NCBI GenBank assembly: GCA_900316205.1
Contig: ONBX01000026.1
Coordinates: 1-50,393, forward strand
From: an uncultured Eubacteriales bacterium
GTDB lineage: Bacteria; Bacillota; Clostridia; Oscillospirales; Oscillospiraceae
Length of the DNA: 50,393 nt
Direction: 5' to 3'
Shown: positions 1 through 50,393 of the stretch, piece after piece
Layout of the letters: every line of letters starts with the position of its first letter
How positions within the stretch are numbered: position 1 is the stretch's first letter
The notes under the pieces: model-generated
Database searches by the model: none
Told to the model about the DNA's origin: nothing
What the model saw: only the letters and a program-made list of their open reading frames with translations
Made by a program: the position numbers and the translations under genes

Positions 1-2
1 GC

Positions 3-77
3 GAGGAAGACGAACAGCCGAAGGATCTGGAGCCTGACGAGGCGCTGGAGATCATCCTGGGAGGTGGCGAAGCATGA
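3..77 (+). CDS. C-terminal end of a phage protein (partial)
   Basis: An open frame enters from the left edge and ends at a TGA that overlaps the next start codon (ATGA). The 24 visible residues are acidic and end in IILGGGEA. The overlap shows translational coupling with the following tail-associated gene. The protein cannot be identified from so short a piece; by position it should be a structural or tail-fibre protein. Confidence 0.6.
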   Translation, partial: EEDEQPKDLEPDEALEIILGGGEA

Positions 78-499
78 CAAGAGAACGAGCCTTGCAGCTC
101 CGGGCCATGATCGAGAAGGCCAGCGTCAGCCTCCCGGATGAGGACGCGCTGGAGGCGGTGGAGCTGTTTCCGGCCTGGGCAGCGGACACGGCGTATGCGG
201 CAGACCAGCGGGTGCGGTATGGCGGGTCGTCGGGGACGCCGACCCCTACACTCTATAAATGCGTGCAGGGCCACACTTCGCAGGCCGACTGGACGCCGGA
301 CAAGACCCCGGCCCTCTGGACCGAGGTGGCAAAGCCCGGAGAGATCCCCGTCTGGCGGCAGCCCACCGGTGTGCAGGACGCCTACAACAAGGGCGACCGG
401 GTGCACTATCCCGACGCGGACGGGCCGGTGTATGAGAGCACCGTGGACGCAAACGTCTACAGCCCGGAGGCCTATCCCGCCGGGTGGAGGCTGGTGTGA
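74..499 (+). CDS. Phage tail-associated carbohydrate-binding protein
   Basis: A 141-aa protein, probably a virion or tail-tip component. After an N-terminal helix of about 25 residues there are two aromatic-rich modules: W-x-A-D-T-x-Y-A-A-D-Q-R-V-R-Y around residue 34 and D-A-Y-N-K-G-D-R-V-H-Y around residue 102. Each is followed by an L-Y-K-C or V-Y-E-S strand and a closing W. This is the pattern of chitin-binding CBM5/12-like modules often found at the end of phage baseplate and fibre proteins. The start overlaps the stop of the previous gene. A role in binding host surface glycan is family knowledge; the module assignment is by eye. Confidence 0.7.
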   Translation: MTRERALQLRAMIEKASVSLPDEDALEAVELFPAWAADTAYAADQRVRYGGSSGTPTPTLYKCVQGHTSQADWTPDKTPALWTEVAKPGEIPVWRQPTGVQDAYNKGDRVHYPDADGPVYESTVDANVYSPEAYPAGWRLV

Positions 500-594
500 T
501 GAGAGACTTTCTGTTCGTCCTGCTGGCCTGCTTCACGTTCTGGCTGGCTGGCGGTCCCGACAAGATGGAGGACGAGTACGATGCCTTACCGTAA
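499..594 (+). CDS. 31-aa single-span membrane peptide of the phage lysis region
   Basis: The start codon overlaps the stop of the tail gene (TGATG). The peptide begins MRDFLFVLLACFTFWLAGG, one hydrophobic helix with a short charged N-terminus, followed by an acidic tail. It could be an auxiliary holin or spanin-like small protein, but no family is recognised. Its end overlaps the next small ORF, as expected of a real coupled gene in a phage late operon. Reality as a translated gene is moderately likely. Confidence 0.5.
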   Translation: MRDFLFVLLACFTFWLAGGPDKMEDEYDALP

Positions 595-676
595 GATTAC
601 CTACCTGGAGCAGATGTGGTATCTGCTCCGCTACAAGCTCCGGGAACTGCTCGGAAAGGAGAAAGACAATGACTGA
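581..676 (+). CDS. 31-aa basic peptide of the phage lysis region
   Basis: A short frame beginning MPYRKITYLEQMWYLLRY and rich in aromatic and basic residues. It overlaps the preceding small gene by 14 nt and the endolysin start by 8 nt. Small ORFs of this type (often annotated as XkdX-like or unknown) lie between tail and lysis genes in many Firmicute phages. A specific family is not claimed; the continuous chain of overlaps is the main support. Confidence 0.45.
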   Translation: MPYRKITYLEQMWYLLRYKLRELLGKEKDND

Positions 677-1526
677 AAACGAACTGCGGGCGCGGGTGTG
701 CGCTCTGGCGGAGAGCTGGGTAGGCAAAAAGCAGGCAGACGGTTCTCATAGGGAGATCATCGACATTTATAACCAAATCCGACCTCTGCCACGCGGCTAC
801 AAGATGACCTATACCGATTTCTGGTGCGCGGCGACTGTGTCCGCTCTGGCCCAGGCGCTGGGCCTTACGGACTACATCTTCCCGGAATGCAGCTGCGACA
901 GGATGATCCAGCTGTATAAGCAGCATGGCCGCTGGATGGAGGACGACGCCTATGTGCCAAAGCCGGGGGACGTGATCTTTTATGACTGGGATGACTCTGG
1001 CGCAGGGGACAATACCGGCGCGTCTGATCACGTCGGCACTGTGATCAGCGTCAGCGGCAGCGTGATCAACATCATCGAGGGCAACTGCGGCAAGGCTGTC
1101 CAGTGGACCGCCCGCCAGGTCAACGGCAGGTACATCCGGGGTTACGGTCTGCCGGACTACGCCGCAGCGGCCTCGGCCATCAACTTCCACGAGGATCCCG
1201 AGGACGATCCTCCCGCGGCGGAGGTCCCGGAGGAGGCGGTGTCCATTCCGGACACGCCCGCCACCGTCACGCTGCCGGCGCTCCCCGAGGGCTGGCACTA
1301 CGTCGCCCTGCCCGACCTTCAGATCGGCGATGAGTCCGAGGCCGTGCGCGCTGCGCAGCTGCTCCTCAAGGGGCATGGATACTCCATCGGCTGGATGGGT
1401 GCGGATGGGGAATATGGCCCGAAGACAGAGGCCGCCGTTGGCAAATTCCGGCGCGACCGGGAGATCGTCAGCGACAGCGTAATTGGCATCGGCCCGGAGG
1501 CCTGGGGCAAGCTGATCTGTGACTGA
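669..1526 (+). CDS. Phage endolysin: CHAP amidase/endopeptidase with PG-binding domain
   Basis: A 285-aa lytic enzyme expected to cut peptidoglycan at the end of the phage cycle. The N-terminal half is a CHAP-like domain with Cys53 in the W-C-A-A-T motif, His121 in D-H-V-G and Glu137/Asn139 in IIEGNCG, fitting a Cys-His-Glu/Asn catalytic set. A Pro/Glu-rich linker follows at about residues 175-205. The C-terminal 70 residues carry a PG_binding_1 repeat (SEAVRAAQLLLKGHGY then DGEYGPKTEAAVGKF). The ATG at 669 is chosen because it overlaps the preceding stop and follows a GGAAAGGAGA ribosome site; an open frame continues upstream but is not protein-like. It precedes the holin in the same transcript. 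Confidence 0.9.
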   Translation: MTENELRARVCALAESWVGKKQADGSHREIIDIYNQIRPLPRGYKMTYTDFWCAATVSALAQALGLTDYIFPECSCDRMIQLYKQHGRWMEDDAYVPKPGDVIFYDWDDSGAGDNTGASDHVGTVISVSGSVINIIEGNCGKAVQWTARQVNGRYIRGYGLPDYAAAASAINFHEDPEDDPPAAEVPEEAVSIPDTPATVTLPALPEGWHYVALPDLQIGDESEAVRAAQLLLKGHGYSIGWMGADGEYGPKTEAAVGKFRRDREIVSDSVIGIGPEAWGKLICD

Positions 1527-1538
1527 GAGGGCGCTTCC

Positions 1539-1859
1539 ATGCTGAGACGGAAAGAATTTTCCCAGGTCCAGCACCTGGAGGATCCGATCTATGCCATGAT
1601 CCCCGGGGAGCCCGAGCTGGAGGACGGTGTGCTCTACATCGTGGATGGCCCGCACTATGTAGAGTACAAATGCCCCTGCGGCTGCGGCAACGTGGTCATG
1701 CTCCCGTACTACACGGGGGAGGAGAAGCAGGGGGACTGGGGTTGGAAGCTGGAGGAGCACGGAGGGCGGGCCACGTTGCAGCCGTCTGTGTTTTCCAGGC
1801 TGTGGCCGTGCGGATCCCACTATTTCATCAGAGACAACCGCATCGTTTGGTGCGGGTAA
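1539..1859 (+). CDS. DUF6527 family protein
   Basis: A 106-aa soluble protein of unknown function. The Cys-rich motif K-C-P-C-G-C-G at about residues 45-51, the LQPSVF strand and the closing S-H-Y-F-I-R-D-N-R-I-V-W segment match DUF6527, a small probable metal-binding family found in phages and other mobile elements. It sits between endolysin and holin, 12 nt after the former and 15 nt before the latter. The Cys residues suggest zinc binding (inference). A GAGAGG ribosome site precedes the ATG. Confidence 0.75.
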   Translation: MLRRKEFSQVQHLEDPIYAMIPGEPELEDGVLYIVDGPHYVEYKCPCGCGNVVMLPYYTGEEKQGDWGWKLEEHGGRATLQPSVFSRLWPCGSHYFIRDNRIVWCG

Positions 1860-1874
1860 AAAGGAGGTTTACTT

Positions 1875-2408
1875 ATGCACGCGAAGACTATCTACTACAG
1901 CGCCCTGGCCGTGCTGGCCGCTGCCGGGGCAACGATTGCCGAAGCTCTGGGCGGCTGGGACACGGCTCTGCAGACCCTGGTCATCCTCATGGCCATCGAC
2001 TACGCCACGGGCATCCTCTGCGCGGTCGTCTGGCGTAAGAGCCCCAAGAGCGAGACCGGAGCCTTCGAATCGAAAGCGAGCTTGAAGGGCCTGATCCGCA
2101 AAGGGGCGATCTTGCTTATGGTGTTCATTGCCGCCAGGCTGGATCTGCTCATGGGAACCGAAGTGGCGAGGCTCGCTGTCATTATGTTCTTCTGCGCGAA
2201 TGATGGCTTCAGCATCATCGAGAACCTGGGCATCATGGGCGTCCCCATGCCGGACATCATCAAGAACGGCTTTGAGCTGCTCAGAAAGCAGAGCACTCCA
2301 GCGACGCCCGTGCCCGAGTCCCCGGTGCCGGCCGAGACGGCAAAAAAGGAAAGCTATCCCGGCCAGATCGAGGCGGAGATCAACTGGCACGAAGATCATC
2401 CGGAATAA
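1875..2408 (+). CDS. Phage holin (TcdE/toxin-secretion holin family)
   Basis: A 177-aa membrane protein expected to form lesions that release the endolysin. It shows hydrophobic segments near residues 7-24, 33-53, 76-92 and 96-112, the conserved M-A-I-D-Y-A-T-G-I motif after the second segment, and the S-K-A-S-L-K-G-L-I-R-K amphipathic loop typical of Phage_holin_4 proteins. The C-terminal 50 residues are a Pro/Ala/Glu-rich cytoplasmic tail. A strong AAAGGAGG ribosome site precedes the ATG. It is the last phage gene before the tRNA cluster. Confidence 0.9.
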   Translation: MHAKTIYYSALAVLAAAGATIAEALGGWDTALQTLVILMAIDYATGILCAVVWRKSPKSETGAFESKASLKGLIRKGAILLMVFIAARLDLLMGTEVARLAVIMFFCANDGFSIIENLGIMGVPMPDIIKNGFELLRKQSTPATPVPESPVPAETAKKESYPGQIEAEINWHEDHPE

Positions 2409-2415
2409 CAACAAA

Positions 2416-2445
2416 CGCCCCGGAGGAATGAGTCCTTCCGGGGCG
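2416..2445 (+). terminator. Hairpin after the holin
   Basis: A 9-bp GC stem (CGCCCCGGA with TCCGGGGCG) lies 8 nt after the holin stop. It lacks a U-run, so it may be a weak or factor-assisted terminator of the phage late operon. Confidence 0.5.
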
Positions 2446-2450
2446 TGAAT

Positions 2451-2502
2451 TGAGGCCGGTTTTGAGGCCGGGAGCCTCGTATGAGGCCGGTTTTGAGGCC
2501 GG
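2451..2502. repeat. Two 21-bp direct repeats at the phage/tRNA boundary
   Basis: A 21-bp unit built from TGAGGCCGG-TTT-TGAGGCCGG occurs at 2451-2471 and again, identically, at 2482-2502, giving four TGAGGCCGG boxes in 52 bp. The regular spacing suggests protein-binding sites such as integrase or excisionase arm sites near an attachment site, but that role is inference. Confidence 0.7.
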
Positions 2503-2552
2503 AAAACTGAGCAGTATAGTGCCGTCTTGAGCACGCTTGAGGAAAGCAAAAA

Positions 2553-2584
2553 GCCCGTAAACCGTTGAGTTTACGGGCCTTTTC
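2553..2584. terminator. Bidirectional terminator after tRNA-Lys
   Basis: A 10-bp stem (GCCCGTAAAC / GTTTACGGGC) with a 6-nt loop is flanked by A-rich sequence on the left (U-run for the minus-strand tRNA transcript) and CTTTT on the right. It fits as the end of the tRNA operon and as a stop for phage read-through. Confidence 0.85.
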
Positions 2585-2585
2585 G

Positions 2586-2661
2586 TGGTGCTCCAGCGGG
2601 GATTCGAACCCCGGACACCCTGCTTAAAAGGCAGGTGCTCTGCCTACTGAGCTACTGGGGC
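2586..2661 (-). tRNA. tRNA-Lys(UUU)
   Basis: A full cloverleaf on the minus strand with encoded CCA. The anticodon loop reads CTTTTAA between CCTGC and GCAGG, giving anticodon UUU. The acceptor stem GCCCCAG / CTGGAGC has one C3-A70 mismatch. The 3' end faces the prophage, consistent with use as an integration site. Confidence 0.93.
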
Positions 2662-2662
2662 G

Positions 2663-2736
2663 TGGCTGGGATGGCGGGACTCGAACCCACTATATCGGAG
2701 TCAAAGTCCGGTGTGTTACCATTACACTACATCCCA
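2663..2736 (-). tRNA. tRNA-Gln(UUG)
   Basis: Minus strand, acceptor TGGGATG / CATCCCA, discriminator G, encoded CCA. The anticodon loop is CTTTGAC (UUG). The anticodon stem CCGGA / TCCGA has a C-A mismatch at 27-43. It lies one nucleotide upstream of tRNA-Lys in the same transcript. Confidence 0.92.
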
Positions 2737-2755
2737 TTATGCAGGACTTCCTGCT

Positions 2756-2783
2756 AAAACAGCCCGGCAATTACCGGGCTGTT
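2756..2783 (-). terminator. Hairpin between tRNA-His and tRNA-Gln
   Basis: A 10-bp perfect stem (AACAGCCCGG / CCGGGCTGTT), read on the minus strand, is followed by TTTTAGC. It lies inside the tRNA array, so it is either a partial terminator or a processing hairpin between tRNA units. Confidence 0.6.
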
Positions 2784-2793
2784 GCTGGTAAAG

Positions 2794-2870
2794 TGGGGTG
2801 GGATATGGGGCTCGAACCCACGACACCCGGAACCACAATCCGGTGCTCTACCAACTGAGCTAATCCCACC
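2794..2870 (-). tRNA. tRNA-His(GUG)
   Basis: Minus strand, with the extra G(-1) of histidine tRNAs pairing with C73, encoded CCA, and anticodon loop TTGTGGT (GUG). Confidence 0.95.
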
Positions 2871-2936
2871 ATATCAGTTTCTCCGCCGGGAGGGTGGACA
2901 AACCGCTGCGCCAAACCTGCTGCCACCCTCTGGCGT

Positions 2937-3013
2937 TGGCACGCCAAGAGGGATTCGAACCCCCGACCTACTGCTTAGAAGGCAGTTGCTCTATCCTGCT
3001 GAGCTATTGGCGC
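2937..3013 (-). tRNA. tRNA-Arg(UCU)
   Basis: Minus strand, acceptor GCGCCAA / TTGGCGT (G1-U72 wobble), encoded CCA, anticodon loop CTTCTAA (UCU). Confidence 0.94.
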
Positions 3014-3040
3014 ATATGCGCTGCACCCGCGAGCATTCAA

Positions 3041-3114
3041 TGGAGCGGGTGATGGGAATCGAACCCACGTATCCAGCTTGGAAGGCTGGTGTTCTACCAT
3101 TGAACTACACCCGC
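3041..3114 (-). tRNA. tRNA-Gly(UCC)
   Basis: Minus strand, acceptor GCGGGTG / CACCCGC, discriminator U, encoded CCA, anticodon loop CTTCCAA (UCC). It is the promoter-proximal gene of the five-tRNA array. Confidence 0.95.
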
Positions 3115-3188
3115 ATGGCCGGTTCCTCATTCAGCCATGAATACCATAGAATCACGGGTCATGTCAACTAAAATTTTTCAAGTACTCT

Positions 3189-3220
3189 AAAAAAAAACGA
3201 GGCGACCATACGGCCGCCTC
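3189..3220 (-). terminator. Terminator of the Big_3 surface protein gene
   Basis: On the minus strand, a GAGGCG...CGCCTC stem is followed by a run of nine T residues (A-run 3189-3197 on the plus strand), 20 bp after the stop of the minus-strand gene. Confidence 0.88.
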
Positions 3221-3240
3221 AGATGCAGGCACATCGAAGT

Positions 3241-4560
3241 TCAGCGGCGGCGGAACAGATCCTTCACCGAATCCGTAAAGTACCTCCGCTCCTCCCGGTT
3301 GATGAAGAGCAGATAGCCTGCCAGCACCAGCAGCGCCAGCAGGGCGGCGCCAACGATGACCACCGCCAGAAGTCTGCCGGACTGGGCTGCCTCCCCTCCC
3401 GTCCGATCGGGGATCAGCTCCGGCTCCGGCAAAACTGTGGGCGCGGAAGGCACCACAGGGACGGAAGCCGGCTCGTTCTTCTCCGGCTGCTGGGCCGGAG
3501 CGGCGGGCGCATCAGGCCGCACCGTGACATAGTAACTGCACTGCAGCTCTCCTACCGTAACGGTGATCTCCTGCTGGCCCAGCTCCTCCAGCTGGCTCGG
3601 CGCGCACAGATAGCCCTGGTCCAGATATCTGGGATTGTCCTGGCTGCTGGTCTCCACAAGCACCAGGCCACTGGTGTCCAGCTGTTCACCCAGGTGATAG
3701 TCCAGCTTATCCGGCAGGCGGTACACGGCGATGCCGGCGGGCGCTTCCTCCTCCAGCACCTGGACCGTGAAGGTGCAGGTCTTCTCCCCGTAATACACGG
3801 TGATCACCTGCTGGCCAGGCGTGTCCAGCACCGTGGGCAGGCAGAGCAGATCGGTATAGGCATCCCGTGTGCCCTTGTTCGTGTACACCCGGATGCCCAG
3901 GCCGGAAGCGTCCAGCACGTCGCCCACGTCATACACGACCTTCACCGGCAGGCTCAGCACGCCGATGCCCTCGATCACCTCGGGCGGTTCCGCCACTTCC
4001 ACCTGGAAGTAGCAGAGCAATCCCTCGTAATTGACCTCGATGCTGCGGGTCCCGGCGTCCTCCAGGCGGGTGGGATAGAGGGCGAAGCCCTCCGTCACCA
4101 CATAGCTTTCCCCGTTGGACAGCTCCACCCGGATGCCCAGGCCCGTGGGATCCAGCACATCGCCGGCTTCATATTCTGTTTTCTCCGGCAGGGTCTCCAC
4201 GCTCACCGACTGGAGCGTGGGCTCCGGAACGTTCTGCTCGATGACATTGATGGTGCAGATGCTGTCGGTGCCGCTGTAATTGAACACCAGGTCATAGGAC
4301 CCCGGCTTTGTGGGGACGCCGCGGAGATAGACCTGGATGCCATCCTCGCTCTCCACAGTGTCCACGTAGAGCCCCTCCGGCAGGAGGGAAGGATCCGTCC
4401 AGAAGCTCCCTTCCGGATCCAGGGTGGCCAGCAGATGGTCCACCTCTACGCCCACGACCAACTCCCCCGGCGCGGGATAGATCACGTCCGCCGAGGCAGT
4501 GGCCGGTATGAGAAGCAGCAGCAGCAAAACAAGCAGCGCTGAAATACCTTGCTTTTTCAT
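3241..4560 (-). CDS. Secreted, membrane-anchored protein with bacterial Ig-like (Big_3) repeats
   Basis: A 439-aa exported protein of unknown role. Residues 1-24 form a signal peptide (MKKQ, a long Leu run, then ATASA). Three repeats beginning LPEKTEYEAGD (about 123), LPVKVVYDVGD (about 203) and LPDKLDYHLGE (about 282) each continue into L-D-x-x-G-L-x-x, the hallmark of the Big_3 (group 3 Ig-like) module of Gram-positive surface proteins. A Pro/Ala-rich stalk (about 345-390), one transmembrane helix (about 395-418) and a basic tail follow, so the protein is anchored with the repeats outside. It has its own sigma-A promoter and a good terminator, so it is monocistronic. The start is preceded by an AAAGGGTA-type weak ribosome site. 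Confidence 0.85.
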   Translation of the reverse strand: MKKQGISALLVLLLLLLIPATASADVIYPAPGELVVGVEVDHLLATLDPEGSFWTDPSLLPEGLYVDTVESEDGIQVYLRGVPTKPGSYDLVFNYSGTDSICTINVIEQNVPEPTLQSVSVETLPEKTEYEAGDVLDPTGLGIRVELSNGESYVVTEGFALYPTRLEDAGTRSIEVNYEGLLCYFQVEVAEPPEVIEGIGVLSLPVKVVYDVGDVLDASGLGIRVYTNKGTRDAYTDLLCLPTVLDTPGQQVITVYYGEKTCTFTVQVLEEEAPAGIAVYRLPDKLDYHLGEQLDTSGLVLVETSSQDNPRYLDQGYLCAPSQLEELGQQEITVTVGELQCSYYVTVRPDAPAAPAQQPEKNEPASVPVVPSAPTVLPEPELIPDRTGGEAAQSGRLLAVVIVGAALLALLVLAGYLLFINREERRYFTDSVKDLFRRR

Positions 4561-4637
4561 GGAAACTCAATACCCTTTCCTGTCCAAAGCTCCATAGGCA
4601 GCGCGTATGGAGGCTGACTTTAACGGTATACGAAGTG

Positions 4638-4666
4638 AATATAACACTTTTTTACCGTTTTGTCAA
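4638..4666 (-). promoter_or_regulatory. Sigma-A promoter of the Big_3 protein gene
   Basis: On the minus strand TTGACA (4661-4666), a 17-bp spacer and TATATT (4638-4643) give a near-consensus vegetative promoter, with start of transcription about 70 bp before the coding region. Confidence 0.9.
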
Positions 4667-4714
4667 CATTTGAAAACTTTTTGGAAATATGACGCCGCAT
4701 TTGACGCTTTCCGG

Positions 4715-4743
4715 TTGCGATGACGGCGCTGCTGTGATAAACT
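4715..4743 (+). promoter_or_regulatory. Probable promoter of the GH13 glucosidase gene
   Basis: TTGCGA, 17 bp, TAAACT with an extended -10 TG, about 30 bp before the ATG. It is weaker than the divergent promoter facing it. Confidence 0.6.
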
Positions 4744-4774
4744 GGAAGCGAAAAACATACGGGAGGCAGGACAC

Positions 4775-6451
4775 ATGGCAAAGACAGCGTGGTATAAGGA
4801 GATGGCCGTCTACCAGATCTGGACCCGGAGCTTCTGCGACGGGAACGGGGACGGCATCGGCGACCTTTGGGGCGTACTGAGCAAGCTGGATTACATCAAG
4901 AGCCTGGGGGTGGATGCCATCTGGTTCTCCCCCATTTACCCCTCGCCCAACGCGGATTACGGCTACGACATCTCCGACTATAAGAATATCCACCCGGATT
5001 TCGGCGATCTGGAGCTGTTCAAGAAGGTCCTGGCCGAGGCCCACGACCGGGGGCTGAAGGTCTTCATGGACCTGGTGGTGAACCACAGCTCCGACGAGCA
5101 CCCCTGGTTTCTGGAGAGCAAGAAGAGCCGGGACAATCCCTATCACGATTACTATTACTGGCGCCCCGGCAAGCGCCTGGGCCGCCGCCGGCTGCCTCCC
5201 AACAACTGGACCAGTCTGTTCGAGGGCGGCGCCTGGGAATATGACCCGGGACTCGACGAATATTATCTGCATCTTTTCGCGAAAAAACAGCCGGACCTGA
5301 ACATGGCCAATCCCAAGGTCCGGGAGGAAGTGAAGGACATCCTGCGCTTCTGGCTGGACCTGGGAGTGGACGGTTTCCGGGAGGACGTGGTCACCTTCAT
5401 CGCCAAGACCGAGGGGCTGCCGGACTGCCATCCCTGGATCCCCGTGGCCAACGGCATGAAGCACTACAGCAATCTGCCCGCCGCGAAGGAGTATCTGGCG
5501 GAGTTCAAGCGGGACGTGCTGGATCACTACGACTGCTTCACCGTGGGGGAAAGCCCCATGACCACCGCGGACACCGCCCTGCGCTACGTCACCGAGGGGG
5601 AGGATCAGGTGCTGGACGAGATGATCGCCTTCTCCCATATGGAGGCCGACTGCCTGGCCACCGACATGATCCGCCGGCCCTTCAATCTGCGCAAGATGAA
5701 GAAGGCCTTCAGCTCCTGGCAGATGAAGCTCCAGGGCAAGGCCTGGAACGCGCTTTACATTGAAAACCACGACCATCCCCGCATCATCAGCCGCTACGGC
5801 AGCGAGAAATACCACGACGAGAGCGGCAAGATGCTGGCCGCCATGTACATGCTCCAGCGGGGCACGCCCTTTATCTACCAGGGTCAGGAGATCGGCATGA
5901 CCAACATGCGCCTGCCAAGCACCGACCTCTACCCCGACGTGATGACCCAGAACAGCGTACGCATCATGTCCAGGTTCATGCTCCCCGGCCAGGTGCTGAA
6001 GACCGTTCAGGAGGGTGCAAGGGACAATGCCCGCAGTCCGGTCCAGTGGTCGGCGGAGAAGAACGCGGGCTTCACCACCGGCACCCCCTGGTTCCAGGTG
6101 AACGAGAACTATCCGCGGATCAATGTGGCCGCCCAGGAGGACGACCCCAATTCCCTGCTGAACTTCTATCGGAAGCTGCTGCGCTTCCGCAAGGAGAATC
6201 CGGTGGTCCTCTGGGGCGATTATGTGGAGCTGCTACCCGAGGACAAGAACCTCTATGTCTATGAGCGCAACTACAGCGGCAGGAAGCTTCTGGTGGTCTG
6301 CTCCTTTACGGACAAGCAGGTCCGCTTCCAGGCGCCGGCCGGCATCGAGCTGGACGAGAAGGCCCTTGCTCTCTCCAATTACGACATGAACATGGTCATT
6401 GCCAACGGCTTCACCACCCGGCCCTATGAGCTGCGGGTCTACCTGTTTTAA
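4775..6451 (+). CDS. GH13 oligo-1,6-glucosidase / alpha-glucosidase
   Basis: A 558-aa cytoplasmic glycoside hydrolase of GH13 subfamily 31, expected to release glucose from isomalto-oligosaccharides or related alpha-glucosides. The nucleophile is Asp204 in G-F-R-E-D-V-V, the acid/base Glu259 in V-G-E-S, and the third carboxylate Asp333 in E-N-H-D-H-P-R. The QPDLN motif and Val directly after the nucleophile are features associated with alpha-1,6 rather than alpha-1,4 preference. Length and beta-sandwich C-terminus are normal for the family. An AGGAGG-like site (GGGAGGCAGG) precedes the ATG. No transporter or regulator gene is adjacent, so the substrate is inferred from motifs only; trehalose-6-phosphate hydrolase is a less likely alternative. 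Confidence 0.9.
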   Translation: MAKTAWYKEMAVYQIWTRSFCDGNGDGIGDLWGVLSKLDYIKSLGVDAIWFSPIYPSPNADYGYDISDYKNIHPDFGDLELFKKVLAEAHDRGLKVFMDLVVNHSSDEHPWFLESKKSRDNPYHDYYYWRPGKRLGRRRLPPNNWTSLFEGGAWEYDPGLDEYYLHLFAKKQPDLNMANPKVREEVKDILRFWLDLGVDGFREDVVTFIAKTEGLPDCHPWIPVANGMKHYSNLPAAKEYLAEFKRDVLDHYDCFTVGESPMTTADTALRYVTEGEDQVLDEMIAFSHMEADCLATDMIRRPFNLRKMKKAFSSWQMKLQGKAWNALYIENHDHPRIISRYGSEKYHDESGKMLAAMYMLQRGTPFIYQGQEIGMTNMRLPSTDLYPDVMTQNSVRIMSRFMLPGQVLKTVQEGARDNARSPVQWSAEKNAGFTTGTPWFQVNENYPRINVAAQEDDPNSLLNFYRKLLRFRKENPVVLWGDYVELLPEDKNLYVYERNYSGRKLLVVCSFTDKQVRFQAPAGIELDEKALALSNYDMNMVIANGFTTRPYELRVYLF

Positions 6452-6655
6452 TCAATTGCGAAACAAGTTTCGCAATTGAAAACTCGCGCTCATCGCAGCG
6501 GGCAATGGCCCGCTTTGGTCGGCGCGAGGCCTCGCCATGCTCGGCTCAGGGTGTTTTTGAGAAAGCAAAGCTCCCTCAAAAACGATTTGAATTGTCTGAA
6601 ATATCGTATTCTCAACGCCCGTTGGGAGCAATAACTGTTTGATCAAGGAGATAGT
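6452..6655. other. Structured non-coding spacer with three hairpins
   Basis: One base after the glucosidase stop lies a perfect 12-bp stem with a 4-nt loop (6452-6479). Then come AGCGGGCAATGGCCCGCT (about 6497-6514) and a GTTTTTGAG...CTCAAAAAC stem (about 6553-6582). None has a clean U-run. The block has the look of a dispersed intergenic element, but no second copy is visible in this window. No gene is seen in it. Confidence 0.55.
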
Positions 6656-7525
6656 ATGCGGGACTGTACGGAACATGCCTACGCCAAACTGAATCTTTCT
6701 CTGGATGTGACCGCCCGGCGGGAGGACGGCTACCATGACCTGGCCATGCTGATGCAGACCGTGTCCCTCTGCGATGAGGTGCGCCTGCGCTTTCAGGACG
6801 ACGGTAATGTCCGCGCCGGCTCCAATCTGCGCTACATTCCCGGGGACGAGCGGAACCTGGCGGTCCGGGCCGCCCTGCGCTTCCTGGCGGCCGTGGGCGA
6901 ACAGGGCCAGGGCCTGCAGATCGATCTGCGCAAGGAGATCCCCGTGGGCGCGGGGATGGGCGGCGGCTCCGCCGACGCTGCCGCAGTGCTCCGGGGCCTG
7001 AACCGGCTCTACGGCAACCCTCTGGACCGAAAGGCGCTGGAGCAGCTGGCCCAGCAGATCGGCTCGGATGTGGCCTTCTGTGTGGCAGGCGGCACGGCCC
7101 TGGCGGAAGGGCGGGGCGAAGTGCTCACGGACCTTCCACCCATGCCGGACTGCTGGTTCGTGATCCTGAAACCCGCCTTTTCCATCTCCACGCCGGAGCT
7201 CTATAAAAAGCTGGACAGCTCCCCCGTACGCATCCACCCGGACACCCAGGGTCTTCTCGCCGCCGTGGAGGCGGGGGATCTCCACGCCCTGTGCCGGCGG
7301 ATGTACAATGTGTTTGAAGAGGTGGACGACCGGCGGCTTCGCACCGTAGCGGAGCTGAAGGGCCGCCTGCTGGACCACAAGGCCCTGGGTGCCATGATGA
7401 CCGGTACCGGCTCCGCGGTTTTCGGCGTTTTCCAGGAGGAGGGTACTGCCCGGGAGGCCTGCGAGGCGCTGCGGCGGGAGGTAAAATTCAGCTGTACGGC
7501 AAAGCCCGTGGCGCGGATGCTTTGA
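6656..7525 (+). CDS. ispE: 4-diphosphocytidyl-2-C-methyl-D-erythritol kinase
   Basis: A 289-aa GHMP-superfamily kinase of the MEP isoprenoid pathway; it phosphorylates CDP-methylerythritol with ATP. The N-terminal A-Y-A-K-L-N-L-S-L motif holds the catalytic Lys11. The glycine-rich ATP loop PVGAGMGGGSADAAAVL starts at residue 96. Asp138 in G-S-D-V-A-F-C is the expected catalytic base. The C-terminal MMTGTGSAVFG motif completes the family signature. Length is normal. A CAAGGAGAT ribosome site precedes the ATG. It is followed after 15 bp by a small membrane protein gene, probably co-transcribed. Confidence 0.95.
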   Translation: MRDCTEHAYAKLNLSLDVTARREDGYHDLAMLMQTVSLCDEVRLRFQDDGNVRAGSNLRYIPGDERNLAVRAALRFLAAVGEQGQGLQIDLRKEIPVGAGMGGGSADAAAVLRGLNRLYGNPLDRKALEQLAQQIGSDVAFCVAGGTALAEGRGEVLTDLPPMPDCWFVILKPAFSISTPELYKKLDSSPVRIHPDTQGLLAAVEAGDLHALCRRMYNVFEEVDDRRLRTVAELKGRLLDHKALGAMMTGTGSAVFGVFQEEGTAREACEALRREVKFSCTAKPVARML

Positions 7526-7540
7526 GTAGAGGAGGAAAAG

Positions 7541-8062
7541 ATGAAAGCCTTGAAAGACAAGACTCTGGACCTGCTCCTTGTGCTGTTCGCCGCTCTTTTT
7601 CTGATGGTGGGCGTCACCTCCCTGGGGGAGGATGCCTTTGGCGTTCTCCTGGGCTTTGGCACGGTGATCCCTCTTGCCGCGGTCTATTTCTGGCGCAAGC
7701 GCAGAGAGGCCCTGGGCCTGTCCGTGAAGATTGGCGGTCTCACTCTCGTGCTTTTCCTCATGGCCCTGCTCTTTTGGGTGGTCTGCCTCACCGCTCTTGC
7801 CGACGGCGGCCAGGATCTTCCCTACGGTCTGGTGCCGGCGCTGATCCTGGGCGCGGCCTATGTGGTCCGCCGCCGCAGGGAGCTGCGCCGGGCAGATGCC
7901 GCTCCCAAGCCGGTCTCCGCCCGTCCCGCGCAGGCCGCGGAAGAATCCGCGCCCGCCCCTTCGCCGAAGCCCGCTGCCGTTCCCGTCACCGTCTGCCCCC
8001 ACTGCGGCGCCCCCGGCAAGGGTGACATCTGCGAGTACTGCGGCATGTCCAAAAAGGCCTGA
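7541..8062 (+). CDS. Membrane protein with C-terminal zinc ribbon, unknown function
   Basis: 173 aa. Hydrophobic helices near residues 10-28, 34-50, 63-88 and 94-110 form an N-terminal membrane part. A Pro/Ala-rich linker (about 120-150) leads to a C-terminal zinc ribbon with CPHCGAP and CEYCGMS, two CxxC knuckles that would bind one zinc in the cytoplasm. Such zinc-ribbon tails occur in many uncharacterised Firmicute membrane proteins. It follows ispE with a strong AGAGGAGGAAAAG site. Function not recognised. Confidence 0.8.
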   Translation: MKALKDKTLDLLLVLFAALFLMVGVTSLGEDAFGVLLGFGTVIPLAAVYFWRKRREALGLSVKIGGLTLVLFLMALLFWVVCLTALADGGQDLPYGLVPALILGAAYVVRRRRELRRADAAPKPVSARPAQAAEESAPAPSPKPAAVPVTVCPHCGAPGKGDICEYCGMSKKA

Positions 8063-8065
8063 TCC

Positions 8066-8098
8066 GATTCCTGTGAAAGCTCCGCTTCCACAGGAATC
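8066..8098 (+). terminator. Hairpin after the zinc-ribbon membrane protein
   Basis: A 10-bp stem (GATTCCTGTG / CACAGGAATC), extended by a few pairs toward the loop, lies 4 nt after the stop. It is followed only by CTTGATT, so terminator strength is uncertain. Confidence 0.6.
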
Positions 8099-8150
8099 CT
8101 TGATTAAAATGCGTCATTCTCGCCCCCATCGGAGCAACCGAACGACATGC

Positions 8151-8213
8151 AAAAAACCTCCATGCGTCTGCGGCTTTCCTGTGTCGTGGTGCCAATAAAA
8201 CGCATGGCGGTTT
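8151..8213 (-). terminator. Long hairpin with minus-strand U-run, paired with the spoIIR leader hairpin
   Basis: Arms 8154-8167 and 8200-8213 pair over 13 of 14 positions. On the minus strand the stem is followed by GGTTTTTTG. The loop (8177-8196) is nearly complementary to the loop of the next hairpin (8239-8256). Confidence 0.55.
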
Positions 8214-8227
8214 AATCTTGCGAAAAT

Positions 8228-8270
8228 CCGTCCATCCTATTGGCATCAACACAGGATGGACGGTGTTTTT
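8228..8270 (+). terminator. Terminator-like hairpin ending at the spoIIR start
   Basis: A perfect 11-bp stem (CCGTCCATCCT / AGGATGGACGG) followed by TGTTTTT directly abuts an ATG of spoIIR. It has the form of an intrinsic terminator; whether it attenuates spoIIR or ends upstream transcription is not known. Confidence 0.7.
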
Positions 8271-8867
8271 ATGTACAGCAACAAGTTTCGCCCCTGGGAG
8301 ACGGCAGCCCTGCTGGCCCTCTGCCTCACGCTTCTCAGCGGGACCTGGGCCTTCTCCCGCCAGCAGCACCTGGCCTCGGACCTCATCCGCCTGCATGTGA
8401 TCCCGGTCTCCGATGCCGAGGCAGAGCAGGCCCTGAAGCTCCGGGTGCGGGACGCGGTGCTCCAATATCTTCGCCCGCTCCTCTCCTCCGCCGCGGACGC
8501 CGACGCGGCCCGCGTCCTGCTGGAGCGGGCACTCCCCGGCATAAAGGCCGCCGCCGAAGAGGCCAGTGAGGGGCGGAAGGTGACGGTATCCCTGGGTCCG
8601 GAGGACTACCCCCTCCGCCGCTACGGCGGCTTTCGCCTCCCCGCCGGGCGCTATGAGTCCCTGCGGGTGACGCTGGGTGAGGGGGCGGGCCACAACTGGT
8701 GGTGTGTGGTCTTTCCCACGCTCTGCCTGGAGGCGGCGGAGACGGAGCCGCTGCAAAGCGCCCTGGAGGGCGAGGATTACGCCCTCGTCACCGAGGATTC
8801 AGGCTATGCCCTCCGCTTCTGGCTGGTGGATGCCTGGGGTGATCTGATGAACCGCCTCCGTCCCTGA
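8271..8867 (+). CDS. spoIIR: Stage II sporulation protein R (SpoIIR)
   Basis: A 198-aa signalling protein made in the forespore; it triggers SpoIIGA to process pro-sigma-E in the mother cell. An N-terminal transmembrane/signal segment (about 9-25) is followed by the family core S-D-L-I-R-L-H-V-I-P-V-S-D, the LKLRVRDAVL helix and the G-H-N-W-W-C-V-V-F-P-T-L-C motif. The start is uncertain. ATG 8271 lies right after the T-run of a hairpin with only a weak GGTG upstream. An in-frame ATG at 8256 lies inside the hairpin and has no ribosome site. The gene is monocistronic with its own terminator. Its presence argues that the organism is a spore former. Confidence 0.92.
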   Translation: MYSNKFRPWETAALLALCLTLLSGTWAFSRQQHLASDLIRLHVIPVSDAEAEQALKLRVRDAVLQYLRPLLSSAADADAARVLLERALPGIKAAAEEASEGRKVTVSLGPEDYPLRRYGGFRLPAGRYESLRVTLGEGAGHNWWCVVFPTLCLEAAETEPLQSALEGEDYALVTEDSGYALRFWLVDAWGDLMNRLRP

Positions 8868-8886
8868 ACGGAGCCCGCAAAGCCTT

Positions 8887-8926
8887 GAAAACGCCGGGAT
8901 TCTACAAGTCGTAGAGTCCCGTTTTC
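8887..8926 (+). terminator. Terminator after spoIIR
   Basis: A stem CGGGATTCTAC / GTAGAGTCCCG, extended by GAAAAC / GTTTTC, encloses a 5-nt loop and runs into TTTTCCCC. Confidence 0.8.
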
Positions 8927-9071
8927 CCCATTCTACCCCTCGGAGAAAGCTCAGTAGGGCGCAGTGCCGGCCCAGTAGTTTGCTTTTCTTCGTAAAAGTG
9001 CGTTAGGATGCATATACAAAATGTGTGATTTTGCGCTGTGAACCCAATCTGCGCTGTAAGGAGGAATACTC

Positions 9072-9953
9072 ATGCGTTTTGTTGCTGTTACCGACACCTC
9101 CGGAAACCTTCCCACGCAGCGGATCCGTGAGGCCGATCTGAAGCTCATCGCCTTCCCCTATTTCATTGACGGCGAGGAATTCACCTGCCTGGATACCGAC
9201 TCTTTCGACGGGGACGCATTTTATGCGCGCATCAAGGCCGGGATGAAAGTCACCACCTCCCAGATCTCTCCCCATCAGTATATGGAGTTTTATGAGCCCT
9301 GGCTGAAACAGGGCCTGGATATCGTGTTCGTCTGCATGTCCTCGGGCATCAGCGGCTCCTGCAACTCCGCCCGTCTGGGCGCTCAGATGATCCTGGAGGA
9401 CTACCCGGAGCGCCGCATCGAGGTGGTGGACACCCTGGGCGCCTCCCTGGGCGAGGGCCTGGTGGCGCTGGAGGCCGCCCGCCTGCGGGATCTGGATCTG
9501 AGCGCCGAGGAGGCCGCCAGGCAGCTGCGGGACCTGGTGCAGCGGATGTTCAATGTCTTCACCGTGGACGATCTGATGCATCTGCGCCGCGGCGGCAGAC
9601 TCTCCAACGTGGCCGCCATCGTGGGCATGGTGCTGAACATCAAGCCCCTGCTCAAGGGCAACGAGGAGGGCAAGATCGTCTCCTTTGCCAAGGTCCGGGG
9701 CCGCAAGCGTTCCATTGAAGAGCTGGCCGCCCGATATGACAAGCTGGTGGTGAACCCGGAAAACCAGATCGTGGGCATCGCCGAGGCGGGCTGCAAGCAG
9801 GACGCTGCGTATCTGGCGAGCCTCCTGAACAGGAACCATCCCCCCAAGGAGATCCTCACCGTGGAGTACGAGCCCGTCACCGGCTCCCACGTGGGTCCCG
9901 GTGCCCTGGCCCTCTTCTTTGTCAGCCACGACCAGGTCCGCAGCGAAAACTGA
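9072..9953 (+). CDS. DegV family fatty-acid-binding protein
   Basis: A 293-aa member of the DegV/FakB family, which bind a fatty acid and present it to a kinase (FakA) for phosphorylation and phospholipid synthesis. Seen here: the V-T-D-T-S-G-N-L-P start, V-T-T-S-Q-I-S-P around residue 57, the S-S-G-I-S-G-S motif around residue 90, and the R-R-G-G-R-L-S family signature around residue 175 followed by L-N-I-K-P-L-L. A TAAGGAGGAAT ribosome site precedes the ATG. No kinase gene is adjacent. The lipid ligand is family knowledge. Confidence 0.92.
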   Translation: MRFVAVTDTSGNLPTQRIREADLKLIAFPYFIDGEEFTCLDTDSFDGDAFYARIKAGMKVTTSQISPHQYMEFYEPWLKQGLDIVFVCMSSGISGSCNSARLGAQMILEDYPERRIEVVDTLGASLGEGLVALEAARLRDLDLSAEEAARQLRDLVQRMFNVFTVDDLMHLRRGGRLSNVAAIVGMVLNIKPLLKGNEEGKIVSFAKVRGRKRSIEELAARYDKLVVNPENQIVGIAEAGCKQDAAYLASLLNRNHPPKEILTVEYEPVTGSHVGPGALALFFVSHDQVRSEN

Positions 9954-10755
9954 TATTACTCCCCATCTTCCCTAACTTCCGCGCAGGGAGGCCGGCTCAT
10001 CGCCGACCGCCCTGCCTTCATTTTTTCTCCGTCCGCTCCCGCGTAGGGCGGGATGCCCTCATCCCGCCGCTCCGTCCCCGCCATAGGGACAATTCACGAG
10101 TCGTCCGTCTCCATCCCAGTCGTAGGTGCCGGCGGCACGCTGTGCTTCCCCCAGCGGGGGAAGCTCCCGCGAAGCGGGTGATGAGGGAGAGCGTCGGATC
10201 GATTCAGGCGGTGAGGAATGCGGGATCTCTTCTCCCTCTCCTATCGCATACCCGCAGGGTACACAGGGCAACATTTCCCCCACGGGGAGAGGACATTCCA
10301 TGCCCGCCGCTCCATCCCCTCCGGTCCCGACACCCTGCTTGCCATTGCCTCCCTCCTGTCATTACGCACCAGTGACCGACGTCACTGGTTCGGCGATCCG
10401 TCCGCCTCCCTTGCCTCCCTCTCCGAGGGAGGTGGCATCCGCCGCTCTCCCGCGAGGCGGATGACGGAGGGAGTCGTTCCCCGCTTCGCCGCAGGCACGA
10501 GCATCGATGACGGAGGGAGTCGTTCCCCGCTTCGCCGCAGGCACGAGCATCGCTCGTCTGCTCCCGCCCTCCTGTCATTGCGCACCAGTGACCGATGTCA
10601 CTGGTGTGGCAATCCGTCTGCCTCCCCCTGTCGATCTCACGCGAGACAGCAGACGGAGGGCTTGTCCCGTCCCCCGCTCTGTCATGGCTTCGCGCAGGCG
10701 ACGCCGAAGTCGAAGGATCTATAAAAAGAATCTTCGTTTTCGTGCAAGAAAGGGC
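9954..10755. repeat. GC-rich repeat-filled intergenic region
   Basis: About 800 bp without a credible gene. It contains palindromic units: a 51-bp block (10141-10191) found again as an exact reverse complement at 23697-23747, two 60-bp related units (10351-10410 and 10567-10626) each with an ACCAGTGAC...GTCACTGGT hairpin, and a 46-bp perfect tandem duplication (10460-10551). These resemble the dispersed intergenic repeats of gut Clostridia. Confidence 0.75.
10460..10551. repeat. 46-bp perfect tandem duplication
   Basis: Units 10460-10505 and 10506-10551 are identical, starting GATGACGGAGGGAG and ending GCACGAGCATC. It lies inside the intergenic repeat region and is probably a replication-slippage product. 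Confidence 0.9.
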
Positions 10756-10784
10756 TTGACAAAGGCGGCAAACGGGTGTATTCT
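10756..10784 (+). promoter_or_regulatory. Promoter of tRNA-Val
   Basis: TTGACA, 17-bp spacer, TATTCT, ending 12 bp before the first base of the tRNA. Confidence 0.9.
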
Positions 10785-10796
10785 ATCCAAGCTGAT

Positions 10797-10872
10797 GGAC
10801 GATTGGCGCAGCTGGTAGCGCATCCGCTTGACGTGCGGGAGGTCACAAGTTCGAGTCTTGTATCGTCCACCA
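10797..10872 (+). tRNA. tRNA-Val(GAC), island attachment site
   Basis: A full cloverleaf with acceptor GGACGAT / ATCGTCC, encoded CCA, and anticodon loop TTGACGT (GAC). Its last 23 bases recur at 12347-12369, showing that it served as an integration target. It is followed at once by its own terminator. Confidence 0.96.
10850..10872 (+). other. attL-type core within tRNA-Val
   Basis: The 23-bp tRNA 3' end shared with 12347-12369. It restores an intact tRNA, as usual for tyrosine-integrase insertion. Confidence 0.8.
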
Positions 10873-10904
10873 AAGAAATCCACACCGAAAGGTGTGGATT
10901 TCTT
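10873..10904 (+). terminator. Terminator of tRNA-Val
   Basis: A perfect 14-bp stem (AAGAAATCCACACC with its complement) around a GAAA loop, followed by a T-rich stretch. Confidence 0.9.
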
Positions 10905-10982
10905 GCGTTTTCAAAGCGTTTCGGATACTTTTTACGTCGAATAGTTTTTGCATGTTACCGAGCGCTCAACAAGTTTTCATGC

Positions 10983-11003
10983 TTTTTACATATTTTTAGC
11001 CTT
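10983..11003. repeat. 21-bp direct repeat inside the island (left copy)
   Basis: The segment TTTTTACATA...TTTTTAGCCTT is identical to 12208-12228. One copy lies near each end of the att-flanked cassette, in the same orientation. It is possibly an integrase or excisionase accessory site. Confidence 0.75.
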
Positions 11004-11058
11004 TAGAAAGCCTACAAAGTGTTAATATAGCTGAGTAAAAGCCATAGATGAATCTTTG

Positions 11059-11095
11059 AAAAAACCGCCGACCATATCACTATCAAGGTCGGCGG
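11059..11095 (-). terminator. Terminator of the mrr-like gene
   Basis: On the minus strand CCGCCGACC...GGTCGGCGG is followed by TTTTTTC, 15 bp after the gene's stop. Confidence 0.88.
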
Positions 11096-11110
11096 ATACA
11101 CATTATTCTC

Positions 11111-12022
11111 TTATAATTCTTCGGCAAAGAAGTCGCTGTCGATCTTCTTCACTTCGTATACTTGCTCAATCGAAACGCCAACACCATGTTTTATCATTAG
11201 CTTCATTAATGCGGTGCCGTCAACTAAGACTACTTTCACGCCTAGAAGATTATTCGCATATTGAAGCGCACCAGATGAAAACTTTGCCGTTGTAATAAAC
11301 AAGCCCTTTTGAGCTTGCTGCCCTTGCAGCGCGCCAACAAATTTTTGTATTTCTGGCTTTCCTACGGTTTGATCCACTGCCCACTGTTTAGCTTGAATAT
11401 AGATTTGACTAAATCCAAGCTGATCTTCTTTAATGACACCATCTATTCCTCCGTCGTTTGACGCTTGCGTTACCAAACCTGCTCCATCTATTCCGCTTCC
11501 GTATCCCATTTTTAGCAAGAGCTTTACTACGAGTCTCTCAAACTCAAAGGGCGTCAGTTTCATAACTTCGTCCATAAGTTGACTGGCGAGGGTGGCTGTT
11601 ACTTGCTTATAAGCAGATTCTAATACTTCCAAGGGAGATTCGTCTTTCTCTTCAACCTTTTCTGTGAAAGAACCCTGTGTTGCGATGTCATGGAACGCCC
11701 TGAACTCTTCTGATTTTTCAAGATAGTTGAGGTCTATTTTTGCACCAGACTTTAAAGCGGCTCTTCCAGCATCTGTAATACGATATTTACCTCGTTGAGG
11801 AGTTTCAATTAACCCCGCTTTATCGAGATATGTCCTTGCCCATGCTACGCGGTTATCAAAAGTCCTTTGTTTGCCACTCGGAAGCATCTCAGAAAGATCT
11901 GATTCAGTAAGCGCCATTTCTCGTGCAATTTGATTCCGCACATCCTTCGCCGCATGAAGATTTCCGTCATCGACAACTTTTAAAAAAGCTTCAAAGAATT
12001 CAAAAAACTTTGGCACTGACAT
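11111..12022 (-). CDS. mrr: Mrr-type restriction endonuclease (type IV-like)
   Basis: A 303-aa putative DNA endonuclease that would cut modified (methylated) incoming DNA. The N-terminal half (about 1-95) is a Mrr_N winged-helix region (EMALTESDLSEMLPSGKQ, then YRITDAGRAAL). The C-terminal half is the Mrr catalytic domain: F-E-F-E-R-L-V-V-K-L-L at about residue 165, then D-G-G-I-D-G-V-I and I-Y-I-Q-A-K-Q-W. This is the PD-(D/E)xK variant whose Asp and QxK contact the metal. The ATG at 12022 is preferred over a GTG 12 bp upstream. Base composition is clearly lower in GC than the flanks, and the gene sits alone between two tRNA-Val attachment cores, so it was acquired horizontally. No cognate methylase is present, as expected for type IV systems. 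Confidence 0.9.
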   Translation of the reverse strand: MSVPKFFEFFEAFLKVVDDGNLHAAKDVRNQIAREMALTESDLSEMLPSGKQRTFDNRVAWARTYLDKAGLIETPQRGKYRITDAGRAALKSGAKIDLNYLEKSEEFRAFHDIATQGSFTEKVEEKDESPLEVLESAYKQVTATLASQLMDEVMKLTPFEFERLVVKLLLKMGYGSGIDGAGLVTQASNDGGIDGVIKEDQLGFSQIYIQAKQWAVDQTVGKPEIQKFVGALQGQQAQKGLFITTAKFSSGALQYANNLLGVKVVLVDGTALMKLMIKHGVGVSIEQVYEVKKIDSDFFAEEL

Positions 12023-12346
12023 ATTACCGCACACCCCGTTATGTTTCTTATGATCAAGTTTTGATCTATGTTTCTCGAATATGATGTCGTTTGGGATTAT
12101 AATAGCATGAAATCAATTACATATCAATGGATGATGAAAAAAGAGAAATGTTAAAGAAAAAAATAACGAAGCCAGCCGACCCTATATGTTCCGGTAGAGT
12201 TGAACAGTTTTTACATATTTTTAGCCTTAAGAGATCGGTACGTATAGGGAACAGCCGGCATAAATCAGTATATATTAGTTCTTAGAAACAGTCAATACGG
12301 TACAGATCGGTACACTTTTTGCCGAATTAACAGGTCAACCTCGGAC
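12023..12346. other. AT-rich spacer upstream of mrr
   Basis: About 320 bp without a gene. It contains a TATAAT box on the minus strand near 12099-12104 that may serve mrr (no good -35 seen), the second copy of the 21-bp island repeat (12208-12228), and several GATCGGTAC motifs (about 12233-12312). Confidence 0.5.
12208..12228. repeat. 21-bp direct repeat inside the island (right copy)
   Basis: Identical to 10983-11003, same orientation. Confidence 0.75.
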
Positions 12347-12369
12347 TTCGAGTCTTGTATCGTCCACCA
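12347..12369 (+). other. Second attachment core (tRNA-Val 3' end copy)
   Basis: An exact 23-bp copy of the tRNA-Val 3' end including CCA, without the rest of the tRNA. A terminator hairpin follows directly, just as after the intact tRNA, so this is either the original chromosomal tRNA end or an internal junction of two stacked elements. Confidence 0.85.
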
Positions 12370-12370
12370 T

Positions 12371-12402
12371 AGATTCGTCACTGAAAAGTGACGAATCTTT
12401 TA
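12371..12402 (+). terminator. Terminator next to the second attachment core
   Basis: A 12-bp stem AGATTCGTCACT / AGTGACGAATCT with a GAAA loop, followed by TTTTATTTTT. It has the same architecture as the terminator after tRNA-Val but an unrelated stem sequence. Confidence 0.88.
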
Positions 12403-12434
12403 TTTTTGCCCACTTTTTGCTTCAAAAAGTTAGC

Positions 12435-12456
12435 AGCACCCTTACGGTACCCTTAT
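12435..12456. repeat. Integrase arm-type direct repeats, cluster 1 (two 11-bp units)
   Basis: AGCACCCTTAC followed directly by GGTACCCTTAT, 65 bp past the attachment core. The same 11-bp unit occurs three times at 12951-12982. Tandem 10-12 bp repeats beside an att core are typical arm-binding sites of Tn916/lambda-type integrases. Confidence 0.65.
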
Positions 12457-12474
12457 AAAGGTACAAAGAGGGCG

Positions 12475-12558
12475 TCAGGTTAAGAGGGTTTTTATGGTGT
12501 CTTCCATCCTCGCAGCGGAGTTTTTCTTCATGGTTTCATTGGCATGAGCGTAGACCTT
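12475..12558 (-). pseudogene. C-terminal stump of a tyrosine integrase
   Basis: On the minus strand an open frame of 27 codons reads KVYAHANETMKKNSAARMED and ends shortly after. Y-A-H-A followed by a Met/Lys-rich helix is how many tyrosine recombinases of Firmicute elements end, the Tyr being the catalytic residue. The rest of the catalytic domain (R...H-x-x-R...H) is missing. It is in frame with the small ORF upstream but separated from it by an amber codon at 12559-12561. Its location beside arm-type repeats and an attachment core supports the reading. Confidence 0.6.
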
Positions 12559-12666
12559 CTAGGTGCTGCACTCACGATACTCGCGGAAATCATAGCGGCT
12601 GTTGGAAATGCTCAGGTACTCGACCTCATAATCTTCAACACTAAACTCTTCGTAGAACTTCTTCAT
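12559..12666 (-). CDS. 35-aa small ORF fused in frame to the integrase stump
   Basis: On the minus strand an AAAGGAG ribosome site precedes an ATG encoding MKKFYEEFSVEDYEVEYLSI and 15 more residues, ending at an amber codon. A TGCTATACT extended -10 box lies about 60 bp upstream (near 12727-12735). The peptide is acidic and aromatic and not recognised. It could be a small regulator such as an excisionase relative, or the 5' remnant of a gene joined by deletion to the integrase tail. Confidence 0.45.
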   Translation of the reverse strand: MKKFYEEFSVEDYEVEYLSISNSRYDFREYRECST

Positions 12667-12775
12667 TTTCGTTTTCTCCTTTTCGTTTTTCTTTTTTGTT
12701 TATCTCTTTCTTTCTGTACTCAGTATAGCAAGGAAGGTCTTTCAGCTTGTACAGAAACATGCACAAGGGAACAGC

Positions 12776-12834
12776 AAAAAAGGCGGCTTATTGCTCCTGG
12801 AAGTACCAGGATCTTAGCAATAAGCCGCCTTTTT
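12776..12834. terminator. Large bidirectional terminator in the island
   Basis: A stem of about 19 bp (AAAAAGGCGGCTTATTGCT with its complement) is capped by an inner CCTGG/CCAGG hairpin and has A- and T-runs at both ends. It separates the small minus-strand ORF from the AcrVA2-like gene. Confidence 0.85.
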
Positions 12835-12950
12835 AGAACTGCCTTTGAGCGGGAGTCGTATGAGAGTTGTTAAGAGTCATACCTATGTTGTTTTATTGCA
12901 GTATTCAAGTTGATTTGAAGTTGGTGGAAGTTGTTTTGTTGTTGTAAAAC

Positions 12951-12982
12951 AGTACCCTTACAGTACCCTTATAGTACCCTTA
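12951..12982. repeat. Integrase arm-type direct repeats, cluster 2 (three 11-bp units)
   Basis: AGTACCCTTAC, AGTACCCTTAT and AGTACCCTTAT in exact tandem (period 11 bp). Same unit as at 12435-12456. It lies just upstream of the promoter of the AcrVA2-like gene, so binding here could also affect that promoter. Confidence 0.7.
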
Positions 12983-12994
12983 TAAATGCTATTA

Positions 12995-13023
12995 TTGCAC
13001 GGAAAAACAGGTTGTGATATACT
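12995..13023 (+). promoter_or_regulatory. Promoter of the AcrVA2-like gene
   Basis: TTGCAC, 17-bp spacer, extended TGA-TATACT. It implies a leader of about 165 nt before the ATG at 13194. The leader contains a 29-codon basic ORF (13092-13181) of unclear status. Confidence 0.75.
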
Positions 13024-13193
13024 CAAAAACTGAGGAAACTACGAGTGGGGCTGTCTTTTGTGATCGACTAAGCATCGGCCCTGACGGGGCAATGGTACGG
13101 CCTCGCAAAAAACCAAGAGCAAGATTATTTGGGAAGACGGGGATAAGGACCGTGCAAAGCGCGGTATATAGCCATCGGTAAAGAGGTCTGTGA

Positions 13194-14309
13194 ATGAATA
13201 ACAAAGACAAAGAAGCCTTAACTGCGCTGTTGAAGGAGAACCATGAGGTCTATCAAGGCATTTCTCGGCGTATCCATTGGACGGTAGCTGATTCAGCTTG
13301 TCTTGATGACCTGATGAATTCTAAGGAGTTTCAAAAAGACATCGTCAGCAGAATGCAGCATGCTGCAAACTCAAAGGCAGTTGCGGGATACATGCCCTCT
13401 TTTCTGGCATTTAAGGCATGGCAAAGAACAAAGGCCGTCTATTCCTTCAACAATGAATTCGTTGATGATATCGCCAAAACATCTGATACAAACCTATACA
13501 CATCGTTGCTTGATCGCCTTCCGTTCAAGGACATGCTATTCTTCTTCCCCGAAGGGACACTCCCAACGATTAAGGATGAGGAAACGGCAGGGATGTATGT
13601 TCATGTTGAACGGCATCCCGAACATCTGTGGATCATCTTCAATTTCATTGACAGAGCATTTAACAATGGTACACAGATCTATCCTGGCATTGCTATGGCA
13701 TTTCCGATAACCAATGGGATGAAGTTATCAGGAGTCTTTGAAACCCCTCAGTACTTGGAATGGCTGACAGTATATAAACGGACGGTTTTTATCGATCGTC
13801 ATTTGAATGAACAAGAAGCTGAGGAATGCTTACTTGCGACAAGAAAAGCTCTGAATGTGGCTATCAATCTGCTGTACTATCTTTCTTCTCAAAATGCTGA
13901 TATCAAGGAAGTCAAGTCCAGCAAAAAGACACACAAGGCACCTCCAATGCAAAAGAAAGAAGAGGTTCCCGTAGTCAAGCTTCATGAAGTCGGAGCAGAG
14001 TATCCCACGATTATTTACCGCAAATTAAAAGTGAAGTCTGAGGAATCCAAGGCTGATGAAGAATTAGATGGTGAGAGCACTACAACTCAGGCCGCAAAAA
14101 GCCCGCAAAAAAGGCGTCCGCATGCACGAAAAGCGCATTGGCAACATTACTGGACAGGAAAAGGACGCTCAACATTGGAAGTTCGCTGGATTCCAGATCT
14201 GTTTGTTGGCGCGAATCGTGATGACCAAGTCGTTGTTGTGTATGATAGTGAAAAGGGTTCCTTGAAAGGGAAGAGAAACCCCAACACGAGCAAGAAAAAG
14301 AAATCATGA
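13194..14309 (+). CDS. AcrVA2-like family protein (putative anti-CRISPR relative)
   Basis: 371 aa. The C-terminal block at residues 308-338, R-P-H-A-R-K-A-H-W-Q-H-Y-W-T-G-K-G then L-E-V-R-W-I-P-D-L-F-V, matches the diagnostic end of AcrVA2 (R-P-H-x-R-R-G-H-W-H-G-Y-W-x-G ... R-W-x-P-x-F-V). The region around residues 66-110 (FLAFKAWQRTKAVYSFN...) corresponds to the W-R-x-T-L-x-I-Y segment of AcrVA2. AcrVA2 of Moraxella blocks Cas12a production by acting on the nascent protein and its mRNA. The family is much wider than Cas12a hosts, so the target here is unknown. Residues 240-305 form a Lys/Glu-rich linker of low complexity. Base composition is lower in GC than the core genome. It has its own promoter and an AAAGAGG ribosome site. 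It is a cargo gene of the tRNA-Val island. Confidence 0.75.
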   Translation: MNNKDKEALTALLKENHEVYQGISRRIHWTVADSACLDDLMNSKEFQKDIVSRMQHAANSKAVAGYMPSFLAFKAWQRTKAVYSFNNEFVDDIAKTSDTNLYTSLLDRLPFKDMLFFFPEGTLPTIKDEETAGMYVHVERHPEHLWIIFNFIDRAFNNGTQIYPGIAMAFPITNGMKLSGVFETPQYLEWLTVYKRTVFIDRHLNEQEAEECLLATRKALNVAINLLYYLSSQNADIKEVKSSKKTHKAPPMQKKEEVPVVKLHEVGAEYPTIIYRKLKVKSEESKADEELDGESTTTQAAKSPQKRRPHARKAHWQHYWTGKGRSTLEVRWIPDLFVGANRDDQVVVVYDSEKGSLKGKRNPNTSKKKKS

Positions 14310-14472
14310 GAAGAACCAAACCATCATCAGGAAGACGGTCAGATCCGGTGTTTCCTTCGGAAGCGCGCTGGCGATGGTGATCAGCTACACCGCCTGGCAT
14401 TCGATCGGCTGGGCGATCGTTCACGGACTTCTGAGCTGGGTTTATGTGATCTATTATATGATCCGCTACTGA
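14308..14472 (+). CDS. Small two-span membrane protein, start codon missing or atypical
   Basis: An open frame from the end of the AcrVA2-like gene reads RKTVRSGVSFGSALAMVISY, then an amphipathic W-H-S-I-G-W-A-I-V-H-G-L-L-S-W-V-Y-V-I-Y-Y segment, and ends at 14472. It looks like a real small membrane protein of gut Firmicutes, but the first in-frame ATG (14374) lies in the middle of the first helix and no ATG, GTG or TTG precedes it in frame. The 5' end was probably lost at the island junction, making this a truncated gene; use of a rare start is the alternative. GC content jumps to core level here. Confidence 0.5.
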   Translation, partial: EKNQTIIRKTVRSGVSFGSALAMVISYTAWHSIGWAIVHGLLSWVYVIYYMIRY

Positions 14473-14512
14473 TTTGATGGAAACAAGAAGATCTTTGACG
14501 GAGGTGATGACG

Positions 14513-16489
14513 GTGCGGCCGGTGATCGTGAAACTTGCAAAAATGCTGACGGACTGTATGGACGCAAGGCTGGGACTCGTCCGCATGGACGATAGTCGCT
14601 GGGAATACAAGATGCTGGACGCTCTGCTGACCGACGAGATGGCAGAGCTGATGCTCAAAATGGGCCGGCGCAGGCCCACCACCGCGGCGGAGCTTGCAAA
14701 AAAGACCGGCTGGGACGAGGCGCGGATCCAGAAGCTTCTGGACGAGCTGGCGGAGATCGGCCTGGTGGAGTATAACCGGCACAACAGCGACCGGCACAAG
14801 CAGTATGTGGTGCCGATCTTTGTGGTGGGCAGCGCGGAAAATCTGGTACTGAACAAGCCTCTCCTGGAGAAGCTTCCGGAGATCGCGGAGTTCTTCTATC
14901 AGATGGCAGAAGAACCGCTGAAGCTGATCTCCCATATGGTGCCCCCCGGCGGCGCGGGCCTGGGCTTTCACGCCGTCCCCGTGGAGCGGGCGATCCCCCG
15001 GGACAGCCGCCCGCTCTCCATCGAGCAGCTCTCCTACTGGCTGGACAAATACCGGGATCAGCTGGCCATCAGCGACTGCGTCTGCCGCACGAGCATGATC
15101 CTGCGCGGGGAGGGCTGCGGCGAGCTGCCGGACAAGGGCTGCATCCAGGTGGGCGATTACGCCGACTATGTGGTGGAGACCGGGAAGGCCCAGCGGGCGA
15201 CCTACGACGAGGTGATGGCCCTGCTCAAGCGCTCCGAGGAAAACGGCTTCATGCACCAGGTCACCAACGGCGACGGCGGAGAGGACATCTTTGCCATCTG
15301 CAACTGCTCCGTGGGTAACTGCTTTGCGCTGCGCTGCTCGCAGCTTTTCAACAATCCCAACGGCTCCGCCTCCGCCTACCGGGCCGTGGTGGAGCGCGAG
15401 CGCTGCGTTGCCTGCGGCAAATGCGCCGAGGTCTGCCCGGCCGGCGCGGTGCGCCTTGGCCGGAAGCTGGACACGAAAGACGGGCCGGTGGTTTACGAAC
15501 ACGAGCCCCTTGCTGGTGAGACGCCGGGCTGGAGCCGGAAAAACTGGCACCCGGATTACCGGGACCGCAACCAGATCAACTGCTATCCCGTGGGCACGGC
15601 GCCCTGCAAGTGCGCCTGCCCCGCCCATGTCTCCATTCAGGGCGTGCTGCAGCTTGTGAAGGAAGAGCGCTTTCTGGACGCCCTGAAGCTGCTGCGGCAG
15701 GACAACCCCTTCCCCTCCCTTTGTGACACGGCCTGCGACCACCGCTGCGAAAAGGTCTGCATGCGGGGCAGCGTGGATAGCCCCATGGAGATCTGCGCGG
15801 CCATGACGCGCCTCGCGGAGATGGAGCAGCAGTTTGTAGAGGAGCTCGTTCCCCACAAAGTGCGCATGAAGGGCGAGGACAAGGACTACGAGCTGCCCGT
15901 GGCCGTCGTCGGCACGGGCTATGCCCAGCTCAGCTGCGCCTACTTCCTCGCGCAGACGGGCTATCCCGTGACGGTTTTCGGCGACTCGGCGCCCTGTAAC
16001 GCAGCGGAGCGGACGCTCCTGGAAAGGCTGGGCGTACGCTTCAAGGACGGCACCCCCGAGAGCGACGCCTACGCCGCGGTCTATCCGGAGCTCTTCCCCA
16101 TTCGGAAAAAGGACGCAGCCTCCCAGATTGAGGAAGGGCACGAGGCGGCCAAGAGCATCCATCGCGCGCTGCACCCCGGGCACAGTCAGACTCTGGCGAG
16201 AGACCCCCGCAGCTTCCGCTCCTTCCGGCGGGACGACGTGGTGCTGCCGCCGGAAAAGATCAAAACCCACGCCTGCCTCTCCTGCGGCGTGAGCTATGTG
16301 GACCCCAACCGCTGCATCGGCTGCGGCATCTGCACCACCCGCTGCTTCTTCGACGCCATCCATCTGGTGCGCAGCCACCCGGAATTTGTGGACTACTGCA
16401 GCGCGGACGACACGGTGAAGAAGGTCGTGCTGGGCGGCGTCCGCCGGGCGGGCAAGATCGCGATCAAGGCCCTGAAGCGGGGCACCTGA
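14513..16489 (+). CDS. Fe-S protein with N-terminal winged helix and reduced GltD-like flavoprotein part
   Basis: About 658 aa. Residues 1-130 include a winged-helix-like segment (RRRPTTAAELAKKTGWDEAR). A Cys-rich region (S-D-C-V-C-R-T...C-N-C-S-V-G-N-C) is followed by a 4Fe-4S motif CVACGKCAEVCP near residue 300. A GltD-type Fe-S domain (CKCACPAHVSIQG...CDTACDHRCEKVCMRG) comes next, and a second ferredoxin motif CIGCGICTTRC near residue 605. Normally a complete FAD/NADPH oxidoreductase of about 400 residues separates the last two. Here the Rossmann start is altered (V-G-T-G-Y-A-Q-L-S-C-A) and only about 120 residues remain, so the flavoprotein is probably internally deleted. The GTG at 14513 follows GGAGGTGAT; an upstream ATG at 14477 lacks a ribosome site. 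Confidence 0.75.
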   Translation: MRPVIVKLAKMLTDCMDARLGLVRMDDSRWEYKMLDALLTDEMAELMLKMGRRRPTTAAELAKKTGWDEARIQKLLDELAEIGLVEYNRHNSDRHKQYVVPIFVVGSAENLVLNKPLLEKLPEIAEFFYQMAEEPLKLISHMVPPGGAGLGFHAVPVERAIPRDSRPLSIEQLSYWLDKYRDQLAISDCVCRTSMILRGEGCGELPDKGCIQVGDYADYVVETGKAQRATYDEVMALLKRSEENGFMHQVTNGDGGEDIFAICNCSVGNCFALRCSQLFNNPNGSASAYRAVVERERCVACGKCAEVCPAGAVRLGRKLDTKDGPVVYEHEPLAGETPGWSRKNWHPDYRDRNQINCYPVGTAPCKCACPAHVSIQGVLQLVKEERFLDALKLLRQDNPFPSLCDTACDHRCEKVCMRGSVDSPMEICAAMTRLAEMEQQFVEELVPHKVRMKGEDKDYELPVAVVGTGYAQLSCAYFLAQTGYPVTVFGDSAPCNAAERTLLERLGVRFKDGTPESDAYAAVYPELFPIRKKDAASQIEEGHEAAKSIHRALHPGHSQTLARDPRSFRSFRRDDVVLPPEKIKTHACLSCGVSYVDPNRCIGCGICTTRCFFDAIHLVRSHPEFVDYCSADDTVKKVVLGGVRRAGKIAIKALKRGT

Positions 16490-16543
16490 GCAGCCGCAGT
16501 GAAGCTCCGCGCCGCCCGGTCTCCCTGTCCGCTTCTTTTGTCC

Positions 16544-16570
16544 GGAATGCATTGCATTCCTGACATTTTT
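16544..16570 (+). terminator. Weak terminator hairpin before the MBOAT operon
   Basis: GGAATGC-ATT-GCATTCC followed by TGACATTTTT. It overlaps the promoter of the next operon. Confidence 0.5.
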
Positions 16571-16580
16571 CGTTTATGAT
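16552..16580 (+). promoter_or_regulatory. Promoter of the MBOAT/SGNH operon
   Basis: TTGCAT, 17-bp spacer, TATGAT, about 55 bp before the ATG. The -35 box lies inside the hairpin above. Confidence 0.6.
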
Positions 16581-16639
16581 AGCGTGGTACGGCTTTTCAG
16601 AGTTCGTATCACACTTGCTTTTCAGCAAAGGACGCAGTC

Positions 16640-17980
16640 ATGGTCTTCAACAGTTACAGCTTTCTCTTTCTTTTCTTTCCGATCTTTTTCATCCTCTACC
16701 GGAAGGTCCCCCTCCGCTGGTGCCTCCCCCTGCTCTGCGCGGGGAGCCTGGTCTTCTACGCCGTCGGCGTGTGGGACCGGCTCTGGCAGCTGCTTCTGCT
16801 GCTGGGGATGGCCCTGTTCGGCTTTTTGGGCTGCCTGCTGTTCCGGCGGGAAAAGCTGCGGAAAAAGTGGCTCCTGGCCCTGTGGCTCTGCGTCACGGCG
16901 GCGCCCCTGGCCTATGTGAAGCTGGCGGGCCTTTTTCTGCCCCAGGCGCCGGGCCTGCCTCTGGGCCTGAGCTTCTACACCTTCCAGCAGATTGCCCTTC
17001 TGGTCTTCGCCTGGCAGGGCGGCTTTGTCACCGCGGAGGAGTACGCCGCGGGGATCCTGATGTTCCCCAAGCTGATCTCCGGTCCCCTGGCGGAGCCGGA
17101 GGATCTGCTGGACGAGCTGGACGATCCCCGGCGGAGTCTGGGCCGACTCGCCGAGGGGCTGGAGGACTTCATCCTGGGTCTGGCCTGCAAGGTCATCGTG
17201 GCGGATCACCTGGCCGGCATCCTGGGACCGATCCGGGTCCGGGGCGTGTTGAACGTCTCCGTGCCTCTGGCCTGGCTGGGCGTTCTCGGCTATGCCCTGC
17301 GGCTCTATTTTGACTTCTGGGGCTATTCCCGGATGGCGGTGGGCCTGGGGAAACTGCTGGGCTTTCGCCTGCCGGATAACTTTGACCATCCCTACTGCTC
17401 TCTCAGCGTATCGGAATTCTGGCGGCGCTGGCACATCACCCTGGGCCGCTGGTTCAAGACCTATGTCTACATCCCCCTGGGCGGCAGCCGCCGGGGCTTC
17501 GGGCGCATGGTGCTCGCCACGCTGACGGTGTGGCTGCTCACCGGCGTCTGGCACGGCGCTGGCTGGAACTATGTGCTCTGGGGCCTCATGATGTTCCTGC
17601 TCATCCTGCTGGAGCGCCTCTTCCTCGGCCGGGTGCTGAAAGCATTGCCCCTGCTGGGGCACCTGTACCTGCCGCTGGTGATCGGGCTGTCCTGGGTGTT
17701 CTTCATCACCCCCACCCCCGCCGCCGCCTTCTCTTATTTCTCCCGCCTCTTCGGCGGCGGGGCTCCCGCCTCCGATCCCGCCGACTGGCTTACCGTCCTG
17801 GGCCGCTGCTGGCCCTATCTGGCTCTCGCCCTGGCGGACAGTACGCCCCTGCCCGGGATGCTCTGGCAGAAGATTTCCGGCAGCCGCCTTGCCTGGCTGC
17901 TGCTCTTCCTGCTGTTCTGGGTCTGCGTCTATTTCATGGCGACCGCGGCCAGCGACCCGTTCCTGTATTTCAGCTTCTGA
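16640..17980 (+). CDS. MBOAT family O-acyltransferase (AlgI/PatA-like)
   Basis: A 446-aa polytopic membrane protein expected to move acetyl groups across the membrane to an extracellular acceptor (polysaccharide or peptidoglycan). It starts MVFNSYSFLFLFFPIFF like AlgI-type proteins. It has the MBOAT core with P-K-L-I-S-G-P at about 150, the F-W-R-R-W-H-I-T-L-G-R-W-F motif with His265, the Y-I-P-L-G-G-S-R motif, and T-G-V-W-H-G-A-G-W with the catalytic His305. About ten hydrophobic helices are visible. It is followed after 13 bp by an SGNH-fold partner, the usual two-protein pairing for extracellular O-acetylation. The acceptor cannot be read from the sequence. Confidence 0.93.
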   Translation: MVFNSYSFLFLFFPIFFILYRKVPLRWCLPLLCAGSLVFYAVGVWDRLWQLLLLLGMALFGFLGCLLFRREKLRKKWLLALWLCVTAAPLAYVKLAGLFLPQAPGLPLGLSFYTFQQIALLVFAWQGGFVTAEEYAAGILMFPKLISGPLAEPEDLLDELDDPRRSLGRLAEGLEDFILGLACKVIVADHLAGILGPIRVRGVLNVSVPLAWLGVLGYALRLYFDFWGYSRMAVGLGKLLGFRLPDNFDHPYCSLSVSEFWRRWHITLGRWFKTYVYIPLGGSRRGFGRMVLATLTVWLLTGVWHGAGWNYVLWGLMMFLLILLERLFLGRVLKALPLLGHLYLPLVIGLSWVFFITPTPAAAFSYFSRLFGGGAPASDPADWLTVLGRCWPYLALALADSTPLPGMLWQKISGSRLAWLLLFLLFWVCVYFMATAASDPFLYFSF

Positions 17981-17993
17981 GGGGGTGCGCGCC

Positions 17994-18995
17994 ATGCCGA
18001 AACGAAAAAAGAAAAGATCCAATGCCCTCACCTGCATGACCGCGATCCTGGTCACGGCCATTTTGCTGACCGGCCTGGGCCTCACCCTGCGCCACACCCT
18101 GCTCAAAGGCCTGCCCCAGTATGAAGGCGTGCCGTCTCTGTCCCTGCCCTTCCTGCTGCTGCAGGACAGCGGCCCCCTGCGTCAGGCCCGGGAGCGTGCC
18201 GCCTGGGAGGCCGCCCACAGCGCCAGCCCCGCCACCGTGCCGGAGACGCCCGCGCCCACAGTCCCGGTCCAGGAGATCCCCGTGACCCCTGCGCCGACCT
18301 TGGAGCCCAGCCCCATCCCCACCCCGGAACCCACGCCGGAGCCGACCCTTGAACCCACTCCCGAACCGACCCCGGAGCCCACACCCGAACCCACACCCGA
18401 GCCCGCCCCCGCGCTTGCGGAGGAGAGCTTCTTTGACCACACGCTCTTCATCGGGGATTCCAAGGTGGACGAGATGCGCAAGGCCGTGCGCATCGGCCAG
18501 GCCCAGTACTTCTGCGACACCAACTACAGCGTGTACAATGTCTTTGACAAGCTGGCCACGGACCGGGTCTTTACCGACGCCAGTCTGGACTGGGTCCTGA
18601 GCCATTGGGACTACGATCAGATCTATATCGCCCTGGGCTACAACGAGTGCGGCTATCCCTACCAGGGGCTGATGAGTCAGTTTGACTATGTGCTTCGCCG
18701 GGTCCACGAAAGCCAGCCCCAGGCCCGCATCATCCTGCACGCGGTCATGCACGCCAACCGCTATGTCAGCAACGCCTATGACTACTACTCCGTGGAGAAC
18801 CTGGAAAAGGTCAACAGCGGCCTGCGGGAGCTGGCGGATGCCTATGACTGGATCTGGTTTGTGGACTGCAACGCCCCCTTCTGCGACGAGGAGGGCTATC
18901 TCTACGACTACATGTCCATGGACGGGGAACACCTGCTGCCCGAATACTCCATTCTCTGGGCGGAGGAGATCCGCCGCCAGGCCGTCACCGGCTGA
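17994..18995 (+). CDS. Membrane-anchored SGNH/GDSL hydrolase, partner of MBOAT
   Basis: 333 aa. A basic start (MPKRKKKRSN) and one transmembrane helix (about 13-35) anchor it outside the cell. A Pro-Glu-Thr repeat stalk (about 103-140, mostly PEPT units) spans the wall. The C-terminal SGNH-like domain has Ser156 in F-I-G-D-S, Asn in G-Y-N-E-C-G, and Asp310/His313 in D-G-E-H, a plausible Ser-Asp-His triad. Such proteins accept acetyl groups from the MBOAT channel and place them on glycan. The ATG at 17994 follows GAGGGGG; a longer open frame upstream lies inside the MBOAT gene and is rejected. Confidence 0.88.
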   Translation: MPKRKKKRSNALTCMTAILVTAILLTGLGLTLRHTLLKGLPQYEGVPSLSLPFLLLQDSGPLRQARERAAWEAAHSASPATVPETPAPTVPVQEIPVTPAPTLEPSPIPTPEPTPEPTLEPTPEPTPEPTPEPTPEPAPALAEESFFDHTLFIGDSKVDEMRKAVRIGQAQYFCDTNYSVYNVFDKLATDRVFTDASLDWVLSHWDYDQIYIALGYNECGYPYQGLMSQFDYVLRRVHESQPQARIILHAVMHANRYVSNAYDYYSVENLEKVNSGLRELADAYDWIWFVDCNAPFCDEEGYLYDYMSMDGEHLLPEYSILWAEEIRRQAVTG

Positions 18996-19053
18996 GGAAC
19001 ATGTTTTTCCGAATTTCGTCAGTAGAATATCATCCAACTTGGAGGTGCCGATT

Positions 19054-19764
19054 GTGAAATCTGTGAGAGCATTCCTGATATCCCTGCTCATCCTCGCACT
19101 CTTCCTTTCCGGCTGTACCGTATCGAAAACGGATCCCCCCGGCGAAGATCGCTGCGCTGAAACGTCCCGCCCCGTTGATGAAAAAGCGGAAGATTCGTTT
19201 CCTGACCCTGCGCCCGAAAAACCGGTGATTTATCTTTATCCGCAGGACACATGCCCGATAGAGGTCCTCCTGGATTTTGACGGTGAATTGACATGCACCT
19301 ATCCTGTATACCGGGACGGCTGGCATATCATTGCTAATCCAGACGGGACGTTGATCGATCAGAACGGGCTGGCCTACAATTACCTGTACTGGGAGGGCGT
19401 CAGCTCCCGCAGCTATGACTTGTCCCGGGGCTTTTGTGTTGCAGGGGAAGACAGCGCAGCCTTTTTGGAGGAAGTCCTGCCTTCTCTCGGATTGAACCGG
19501 AAAGAGGCCAACGAGTTTATTGTGTATTGGCTGCCCCGCTTGCAGGCACATGCGTACAACCTGATCTCCTTCCAGCAGGAGGCTTACACCGACGGCGCAA
19601 GGCTCACGATCACACCGGAGCCGGACACGCTGATCCGGGTTTTCATGGCCTTCATGCCGCTGAACACACCGATAGAGATCGAACCGCAGGCTCTTGAAGC
19701 GCCGGAGCGCATTGGCTTTACCGTGGTGGAATGGGGCGGTTGCGAGGTCATCTCCCTGCCCTGA
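19054..19764 (+). CDS. Conserved lipoprotein of unknown function
   Basis: 236 aa starting at GTG 19054 with a GGAGG site 8 bp upstream. The N-terminus is a lipoprotein signal: KSVRAFLISLLILALFLSGC, with Cys as the lipid-modified residue. The mature part opens with a charged linker, then P-V-I-Y-L-Y-P and an L-x-F-D-G-E-L-T-C-T-Y-P segment, a W-H-I-I-A-N-P-D-G-T strand, the Y-N-Y-L-Y-W-E-G motif and an E-F-I-V-Y-W-L-P-R motif. This arrangement is seen in uncharacterised lipoproteins of gut Clostridia. It lies 58 bp after the SGNH gene and may share its transcript. Function unknown. Confidence 0.85.
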   Translation: MKSVRAFLISLLILALFLSGCTVSKTDPPGEDRCAETSRPVDEKAEDSFPDPAPEKPVIYLYPQDTCPIEVLLDFDGELTCTYPVYRDGWHIIANPDGTLIDQNGLAYNYLYWEGVSSRSYDLSRGFCVAGEDSAAFLEEVLPSLGLNRKEANEFIVYWLPRLQAHAYNLISFQQEAYTDGARLTITPEPDTLIRVFMAFMPLNTPIEIEPQALEAPERIGFTVVEWGGCEVISLP

Positions 19765-19828
19765 CAGTCTGGATACTTCCGTCAAATCGGTAGATGCAAT
19801 CCGCTTGATTTCTCCACCACCCTTAGTG

Positions 19829-19857
19829 TTGCGCAAACGCTTTTCGCATGCTATAAT
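19829..19857 (+). promoter_or_regulatory. Promoter of the DUF975 gene
   Basis: TTGCGC, 17-bp spacer, TATAAT, about 58 bp before the ATG. Confidence 0.85.
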
Positions 19858-19914
19858 GCAGAATACTCCAAACGCTGTTGAAACCGAAAAACCGAAACAG
19901 GAGGATAGAGAGAA

Positions 19915-20682
19915 ATGAGATCGAGACAAGAGATCAAAGCCATCGGCAAGGAACAATTCAAGCTCAATTACTGGAACTGCGTGCTGGCGGCACTGCTGGT
20001 AACGGCGGTACTGGGCGTCATTTCCTGGATGAGCAACGGCCACGAGATCGCCCGGATCGTAAGCACCGGCCAGGATGCTTTCCGGGTCGTAAGCGGGCAG
20101 CAGGAGACCATTGAGATCATCAGCAGCCAGCCCGTCCAGTCCACCGTTTCGGTGCGCTCCAATGCAGGCGGCCTGCTGATGCTCCTGCTGGGCGGCCCCA
20201 TCACCGTCGGCCTGAACTACTTCTTCGTGAAGAATGTCCGGGGCGAGCGGGACGGGCTCAGCGTCACCACGCCCTTCTCCGAAGCCTTTAAGAACTATCC
20301 CCGCAAGCTGGGCGGCAGCCTGTGGATGGGTCTTTTCGTGTTCCTGTGGAGCCTGCTGTTCATCATCCCCGGCCTGATCAAGGCCATCTCCTATGCCATG
20401 ACCCAGTACATCCTGGCCGACTGCCCCGAGGTAAAAGCCAAAGACGCCCTGAAGCTCTCCATGCGCATGATGGACGGCCACAAGTGGGAGTACTTCGTTT
20501 TTGGTCTGAGCTTTATCGGCTGGATCCTCCTCTCCGTGATCACCCTGGGCCTGGCCGCCGCCTTCTATACCGAGCCCTACATGCACAGCAGCACTGCCCA
20601 GTACTATCTGGAAGTGCGCAACGAGGCGCTGCGCACCGGCGCCATCACCCAGGGCCAGCTGGACGGAACAGAGCTGGTCTGA
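19915..20682 (+). CDS. DUF975 family membrane protein
   Basis: A 255-aa integral membrane protein of unknown function. The start R-x-E-I-K-x-x-G-K-E-Q-F-K-x-N-Y-W, the first helix (about 23-40), L-G-G-P-I-T-V-G-L at about 98, and the central F-x-F-L-W-S-L-L-F-I-I-P-G-L-I-K-A-I-S-Y helix are the DUF975 hallmarks. They are followed by K-A-x-D-A-L-K-L-S-M-x-M-M-x-G-H-K. Length is normal. A CAGGAGGAT ribosome site precedes the ATG. It is monocistronic with its own promoter and a hairpin after the stop. Confidence 0.92.
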   Translation: MRSRQEIKAIGKEQFKLNYWNCVLAALLVTAVLGVISWMSNGHEIARIVSTGQDAFRVVSGQQETIEIISSQPVQSTVSVRSNAGGLLMLLLGGPITVGLNYFFVKNVRGERDGLSVTTPFSEAFKNYPRKLGGSLWMGLFVFLWSLLFIIPGLIKAISYAMTQYILADCPEVKAKDALKLSMRMMDGHKWEYFVFGLSFIGWILLSVITLGLAAAFYTEPYMHSSTAQYYLEVRNEALRTGAITQGQLDGTELV

Positions 20683-20696
20683 GTCAAATAGAAACC

Positions 20697-20726
20697 TTCG
20701 CTGCCAAGCCTGTTGTTTGGCAGCGA
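20697..20726 (+). terminator. Hairpin after the DUF975 gene
   Basis: An 11-bp perfect stem TTCGCTGCCAA / TTGGCAGCGAA with an 8-nt loop, 14 bp after the stop. The following sequence is ATTCATG, so it has no U-run. Confidence 0.65.
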
Positions 20727-20783
20727 AATTCATGATGGAACAAACCTGTCGATTGCAAGCTTTTGCGGAAAGGAGCTTTCTCC

Positions 20784-21821
20784 ATGCAGCAGGCCGTTTT
20801 TTGTTCGGATCTCTACTTTCTTCTCCCGCCGGAGTATCCGGATTTTGAATCCTTCCGGGCAGCGGCGGAGGCCGCGCCCAAGCCCTTTGAGGTGAAGGCC
20901 CTTGTCCTGCGCGAAGACCACAGGATCCCCAACCATGGCGTGGAAAAAGGCGTTTGCATGGCCCCCTTCTTCCTGACCGGTTATCATGACGTGCCAAGCC
21001 TGCTGCGGATCTGGGACGCGGAGGATCTCTATCCCGCCCAGGTGGAGCTTCTGAGTCAGGAGGAATACAATGCCCGGCTGCGCCGTCTGGTCACAGACTT
21101 CTGCCCCGGCTGCACCCGCTACAAGCCCCTCACCAACCGGGTTCAGAGTCTGAACGGCCACTTTGAGGAGATCGCTCTGGACGGCTTCTGCGCCTACCGG
21201 GTGGAAACGCGGCCCTCCCCGCGCAGCCTTCGGCATCTGCTGTTCACCTTCGGCGGCTTCTGGAAGCACTTCTCCTATGGAGCGGATCCCGCAGAGTCGA
21301 TGGGCAAAAGGCTGAAAGAGATGCTCTATCTGAATCTGGCCGAGCCTCAGCTCACCCAGGAGGACGGAGAAAAGCACTGGAGCGGCAGGGCCAAAACCGT
21401 CTTTGACGGGCAGGCCGCCTCCCTCGTCTCCGCCTATGTGCAGGAGGTGATCGATCCCGCCTACCACATCGCCGCGCGGATGGACCGTCCCGGCGGAAAG
21501 GGCTTTGGCGACAGCGCCGGGACGGAGGATTTCCGCAAGGCCTGCAAGAAATACGGCCTTTCCGTGCTGACGCTGCACTTTGATCCCCAGGAGGAGGACA
21601 AGCTGCTGCGCTCCCTTGAGGAGCTGACGGAGCACTGGTACCTGTTCCCCCTGGATGGGGAAGCGGGCTGCCTGCGGTATTATGCCCTGGACAGCGCTGC
21701 GGTGCGGAAGGCCCTGCACTACCGCCTGCCTCTCCTGCGCACCCTGGGACTCTCCGCCCAGTTCTCCGACCAGTACGGCTGCAAGGAATACGCCTTTGAC
21801 GAGACCATGCACGAAGTCTAA
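20784..21821 (+). CDS. Unidentified protein, 345 aa
   Basis: A soluble protein with no signal peptide or membrane helix. Visible features are an acidic/aromatic N-terminus (QQAVFCSDLYFLLPPEY), a Cys pair in D-F-C-P-G-C-T-R-Y at about residue 110, and a mixed alpha/beta C-terminal half with no motif that could be tied to a family. The ATG at 20784 is set by an AAAGGAG site 10 bp upstream; an in-frame TTG at 20763 lies before that site and is rejected. The codon use matches the core genome. It is not obviously linked to its neighbours, and no function is proposed. Confidence 0.8.
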   Translation: MQQAVFCSDLYFLLPPEYPDFESFRAAAEAAPKPFEVKALVLREDHRIPNHGVEKGVCMAPFFLTGYHDVPSLLRIWDAEDLYPAQVELLSQEEYNARLRRLVTDFCPGCTRYKPLTNRVQSLNGHFEEIALDGFCAYRVETRPSPRSLRHLLFTFGGFWKHFSYGADPAESMGKRLKEMLYLNLAEPQLTQEDGEKHWSGRAKTVFDGQAASLVSAYVQEVIDPAYHIAARMDRPGGKGFGDSAGTEDFRKACKKYGLSVLTLHFDPQEEDKLLRSLEELTEHWYLFPLDGEAGCLRYYALDSAAVRKALHYRLPLLRTLGLSAQFSDQYGCKEYAFDETMHEV

Positions 21822-21931
21822 ACGGCAAAGCTTTCTTCCCATATTCTCTGACGAAAGGCAACTGATTTCCTGCGAAAAAGGCTGTATTGCAAAGCACAAA
21901 GAAGATCGCAAACCCCTGGTCATAACACAGG

Positions 21932-22140
21932 GGAGTGCCTTGTGCCCTCCCGGCGCAACCTGGCCGTATTGTGAGAAAAGGTTCGGCGAATTCGTACAAT
22001 CTGCGAATTCGCCGAGCCTTTTCTTGAATCTATGTTTCCATCTGCCGGGAAGGACCCCTATCGGCCTTCGGCCACTTCCCCCGGAGGGGGAAGCAAGCCT
22101 CCCCCACGGTGCTGACTGGGCTATGCGCTTATTATGCAAC
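21932..22140. repeat. 210-bp dispersed repeat, copy A
   Basis: It contains a GTGCCCTCCCGGCG box, a large hairpin with TTCGGCGAATTCG arms around 21982-22016, CCCCTATCGGCCTTCGGCC, and a GGTGCTGACTGG...GCGCTTATT end. The same order of blocks occurs in reverse orientation at 50098-50308 with only scattered differences. It has no coding capacity. It fills most of the 455-bp gap between the 345-aa protein gene and the radical SAM gene. Confidence 0.85.
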
Positions 22141-22196
22141 ACGTCCCTTTTTATGCAGATAAGCTTTTTCTTCCCTGCTCCGCATTAACTGCGTCA

Positions 22197-22225
22197 TTGA
22201 CAAAGCCGCCTTTTCCCTTTACAGT
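22197..22225 (+). promoter_or_regulatory. Promoter of the radical SAM gene
   Basis: TTGACA, 17-bp spacer, TACAGT, about 50 bp before the ATG. Confidence 0.7.
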
Positions 22226-22277
22226 ATAAAAGATATTTTACCCCTTGTAAAGCCGATTCACCCAAAGGAGGATCCCC

Positions 22278-23402
22278 ATGAAAGAAGCATTTGATCTGCA
22301 GCAGCACATTGAGCAGGGCGTGGAGAAGATCGTGGCGGACACGGTGAAGGCCACCCTCAAAAACCCCAAGGAGAGCGCCTTTATGCTCCGCTTTGCCGCT
22401 GCCAGCCGCAAGGCCTCCAAAAAGCGCATGCAGCTGGAGGAGGAAGGCCTGCACGTGTCCGGCTTTCTCATCGCCAGCATCACCAGCAGCTGCAACCTGC
22501 ACTGCGCGGGCTGCTATTCCCGCTGCAACAACGCCACCGTGGACGCCGCCCCCGTGGAGCAGCTGAGCCGGGAGGAATGGCAGCGGGTCTTTCAGGAGGC
22601 GGAGGAGCTGGGCATCAGCTTCATCATGCTGGCCGGGGGCGAGCCGCTGATTCGCCGGGACGTGATCGAGGCTGCCGGCGCCATGCCCAACATCATCTTC
22701 CCCATCTTCACCAACGGCACCTTCATCGACGAGCGCTACTTCAAGCTCCTGGATACCTGCCGAAACCTGGTTCCGGTGCTCAGCATCGAAGGCGGCCGGG
22801 AGATCACCGACGCCCGCCGGGGCAGCGGCATCTATGACCTTGTCACCAAAAACATGGCCAAGTTCAAGGAAAAGGGCCTGATTTTCGGCGCCTCCATCAC
22901 CGTCACCACGGAGAACGTGGGGGAGGTCACCTCCCGGGACTTTGTCCGGAAGCTGGCCGATCAGGGCTGCAAGCTGGTGATCTATGTGGAGTTCGTCCCC
23001 GTCACGGAGGAGGCCAAGTACCTGGCCCCCGGCGAGCAGGAGCGGGCGATCATGGCCCAGGCCATCGACGATCTCCGCGCGGACTATGACGACATGGTGC
23101 TCCTCTCCTTCCCGGGAGACGAGCTGGCCATGGGCGGCTGCATGGCGGCGGGCCGGGAATTCTTCCACATCAACTCCCACGGCGGCGCCGAGCCCTGCCC
23201 CTTCTCCCCCTATTCCGACAGCAACGTGAAGCAGACTTCCCTGAAGGAGGCCATCCGCTCCCGGCTCTTTGAGCAGCTGCGGGAGCAGCATGTGCTGGAG
23301 GAGGAGCATGTGGGCGGCTGCGTCCTCTTTGCCCAGAAGGGCCAGGTGGAGCGGATCATGGCGGAGTTCGCCGCCTCCCGCGCCGCGGAGCCCAAAGCCT
23401 GA
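22278..23402 (+). CDS. Radical SAM protein
   Basis: A 374-aa enzyme of the radical SAM superfamily, which cleaves S-adenosylmethionine with a 4Fe-4S cluster. The cluster ligands are Cys72, Cys76 and Cys79 in S-C-N-L-H-C-A-G-C-Y. M-L-A-G-G-E-P-L at about 122 is the GGE SAM-binding motif. The C-terminal part has further Cys residues (E-P-C-P-F-S-P-Y-S at about 315 and G-G-C-V-L-F at about 350), which may hold a SPASM-like auxiliary cluster. An 80-residue helical N-terminal extension precedes the barrel. AAAGGAGGATCC is the ribosome site. The substrate is unknown. The next transcript on the same strand encodes a 39-aa peptide, but 0.58 kb of repeats separates them. Confidence 0.9.
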   Translation: MKEAFDLQQHIEQGVEKIVADTVKATLKNPKESAFMLRFAAASRKASKKRMQLEEEGLHVSGFLIASITSSCNLHCAGCYSRCNNATVDAAPVEQLSREEWQRVFQEAEELGISFIMLAGGEPLIRRDVIEAAGAMPNIIFPIFTNGTFIDERYFKLLDTCRNLVPVLSIEGGREITDARRGSGIYDLVTKNMAKFKEKGLIFGASITVTTENVGEVTSRDFVRKLADQGCKLVIYVEFVPVTEEAKYLAPGEQERAIMAQAIDDLRADYDDMVLLSFPGDELAMGGCMAAGREFFHINSHGGAEPCPFSPYSDSNVKQTSLKEAIRSRLFEQLREQHVLEEEHVGGCVLFAQKGQVERIMAEFAASRAAEPKA

Positions 23403-23880
23403 TCGCTCTCCCGCAGGGCCTCCATCAACCTCCCCTGCACAAGGGGAGGTGTCACCCGGCGTGTCTTTCTCCGCCGGGTGACGGAGGGGTCGTATGGCGC
23501 CTCCCTGTCCCATCTGATAACTCCACCGCGCCGTAAGGGCGGCCTTTGGCCGCCTCCTTTTTATTTCCTTTTCAACCAGGCGACCTCAGGTCGCCCCTAC
23601 GGCCCCTGCCTCCCCCAGCGGGGGAGGATGTCAGCGCAGCTGACAGGTGAGGGAGAAGCTTGCCAGCTGTTTCTATCTGTTTGCAGTGATCCGGCACTCT
23701 CCCTCATCACCCGCTTCGCGGGAGCTTCCCCCGCTGGGGGAAGCACAAGGGCCGGCCAAAACCGCCGCCCCTACGGCGGAAACGTCATACAGCGCTTTCG
23801 TCCGCGGTGATGCCTGAATCCTGCTGTTTCCCCTCCGTCCCTTTTGGGCGTCCTGCCATTTTGCACAAAAATCGCATTTA
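23403..23880. repeat. Repeat-filled intergenic region
   Basis: Palindromic GC-rich units: ACCTCCCC...GGGGAGGT at about 23430-23452, GTCAGCGCAGCTGACAGGTG at about 23629-23648 (close match at about 32836-32855), and 23697-23747, an exact reverse complement of 10141-10191. No gene is seen. Confidence 0.7.
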
Positions 23881-23920
23881 ATCTTTATTCGATGTGCACA
23901 ATCTTTGGTGGAAACGCCTC

Positions 23921-23949
23921 TTGATTTTGGGCCGCGAAAGGACTATACT
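23921..23949 (+). promoter_or_regulatory. Promoter of the 39-aa peptide gene
   Basis: TTGATT, 17-bp spacer, TATACT, 31 bp before the start codon. Confidence 0.85.
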
Positions 23950-23980
23950 CGCGCCAGCAAATGAAAGGAGGCAACAAGCC

Positions 23981-24100
23981 ATGCGTAAGATGAACAAGAA
24001 GAATCGCGGCTTTGAGGCCAAGGGCGTACAGCAGAACAATCTCCTGGAGGACAAGGATTTTGCCTATTATTTCTGGACGCTTCCCCTCTTCGGCATGTAA
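23981..24100 (+). CDS. 39-aa peptide with its own promoter and terminator
   Basis: A compact monocistronic unit: sigma-A promoter, AAAGGAGG ribosome site 9 bp before ATG, a 39-codon frame, and a strong terminator 73 bp after the stop. The peptide has a very basic start (MRKMNKKNRGFEAKG), then QQNNLLEDKDFAYYFWTL and a hydrophobic end PLFGM. There is no signal peptide. The charged leader with an aromatic/hydrophobic tail could be a modified-peptide precursor, a signalling peptide, or a small protein binding a partner; none can be decided from sequence. No family is recognised. Confidence 0.75.
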   Translation: MRKMNKKNRGFEAKGVQQNNLLEDKDFAYYFWTLPLFGM

Positions 24101-24173
24101 GCCACAGTCCAGCACAACAATTCGTGCGTTTCCGCTCTTTTCATACAACAACAATTTCATTTTATATAACATG

Positions 24174-24208
24174 AAGCCGCGTCGGTTCCCCGACGCGGCT
24201 TCGTTTTT
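24174..24208 (+). terminator. Terminator of the 39-aa peptide gene
   Basis: A perfect 12-bp stem AAGCCGCGTCGG / CCGACGCGGCTT with a TTCC loop, followed by CGTTTTT. Confidence 0.92.
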
Positions 24209-24328
24209 CGCTGTTCGAGAAAAGAAAGGCCTTCTGCGTTCCTACTTCCCTTGCTTCCCCCTGAGGGGGAAGTGGCCGCAGGCCGATAGGGGGATCCGGG
24301 ATCTGTCCGCCGGAAGGACCTCCCTGCC

Positions 24329-24874
24329 TCATTTTCGTTTCGGCAGCATGGAATACCAGCGGAGGTAGTCTTTTTCCTCCGCCCCCATGCGCAGATAGCG
24401 CAGCAGGATCTCGGCGCAGGCCCGGCTGTCGCTGCCGGCGTGGTGGTGGTCCAGCTGGATGCCGAAATATTGGCTCATGGCGTCCAGCTTGTGGCTGATC
24501 CCCGGCAGGATCCGCCGGCCCATCTGCACGGTGCAGAGATAGGGCACGCTCTTTTTCCAGGCGATGTCATAGTCGTCCAGGCAGCGGCGCAGCACCCCCA
24601 GGTCGAAGGCTGCGTTGTGGGCCACCAGCACGCCCCCGCTCATAAGCCCCTCGATTTTGGGCCAGAGCTCCGGGAAGGTCGGCGCGTTCTTCACGCTCTC
24701 CTCGCTGATGCCGGTGAGCCAGGTGTTGAAGGGGTCAAAGTCCGTCTCCGGGTCCACCAGGGAGTAAAACTCCTCCACGATTGCCCCGTCCTCCGCCACG
24801 GCGATGCCGATGGCGCTCATGCGGTGGTTCAGGCGGTTTGGCGTCTCCACGTCAAAGGCGATATATCTTGCCAT
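24329..24874 (-). CDS. DnaQ-like 3'-5' exonuclease (DEDDh)
   Basis: A 181-aa 3'-5' exonuclease of the DnaQ/epsilon fold. Exo I is F-D-V-E-T (Asp8, Glu10), exo II is H-N-A-A-F-D at about 96-101, and exo III is H-H-H-A-G-S-D at about 145-151, with the His and Asp of the DEDDh class. It is a stand-alone exonuclease domain of normal length, acting on DNA or RNA in the cytoplasm. Its start lies 6 bp after the stop of the MmcQ/EVE gene, so the two are co-transcribed from the minus-strand promoter at 25676. Confidence 0.9.
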   Translation of the reverse strand: MARYIAFDVETPNRLNHRMSAIGIAVAEDGAIVEEFYSLVDPETDFDPFNTWLTGISEESVKNAPTFPELWPKIEGLMSGGVLVAHNAAFDLGVLRRCLDDYDIAWKKSVPYLCTVQMGRRILPGISHKLDAMSQYFGIQLDHHHAGSDSRACAEILLRYLRMGAEEKDYLRWYSMLPKRK

Positions 24875-24880
24875 AGCGTT

Positions 24881-25633
24881 TTACCTCTTCAGATCTTCGC
24901 TGAGCTCCTCCGGGATGCCCCGGGGGCCCCGCACGGCGCCCACGCCGTAATGGGTCTTCAGCTTTTCAAAGGAAAAGCGCCCGGGGGCATAGCGCTTCAG
25001 CAGCCGGATGCGCATGAGGCTTCGGATGCTCAGCCCCTCCCGGTGGAAGCGATAGGGAATGTCCGTCTCCGTCACCCGGCACTTATAGAGGATGGAAGAC
25101 ACCGGCGCGCCCACATAGAGGAACACGATATCTCCCTTTTTGATGCCGCTGCCCTGCTTCCAGTTGATCTCCTTCGCCTCGTCAAAGGCGTGGACGATGT
25201 CGAAATACTGGGGGTTGGAGGGGATGAGCCATTCCTTGGCGGGGCGCAGGGCCTTCTTCTCTTTGGCCGAGGCCGTGACCCGATAGCTCATGTCCACCAG
25301 GGCAAAGATCCGTGACGTGTCCACCGTGCCGTCCAGGATCACACTGACCCAGTTGCCCCGGCTGATGTGATAGCCGGGAAAGATGCCCTCCTCCTGGCTC
25401 ATCAGATCCGCCATCAAGGGGCTCTCCAGCTTGAGGTTCACGATGTAGACGCTCTCTTTGCTTTCGAGACCCAGCTTTTCCCCGGGCAGATCCATCACCA
25501 GAGCAAACCACTTTTCGTTATCAGCATGGCGGAAGATCCCGTAATTGGGATAGCGGGCCCAGAGAAATTCCATCTCCGCCTTGTATTTCTTTCGGATATA
25601 CCGGATCAGCTCTTCCCGCTGGCTCGTTTCCAT
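24881..25633 (-). CDS. MmcQ/YjbR domain protein with C-terminal EVE/PUA-like domain
   Basis: 250 aa. Residues about 1-115 form a MmcQ/YjbR fold (ELIRYIRKKYKAEMEFLWAR, then F-R-H-A-D-N-E-K-W-F-A-L and Y-H-I-S-R-G-N-W-V-S-V). Residues about 135-250 look like an EVE/PUA-type domain (W-L-I-P-S-N-P-Q-Y-F-D-I, then I-K-K-G-D-I-V-F-L-Y-V-G-A-P). EVE domains read modified bases or RNA; the YjbR half is of uncertain, probably nucleic-acid-related role. The ATG at 25633 is set by GGCGGAGGAGAG upstream; a longer frame extends through the promoter and is rejected. It forms an operon with the DnaQ-like exonuclease, which supports a nucleic-acid role (inference). Confidence 0.8.
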   Translation of the reverse strand: METSQREELIRYIRKKYKAEMEFLWARYPNYGIFRHADNEKWFALVMDLPGEKLGLESKESVYIVNLKLESPLMADLMSQEEGIFPGYHISRGNWVSVILDGTVDTSRIFALVDMSYRVTASAKEKKALRPAKEWLIPSNPQYFDIVHAFDEAKEINWKQGSGIKKGDIVFLYVGAPVSSILYKCRVTETDIPYRFHREGLSIRSLMRIRLLKRYAPGRFSFEKLKTHYGVGAVRGPRGIPEELSEDLKR

Positions 25634-25675
25634 ACGCTCTCCTCCGCCTGTTCGGCAGCTTTCTTCGTGCTTTTC

Positions 25676-25704
25676 AGTATAGAGGAAATCCCGCCCAGCG
25701 TCAA
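25676..25704 (-). promoter_or_regulatory. Promoter of the MmcQ/EVE-exonuclease operon
   Basis: On the minus strand TTGACG (25699-25704), 17-bp spacer, TATACT (25676-25681), 43 bp before the start. Confidence 0.88.
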
Positions 25705-26142
25705 GCCGCCCTCCCGTCCCCTCGTATGGGTGCCCTGCGGCCTCGCGGCCACCCGTCCCTTCCCCCGTCTCTTTGTAGGGGACGGCGTCCTCGACGTCCC
25801 GCTCTGTCCCCTCGCAGGGGCGCATCACAATGCGTCCACAAAGCCTTCCCCGCGCACGGGGAAGGCCGGCTTCGCGCTGCCGGTGGCAGAGGAAGCGAAG
25901 CCGGCATTTCCGCAGCGGTCGAAAAGCCGGAGGATCAGCGTAAGCCCGAACGGCTTTTCGGGCACCGCAAGGTGGACAGGTGGCGCGAAGCGCCGGATGA
26001 GGTCCCCGCGAAGCGGATCATTACCGCATATAAGGGCAAATGCCCCGACTGCCTCCCCGTACAATTCCGAATTCCGAACTCCGAGCTCCGAATTTTCCCC
26101 CGCCTTCACACATATTTTACAAGCTCGCGCCCGCTCTTTCTC
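25705..26142. other. Non-coding GC-rich spacer
   Basis: About 440 bp between divergent promoters. It contains CCCTGCGGCCTCGCGGCCACCC-type palindromic units, repeated CCCCTCG...GGGG patches, and a small AT-poor tandem (ATTCCGAATTCCGAACTCCG, about 26066-26085). Open frames here are not protein-like. No gene is seen. Confidence 0.55.
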
Positions 26143-26170
26143 TTGACTTTTTTCCGAATCTCTCTATAAT
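26143..26170 (+). promoter_or_regulatory. Promoter of the marR-ABC operon
   Basis: TTGACT, 16-bp spacer, TATAAT, with the start of transcription near 26177. Confidence 0.88.
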
Positions 26171-26172
26171 AC

Positions 26173-26184
26173 GTCGTGTACGAC
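26173..26184. promoter_or_regulatory. Palindrome at the transcription start, probable MarR operator
   Basis: GTCGT-GT-ACGAC, a perfect inverted repeat immediately after the -10 box. Binding of the encoded MarR protein here would block its own operon (inference from position). Confidence 0.6.
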
Positions 26185-26208
26185 TTATTGGAAACGTGAG
26201 GTGAACCC

Positions 26209-26682
26209 ATGGAAGAATCCCTGCCCATCGGGCTGCGCTTTTCCCTGCTGCACCGGGCCTTCCGCCGGAAGATGGACGCCCTGCTGGGCGAAAAGGAGCT
26301 GACGGGGGTGCAGTTCGGCGTGCTGGGCGCTCTCATCCGCCTGGAAAAGGAGGGCGCATCGGAGATCAGCCAGCGGGCGCTGGAGGAGAAGACCCGCGTC
26401 AGCCACGCCACCATGACGGAAATCTTGAAGCGGCTGGAAAAGAAGGGCTTCCTCCGCTCTGAAATCAGCCAGCGGGACCGGCGCTACAAGAGCATCCGCG
26501 CCACGGAGAAGGCCTATCGTCTGAAGGCCGAGCTGGCGGAGGTGGAGAACGAGACCTTCTCCTGGCTCTGCCGGGGGCTTGACCCACAGCAGATTCAGGA
26601 GCTGCTGAACATCACCGATCTCATGCTGCAAAACGCCTGGGACGAACACCATACGAAGGGAGGAAGCTGCGGCTGTGATTAA
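26209..26682 (+). CDS. MarR family transcriptional regulator
   Basis: A 157-aa winged-helix regulator. Family features: G-L-R-F-S-L-L-H-R-A-F-R-R dimer helix, F-G-V-L-G-A-L at about 36, the recognition helix region V-S-H-A-T-M-T-E-I-L-K-R-L-E-K-K-G-F-L, and the wing motif S-Q-R-D-R-R-Y-K-S (D-x-R signature). It ends in C-G-C-D. It overlaps the first ABC gene by 8 nt, so it is the first gene of an exporter operon it very likely controls. The inducer is unknown; a small toxic compound pumped by the exporter is usual for such operons. Confidence 0.92.
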   Translation: MEESLPIGLRFSLLHRAFRRKMDALLGEKELTGVQFGVLGALIRLEKEGASEISQRALEEKTRVSHATMTEILKRLEKKGFLRSEISQRDRRYKSIRATEKAYRLKAELAEVENETFSWLCRGLDPQQIQELLNITDLMLQNAWDEHHTKGGSCGCD

Positions 26683-28417
26683 AACCTTTGTCAAATGCAT
26701 TCGGGAATACAAGCTTCCCACGATCCTGACCCTGTTTTTCATTATTCTGGAGGTCTTTCTGGAGGTGCTGATCCCCACCCGCACCGCGGACCTGGTCAAC
26801 GCCATCAAGGCGGGCGAACCCATGTCCGGCGTGGTGAAGATGGGCCTCATTCTGGTGGCCATGGCCCTCCTCAGCCTCTGCTGCGGCGGCGGCGCCGGCT
26901 TCATGGGGGCCAAGGCCTCCGCGGGCTTTGCCAAAAACGTCCGGGGCGATGTGTTCCGGCGCATCCAGAGCTTCTCCTTTGAGAATATCGACAAGTACTC
27001 CACCGCCTCTCTGGTCACCCGCCTCACCACCGACATCACAAACGTGCAGATGGCTTTTATGATGACAATCCGGGCTGCGGTCCGGGCGCCCCTCATGTTC
27101 GTGTTCTCCATCGTCATGGCCTGGCGCATGGGTGGAAGTCTCGCCGCCACCTTCCTTGTGATCGTGCCGGTGCTGCTCATCGGCCTTATCGCCATCGCCC
27201 GCAAGGCCATGCCCGCCTTTCACTCCGTCTTCCGCCGCTACGACCGGATGAACGAGAGCATCGAGGAAAACGTCCGCGGCATGCGGGTGGTCAAGGGCTT
27301 TGCCCGGGAGAATTACGAGAAGGAAAAGTTTGCCGCCGCCTCCGGCAGCATCGCCAGGGACTTCACCAAGGCGGAGCGGATCGTGGCGCTGAATAACCCT
27401 CTCATGACCCTCTGCATGAACTTCAACATGGTCTTCGTGCTGCTGGTGGGCGCCAAGCTCATCGTCACGAACCAGGGACGCACCATCGACGTGGGCCAGA
27501 TCTCCGCCATGCTCACCTACGGCATGCAGATCCTCATGAGCCTCATGATGATCTCCATGATCTATGTGATGATGACCATCTCCTGGGAGTCCATGAAGCG
27601 CATCACCGAGGTGCTGAAGGAAGAGCCCTCTCTGCATAACCCGGAAAACCCCGTGACGGAGGTCGCCGACGGCTCCATCGACTTTACGGACGTCTCCTTC
27701 AAGTACAGCAGCGAGGCGGAAAAGAACGCGCTGGAGGACATCGACCTGCATATCCCCTCCGGCGCCACCGTGGGCATCCTGGGCGGCACCGGTTCCAGCA
27801 AGACCACTCTCATCCAGCTGATCCCCCGCCTCTATGACGTGACGGAGGGCAGCGTGAAGGTGGGCGGCGTGGACGTAAGGGACTACGACCTGAACACCCT
27901 GCGCTCCGCGGTCTCCGTGGTGCTGCAGAAAAACCAGCTCTTCTCCGGCACGGTGAAGGAAAACCTCCGCTGGGGCGATCCCGACGCCACCGATGAGGAG
28001 CTCCGGGAGGCCTGCCGCCTCGCCCAGGCGGACGAGTTCGTCCTGGCTCACGAGGAGGGCTACGACCGCCACATCGAGCAGGGCGGCACCAACGTCTCCG
28101 GCGGTCAGAAGCAGCGCCTCTGCATTGCCCGGGCCCTGCTGAAAAAGCCGAAGATCCTGATCCTGGACGACTCCACCAGCGCCGTGGACACCCGCACCGA
28201 CGCCCTGATCCGTCAGGGCTTCCGGGAATACATTCCCGAGACCACCAAGATCATCATTGCCCAGCGCGTGGCCTCCGTGGAGGACGCGGACCTGATCCTG
28301 GTGATGGACAACGGCCGCATCGTGGAGCGCGGCACCCATGAGGAACTGATGAAAGCCGGCGGCATCTATCGGGAGATCTACCGGCAGCAGACCAAGGGAG
28401 GTGAAGAAGATGCATAA
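26675..28417 (+). CDS. ABC exporter half-transporter with degenerate ATPase site
   Basis: 580 aa: six-helix exporter domain (about 15-315) and one nucleotide-binding domain. Walker A is G-G-T-G-S-S-K-T (about 370), the signature V-S-G-G-Q-K-Q-R at about 477, and Walker B I-L-I-L-D-D-S-T-S, where Asp499 replaces the catalytic Glu. The switch position has Gln530 in I-I-A-Q-R instead of His. These changes mark the non-catalytic half of heterodimeric exporters such as BmrCD or TM287/288. It starts with GTG inside the end of marR, and its end overlaps the partner gene. The substrate is unknown; multidrug or peptide export is typical. Confidence 0.93.
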   Translation: MIKTFVKCIREYKLPTILTLFFIILEVFLEVLIPTRTADLVNAIKAGEPMSGVVKMGLILVAMALLSLCCGGGAGFMGAKASAGFAKNVRGDVFRRIQSFSFENIDKYSTASLVTRLTTDITNVQMAFMMTIRAAVRAPLMFVFSIVMAWRMGGSLAATFLVIVPVLLIGLIAIARKAMPAFHSVFRRYDRMNESIEENVRGMRVVKGFARENYEKEKFAAASGSIARDFTKAERIVALNNPLMTLCMNFNMVFVLLVGAKLIVTNQGRTIDVGQISAMLTYGMQILMSLMMISMIYVMMTISWESMKRITEVLKEEPSLHNPENPVTEVADGSIDFTDVSFKYSSEAEKNALEDIDLHIPSGATVGILGGTGSSKTTLIQLIPRLYDVTEGSVKVGGVDVRDYDLNTLRSAVSVVLQKNQLFSGTVKENLRWGDPDATDEELREACRLAQADEFVLAHEEGYDRHIEQGGTNVSGGQKQRLCIARALLKKPKILILDDSTSAVDTRTDALIRQGFREYIPETTKIIIAQRVASVEDADLILVMDNGRIVERGTHEELMKAGGIYREIYRQQTKGGEEDA

Positions 28418-30320
28418 ATCCCGGGGCGAAATGCTGAAGGACAACTTCGGCGCCATCAAGTGGACCTTGAAAAAGTTTTTCGGATACTATCCCCGCATGG
28501 CTCCCCTTTCCATGCTGTGCATCCTCTTCTCCGCCATCGTGGCGGCCATCCCCTCCATCTTCATCCAGAAGATCCTGGCCGTGATCCAGAAGTGGGTCCA
28601 GTCCGGTGACTGGGCCGCCGCCAGGGCGGAGCTGCTGCCCTATATTTTCCTGCTCATCGGGCTCTACGCGGTCTCCATCTGCTCCCTGACTCTGGAGACC
28701 CAGCTCATGGCCATCATGACCCAGGGCTTTCTGGACAAGATGCGCCGGGAGATGTTCAACGGCATGCAGGATCTGCCCATCCGCTATTTCGACAGCCACC
28801 AGCACGGCGATATCATGAGCTTCTACACCAACGATATCGACACCATGCGCCAGCTGGTTTCCAACTCTCTTCCCTCCCTGGTCCGCTCGGTGGCCATCGT
28901 GCTGGCCGTGTTCTTCATCATGCTCTGGTACAGCCTCTGGATGACCCTGGTGCTGCTGCTGGGCGTGGTGGCCATGTTCTATGTGACCAAGGTGGTAGGC
29001 GGCGGCTCCGCCAAGTACTTCATGAGCCAGCAGAAGGCTGTGGGCGCCATGGAGGGCTTCGCCCAGGAGACCATGAGCGGCCAGAAGGTGGTCAAGGTCT
29101 TCTGCCACGAGGATCAGAGCATCGAGGCCTTCGACAAGGTGAACGACGAGCTCTTTGCGGTCAGCTACAAGGCCAACGCCTTTGCCAGCACCCTGGGCCC
29201 CATCATCGGCAACATCGGCAATATCCTCTATGTGGGTCTGGCCCTGGCCGGCGGCGTGCTGATCCTGGCAAATGTGCCCAGCGTCAGCCTCTCCGGCATG
29301 TTCTTCGACATCACCGTGCTGGTGCCCTTCCTGAACATGGCCCGGCAGTTTACCGGCAACGTCAACCAGCTCAGCCAGCAGATCAACTCCATCGTCATGG
29401 CCGGCGCCGGCGCGCAGCGTGTCCTCTCCCTGGTGAATGAGGCACCCGAGGTGGACGATGGCTACGTCACCCTGGTAAACGCCAAGGTCCTGCCCGACGG
29501 CAGCGTCACCGAGACCGAGGAGCACACCGGCCACTGGGCCTGGCGGCATCCCCACACTGCCGACGGCAGCGTGACCTACACCCCGCTTCGGGGCGACGTA
29601 CGCATGGTGGACGTGGACTTTGCCTATGTGGAGGGCAAGCCCGTGCTCCACGATGTGTCCGTCTACGCCGAGCCCGGCCAGAAGGTGGCCTTCGTGGGCG
29701 CCACCGGTGCAGGCAAGACCACCATCACGAACCTCATCAACCGCTTCTACGACATTGCCGACGGCAAGATCCGCTATGACGGCATCAACATCAACAAAAT
29801 CAAAAAGGCGGACCTGCGCCGCTCTCTCGGCATCGTGCTGCAGGAGACCAACCTCTTCACCGGTACCGTCCTGGAGAACATCCGCTACGGCAATCTCTCC
29901 GCCAGCAAGGAGGACTGCATCCGGGCGGCAAAGCTTGCCGGTGCCGACGATTTCATCACCCGCCTTCCCCAGGGCTACGACACCCAGCTGCAGAATAACG
30001 GTGCCAATCTTTCCCAGGGCCAGCGGCAGCTGCTGGCCATTGCCCGGGCCGCCGTGGCTGATCCTCCCGTCATGATCCTGGACGAGGCCACCTCCTCCAT
30101 CGATACCCGCACCGAGGCTATCGTGCAGCGGGGCATGGATAAGCTCATGGAGGGCCGCACCGTCTTCGTCATCGCCCACCGCCTCTCCACCGTCATGAAC
30201 AGCGACGTCATCATGGTGCTGGACCACGGGCGCATCATCGAGCGGGGCAGCCACGAAAAGCTTCTGGCCGAGAAGGGCACCTATTATCAGCTCTACACCG
30301 GCGCCTTCGAGCTGGAGTGA
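28410..30320 (+). CDS. ABC exporter half-transporter with consensus ATPase site
   Basis: 636 aa, the partner of the preceding gene. The exporter domain has six helices. The linker before the nucleotide-binding domain carries an insertion of about 50 residues (LVNAKVLPDGSVTETEEH and onward), common in the long subunit of such pairs. Walker A is G-A-T-G-A-G-K-T at 430-437, the signature L-S-Q-G-Q-R-Q-L, Walker B M-I-L-D-E with Glu559, and the switch His590 in I-A-H-R-L-S. All catalytic residues are canonical, so this half supplies hydrolysis. The ATG at 28410 follows GGGAGGTG and overlaps the first subunit's end by 8 nt. Confidence 0.94.
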   Translation: MHKSRGEMLKDNFGAIKWTLKKFFGYYPRMAPLSMLCILFSAIVAAIPSIFIQKILAVIQKWVQSGDWAAARAELLPYIFLLIGLYAVSICSLTLETQLMAIMTQGFLDKMRREMFNGMQDLPIRYFDSHQHGDIMSFYTNDIDTMRQLVSNSLPSLVRSVAIVLAVFFIMLWYSLWMTLVLLLGVVAMFYVTKVVGGGSAKYFMSQQKAVGAMEGFAQETMSGQKVVKVFCHEDQSIEAFDKVNDELFAVSYKANAFASTLGPIIGNIGNILYVGLALAGGVLILANVPSVSLSGMFFDITVLVPFLNMARQFTGNVNQLSQQINSIVMAGAGAQRVLSLVNEAPEVDDGYVTLVNAKVLPDGSVTETEEHTGHWAWRHPHTADGSVTYTPLRGDVRMVDVDFAYVEGKPVLHDVSVYAEPGQKVAFVGATGAGKTTITNLINRFYDIADGKIRYDGININKIKKADLRRSLGIVLQETNLFTGTVLENIRYGNLSASKEDCIRAAKLAGADDFITRLPQGYDTQLQNNGANLSQGQRQLLAIARAAVADPPVMILDEATSSIDTRTEAIVQRGMDKLMEGRTVFVIAHRLSTVMNSDVIMVLDHGRIIERGSHEKLLAEKGTYYQLYTGAFELE

Positions 30321-30335
30321 GTTTTGCGTTTTGAG

Positions 30336-30376
30336 AAAAATACGGAGATGGAAACAGTTCCGTCTCCGTATTTTTT
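30336..30376 (+). terminator. Terminator of the marR-ABC operon
   Basis: A stem of about 18 bp (AAAAATACGGAGA-x-GGAA with its complement) with a 4-nt loop, followed by TTTTTTCTTG. Confidence 0.93.
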
Positions 30377-30399
30377 CTTGTCCGGAGCCTCAGCAAAAA

Positions 30400-30428
30400 T
30401 TGACATTTTCCTTCTGCACTGCTATTAT
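30400..30428 (+). promoter_or_regulatory. Promoter of the phosphodiester glycosidase operon
   Basis: TTGACA, 17-bp spacer, TATTAT, about 35 bp before the start codon. Confidence 0.9.
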
Positions 30429-30463
30429 AGATAGGCTGACTTTTTTATCGACTGGTGAATCAA

Positions 30464-31537
30464 ATGGACGATACTCTGCGCCCCGAAAAGCATGTGGGGC
30501 GATCCATATTGCGCTTTATTCTGCGCCTGATGGCCGTGCTGCTCAGCACCGCGGGCGTGCTGGCGCTGCTGCTGCTCTGCGCCATCTTCATCATCTGCCG
30601 GGGCGGCTCGGAATCCGCCCGGGATTATTTCGTGCGCTCTGTGAAGGAGACCAGCGCCATCGGCTTTCTGGCGGATATCTTCCTGAGTCCTGCCGAGGTG
30701 GACGCCATCGTCAATCCCCCTGTTCTGGAGCTGGAGGAGAAGACCGACACCTCCCTTGTGGCCGTCTCCCAGCCGGAAAAGCACGAGGACGGCCCCCAGC
30801 CCGACGCCTGGGGCTATGTGGACGAGGATGAGGACGGCCTCATTCTGGTGCCCATCAAGGGCGGCAGCTATTCCGGCTACATGCTCATCGTGCTGGATCC
30901 CTCCCGGGTGGTGCTGGGCTGCAAGCCGGAGTCCATCGCCGACAAGGGCTACACCGTGCAGCAGTATGTGGAAATGGTGGACGGGGTCGCAGGCATCAAC
31001 GGCGGCGGCTTTGTGGACCCCAACGGCATGGGCGACGGCTCCGTGCCCGATACGCTCATCGTCACCGGCGGCAAGATGTATAACGGCGGCAGCGGCGTGG
31101 GCAAGGGCTTTGTGGGCATCGACAGCGATTATATCCTCCACGTGGGCTTCAAGTCCACCGAGGACGTGCGGGAATGGGACATTCAGGAGGGCTGCGGCTA
31201 CGGCCCCATCCTGGTCATCAACGGCGAAATGGTGCCGGAGGAAAACCTGAAGAGCGGTCTGAACCCCCGCACCGCCATCGGCCAGCGCTCCGACGGGGCG
31301 ATCCTGATGCTGGTCATCGAGGGGCGGCAGCCCGGTCGTCTGGGCGCCAGCTATGTGGACGAGGCGGAGCTGATGCTGCGCTTCGGCGCGGTGAACGCCT
31401 GCAATCTGGACGGCGGCTCCTCCACCATGATGTGGTTCAACGGCGAGTACATCAACAACAGCGCCTCCGTCATCGGCATCCGGCCCATCCCCACCAGTTT
31501 CGTTGTGCTGAAGGAAGGGAGGAACGGCAATGGCTAA
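30464..31537 (+). CDS. Phosphodiester glycosidase (NAGPA) family membrane-anchored protein
   Basis: 357 aa. A transmembrane helix (about 22-45) anchors an extracellular domain. The core from about residue 125 matches the NAGPA/phosphodiester-glycosidase fold: V-A-G-I-N-G-G-G-F, the G-Y-G-P-I-L-V-I-N-G motif, R-T-A-I-G-Q, and N-A-C-N-L-D-G-G-S-S-T-M-M. The domain removes sugar from phosphodiester-linked glycans and is common in surface-polysaccharide loci. The ATG at 30464 is preferred over an in-frame GTG at 30455; ribosome site GGTGA. It overlaps the next gene by 8 nt. Confidence 0.9.
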   Translation: MDDTLRPEKHVGRSILRFILRLMAVLLSTAGVLALLLLCAIFIICRGGSESARDYFVRSVKETSAIGFLADIFLSPAEVDAIVNPPVLELEEKTDTSLVAVSQPEKHEDGPQPDAWGYVDEDEDGLILVPIKGGSYSGYMLIVLDPSRVVLGCKPESIADKGYTVQQYVEMVDGVAGINGGGFVDPNGMGDGSVPDTLIVTGGKMYNGGSGVGKGFVGIDSDYILHVGFKSTEDVREWDIQEGCGYGPILVINGEMVPEENLKSGLNPRTAIGQRSDGAILMLVIEGRQPGRLGASYVDEAELMLRFGAVNACNLDGGSSTMMWFNGEYINNSASVIGIRPIPTSFVVLKEGRNGNG

Positions 31538-32630
31538 AAACAGAAGCGGAGCGCCCAAAAAGCGCAAAAGCCGTTTTGGTCTGTTTCTTCTCATCTACGT
31601 CTGGGTCCTGCTGATCCTGGGCGGCGTCGGCCTTTACAAGCTGCAGGACTTTCTCAACGCCTATGAGGCCTCCCAGCCCAAATACTTCGTGGAGGAGTAT
31701 GAGGGCTCCCTGCGGGAGGTGCCGTCAAAGGCCGCCGTAAGCGCCCTGGACGATATCGACTCCCGCATCCTCAGCGATGAGGCGAAGGAAGCCTGGCTGC
31801 AGCAGCAGCTGGCCGAGATTCAGCTCAGCAAGGACGCCTCCCTCAGCCGGGAGGATCACCAGGTCTATCGCATCCGGGACGCCGCGGGCGAGCAGCTGGG
31901 CAGCGTCAGCTTCGAGCCTGTGGAGCAGGGCAAGTATTCCCTGCCGGTCTGGGGCGTCACGGAGGAGGACTTCGATTTCTCCGCCTCCTACCGTACCGAA
32001 GAGATCACCGTTCCCTCGGACTATTCCGTTTTTCTGGGGGAGTATCCCCTGGACAAGCGCTGCATCGTGGAAAAGAACATTCCCTATGCCCTTCTGGAGG
32101 AGTGCTATCTCCACTATAAGGATCTGCCCACCATGGTCCGCTATGAGACGCCTCCCTTCGTGGGCGATCCGGCCCTTCGCGTGCTGGACAGCGAGGGGAA
32201 GGAGCTCGCTGCGGAGGATCTGAACGAGGAAGCCTTCCTGGACCGCTGCAGTCCGGAGATCCGGGAAAAGACGGAGGAGTTCATCCCCAAGTTCATTGAT
32301 CTCTACGTCCTCTATTCCGCGGACATTGAGGATTCCTACCGCTTCTATTTCTACCAGCTGCGGCCTCTGGTCCAGCCGGACAGCCCCCTCTATACCCGGC
32401 TGCGCATGGCCTTTGAGGGCCTGGGCTACACCGCCACCAAGGATGTAAGCCTGGATCAGGTGGACATCAACCGCATCACCGATCTGGGCAAGGACCGCTA
32501 CCTGGTGGATGTGAGCTATTCCACCACGGTCACCGGCTCCGAGGGTCCCATCCCCATGGAGGACCATATCCTCCTTGTCCTCATCGACAACGACGGCACC
32601 CTCCTGGCCGACTCGCTCTATTATCTCTGA
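31530..32630 (+). CDS. Single-span membrane-anchored protein, unknown function
   Basis: 366 aa. A basic start (MAKNRSGAPKKRKSR), one transmembrane helix (about 17-40), and a large extracellular part of acidic mixed secondary structure with no recognised motif. The architecture (cytoplasmic basic tail, single span, outer domain) matches the upstream glycosidase, with which it overlaps by 8 nt, so the two are likely to act on the same surface substrate. Followed by a strong terminator. Confidence 0.8.
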   Translation: MAKNRSGAPKKRKSRFGLFLLIYVWVLLILGGVGLYKLQDFLNAYEASQPKYFVEEYEGSLREVPSKAAVSALDDIDSRILSDEAKEAWLQQQLAEIQLSKDASLSREDHQVYRIRDAAGEQLGSVSFEPVEQGKYSLPVWGVTEEDFDFSASYRTEEITVPSDYSVFLGEYPLDKRCIVEKNIPYALLEECYLHYKDLPTMVRYETPPFVGDPALRVLDSEGKELAAEDLNEEAFLDRCSPEIREKTEEFIPKFIDLYVLYSADIEDSYRFYFYQLRPLVQPDSPLYTRLRMAFEGLGYTATKDVSLDQVDINRITDLGKDRYLVDVSYSTTVTGSEGPIPMEDHILLVLIDNDGTLLADSLYYL

Positions 32631-32652
32631 GCGAAGGAAAACACAAAGAATC

Positions 32653-32692
32653 AAGGCTCCCTTTCCCGGCACGGGAAAGGGAGCCTTTTTGT
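32653..32692 (+). terminator. Terminator after the phosphodiester glycosidase operon
   Basis: A 15-bp stem AAGGCTCCCTTTCCC with its complement, 5-nt loop, then TTTTTGTTTT. Confidence 0.95.
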
Positions 32693-33096
32693 TTTCCGTT
32701 CCTTGCTGTAACGGCCGTTCACGAAGGGCCCGCAATGGCTCCCTTGCCGAAAGGGGGCTGTCACCCTTGGCTCCCCCTCCGGGGGAGCTGTCAGCGGAGC
32801 TGACTGAAGGGGTTCCGCCGGTGACAGGGGGAATGTCAGCGCAGCTGACAAGTGAGGGAGAAGAAAAACACTTATGTTTCACCGCTAAACAGATCCTGCC
32901 TCGCGCCGTCGGGATCCTTCGTCGGCGAAGCCTCCTCAGGATGACAGGGTGGGAGGCGCGGCACGATGTTCGTCCCCGCCCCTGCAGAGGGACGGAAACA
33001 CATGCGGATCGTAGGGGCGACCTGCGTGTCGCCTGATGGATGCCAAAGGAGGCGGCCATAGGCCGCCCCTACGCGCGGCAACCGGCTTTGTTGCAC
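32693..33096. repeat. Repeat-filled intergenic region
   Basis: Palindromic units such as CTCCCCCTCCGGGGGAG (about 32771-32787), GTCAGCGGAGCTGAC (32789-32803) and GTCAGCGCAGCTGAC (about 32836-32850), and a CGACCTGCGTGTCGCCTG / GGCGGCCATAGGCCGCC patch. They are related to the repeats at 9954-10755 and 23403-23880. No gene is seen. Confidence 0.7.
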
Positions 33097-33128
33097 AAAA
33101 AAAGCAGAGGCTTCGCCTCTGCTTTTTT
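33097..33128. terminator. Terminator of the rpsP-khpA transcript (bidirectional)
   Basis: A-run, AAGCAGAGGC / GCCTCTGCTT stem with TTC loop, T-run. The khpA stop codon lies at its edge. Confidence 0.93.
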
Positions 33129-33357
33129 AATCGAGGATCTCCACGGAGACCTTCTTGCCCTTTTTCTGGGCGACGGCCCGCATGAGAACGCGGATCTGCT
33201 TGACGATCCTTCCCTGCCGGCCAATGACCTTGCCCATATCGCCGTCGGCGACGCGAACCTCGAAAACGGTCTCACCGTCGGCCTTGCGCTCGGTCACAGA
33301 GACCTCGTCGGGATGATCGACCAGACTCTGTACGATGTAGGTCAAAAGTTCTTTCAT
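33127..33357 (-). CDS. khpA: KH domain RNA-binding protein KhpA
   Basis: A 76-aa single KH-domain protein (YlqC/KhpA family). The nucleic-acid-binding GxxG loop is seen in V-I-G-R-Q-G-R-I at about residues 44-51. KhpA pairs with KhpB/Jag and regulates cell elongation and RNA in Gram-positive bacteria. Length and position directly after rpsP are the conserved arrangement. An AAGGAG site precedes the start. Confidence 0.95.
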   Translation of the reverse strand: MKELLTYIVQSLVDHPDEVSVTERKADGETVFEVRVADGDMGKVIGRQGRIVKQIRVLMRAVAQKKGKKVSVEILD

Positions 33358-33375
33358 GCCGGTAGAAACTCCTTC

Positions 33376-33612
33376 TTAAGCCTCAGCCTTTTTCAGCAGG
33401 CCGCGGACGGTGTCAGTGGGCTGAGCGCCGTTAGAAATCCAGTACTGCACGCGCTCCTGGTTGACAGTCAGCTTCTGACCGTCGGCCATGGGATCGTAGA
33501 TGCCGACCTCTTCGATGAAACGGCCATCACGGGGGCTGCGGGAATCAGCCACGACGATACGGTAGTAAGGAGCCTTCTTGGCGCCCATTCTGCGAAGACG
33601 GATTTTAACCAT
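33376..33612 (-). CDS. rpsP: 30S ribosomal protein bS16
   Basis: 78 aa with the family signature at the start ([20 protein letters not shown]) and the [12 protein letters not shown] block. The start at 33612 is chosen because bS16 begins MVKIRLRR and a GGAGGTG site lies just upstream; an in-frame ATG 18 bp earlier would add six non-conserved residues. Co-transcribed with khpA (18-bp gap) from the promoter at 33643. Confidence 0.97.
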
Positions 33613-33642
33613 TGTATGATTCACCTCCATAGTTTTGTCTGT

Positions 33643-33671
33643 ATATTACAAGCGCGATCCGCGCCGGTAAA
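33643..33671 (-). promoter_or_regulatory. Promoter of rpsP-khpA
   Basis: On the minus strand TTTACC (33666-33671), 17-bp spacer, TAATAT (33643-33648), about 30 bp before the rpsP start. It suggests that rpsP is separated transcriptionally from ffh. Confidence 0.65.
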
Positions 33672-33732
33672 CAAAAGTGCGTACCTTTGAAAGAGGAAGA
33701 TCTCTCTTCACTCTTTCCTTTTCCCTCTTCCC

Positions 33733-33762
33733 TCAGAAGAGTCCTCCGAGGCCGGGGAAGCC
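33733..33762 (-). pseudogene. Duplicated last ten codons of ffh
   Basis: On the minus strand the frame reads G-F-P-G-L-G-G-L-F-stop, the same as the true ffh end at 33881-33910, with synonymous and near-synonymous differences. It lies about 120 bp past the intact gene end, separated by a hairpin element. It looks like the original ffh terminus displaced by an insertion that brought its own replacement end, or the reverse. Confidence 0.7.
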
Positions 33763-33896
33763 GCCGCGGCGTCAGAACAATATCATAAGGTCATGCGGCC
33801 TCGCGCGCTCAGCCACATCGACCGATGATATTGTTCTTCCTTTTTGATCCAAACCCACTTCGTTGGGCTTTGGATCGAGATTAGAAGAGTCCTCCC
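33736..33896. mobile_element. Small insertion bracketed by duplicated ffh 3' ends
   Basis: A 13-bp direct repeat (AGAAGAGTCCTCC) occurs at 33736-33748 and 33884-33896, inside the two copies of the ffh end. Between them lies a 64-bp unit with perfect 13-bp terminal inverted repeats (AGAACAATATCAT at 33774-33786 and its complement at 33825-33837) and a second hairpin (GATCCAAACCCA..., about 33846-33876). No coding capacity. Confidence 0.6.
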
Positions 33897-35251
33897 AGAC
33901 CAGGGAATCCATTCCCCATGCCGCCCATTTTGCCCATTTTCTTTTGCAGCTTCTTCATGTTCTTGCCGGAGAACTGCTTCATCATCTGCTGCAGGGCTTC
34001 AAACTGCTTGAGCAGGCGGTTGACCTCCACCACGCTGGTGCCGGAGCCGCCGGCGATGCGCTTTTTGCGGCTGGAGTTCAGGATGGCAGGGTTGTCCCGC
34101 TCGGCCTGGGTCATGGAAAGGATGATGGCCTCCTGGCGGGACAGGGCCTTCTCATCCATTTTGGCCCCCTTCAGGGCCTTGGCGTCCACCCCGGGGATCA
34201 TGCCGGCCAGACCTTCCAGATCGCCCATGCCCCGCAGCTGCTTCATCTGATCCAGATAATCACTGAGGGAGAAGCGGTTGGCACGGAGCTTTTCCGCCGC
34301 CTCCAGAGCCTTCTTCTCATCAAAGCTCTGCTCGGCCTTTTCGATGAGGGTCAGCACATCGCCCATGCCCAGGATACGGGAGGCCATCCGGTCCGGGTGG
34401 AAGGGTTCGATCTGATCCAGCTTCTCGCCCACGCCCATGAACTTGATGGGCTTGCCGGTGGCTGCCCGGATGGAGAGGGCCGCGCCGCCTCTGGCGTCGC
34501 CGTCCAGCTTGGAGAGCATCACGCCGGTGATGTCCAGGGCCTCGTCAAAGGCCGTGGCGGCATTCACCGCGTCCTGACCGGTCATGGCGTCCACCACCAG
34601 GAGGATCTCCGCCGGTTCCACCGCGGCCTTGATGTTCTGCAGCTCCTGCATCAGCGCCTCGTCGATATGGAGGCGGCCTGCGGTGTCCAGGAACACCAGG
34701 TCGTTGCCGTGCTTCTTGGCGTGCTCGATGCCCGCTTTGGCAATGTCCACGGGGTTAATCTGCCCCATCTGGAACACCGGGATGTCCAGCTGGGCGCCCA
34801 CGGTCTCCAACTGCTTGATGGCGGCGGGGCGGTACACGTCGCAGGCCACCAGCAGAGGCCGCTTGCCCTGCCGGCGCATGTAGCCGGCAAGCTTGGCGCC
34901 GTTGGTGGTTTTGCCCGCGCCCTGCAGGCCCACCAGCATCACCACGCTGGGGCTTTTGGAGGAGATGTTCAGCTTCTGGTTCTGGCCGCCCATGAGGGCG
35001 CAGAGCTCCTCATTGACGATCTTGATGACCATCTGGGCCGGGTTCAGGGCCTCCAGCACGTCGGTGCCCACAGCCCGCTCGGTGACCTTTTTGGTGAAGT
35101 CCTTGACGACCTTGTAGCTGACGTCCGCCTCCAGCAGCGCCATGCGCACCTCGCGCATAGCCTCCTTCACATCGGAGGACGTGAGTCTTCCCTTGCCGCG
35201 CAGCCGCTTGAACGCGGCGCTCAGTTTGTCGGATAAGCTTTCAAATGCCAT
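33881..35251 (-). CDS. ffh: Signal recognition particle protein Ffh
   Basis: A 456-aa SRP54 GTPase that targets ribosomes making membrane proteins. N domain (about 1-90), G domain with G-L-Q-G-A-G-K-T-T, D-T-A-G-R-L and T-K/S-K-L-D-G-D-A-R-G-G-A, and a Met-rich M domain (about 325-440, e.g. MMKQFSGKNMKKLQKKMGKM) for signal peptide and SRP RNA binding. Length is normal. Preceded by ylxM with a 14-bp gap. Its last ten codons are duplicated downstream (33733-33762). Confidence 0.97.
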   Translation of the reverse strand: MAFESLSDKLSAAFKRLRGKGRLTSSDVKEAMREVRMALLEADVSYKVVKDFTKKVTERAVGTDVLEALNPAQMVIKIVNEELCALMGGQNQKLNISSKSPSVVMLVGLQGAGKTTNGAKLAGYMRRQGKRPLLVACDVYRPAAIKQLETVGAQLDIPVFQMGQINPVDIAKAGIEHAKKHGNDLVFLDTAGRLHIDEALMQELQNIKAAVEPAEILLVVDAMTGQDAVNAATAFDEALDITGVMLSKLDGDARGGAALSIRAATGKPIKFMGVGEKLDQIEPFHPDRMASRILGMGDVLTLIEKAEQSFDEKKALEAAEKLRANRFSLSDYLDQMKQLRGMGDLEGLAGMIPGVDAKALKGAKMDEKALSRQEAIILSMTQAERDNPAILNSSRKKRIAGGSGTSVVEVNRLLKQFEALQQMMKQFSGKNMKKLQKKMGKMGGMGNGFPGLGGLF

Positions 35252-35265
35252 GTTCTTTCCTCAAT

Positions 35266-35619
35266 TCAAACGTTCAAAAGCGTGTCCACGGTCTCGCTCA
35301 TCTCCCGGGCCAGCTCGCTTGTCCTGCCCTCGCCGGAGCGGGCCAGCTCCCGAAGCGGAGCCTGCAGGCTCTCCAGCCCCTCCCGGATCTGGCGGAAGCG
35401 GCGCAGCAGTCCGGTCTTCTCCTCCATCTCCCTCATGGCGGCCTCCGCCCGGCGGATATTGTCCCACACACCCTGGCGGGACACCCCGGACTGCTCGGCG
35501 ATCTCGGAGAGAGACAGATCCTCGTTCACATGCAGATCATAGCACTCCCGCTGCTTTTCGGTGAGAAGCTCGCCATAGAAATCCAGCAGCATGGACTGCA
35601 TCAGTCGGCCTTCTTCCAC
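35266..35619 (-). CDS. ylxM: YlxM family helix-turn-helix protein (SRP-associated)
   Basis: A 117-aa protein, usually encoded just before ffh, proposed to modulate SRP activity. Signature seen: L-L-D-F-Y-G-E-L-L-T-E-K-Q-R-E-C, then D-L-S-L-S-E-I-A-E-Q-S-G-V-S-R-Q-G-V, a sigma-70 region-4-like helix-turn-helix. The GTG at 35619 is chosen from the GGGGGGAT site upstream; a TTG 18 bp further is possible. First gene of the ylxM-ffh transcript. Confidence 0.92.
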   Translation of the reverse strand: MEEGRLMQSMLLDFYGELLTEKQRECYDLHVNEDLSLSEIAEQSGVSRQGVWDNIRRAEAAMREMEEKTGLLRRFRQIREGLESLQAPLRELARSGEGRTSELAREMSETVDTLLNV

Positions 35620-35654
35620 AGCGATCCCCCCTGTCAAGCTTCACAGCTTTACAG

Positions 35655-35683
35655 ATTATACACCTTTGCTTTCTCTCTGTCAA
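35655..35683 (-). promoter_or_regulatory. Promoter of ylxM-ffh
   Basis: On the minus strand TTGACA, 17-bp spacer, TATAAT: perfect consensus, 36 bp before the start. Confidence 0.96.
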
Positions 35684-35777
35684 GTCTTTTTTCTTAACAC
35701 CAGGACTCTGCATAGAAATACCGGGGCTGGGAAAACTTGTATCATGCTATGTCTGCACTTGCAAGGAGGATCTGCTG

Positions 35778-38700
35778 ATGGAGAGCATTTTGAACGCGCC
35801 CTATGTGGAAAACGAGAGGCTGGGCGCCTGCGGGGAGGCCACGGCAAGGCTCCTGCCGCCCAGGGGCGAGCTCCGCTCCCGGCGCCTGCTGTCCGTCATT
35901 CGAAGGGACCTGCGGGCGCTCCGCCGCTGCTGCGAGCTGCTGCAAAAAAAGACGGCAGCGGGAGCGGAGGTCCCCGCCGCCTGGGAATGGCTGCTGGACA
36001 ACGAATATCTGGCCCGGCGGGAGGCGATCAGCGCCGCAGGGGATCTTCGCGGCAACGACGCGCTCCGCAGTACGGCCGAGGGGCCGCTGATTCTGGCTCT
36101 GGCCCGCTCCCTGCTGCTGGCTGGGAAGGGCGAAGTCACCGAGGAGCGGGCCGCGCTCTTCCTCTCCGGCTTTCAGGCGGTCACGCCCCTGCGCCGGGCC
36201 GAGCTGAACCGCTTTCCCGCCGCCCTGCGCCTGGCCGTTCTGGAGGAATTGGCAGCCCTCTCCGGGGATCTCTCCCGCAGCAGCTCGCCCGAGGACTATG
36301 CCGAAGGCCTGGAGGTCCTTTTTACCACCCTGCGGCTCTTTTCCACCCTGGACATGGAGGAGCTGCTCACCGGGGCGGACCTTTGCCATGCCATCCTCTC
36401 CCGGGACCCGGCCGGGGTCTTCCCTCGCATGGACGCCGATAGCCGCCGGGACTATCTCTGCCGTCTGGAAAAGCTGGCCCGCCGTCGGGGGCAGGAGGAG
36501 CCCGCCTTTGCCGCCGCCCTGCTGCGGGAGGCGGAGGAGAAAAACCTGCATGTGGGCGAGCTTCTCTTTCCCCGACCCGGAGAAACGCCCGCCCGGCTCT
36601 GCACCGTCTTCACCCTGCTGCTGACCCTGGTGCTCAGCCTGCTGCTGGCTTTTTCCCGGGGAGGTCCCCTCTCCGCCATTCTGCTGCTGGTCCCCATCTG
36701 GCAGTTGGTGAAGGACGGGCTGGACCTGCTGCTCTCCCGCCTCTGCCCCAGGCGGCGTCTGCCCCGGATGGATCTGCGGAAGGGGGTACCCCCGGAGGGC
36801 CGGACTCTCTGCGTGATCTCCGCCCTCCTGACGGATGAGGCGGAGGCGCTGCGGCTCTGCCGCCGTATGGAGGAGCAGCGCATGGCCGCCCGCCGGGAGG
36901 GGCCGGAGCTGCTCTTCGGCCTGCTTGCTGACCTTCCCGAGGCCCCGGCGGAGACCGCGCCGGGAGACGCTGCCATCCTTCGGGCTGCCAGGGACGGGAT
37001 CGAGGCGCTGAACGCCCGATACGGCGGCGGCTTCTACCTCTTCACCCGGCCCCGGAGCTTTGACGGGCGGATCTGGACCGGCTTCGAGCGCAAGCGGGGC
37101 GCTCTGCTGGAGCTGGCCTTCCTCTGTGCCGGGGAAAAAAGCGCGCTCTCCGTCACCGGAGACCCGGCCCCGCTCCGGGGCGTCCGCTTCCTTCTCACCC
37201 TGGACAGCGACAGCGTGCTCAGTCCGGGGTCTGCCTCGGAGCTGATCGGAGCCATGCTCCATCCCATGAACCACCCCCGCTTCGATGAAAGGACCGGCCT
37301 TATCACCGCCGGCCACGGCGTGATCCAGCCCCGGCTCATCACCGAGCCGGAGAGTGCCCGGGCAACGGACTTTGCCCTGGTTTTTGCCGGGCCCGGCGGC
37401 AGCGATCCCTACGGCGGTCTCTGGGGGGAGGGAAACCAGGACGCCTTCGACAGCTGCGGCTTTGCGGGCAAGGGCATCCTGGACCTGCGGGCTCTGCTGC
37501 GCTGCACCGCCCGGCACATCCCGCCCGGGCGGGTGCTGAGTCACGACGCGGTGGAGGGAGCGATTCTGCGGGGCGGCTTCGTGGGTGAGGCCGAGTGTGC
37601 CGACCGCTTTCCCGCAAAGCCCCTGGCCTATTATAAGCGTCTGCACCGCTGGGTACGGGGGGACTGGCAGAATCTGTCCTTTGCCTTTTCTCGGGAGCTT
37701 CCCGAGGCGGCGCGGCGGCGCCTCCGGGAGAGCCTGCTGCGCAGCCTGTTGCCCCCGGCCACTCTCCTTGCCATCCTGGCTGGCTTCTTTCTCCCCGGCA
37801 GCCCCCTGGTCATCGCCGCCTGGGCGGCGCTGCTGGCTCTGCTGGACCGGCTGCTGCTGGCTTTTCTCACCGAAAGCAGACGCCGGGCAGGCCGGGAGCG
37901 GCGCTTCTCCCGGCTCCTCACCGGAATGGGCGGTGCCATCGTGCAAACCTTTCTGCGGCTCTGGCTGCTGCCCTACGAGGCCTGGATCTGCCTCTCGGCC
38001 CTGGTCACCGCCCTCTGGCGGATGACGGTCTCCCACAAAAAGCTGCTCCAGTGGCAGACTGCAGCCCAGGCCGAGCAGGTCCGGGGCGGGCTCCCGGCCC
38101 ATTGCCGCGCCTTTTTGCCCGCCGAGGCCCTGGGCCTTTTGTGCCTTCTCCTCTCCCCGGGGATTCTGGGCCGCTCGGCAGGGCTTTTGTGGCTCCTGTC
38201 CCCGGCTGCCGCCTACGCGCTGGCGCTCCCCGCCCGGAAAGAGCCGAGCCTCTCCACCGCCGACCGGGAGGAGCTGCGCTCCTTCGCGGAGCTGAGCTTT
38301 CGCTATTACCGGGACTTCTGCCGGGCGGAGGACCACTATCTCCCGCCGGATAACTTCCAGGAGCAGCCGCCGGTGGGTCTGGCTCATCGCAGCTCCCCCA
38401 CCAACATCGGCATGGCCATGGCGGCCGCCGTCTTGGCCGAGGCCATGGGCTTCTGTCCCAGAGACGAGGCTCTGACCCTCCTCTCCCGCATCACGGACAC
38501 GCTGGAGTGCATGCCCCGCTTCCGGGGGCATTTCTACAACTGGTACGACACCCACACACTCTCGCCCCTGCTGCCCGCGACGCTCTCCACCGTGGACAGC
38601 GGCAATCTCTGCGCCAGCCTCATCGCCGTGGAGCAGGCGCTGCTTTCCTGGGGTGAGGAGGCGCTGGCTGCGCGGCTCCGGCGGCTCTCGCAGGAGATGG

Positions 38701-41700
38701 ACTTTTCCTTTCTCCTGGACCCCGGGCGTGATCTTTTCTATATCTCCTATGACACCGAGCAGAACCGGGGCACCGGCGGATGGTACGATCTGCTGGCAAG
38801 CGAGGCCATGCTCACAAGCTATCTGGCCGTGGCCAGGGGCCAGGCGCCCCTGAAGCACTGGAAAAAGCTTGGCCGGGGCCTGCTGCAGAAGGACGGCTAC
38901 CGCGGCCTTGCCAGCTGGACCGGCACCATGTTCGAGTATCTGATGCCCGCGTTGTTCCTGCCTCCGGTGCCCGGGAGCCTCCTGCAGGAGAGCGCTCGCT
39001 TCTGCCTCTATGTGCAGAAGCGCCGCCGCTTTCCGGGCAAGCCCTGGGGCATCTCCGAGAGTGCCTATTACGCGCTGGACGCCGCTCTCAGCTACCGCTA
39101 CAAGGCCAGCGGCTGCGCCGAGCTTGCCCTGAAGCGGGGCCAGGACGAGGACCTGGTCACCGCGCCCTACGCCGCCTTTCTGGCCCTGGCGGTGGACCCG
39201 GGGGCCGCGGTGCAGGACCTGCGCCTTTTCCGCCGCTGTGGGGCTCTGGGTCCCCAGGGCTTTTATGACGCGGTGGACTTCACCCCCTCCCGGTGCCGGG
39301 AGGAGGAGGGACAGGTGGTCCGCTGCACCATGGCCCATCACGTGGGCATGAGTGTGGCTGCGGCGGCAAACTGCCTCTGTGACGGACTGCTGCGAAAGCT
39401 CTTTTTCCGGGATCCCGCCATGGCAGCCCATCTCCCCCTGCTGCAGGAGCGCATGCCCCAGGGGGCGGCGGTGCTGCGCCGGGATCTGAGTCCTGCGCCG
39501 GAGAAGCCGCCCCGGGACCCGGAGCGCTTCTGGTCCGTCTCCGGCGGGCCGGAGGACGGGGAGGAGCGGCGCTGCATGCTTTCCAACGGTGCCTATGAGC
39601 TTTTGCTCCACCGGGACGGGCGCAGCTGCGCCCAGTACCGGGGCCTCACGGTCTACGGACGGCCCGGGCTGGAGGAGGGCAGCCCCCTTCTCCGCCTGTT
39701 CTGGCAAGGCAGGGAGCAGCCCGGCCAGGACAAGGCCCAGCGCTGGGAGCTCTCGGAGAGCCGGGGGCTCTGGTCCCGGGAGACGGACGCGCTCCTCTGC
39801 CGGGAGGAGAGATCCCTCCCCTCCGGCCAGATCGGGGAGCGATGGAGCCTGCATCTGCACGCCCTGGAGGCGGGAGAAGGCGAGCTCCGTCTGGAGCTTG
39901 TCCCCGTTCTCTCCCGTCTGCGGGACCGTGACGCCCACCCGGCCTACTGGGCCACGGGCATCGAGGCGGAGACGGTGGGGACGGACGCCCTTCTGCTGCA
40001 CCGGCTCCGCCGTGGTGCCGTTCCCTCCCTCTGGCTCTGTCTGAGAACGGAGGGGAGCGCTGTCCGGTCCTTCGACGGCTCCGCCCGTCTTTCGCTGTCC
40101 TTCACGCTGGAGGCCGGAGAGACGCAGGAGCTGCGCCTGGCCCTCTGCCTGGGGGAAAGCCGGGAGTCCGCCCTGGAGGGGGCTGCCCGGATCCTGCAGG
40201 ACCCCGGACGGGCCGACCTGGTGGGCGCCCTGGCCCAGCGCCTGGAGATGACCGGCACGGAGCTGGGCAAGGCCATGGCCCTGCTGCAGCTGCTGTACCG
40301 GCCCCTGTACGCCGCCTCGCCCCGGCGGGAGCTCTGGCCCTGGGGCATCTCCGGGGATCTGCCGCTGCTGCTCTGCGACGGGCGCTCGGCGGAGGCCCTG
40401 CCCCTGCTGCGGCGCTATCTGCTGTTGAAAAGCTGCGGCCGGGAATCTGATCTGATCTATCTCAGCGATGAGCAGGGGGAATACCGCCAGCCCCTGCGCC
40501 GGGAAGTCAGCCGCCTGCTCTCCGGCTGGGGACTGGAGGCCCTGCTGGATACGCCGGGCGGCGTCCACTTTGTCCCCCTCGCCGCCCGGGAGTCCCTGCT
40601 GAGCCGGGCCTGCTTCTGTCCCGGCGAGACCCTGTGGCGCTTTCCGCCTCTGACTCCGCCCCGGCTGAGCGGTCCGCGGCAAAGGGGCAGTCTCCCCCGC
40701 TTTTCCTTCGAGGAGGCGTGTTTCTCCTTCGAAACGCCGTCACTCCCCGCCCGGGTCTGGCAGCTGCCCCTCTCCAACGGGCGCCTGGGTGCCATCGCCG
40801 CTGACTGCGGTCCCGCCGCTCTCTGGCTGGATAACGCCCGGGAGCTGCCCCTTACGGTCCCCATGGAGGATCCCCGGGCGGCCCAGCCGCCGGAGCTTCT
40901 CTGGGCGGAGATGGAGGATGGGCCGGTGAGCCTCTTTGCTGCGGAGGACGGGCACCCCTGCCGCGTCTCCTTCGCCCCGGGCCATGCCCGCTGGGAGAAG
41001 GAGCTTCCCGGGCGCAGGGTGGTGACGGAACTTTTCCTTCCCCCCTGGCAGAACGCCCGGCTCCTGCTGATTCGCGGGGCGGAGGGGCTGGATCTGCGCT
41101 GGCAGCTGCGGCCCCTGCTCTCCCCCACGGATGCCTCCTCCCTGCGCTGCCGCTATTCCGAGGGTCTCTTCCGGGCGGAAAACCCGGAGAGTGGCCGGGA
41201 GGGACTCCTCTTTCTCGCGGGATGCAGCGTGCCCTGCCGCTGCCGCACGGACTTCACGCCCCCCGCCATGCTGCTGCAGCTGCAGGCGGAGGAGCTTACG
41301 GTGCTGGGCTGCGGCTGCTGCACGGAGGCGGAGCTGCGCCAGCTCCTGCGCCCCGGTGCCGCCCTCTCCGCCCTGGCAGACGTCCGCTCCCAGTGGCAGC
41401 GGCTGCTGGGCCAGCGGCCCCGAGAAACGGGCCTCCCCGCCCTGGACCGGCTCCTCTATCCCTGGGCGATCTATCAGGTGCTCGCCTGCCGTCTCATGGG
41501 CCGGGCCAGCCTCTATCAGCGGGGCGGCGCCTATGGCTTCCGGGACCAGCTGCAGGACGCGGTGAATCTCCTGGGTCTGGATGCAAGCTACGCCCGGGAG
41601 CGGATCCTTGACGCCTGCCGCCACCAGTACGAGGAGGGAGACGTGATGCACTGGTGGCATCCCCTGCCGGAGGGAGACAGAGGTCTCCGCAGTCGCTGCA

Positions 41701-42659
41701 GCGATGATCTGCTCTGGCTGCCCTGGGCTCTCTGCGCCTATGTGGAGGCCACCGGGGATCTGGGCATCTGCGCCCGCTCGGAGCCCTGGCTTTCCTCCCC
41801 GCCTCTCAGGGAGAGCGAGCATGACCGCTATGAGTCCGCCTCCCCCAACCGCTCCGGCACGGTGCTGCAGCACGCCAGGGCCGCCCTGGAATGCTGCCTT
41901 GCCCGGGGCTTCGGCCCCCACGGCCTGCCCTTCTTCGGAAGCGGGGACTGGAACGACGCCATAGATGAGGCGGAGGGGGAGAGCGCCTGGCTGGGCTGGT
42001 TCCTCTCCGGCTGCGCCCTGGACTTTTCCGCCCTGCTGGAACGGCTTGGCGAGCCTGACACCCTGCGCTATCGCAGCATCGCCGAGCAGGCGGGCCGGGC
42101 CGCGGAGCAAAGCTTCAACGGCAGCTTTTACCGCCGGGGCTATTGGCCGGACGGCGAGCCTCTGGGCGGGGATGGGCGCATCGACCTGCTGCCCCAGGCC
42201 TTCGCCGCCATGAGTCCCTTTTCGGATCCTCTCCACGCCGAGACGGCCCTGGACGAGGCCATCCGCCGCCTGGCGGACCGGGAGCACGGCCTGGTAAAAC
42301 TCTTTGACCCGCCCTTTTCCCAGGACGAGCGCCGCCCCGGCAGCATCACCGGCTACGGCAGAGGCGTCCGGGAAAACGGCGGACAATATACCCACGGTGC
42401 CCTTTGGCTGGCCCTGGCCTGCCTGCGCCGGGGACGCAGGAAAGACGGACTTGCCCTTTTGCAGCTTCTCTCCCCCGGCTATGAGCGGCGGGACCTGGCC
42501 CGCTACGAGGCGGAGCCCTTCGTGCTCCCGGCGGACATCTCCTCCGCCCCCGGTCGGGAGGGGGAGGCGGGCTGGACCTGGTACACCGGCTCCGCCGGCT
42601 GGTTCTTCCGCATCCTCACCGAGGAGATTATCGAGCCGGAGAATAATACTAACACCTAA
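35778..42659 (+). CDS. Cyclic beta-glucan synthase-like protein (GT84 + glucoamylase-like + GH94)
   Basis: A 2293-aa membrane enzyme resembling NdvB/Cgs, which polymerises UDP-glucose into beta-1,2-glucan, releases it as a ring and trims it with a phosphorylase domain. Hydrophobic helices at about 275-320 flank the glycosyltransferase part, which has T-L-D-S-D-S (Asp476-x-Asp478), S-H-D-A-V-E-G (about 592) and R-L-H-R-W-V-R-G-D-W-Q (about 620). More helices follow (about 655-820). A glucoamylase-like domain (about 830-1230, H-R-S-S-P-T-N-I-G-M and G-T-G-G-W-Y-D-L-L-A-S-E) comes next. The GH94-like C-terminus has G-S-G-D-W-N-D-A-I at 2054-2062, the catalytic-acid motif. It is about 500 residues shorter than proteobacterial NdvB. 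CAAGGAGGAT ribosome site. Its last residues lie in a small inverted-repeat element. Confidence 0.9.
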   Translation: MESILNAPYVENERLGACGEATARLLPPRGELRSRRLLSVIRRDLRALRRCCELLQKKTAAGAEVPAAWEWLLDNEYLARREAISAAGDLRGNDALRSTAEGPLILALARSLLLAGKGEVTEERAALFLSGFQAVTPLRRAELNRFPAALRLAVLEELAALSGDLSRSSSPEDYAEGLEVLFTTLRLFSTLDMEELLTGADLCHAILSRDPAGVFPRMDADSRRDYLCRLEKLARRRGQEEPAFAAALLREAEEKNLHVGELLFPRPGETPARLCTVFTLLLTLVLSLLLAFSRGGPLSAILLLVPIWQLVKDGLDLLLSRLCPRRRLPRMDLRKGVPPEGRTLCVISALLTDEAEALRLCRRMEEQRMAARREGPELLFGLLADLPEAPAETAPGDAAILRAARDGIEALNARYGGGFYLFTRPRSFDGRIWTGFERKRGALLELAFLCAGEKSALSVTGDPAPLRGVRFLLTLDSDSVLSPGSASELIGAMLHPMNHPRFDERTGLITAGHGVIQPRLITEPESARATDFALVFAGPGGSDPYGGLWGEGNQDAFDSCGFAGKGILDLRALLRCTARHIPPGRVLSHDAVEGAILRGGFVGEAECADRFPAKPLAYYKRLHRWVRGDWQNLSFAFSRELPEAARRRLRESLLRSLLPPATLLAILAGFFLPGSPLVIAAWAALLALLDRLLLAFLTESRRRAGRERRFSRLLTGMGGAIVQTFLRLWLLPYEAWICLSALVTALWRMTVSHKKLLQWQTAAQAEQVRGGLPAHCRAFLPAEALGLLCLLLSPGILGRSAGLLWLLSPAAAYALALPARKEPSLSTADREELRSFAELSFRYYRDFCRAEDHYLPPDNFQEQPPVGLAHRSSPTNIGMAMAAAVLAEAMGFCPRDEALTLLSRITDTLECMPRFRGHFYNWYDTHTLSPLLPATLSTVDSGNLCASLIAVEQALLSWGEEALAARLRRLSQEMDFSFLLDPGRDLFYISYDTEQNRGTGGWYDLLASEAMLTSYLAVARGQAPLKHWKKLGRGLLQKDGYRGLASWTGTMFEYLMPALFLPPVPGSLLQESARFCLYVQKRRRFPGKPWGISESAYYALDAALSYRYKASGCAELALKRGQDEDLVTAPYAAFLALAVDPGAAVQDLRLFRRCGALGPQGFYDAVDFTPSRCREEEGQVVRCTMAHHVGMSVAAAANCLCDGLLRKLFFRDPAMAAHLPLLQERMPQGAAVLRRDLSPAPEKPPRDPERFWSVSGGPEDGEERRCMLSNGAYELLLHRDGRSCAQYRGLTVYGRPGLEEGSPLLRLFWQGREQPGQDKAQRWELSESRGLWSRETDALLCREERSLPSGQIGERWSLHLHALEAGEGELRLELVPVLSRLRDRDAHPAYWATGIEAETVGTDALLLHRLRRGAVPSLWLCLRTEGSAVRSFDGSARLSLSFTLEAGETQELRLALCLGESRESALEGAARILQDPGRADLVGALAQRLEMTGTELGKAMALLQLLYRPLYAASPRRELWPWGISGDLPLLLCDGRSAEALPLLRRYLLLKSCGRESDLIYLSDEQGEYRQPLRREVSRLLSGWGLEALLDTPGGVHFVPLAARESLLSRACFCPGETLWRFPPLTPPRLSGPRQRGSLPRFSFEEACFSFETPSLPARVWQLPLSNGRLGAIAADCGPAALWLDNARELPLTVPMEDPRAAQPPELLWAEMEDGPVSLFAAEDGHPCRVSFAPGHARWEKELPGRRVVTELFLPPWQNARLLLIRGAEGLDLRWQLRPLLSPTDASSLRCRYSEGLFRAENPESGREGLLFLAGCSVPCRCRTDFTPPAMLLQLQAEELTVLGCGCCTEAELRQLLRPGAALSALADVRSQWQRLLGQRPRETGLPALDRLLYPWAIYQVLACRLMGRASLYQRGGAYGFRDQLQDAVNLLGLDASYARERILDACRHQYEEGDVMHWWHPLPEGDRGLRSRCSDDLLWLPWALCAYVEATGDLGICARSEPWLSSPPLRESEHDRYESASPNRSGTVLQHARAALECCLARGFGPHGLPFFGSGDWNDAIDEAEGESAWLGWFLSGCALDFSALLERLGEPDTLRYRSIAEQAGRAAEQSFNGSFYRRGYWPDGEPLGGDGRIDLLPQAFAAMSPFSDPLHAETALDEAIRRLADREHGLVKLFDPPFSQDERRPGSITGYGRGVRENGGQYTHGALWLALACLRRGRRKDGLALLQLLSPGYERRDLARYEAEPFVLPADISSAPGREGEAGWTWYTGSAGWFFRILTEEIIEPENNTNT

Positions 42660-42838
42660 TAGAAATCTTTGATTCTTTCCGGTCAGAATTGCGCCATGCT
42701 TCGTTGCTTCCCTTGACCATATATCTCCATTATGCTCTGCGGGAACCATATATCTCCATTATGCTCTGCGGGAAGCGCCTCGCCTGTCACAATTCTGCCT
42801 CGGAAATCTTTCTAAAGCTTTCTATCAGGTATTAGTAT
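42646..42838. mobile_element. Small inverted-repeat element (MITE-like), copy 1
   Basis: Terminal inverted repeats of about 17 bp (ATACTAACACCTAATAG and ATACTAATACCTGATAG) bracket 193 bp without coding capacity. The second copy is at 49917-50079. Both can be read as ending in CTAA...TTAG flanked by TA, as in IS630/mariner-type transposition (inference). This copy has an internal 29-bp tandem duplication (42716-42744 and 42745-42773). It overlaps the final five codons of the glucan synthase gene. Confidence 0.75.
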
Positions 42839-42860
42839 AAAGTCTGTATTCCTTCGCGTT

Positions 42861-42919
42861 TCTCTCTTCACTCTTCACTTTTCTCTCTTCACTCTTCACT
42901 TTTCCCTCTTCACTCTTCG
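42861..42919. repeat. Three short tandem repeats of a CTCTTCACTCTTCACTTTT unit
   Basis: A period of about 21 bp, three units, the last truncated. A similar TCTCTTCACTCTTTCC tract is at about 33702-33717. Such pyrimidine-rich tandem units are a known low-complexity intergenic feature. Confidence 0.75.
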
Positions 42920-42937
42920 GAAATGTCGTGATATAAT
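42909..42937 (+). promoter_or_regulatory. Promoter of the yfmF-yfmH-lgt operon
   Basis: TTCACT, 17-bp spacer, extended TGA-TATAAT, 28 bp before the ATG. The -35 box is contributed by the last tandem repeat unit. Confidence 0.8.
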
Positions 42938-42965
42938 GATACGATAAAAAATGTGGAGGTGCCCC

Positions 42966-44276
42966 ATGGAGCTGACAAGGACCGAGATCCTCCCCGGCGT
43001 GTGGCTGAACGCCCTGCACACGGAGAAATTCAAGACCGCCTGCCTGAGCCTGAGCCTGCTGACCCAGCTGACGCGGGAAACCGCGTCCATGAACGCCTTG
43101 ATCCCCTATGTCCTGCGCCGGGGCACCACCCGCTACCCGGACATGGAGGCTCTCTCCGCCCGGATGGACGAGCTGTACGGCGCCGCGGTGGAGCCAGTGG
43201 TGCGCCGCATCGGCGAGATCCAGTGCCTGGGCTTCTACGCCAGCATCCCGGAGGGGGACTTTCTCCCCGGCGGCAAGGGCGTGCTGCATGAGGTCTGCGA
43301 GCTGTTGGGAAGTCTGCTGCTCTCCCCCGCCACCAGGGGCGGCCTGCTCCTGCCCCAGTATGTGGACAGCGAAAAGGAAAAGCTGCTGGAGGCCATCCGC
43401 AGCCGGGTAAATGACAAGCGCAGCTACGCTCTCATGCGCTGCGTGGAGGAGATGTGCTGCTACGAGGATTTCGCCGTGGGCCGTCTGGGCAGCGAGAGTG
43501 CGTGCGAAAACATCAACTACAAAAAGCTCACCCGCCAGTACCACAGCCTGCTGCAGCAGAGTCCGGTGGAGATCTTCTACTGCGGCCGGGCCACCGAGCG
43601 TGAGGTCCGGGCCTGCCTGCGGGACGCGCTCATCACCCTGCCAAGGGGCGAGATCGATACTGAGATCGGCACCGACCTGCGCATGAACGCCCTGGAAGAG
43701 ACGCCCCGCTTCACGGAAGAGGCTCTGAACGTGAACCAGGGGCAGCTCTGCATCGGCTGGCGGCTGGGTGAGTGCATGGAGGATCCGGACCTGGCCTCTC
43801 TTCTGGTCTTCAACGCCGTCTTCGGCGCGGGCACCAGCTCCAAGCTCTTTCAGAACGTGCGGGAGAAGCTGCAGCTCTGCTATTTCGCCGGGTCCCTGGT
43901 GGATGTGCACAAGGGTCTGCTGCTGGTGTCCGCAGGCATTGATTTTGACAAGCTGGACGCCGCCCGGGACGAGATCTTCTCTCAGCTGGATTCGATGAAG
44001 CGGGGTGAGATCAGCGCCGAGGAGCTTGCCGCCGCCAAGGCGGGCATCGCCTCGGACCTGCGCGCCATGACCGACAGCCAGGGCGAGCTGGAAGGCTTCC
44101 TCCTCTCTCAGACCCTGGACGGGCTGGATTACGGTCCTTTGGAGCTGGCCGCTCTGGTGGAGGAGGTGACGGCGGAGGAGATCTCCGCCATCGCCCGCAG
44201 CACCGAATGCGACCAGATCTACTTTCTGAAGAAAGACGAAGAAGAAACCGAGGAACAAGAACAAGATGGAGAGTAA
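42966..44276 (+). CDS. yfmF: M16-family peptidase-like protein, inactive subunit (YfmF type)
   Basis: A 436-aa protein with the M16 fold but no HxxEH zinc motif; the equivalent region reads L-R-R-G-T-T-R-Y-P-D. The pattern A-L-x-P-Y-V-L-R-R-G-T-x-x-Y-P-x-M-x-x-L-x-x-x-L-D-x-L-Y-G-A is typical of YfmF. The family works as a heterodimer with the zinc-bearing YfmH encoded next, with which it overlaps by 11 nt. In Bacillus relatives these process signalling or bacteriocin peptides; the substrate here is unknown. The ATG at 42966 follows TGGAGGTG. Confidence 0.88.
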   Translation: MELTRTEILPGVWLNALHTEKFKTACLSLSLLTQLTRETASMNALIPYVLRRGTTRYPDMEALSARMDELYGAAVEPVVRRIGEIQCLGFYASIPEGDFLPGGKGVLHEVCELLGSLLLSPATRGGLLLPQYVDSEKEKLLEAIRSRVNDKRSYALMRCVEEMCCYEDFAVGRLGSESACENINYKKLTRQYHSLLQQSPVEIFYCGRATEREVRACLRDALITLPRGEIDTEIGTDLRMNALEETPRFTEEALNVNQGQLCIGWRLGECMEDPDLASLLVFNAVFGAGTSSKLFQNVREKLQLCYFAGSLVDVHKGLLLVSAGIDFDKLDAARDEIFSQLDSMKRGEISAEELAAAKAGIASDLRAMTDSQGELEGFLLSQTLDGLDYGPLELAALVEEVTAEEISAIARSTECDQIYFLKKDEEETEEQEQDGE

Positions 44277-45543
44277 ATCCTATTCCGCCATCGGCGAGAC
44301 CCTGTACAGCGAGACCCTGCCCAACGGTCTGCGCCTGCGCATTGTGCCCAAGCCCGGCTTTCGCAGCCGCTACGCGGTCTTCGCCGCCAACTACGGCGGC
44401 GCCCACCGGCGCTTTTTCCTGGACGGGCAGCCCATGGAGGCGCCCGCCGGCGTGGCCCACTATCTGGAGCACAAGATGTTCGACCTGCCCGGGGGCGACA
44501 ACGCCCTGGACGTGCTGAGCGCCAACGGCGCCGACCCCAACGCCTTCACCGCCTCGGGCCTCACCTGCTACTATTTCCAGTGCACCGAGCACTTTGAGGA
44601 GAATCTGCGTCTGCTGCTGCACTTTGTCTCCACCCCCTATTTCACGGCGGAGACCGTGCAGAAGGAACAGGGCATCATCGCCCAGGAGATCCAGATGGGC
44701 GAGGACAGCCCCGGCAGCGCCGTCTATCACACGCTGCTGCGCCAGCTCTACGCCGCCCATCCCATCCGGGACAAGGTGGTGGGCACCCTGGACAGCATCA
44801 AGGAGATCACCGCCGAGACCCTCTATGCCTGCCACAAGGTCTTCTACGCTCCCGGCAACATGTGCCTTTGTGTGGAGGGCGACGTGGACCCGGAGGAGAT
44901 CGCCCGCATCGCCCGGGAGGCCCTGGGAGACGGGGGCGAGAGCCTGCCCCGGGCGGATTTCGGGCCGGAGGAGTCTCCCCTGCCGGTGGAAAAGCTCCAT
45001 CGGCAGCAGATGGATGTCTCCGCGCCCCAGTTCCTCATCGGTGCCAAGCTCAGCCCTCCCGGCTCGGGCGAAGAGGCCCTGCGGGAGCGTCTGGTCTCCT
45101 CCCTGGCCCTGCGCCTGCTGGTAGGCGCAAGCTCCGATTTCTATAACCGGCTCTACGCCACCGGGCTGTTGAACCGGGATTTTGACGCCGAGGTGGACTT
45201 CTCCGCCGGCACCGGCACCCTGCTCATCGGCGGGGAGAGTCCGGACCCCGAGGCTGTGCTGCGAGCGCTCACGGAGGAGCTGCGGCGCATCGACGAGCAG
45301 GGTCTGGACCCCCAGCGCTTCGAGCGGGCCAAGCGGGCCTCCCTGGGCGCCCGTCTCCGGGGTCTGGAGGATTTCGAGAGCGTGTGCATCGCCCTGGCGG
45401 AGAGCCTGTTCGAGGGCTGCTGCGCCCTGGACGCCACGGAGCTGCTGCAGAGCGTGACGAAGGCCGAGTGCGAGGACTTTCTCCGCCGTGAGCTGCGGGA
45501 GGAGAAGCTGGCCCTCTCCGTCATCGAACCGAGGAGGACCTGA
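44266..45543 (+). CDS. yfmH: M16-family zinc peptidase (YfmH type)
   Basis: A 425-aa catalytic partner of YfmF. The inverted zinc motif H-Y-L-E-H is at residues 65-69 (His65, Glu68, His69), and the third ligand is expected in the I-I-A-Q-E-I motif near residue 145. The region L-S-A-N-G-A-D-P-N-A-F-T-A-S-G-L-T-C-Y-Y-F follows the zinc site as in the family. Cytoplasmic. Encoded in an overlapping pair with yfmF and directly before lgt. Confidence 0.92.
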   Translation: MESKSYSAIGETLYSETLPNGLRLRIVPKPGFRSRYAVFAANYGGAHRRFFLDGQPMEAPAGVAHYLEHKMFDLPGGDNALDVLSANGADPNAFTASGLTCYYFQCTEHFEENLRLLLHFVSTPYFTAETVQKEQGIIAQEIQMGEDSPGSAVYHTLLRQLYAAHPIRDKVVGTLDSIKEITAETLYACHKVFYAPGNMCLCVEGDVDPEEIARIAREALGDGGESLPRADFGPEESPLPVEKLHRQQMDVSAPQFLIGAKLSPPGSGEEALRERLVSSLALRLLVGASSDFYNRLYATGLLNRDFDAEVDFSAGTGTLLIGGESPDPEAVLRALTEELRRIDEQGLDPQRFERAKRASLGARLRGLEDFESVCIALAESLFEGCCALDATELLQSVTKAECEDFLRRELREEKLALSVIEPRRT

Positions 45544-45544
45544 T

Positions 45545-46495
45545 ATGACCGGGATTCTGCATTCTCTCACTCTTTTGGAGGAGGCCGTGCTGGAGACCAT
45601 CCAGCGGGACTCCGTCATCAGCTTTCCGGGGCTGGGCATTTCCTACCTGAACCCCCCGGCCTTTTTCAGTGTTTTCGGCCACCGGATCTATTTCTATGGG
45701 GTGCTCTTCGCCCTGGGCTTCACCCTGGGCATCCTCTACTGCGCTCGGCGCAGCAAGGACTTCGGCCTGAAATCCGATGACTTTTACGACATGGTCATCC
45801 TGCTGATTCCGCTGTCCATTCTCTGCGCCCGGATCTATTACGTACTCTTCCGGCTGGACGACTTCATCGGCCGTCCCCTCATCGCCTACTTTGCGGTGTG
45901 GGAGGGAGGCATCGCTATCTACGGCGGCATCATCGGCGGGATCCTGGCCATCTGGCTGGTCACCCGGCGCAAGAAGCTCCCCTTCCTGGCCATGCTGGAT
46001 CTCACGGTTTTCGGCGTGCTCATCGGCCAGATCATCGGCCGCTGGGGCAACTTCATGAACCGGGAGGCCTTCGGCGCCCAGACGGAGGTCTTCTGCCGCA
46101 TGGGGCTTACCGACCCCTCCGGACACACGATCTACGTCCACCCCACCTTCCTGTATGAAAGTCTCTGGAACCTGGCGCTCTTTATCGGGCTCTGGCTCTG
46201 GGTGAGAAAAGGCAAACGGAAATACGACGGGCAGATGTCCCTGCTCTACTTCTTCTTCTACGGTCTTGGCCGGGCCTGGATCGAAGGTCTGCGCACCGAC
46301 AGCCTCTACATTGGCCACACGGGCATCCGGGTATCCCAGGCGCTGAGCCTGGTGCTGGTGCTCTGTGCCGGGGCCCTGCTCCTGTGGGAGCGGCGGCGGG
46401 AGCACCCCGCCGAAGCGCTCTGGGTCAACCGGGTGAAGGCCGCGGAGGAAGCAAAGCAGAACGAAGAACAAACCGCGCAAAGCGAAGAAAGATAA
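45545..46495 (+). CDS. lgt: Prolipoprotein diacylglyceryl transferase
   Basis: A 316-aa membrane enzyme that attaches diacylglycerol to the lipobox Cys of prolipoproteins, the first step of lipoprotein maturation. Family signature G-R-W-G-N-F-M-N-R-E-A-F-G at residues 165-177 and H-P-T-F-L-Y-E-S-L-W-N downstream; seven helices are visible, including G-G-I-A-I-Y-G-G-I-I-G-G. An acidic 30-residue tail extends past the last helix. It begins 1 bp after the yfmH stop with an AGGAGG site inside yfmH. The substrate lipoprotein at 19054 is one example in this window. Confidence 0.97.
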   Translation: MTGILHSLTLLEEAVLETIQRDSVISFPGLGISYLNPPAFFSVFGHRIYFYGVLFALGFTLGILYCARRSKDFGLKSDDFYDMVILLIPLSILCARIYYVLFRLDDFIGRPLIAYFAVWEGGIAIYGGIIGGILAIWLVTRRKKLPFLAMLDLTVFGVLIGQIIGRWGNFMNREAFGAQTEVFCRMGLTDPSGHTIYVHPTFLYESLWNLALFIGLWLWVRKGKRKYDGQMSLLYFFFYGLGRAWIEGLRTDSLYIGHTGIRVSQALSLVLVLCAGALLLWERRREHPAEALWVNRVKAAEEAKQNEEQTAQSEER

Positions 46496-46507
46496 GGAGG
46501 CACTCTC

Positions 46508-46936
46508 ATGGCAGATTATAAAGAATTGTTCGGCTCCCTGGTCAACAAGGCCAAGGACGTGATGGAAAGCACCGGCGTCACCGAGGTATACCAGAAGGGC
46601 GCCAGCCGTACCAAGGCCTACAGCCGCATCGCCCGTCTGACCCTGGACACCAACAGCCAGGCCGACGAGCTGCGCAAGGTCTACACCGAGATCGGCCGGC
46701 TCTACTTCGAGCAGGCCCGGGAGAATCCCGAAGGCGTGTTCGCTCCCCTCTTTGCCCAGGCCGGCAAGCTCATGGACGAGCTGAAGGCCAAAGAGGCGGA
46801 GCTGGACGAGCTCAAGAGCGGGCTCCGGGACGAGGCGGAGGAGAAGGACATCGAAGTGGAGATCACCCAGGACATCGATGATTTCGACCAGATCGTCAAC
46901 GCCACTGAGGCCGAGGGCAAGGGCGGCGAAAGCTGA
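46508..46936 (+). CDS. Small coiled-coil protein, unknown function
   Basis: A 142-aa soluble, helical and acidic protein. The N-terminus MADYKELFGSLVNKAKDVME is followed by a segment with K-A-Y-S-R-I-A-R-L-T and I-G-R-L-Y-F-E-Q-A, then a heptad coiled coil (about 85-115) and a very acidic tail. Proteins of this shape occur near envelope genes in Clostridia and some have zinc-ribbon tails, which this one lacks. It sits between lgt and the glycosyltransferase genes in the same operon. Function not known. Confidence 0.82.
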   Translation: MADYKELFGSLVNKAKDVMESTGVTEVYQKGASRTKAYSRIARLTLDTNSQADELRKVYTEIGRLYFEQARENPEGVFAPLFAQAGKLMDELKAKEAELDELKSGLRDEAEEKDIEVEITQDIDDFDQIVNATEAEGKGGES

Positions 46937-46949
46937 TCCGGGAGGTCCC

Positions 46950-48554
46950 ATGAAAGAAGCTGTAAAAAAGCACGGCCCGCTCCTTCTGGTGCTGGCCGTG
47001 ATCCTGGCCGTTTGCCTGCTCTTTGCCCAGCGGAAAAACGGCATGTTCATCGACGAGATCTATACATACGGGCTCTCCAACAGCCACTATGCCCCCTTCC
47101 TGGAGGATGTGGCCGGCGGGAAGCTGGAGGGCGCGGTCCTCACCCGGCAGGACCTGCTGGACTATGTCACCGTGGGAGAGGATGAGCTCTTCGACCTGGG
47201 CTCCGTGTACTATAACCAGGTGCACGACGTGCACCCGCCTCTCTATTACTGGCTCTTCCACCTGGCCTCCTGCCTGACGCCGGGGGTCTTCAGCAAGTGG
47301 ACGGGTCTGATCCTGGATCTTGTCCTCTATTTTCTGACTCTCATTGCTCTCTACCGGCTCTGCCTGCGGCTTTTTGACAGCAGGCTTGCCGCCCTCATTG
47401 CGGTGCTCCTCTACGGGCTCAGCGGTCTGGGTCTTTCCACCATGCTGATGATCCGCATGTATGTGCTCGTCACGCTGTTTTCGGTGCTGCTGGCTCTCTG
47501 GATCGCCCGGCTCATGGAGGACGGGCGGCCTGTCTGGAGCGTCCTTGCCGGGCTCACCATCTTCCTGGGTCTCATGACCCAGTACTACTTTGTGTTCTAT
47601 GCCTTCTTCGTCTGCGCAGCCTTTGTGTTCTACGCCGCGGCGAAAAAGCGCTGGAAGGACCTGGGTCTCTTCGCCCTCTGCGCCTTCGCGGGAGTGGGGC
47701 TGCTGGTGCTGGTCTTCCCCGCCTGCATCAGCCATCTCACCGCGGACAAGCTGGTATCCGGCGGCAACGCCCTGGAGCAGCTCTCCCTCTTTTACCAGTA
47801 CAAGCACCGTCTCCTGGTGTTCTACCATGAGGTGCGTCACGGCATGAAGGCCGCGGTGCTCTGCGCCCTGGGCCTTGTGCTGCTGCTCCTCGTTTTTCTC
47901 CGGAAGCTCCGCGCCGCCGGGAAGGAGAAGCCCCTCCCCTGGCGGAGTCTGGTGATCCTGCTTCCCGCCTTCTCAGCCCTTGTGGTGGTGGCGCTCATCT
48001 CCCCTGTGGAGGAGCAGCGCTATATCTACAATCTGGCCCCCTTCTTTGCCGCCTCGGCAGGCCTGCTGGCAGCGCTTCTGGAGCGGGCCCTGGGCTCCTT
48101 CCGCCGGGAGACGCTCTGCAAGAGTCTGGCCCTGCTTGCGGTGCTGGCCGTCTCCCTCTTCTTCACCCGGAGTCAGCCGCCCCGGTATCTCTACGGTGAC
48201 GGCCCCGGCGACGAGGACCTCTATGCCGTCTATGACGCCATCATGAAACAGCATCAGGACGAGCCCTGCCTCTACCTGACCTACTACTTCTATCCCCCCA
48301 CCCAGGACCTGGGAGAACTGCTGTATTTTGACGATGTGCTTTTCACCGCCGAGCCGGACTCTCCCGCGGTGGACCGCTACCTGGCCCAAAATCCCAGCGA
48401 GGAGTGCGTGGTCTTCATCGACGTGAACGAGTTCTGGTCCAGCGGCTTTGACCCGGAGCAGATCCTGCCGGCCCTCACCGCCAGCACGGACTATTCCTCC
48501 TGGGAGCTGCTGTACGAAAACAACCTCTCCGAAACCTATCTGCTGAGAAAGTGA
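46950..48554 (+). CDS. GT-C type membrane glycosyltransferase
   Basis: 534 aa with about ten transmembrane helices. The first outer loop has the F-I-D-E-I-Y-T-Y motif (catalytic acidic pair of PMT/ArnT-like enzymes), and the next has V-H-D-V-H-P-P-L-Y-Y-W, the usual H-P-P-L motif. Such enzymes take a sugar from polyprenyl-phosphate on the outer face and add it to a surface polymer, lipid or protein. The following genes encode the matching polyprenyl-phosphate glucosyltransferase and flippase candidate, so the three form one system. The ATG at 46950 follows GGGAGGT; an earlier open frame is rejected. Confidence 0.9.
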   Translation: MKEAVKKHGPLLLVLAVILAVCLLFAQRKNGMFIDEIYTYGLSNSHYAPFLEDVAGGKLEGAVLTRQDLLDYVTVGEDELFDLGSVYYNQVHDVHPPLYYWLFHLASCLTPGVFSKWTGLILDLVLYFLTLIALYRLCLRLFDSRLAALIAVLLYGLSGLGLSTMLMIRMYVLVTLFSVLLALWIARLMEDGRPVWSVLAGLTIFLGLMTQYYFVFYAFFVCAAFVFYAAAKKRWKDLGLFALCAFAGVGLLVLVFPACISHLTADKLVSGGNALEQLSLFYQYKHRLLVFYHEVRHGMKAAVLCALGLVLLLLVFLRKLRAAGKEKPLPWRSLVILLPAFSALVVVALISPVEEQRYIYNLAPFFAASAGLLAALLERALGSFRRETLCKSLALLAVLAVSLFFTRSQPPRYLYGDGPGDEDLYAVYDAIMKQHQDEPCLYLTYYFYPPTQDLGELLYFDDVLFTAEPDSPAVDRYLAQNPSEECVVFIDVNEFWSSGFDPEQILPALTASTDYSSWELLYENNLSETYLLRK

Positions 48555-49483
48555 GAAAGCCTATGCTCTCTGTGATCCTTCCCTCTTACAACGAAGAAAA
48601 AATGATCCCCATCGCCGCCGGGACCGTAACCGAGATCCTGGATGATGCCGGGATCGACCACGAGCTTCTGTTTGTGGACGACGGCTCCCGGGACAAGACC
48701 TGGGAGGAGATCGAAAAGGCGGCGGAGCAGAACCCCCATGTGGTGGGCCTGCATTTCAGCCGCAATTTCGGCAAGGAGGCCGCCATGTTCGCCGGGCTGG
48801 AGCAGGCCCGGGGCGACTGCGTTGTGGTCATCGACTGCGACCTGCAGCACCCGCCGGAAAAGATCGTGGAGATGTACCGTCTCTGGCAGGAGGGCTACGA
48901 GGTGGTGGAGGGCATCAAGGTGGACCGGGGTACGGAGAGCGGCATGCACCGCTTCGCCGCCAGAAGCTTTTACGGCATCATCAGCAAGGCCACAGGCCTT
49001 GACATGGCCGATTCCTCCGACTTCAAGCTGCTGGACCGCAAGGTGGTGGACGCCCTGAACGCCATGCCCGAGCGCAACGTCTTCTTCCGGGCGCTGAGCT
49101 TCTGGGTGGGCTTCAAGCGCGCCACCGTCCGCTACCGGGTGCAGGAGCGCACCGCCGGAGAGAGCAAGTGGTCCACCCGCTCCCTCATCAAGTACGCCAT
49201 CAATAACATTGGCTCCTTCTCCTCCGCCCCGCTGCAGATCATCACGGGCCTTGGCGTTCTCATGCTGGTCATCTCCGTCATTTTCGGCGTGGTGGCCCTG
49301 GTCCAGAAGATCGCCGGCACCGCCATCGGCGGCTTTACCACGGTGATTTTGCTGCTGCTCTTCACCGGCAGTCTCATCATGATCTCTCTCGGCATCATCG
49401 GCTATTACATCGCCCGGATCTATGAGGAGCTGAAAGGCCGTCCCCGCTACATCATTTCCCGCGTCTGCGGCAGGGAGGATTGA
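48551..49483 (+). CDS. GT2 polyprenyl-phosphate glycosyltransferase (GtrB-like)
   Basis: A 310-aa GT-A enzyme. S-V-I-L-P-S-Y-N-E-E, V-D-D-G-S-R-D-K at about 43, and D-C-D-L-Q-H-P-P at about 96 are the nucleotide-sugar and metal motifs of DPM1/GtrB-type enzymes that charge undecaprenyl phosphate with a hexose. Two C-terminal helices (about 230-290) give the GtrB topology. The start is GTG 48551, overlapping the previous stop by 4 nt; ATG 48563 is an alternative. Middle gene of the glycosyltransferase trio. Confidence 0.93.
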   Translation: MRKPMLSVILPSYNEEKMIPIAAGTVTEILDDAGIDHELLFVDDGSRDKTWEEIEKAAEQNPHVVGLHFSRNFGKEAAMFAGLEQARGDCVVVIDCDLQHPPEKIVEMYRLWQEGYEVVEGIKVDRGTESGMHRFAARSFYGIISKATGLDMADSSDFKLLDRKVVDALNAMPERNVFFRALSFWVGFKRATVRYRVQERTAGESKWSTRSLIKYAINNIGSFSSAPLQIITGLGVLMLVISVIFGVVALVQKIAGTAIGGFTTVILLLLFTGSLIMISLGIIGYYIARIYEELKGRPRYIISRVCGRED

Positions 49484-49485
49484 GC

Positions 49486-49917
49486 ATGATCGAAAAAATC
49501 AAGGCTCTTTGCGTGAAGCACCGGGAGATCCTGGTCTATCTCATCGTAGGCGGGCTCACAACGGTGGTCTCCTGGGCGGCCAAATTTCTCTGGAACCTGG
49601 CCTTCTATGGCGGTACCCCCGATCCCACGGCCCTGCAGAACACCATCCTCTCCGTGGTGGAAAACGCCGCGGGCATCGCCTTCGCCTATCCCACCAACCG
49701 CAGGTGGGTGTTTCAGAGCAAAAACCCCAACATTCTGGCGGAAGCGGGCAGCTTCGTGGGCTCCCGGCTTCTCACCATGCTGCTGGGCTGGCTGCTGAAT
49801 CTGCTCTTCACCAATGTGCTGGGCGTACCCATGATGGTTTCCACCGTCATTGCCTCCGTCTTCGTGGTGGTGGGCAACTATGTCATCTCCAAGCTCCTGG
49901 TCTTCCGGAAGAATTAA
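49486..49917 (+). CDS. GtrA-like membrane protein
   Basis: 143 aa with four hydrophobic helices (about 17-37, 45-75, 90-110, 117-137), the pattern of the GtrA family, proposed to flip polyprenyl-phosphate-linked hexose to the outer face. Family motifs visible: Y-L-I-V-G-G-L-T-T, A-Y-P-T-N-R-R-W-V-F, and G-N-Y-V-I-S-K-L-L-V-F. The ATG at 49486 follows GGGAGGATT; it overlaps nothing but starts 2 bp after the GtrB stop. Last gene of the operon, with an inverted-repeat element at its stop codon. Confidence 0.92.
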   Translation: MIEKIKALCVKHREILVYLIVGGLTTVVSWAAKFLWNLAFYGGTPDPTALQNTILSVVENAAGIAFAYPTNRRWVFQSKNPNILAEAGSFVGSRLLTMLLGWLLNLLFTNVLGVPMMVSTVIASVFVVVGNYVISKLLVFRKN

Positions 49918-50079
49918 TACTAAAACCTAATAGAAATCAGACAATCTTAGCGGCTGGATTTGCGCCATACTGCGTTGCCTTCCTTGACCATATATCTCCA
50001 TTATGCTCTGCGGAAGGCGCCTTGTCTGGCACAAATCCATCTCGCAAATCTTTGTCTTCTTCTTATTAGGTTTTAGTAT
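49917..50079. mobile_element. Small inverted-repeat element (MITE-like), copy 2
   Basis: Terminal inverted repeats ATACTAAAACCTAATAG and ATACTAAAACCTAATAA (16 of 17 match), 163 bp, no coding capacity. The core TGACCATATATCTCCATTAT is shared with copy 1 (42646-42838), here present once. It starts at the last base of the gtrA-like stop codon. Confidence 0.8.
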
Positions 50080-50097
50080 AAATCAAAAAAGGGTCCA

Positions 50098-50308
50098 TTG
50101 CAAAATAAGCGTATGGGCCAGTCAGCACCGTAGGGGAGGCTTGCTTCCCCCTGCGGGGGAAGTGGCCGAAGGCCGATAGGGGTCCCTCCCGGCAGTTGAA
50201 AACATAGAATTGCAAAAAAGTTCGGCGAACTCGCAGATTGTGCGAATTCGCCGAACTTTCTCTTGCAATATGGACAGACTCCGCCGGGAGGGCACAAGGG
50301 CCCACTCC
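50098..50308. repeat. 210-bp dispersed repeat, copy B (reverse orientation)
   Basis: Reverse-complement counterpart of 21932-22140, with the same hairpin (GTTCGGCGAACTCG / CGAATTCGCCGAAC, about 50220-50257) and flanking boxes. A shorter relative of its AGTGGCC...GGCCGATAGGG box is at about 24269-24290. Confidence 0.85.
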
Positions 50309-50353
50309 CGTAAGATAGTTTTATCGTCTTTGCAGGGACGGCATGGCATTTTG

Positions 50354-50393
50354 TCATGCCGTTTCCTGCTTCATCAGTTCATTCAGCGGGATA
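50354..50393 (-). CDS. C-terminal end of an unidentified protein (partial)
   Basis: On the minus strand an open frame enters from the right edge and ends I-P-L-N-E-L-M-K-Q-E-T-A-stop. The codon use fits a core gene, but only 12 residues are visible and other frames are also open here, so reality is uncertain. Confidence 0.35.
   Translation of the reverse strand, partial: IPLNELMKQETA

Follow-up and report, generated by a model that had tools for sequence, protein, structure and literature searches.

A relative of AcrVA2 and FinQ beside a tRNA-Val integration site in an Oscillospiraceae genome

The tRNA-Val site and its flanks

The window, i.e. the whole stretch of 50,393 nucleotides analysed here (contig ONBX01000026.1 of assembly GCA_900316205.1, from an uncultured Eubacteriales bacterium of the Oscillospiraceae that probably lives in the gut of an animal), carries a gene for a protein of the AcrVA2/FinQ family downstream of a tRNA-Val gene. 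The gene and the features around it are as follows:

10797..10872, plus strand: tRNA-Val(gac), an integration hotspot (Rfam 5.5e-13)
10850..10872, plus strand: left copy of an exact 23-bp repeat, the 3' end of the tRNA-Val
11111..12034, minus strand: Mrr-type (type IV) restriction endonuclease inside the repeat pair (Pfam Mrr_cat 1.8e-33, Mrr_N 3e-32; PADLOC mREase_IV 1.3e-71)
12347..12369, plus strand: right copy of the exact 23-bp repeat of the tRNA-Val 3' end
12371..12398, plus strand: terminator-like hairpin with T tail, directly after the right repeat copy (4 such sites in the region against 3.2 expected)
12447-12459, plus strand: further GTACCCTTATAAA copy, a putative integrase arm site
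12777..12834: long imperfect inverted repeat upstream of the AcrVA2-like gene (79% match to its own reverse strand)
12949..12986, plus strand: tandem AGTACCCTTA repeats, putative integrase arm sites
13194..14309, plus strand: gene of the AcrVA2/FinQ-family protein, an ORF of 371 aa with an ATG start
14485..14519, plus strand: right border, the onset of sequence common to four relatives of the same genus (starts at 14485, 14497, 14497 and 14519)

Since the inverted repeat lies within it, the small ORF at 12544-12873 is considered a doubtful gene. The G+C content is 40.3% in the part with the Mrr gene and 43.2% in the second part, compared to 61.8 and 64.1% in the flanks.

The first-pass annotation described the AcrVA2-like gene as cargo of a tRNA-Val island, next to a restriction gene. 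The tRNA-Val, the exact repeat and the low G+C content bear this out and the restriction gene was confirmed as an Mrr gene by both Pfam and PADLOC, but the repeat pair encloses the Mrr unit only and the AcrVA2-like gene lies outside it. At the right end of the gene's own segment no copy of the 23-bp repeat was found, and the ORF list holds no integrase-like ORF between 10873 and 14485. The promoter of its own that had been ascribed to the gene was not supported, as the 9 promoter-like sites do not exceed chance (6.7 +/- 2.1 expected). The upstream repeats that had been read as integrase-type are present in the form of the tandem AGTACCCTTA units, but a role as integrase arm sites is putative.

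The right border is based on four relatives (G075, G033, G073 and G006) out of 61 genomes searched. In G075 (locus L041) the same 23-bp pair, starting from the tRNA-Val, encloses a different island, which encodes a tyrosine integrase (Pfam 4.3e-27). Two copies of the repeat are found upstream of the same gene in G033, with no tRNA gene found in 8.9 kb, and the stretch compared in G073 and G006 holds no copy. The characteristics of cargo on a tRNA-site island, namely a tRNA 3' end duplicated as a direct repeat, a foreign composition and a patchy presence, were all observed.

Architecture and kinship of the protein

The protein is, with near certainty, a member of the AcrVA2/FinQ family. Among 177,635 distinct PDB sequences it matched AcrVA2, the Moraxella anti-CRISPR (PDB 7ci1 and 7ci2), at 7.8e-9, with the next best match at 0.34, and a profile of 29 sequences retrieved AcrVA2 at 3.4e-11 as the sole match up to an E-value of 10. 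Both the AcrVA2 fold and the C-terminal RPHxRxxHWxxYWxG...W signature are present. Sequence, profile and fold thus all point to AcrVA2, and the kinship proposed earlier withstood the profile and structural comparisons by which it was to be judged. The C-terminal motif (from R308 onward) and the N-terminal W-x-R-T-x-x-x-Y (from W76), from which that kinship had been recognised, were both confirmed, and most of their residues are invariant or nearly so in the 27 sequences of the clostridial branch.

The significance of the AcrVA2 match rests almost wholly on the C-terminal stretch; the W segment alone scored 5.5 bits by sequence and 6.4 bits by profile, which is not significant by itself. Since the identity over the structural alignment is 13-15% and the match is nearly confined to the C-terminal domain, the function of the protein could differ from that of AcrVA2. 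Unlike AcrVA2, the protein has an extra Lys-rich tail and a Lys/Glu-rich linker, and its close relatives are found in records titled Ruminococcaceae, Clostridiales and Oscillospiraceae. The following parts can be distinguished (all on the plus strand):

13404..13493: residues 71-100, conserved W-x-x-x-K-x-V-Y segment (mean pairwise identity 23.8% among 11 diverse members)
13521..13889: residues 110-232, middle beta-sheet and two long helices, as modelled (identities 16.3 and 15.6%)
14022..14108: residues 277-305, Lys/Glu-rich disordered linker (pLDDT below 50 at 270-310; identity 12.3%, from 27 of 55 pairs)
14109..14213: residues 306-340, signature domain RPHxRxxHWQxYWxG...W
14256..14306: residues 355-371, branch-specific Lys-rich tail with KGKRNPNTSKKK

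In the alignment of the 11 diverse members the signature domain has a mean pairwise identity of 47.3%, compared to 12-28% for the other non-tail blocks (the post-signature strand was comparable in 45 of the 55 pairs), and the tail block has 35.3%, a figure that comes from only 3 of the 55 pairs. Within the clostridial alignment the identities are 75.7% for the signature, 74.8% for the Lys-rich tail, 68.0% for the W block and 29.8% for the linker. The tail pattern was found in 54 of the 58 first-search proteins of at least 355 aa (the window's own cluster counted), and a close variant in two of the four long proteins that lack it; the pattern is absent from all 37 proteins that the second search added, of which some are fragments. 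The linker had been described as 65 residues long. A Lys/Glu-rich linker is indeed present at 277-305, but the stretch claimed for it also holds an x-V-G strand (262-276) that is conserved in the branch. The predicted structure has low confidence at residues 243-256 and 270-310, and the four other models have a mean pLDDT of 57-64, with linker and tail not confidently modelled.

A second characterised relative is FinQ, an inhibitor of F transfer encoded on IncI plasmids, which itself matches AcrVA2 at 4.6e-17. The window's protein and FinQ match at 7e-14 as a single comparison (22% identity), and the clostridial alignment (27 sequences) and the FinQ-side alignment (11 sequences) match profile-to-profile at 2.6e-23 over 260 columns. 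The homology extends from the W motif as far as the C-terminal strand and both proteins are encoded on mobile elements; unlike the window's protein, FinQ has no tail and its gene adjoins IncI transfer genes. With FinQ as a member, one characterised target of the family, the F transfer operon, lies outside CRISPR. The FinQ query was a 363-aa ORF of an IncI1-type plasmid (L003:5893-6984). On that plasmid finQ is annotated from 6205 (260 aa) and the ORF has its ATG at 5893; the N-terminus of the longer form is common to other FinQ-like proteins.

Both proteins also match PHROG_6160, a group of phage proteins with no function assigned in the library (2.5e-20 for the window's protein and 9.3e-48 for FinQ), and PF26125 is precomputed on 66 of the 67 first-search homologues. 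NCBIfam gave no row for the window's protein. The best Pfam row, CBM60, had an E-value of 0.2 and fell below the cut-off, and a PADLOC row for a type I specificity protein (E 0.0036, residues 198-285) is not meaningful.

Distribution of the family and CRISPR genes of its carriers

The first search yielded 67 proteins at E <=1e-3; where coverage of the query reached 84% or more, the identity is 48-99%, the 99% identical protein being the window's own cluster. The gene is present in a single copy in the window genome. It was found in 2 of 60 genomes of the same genus, the window's counted, the other homologue being 61% identical, and 5 of 400 genomes sampled from the family, again with the window's counted, have a member, three of them a distant one only.

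The homologue of the same genus, in G033, begins 120 bp past a 22-bp copy of the 3' end of a tRNA-Met, with the tRNA's own copy 390 bp further left. Repeats of tRNA ends are thus found beside the gene in two species and at two different tRNAs. The prophage-like locus L007 has a branch member flanked by a serine recombinase gene and a terminase-like one (E 6.7e-6, just below the cut-off), with a DnaB-type helicase upstream, and at L006 a serine recombinase is encoded 4.8 kb upstream of the family member. Distant members were found near an integrase (L010), a zeta toxin (L008) and a transposase (L013). The zeta-toxin gene (L008:10859-11949, Pfam 1.9e-39), which adjoins the distant member in a Lachnospiraceae genome, is preceded by a small ORF. 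No clear mobile marker was seen by eye at L009, L046, L049 and L050, single neighbours at L009, L049 and L050 had no Pfam match, and no conserved partner gene was noticed by eye among the neighbours listed. The relative at L050 (L050:7526-9247) is 573 aa long and has no Pfam match; a W-x-x-x-K-x-V-Y-like segment is found close to its N-terminus and the signature close to its C-terminus, with a long extra part in the middle.

Relatives are present in 16 phage records and, by fold, among viral proteins, eight of them at E <=0.001. A scan of viral contigs with a single protein query found no relative; with an alignment as the query it found two distant loci. A Shewanella phage protein is described as AcrVA2 in the available part of PMC10846135. 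A tblastn search of plasmids (E <=0.01) gave 498 records with a homologue, of which 428 are typed as conjugative, 53 as mobilizable and 17 as non-mobilizable. Among the genera, Escherichia (215), Salmonella (122) and Acinetobacter (103) predominate. A finQ annotation is present at many of the plasmid places listed.

In the type VI secretion operons of Buttiauxella and Lelliottia, a family gene (AcrVA2 match 1.7e-11) separates tssM from tssA. Since some members lie there, mobile-element cargo does not account for every member of the family. The loci linked to type VI secretion are L011:6882-7898, L012:9767-10780 and L015:9853-10222, together with L055, L056/L062, L057, L060 and L061. Only pieces of the gene remain at the type VI secretion site of Siccibacter, and a match was found in seven further genomes among 246, in five of which a partial copy or pieces adjoin tssM. 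It looks as if an old member of the operon is being lost.

Cas12a (TIGR04330) was found in none of the 13 carriers, i.e. the window genome and 12 others, in a setting that differs from that of AcrVA2. These checks had no positive control of their own; the order-wide run with the same model gave matches in 6 of 394 genomes, five of them over the cut-off and none in the family of the window. The earlier statement that no Cas12a is in view therefore extends to the whole genome and to the other carriers. Other CRISPR types had been named as something to look for, and Cas1 was found in 3 of the 13 carriers (9 of 14 control genomes were positive) but not in the window genome. The Cas9 check (PF16593) gave no match in any control genome and is hence uninformative. 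With the window genome rated 96.4% complete in 88 contigs, carrier G369 at 79% and seven carriers, reached through named loci, without a completeness figure, absence of Cas12a and Cas1 is likely but not certain.

Possible mechanism and targets

The available text of a 2026 review (PMC13131331) describes how AcrVA2 recognises nascent Cas12a, by an LSKT near its N-terminus, with degradation of the cas12a mRNA as the result, and calls this the first documented prokaryotic translation-dependent mRNA degradation that inhibits CRISPR-Cas. According to the accessible part of a meeting report, a tag makes other enzymes, Cas9 and Cas12f, targets of such silencing (PMC12908700). The peptide in the AcrVA2 crystal is an internal one (Cas12a 618-634) and not the N-terminus, so even for AcrVA2 the mode of binding is tentative. 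TTC5, which acts in tubulin autoregulation in eukaryotes, is among the nearest known systems, with no homology claimed. For FinQ, the portion of PMC8744291 that is available describes Rho-independent termination at several sites, by which transcription of the tra operon of F is stopped. It is mainly because FinQ and AcrVA2 share descent and both lower the mRNA of their target that we expect mRNA silencing from the protein of the window as well.

In the mechanism that we propose, the gene would be cargo on DNA inserted at tRNA genes. In the manner of AcrVA2, its product most likely recognises one particular protein by a short peptide while that protein emerges from the ribosome, and the bound nascent peptide would lead to destruction of the mRNA of that protein. 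Choice of the target would lie with the N-terminal and middle parts, which are divergent, residues 110-232 being the presumed target-reading part. The task common to the family, that of contacting the ribosome, the mRNA or the decay machinery, would fall to the strongly conserved C-terminal RPHxRxxHWQxYWxG domain. A conserved common domain beside a divergent rest is in keeping with members that have the same output and different targets, although it is no proof of this. Adaptation to the ribosome or the RNases of the host is a possible role of the Lys-rich tail, which is specific to the branch. Cas12a is probably not the target; the analogy to FinQ suggests that this is probably a gene from a rival mobile element, or else a defence gene. 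We consider the chances about evenly balanced that the protein is a silencer of this nascent-peptide/mRNA type with a target other than Cas12a. Such a target had also been suggested by the first-pass annotation, and the suggestion gains weight because FinQ is a family member; the host protein made during defence that was put forward with it is one option only, and the FinQ analogy would point at least as much to transfer genes of a rival as to defence proteins of the host. Several observations count against the proposed mechanism. FinQ is described as causing Rho-independent termination and not decay (PMC8744291, as far as the available portion goes); LSKT-like motifs are not enriched in F Tra proteins, with one site in the first 60 residues of 33 proteins against a shuffle mean of 0.94; the peptide in the AcrVA2 crystal is internal; the members in type VI secretion operons do not simply fit the silencing of rivals; and the AcrVA2-like gene lies outside the tRNA-Val repeat pair.

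The same mechanism with a specific target would make the protein a fertility inhibitor like FinQ that reduces the mRNA for transfer genes of a rival conjugative element sharing the cell. The homology to FinQ agrees with this, as does the conjugative type of 428 of the 498 plasmid records, but relatives also occur in the 16 phage records and in the prophage-like L007, where blocking conjugation would be less obviously useful. No transfer-gene target was found. We consider this specific form unlikely. Slightly less probable is an anti-defence protein that silences a host defence gene other than Cas12a, in line with the adjoining Mrr restriction gene, the relatives carried by phages and the anti-defence function of AcrVA2 itself. 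No defence gene was found linked to the family gene, and as Cas1 was not found in 10 of the 13 carriers, CRISPR systems are disfavoured as the common target. That the protein would act only on finished proteins or on DNA or RNA directly, with no nascent-chain mRNA decay, is an improbable alternative. Finally, a true Cas12a inhibitor, kept since the element also visits Cas12a-bearing hosts, is the least probable. The presence of Cas12a in 6 of the 394 genomes of the order speaks for it, but none of the 13 carriers has Cas12a, and all six genomes lie outside the family of the window.

If silencing at the nascent peptide is extended to the entire family, AcrVA2 and FinQ would tentatively constitute one family of peptide-addressed mRNA silencers, used by mobile elements on each other and on their hosts. 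The clostridial branch would be a separate one, with its own tail adaptor (to decay or to the ribosome) and its own target peptide, in bacteria where Cas12a was not found, and the "termination" ascribed to FinQ would be a loss of mRNA triggered by the nascent peptide. This wider reading is a guess that we hold to be possible, yet less probable than not.

With FinQ, AcrVA2 has a characterised relative outside CRISPR, and with the clostridial proteins a branch whose hosts show no detectable Cas12a. Two questions, by what means FinQ halts the tra operon and how mRNA is destroyed in the AcrVA2 manner, become jointly testable. The family may silence several kinds of genes, which suggests that the label "AcrVA2 family anti-CRISPR protein" should not be taken to mean "anti-CRISPR" in every genome. 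The naming of FinQ-like proteins after AcrVA2 was already known, as two of them (P0072 and P0074) bear this label in the source database; the functional reading given here is wider than anti-CRISPR. A link between FinQ and anti-CRISPR was not found in the open-licence literature, is not made in the available text of PMC7913775, and may be in print in bioRxiv 2022.11.29.518452 or in the 1989 finQ paper. Over the latter half of the signature motif, the reference FinQ record (P0076, FINQ_ECOLX) differs in sequence from the plasmid-borne FinQ (P0068), a deviation that may have hidden the kinship between FinQ and AcrVA2.
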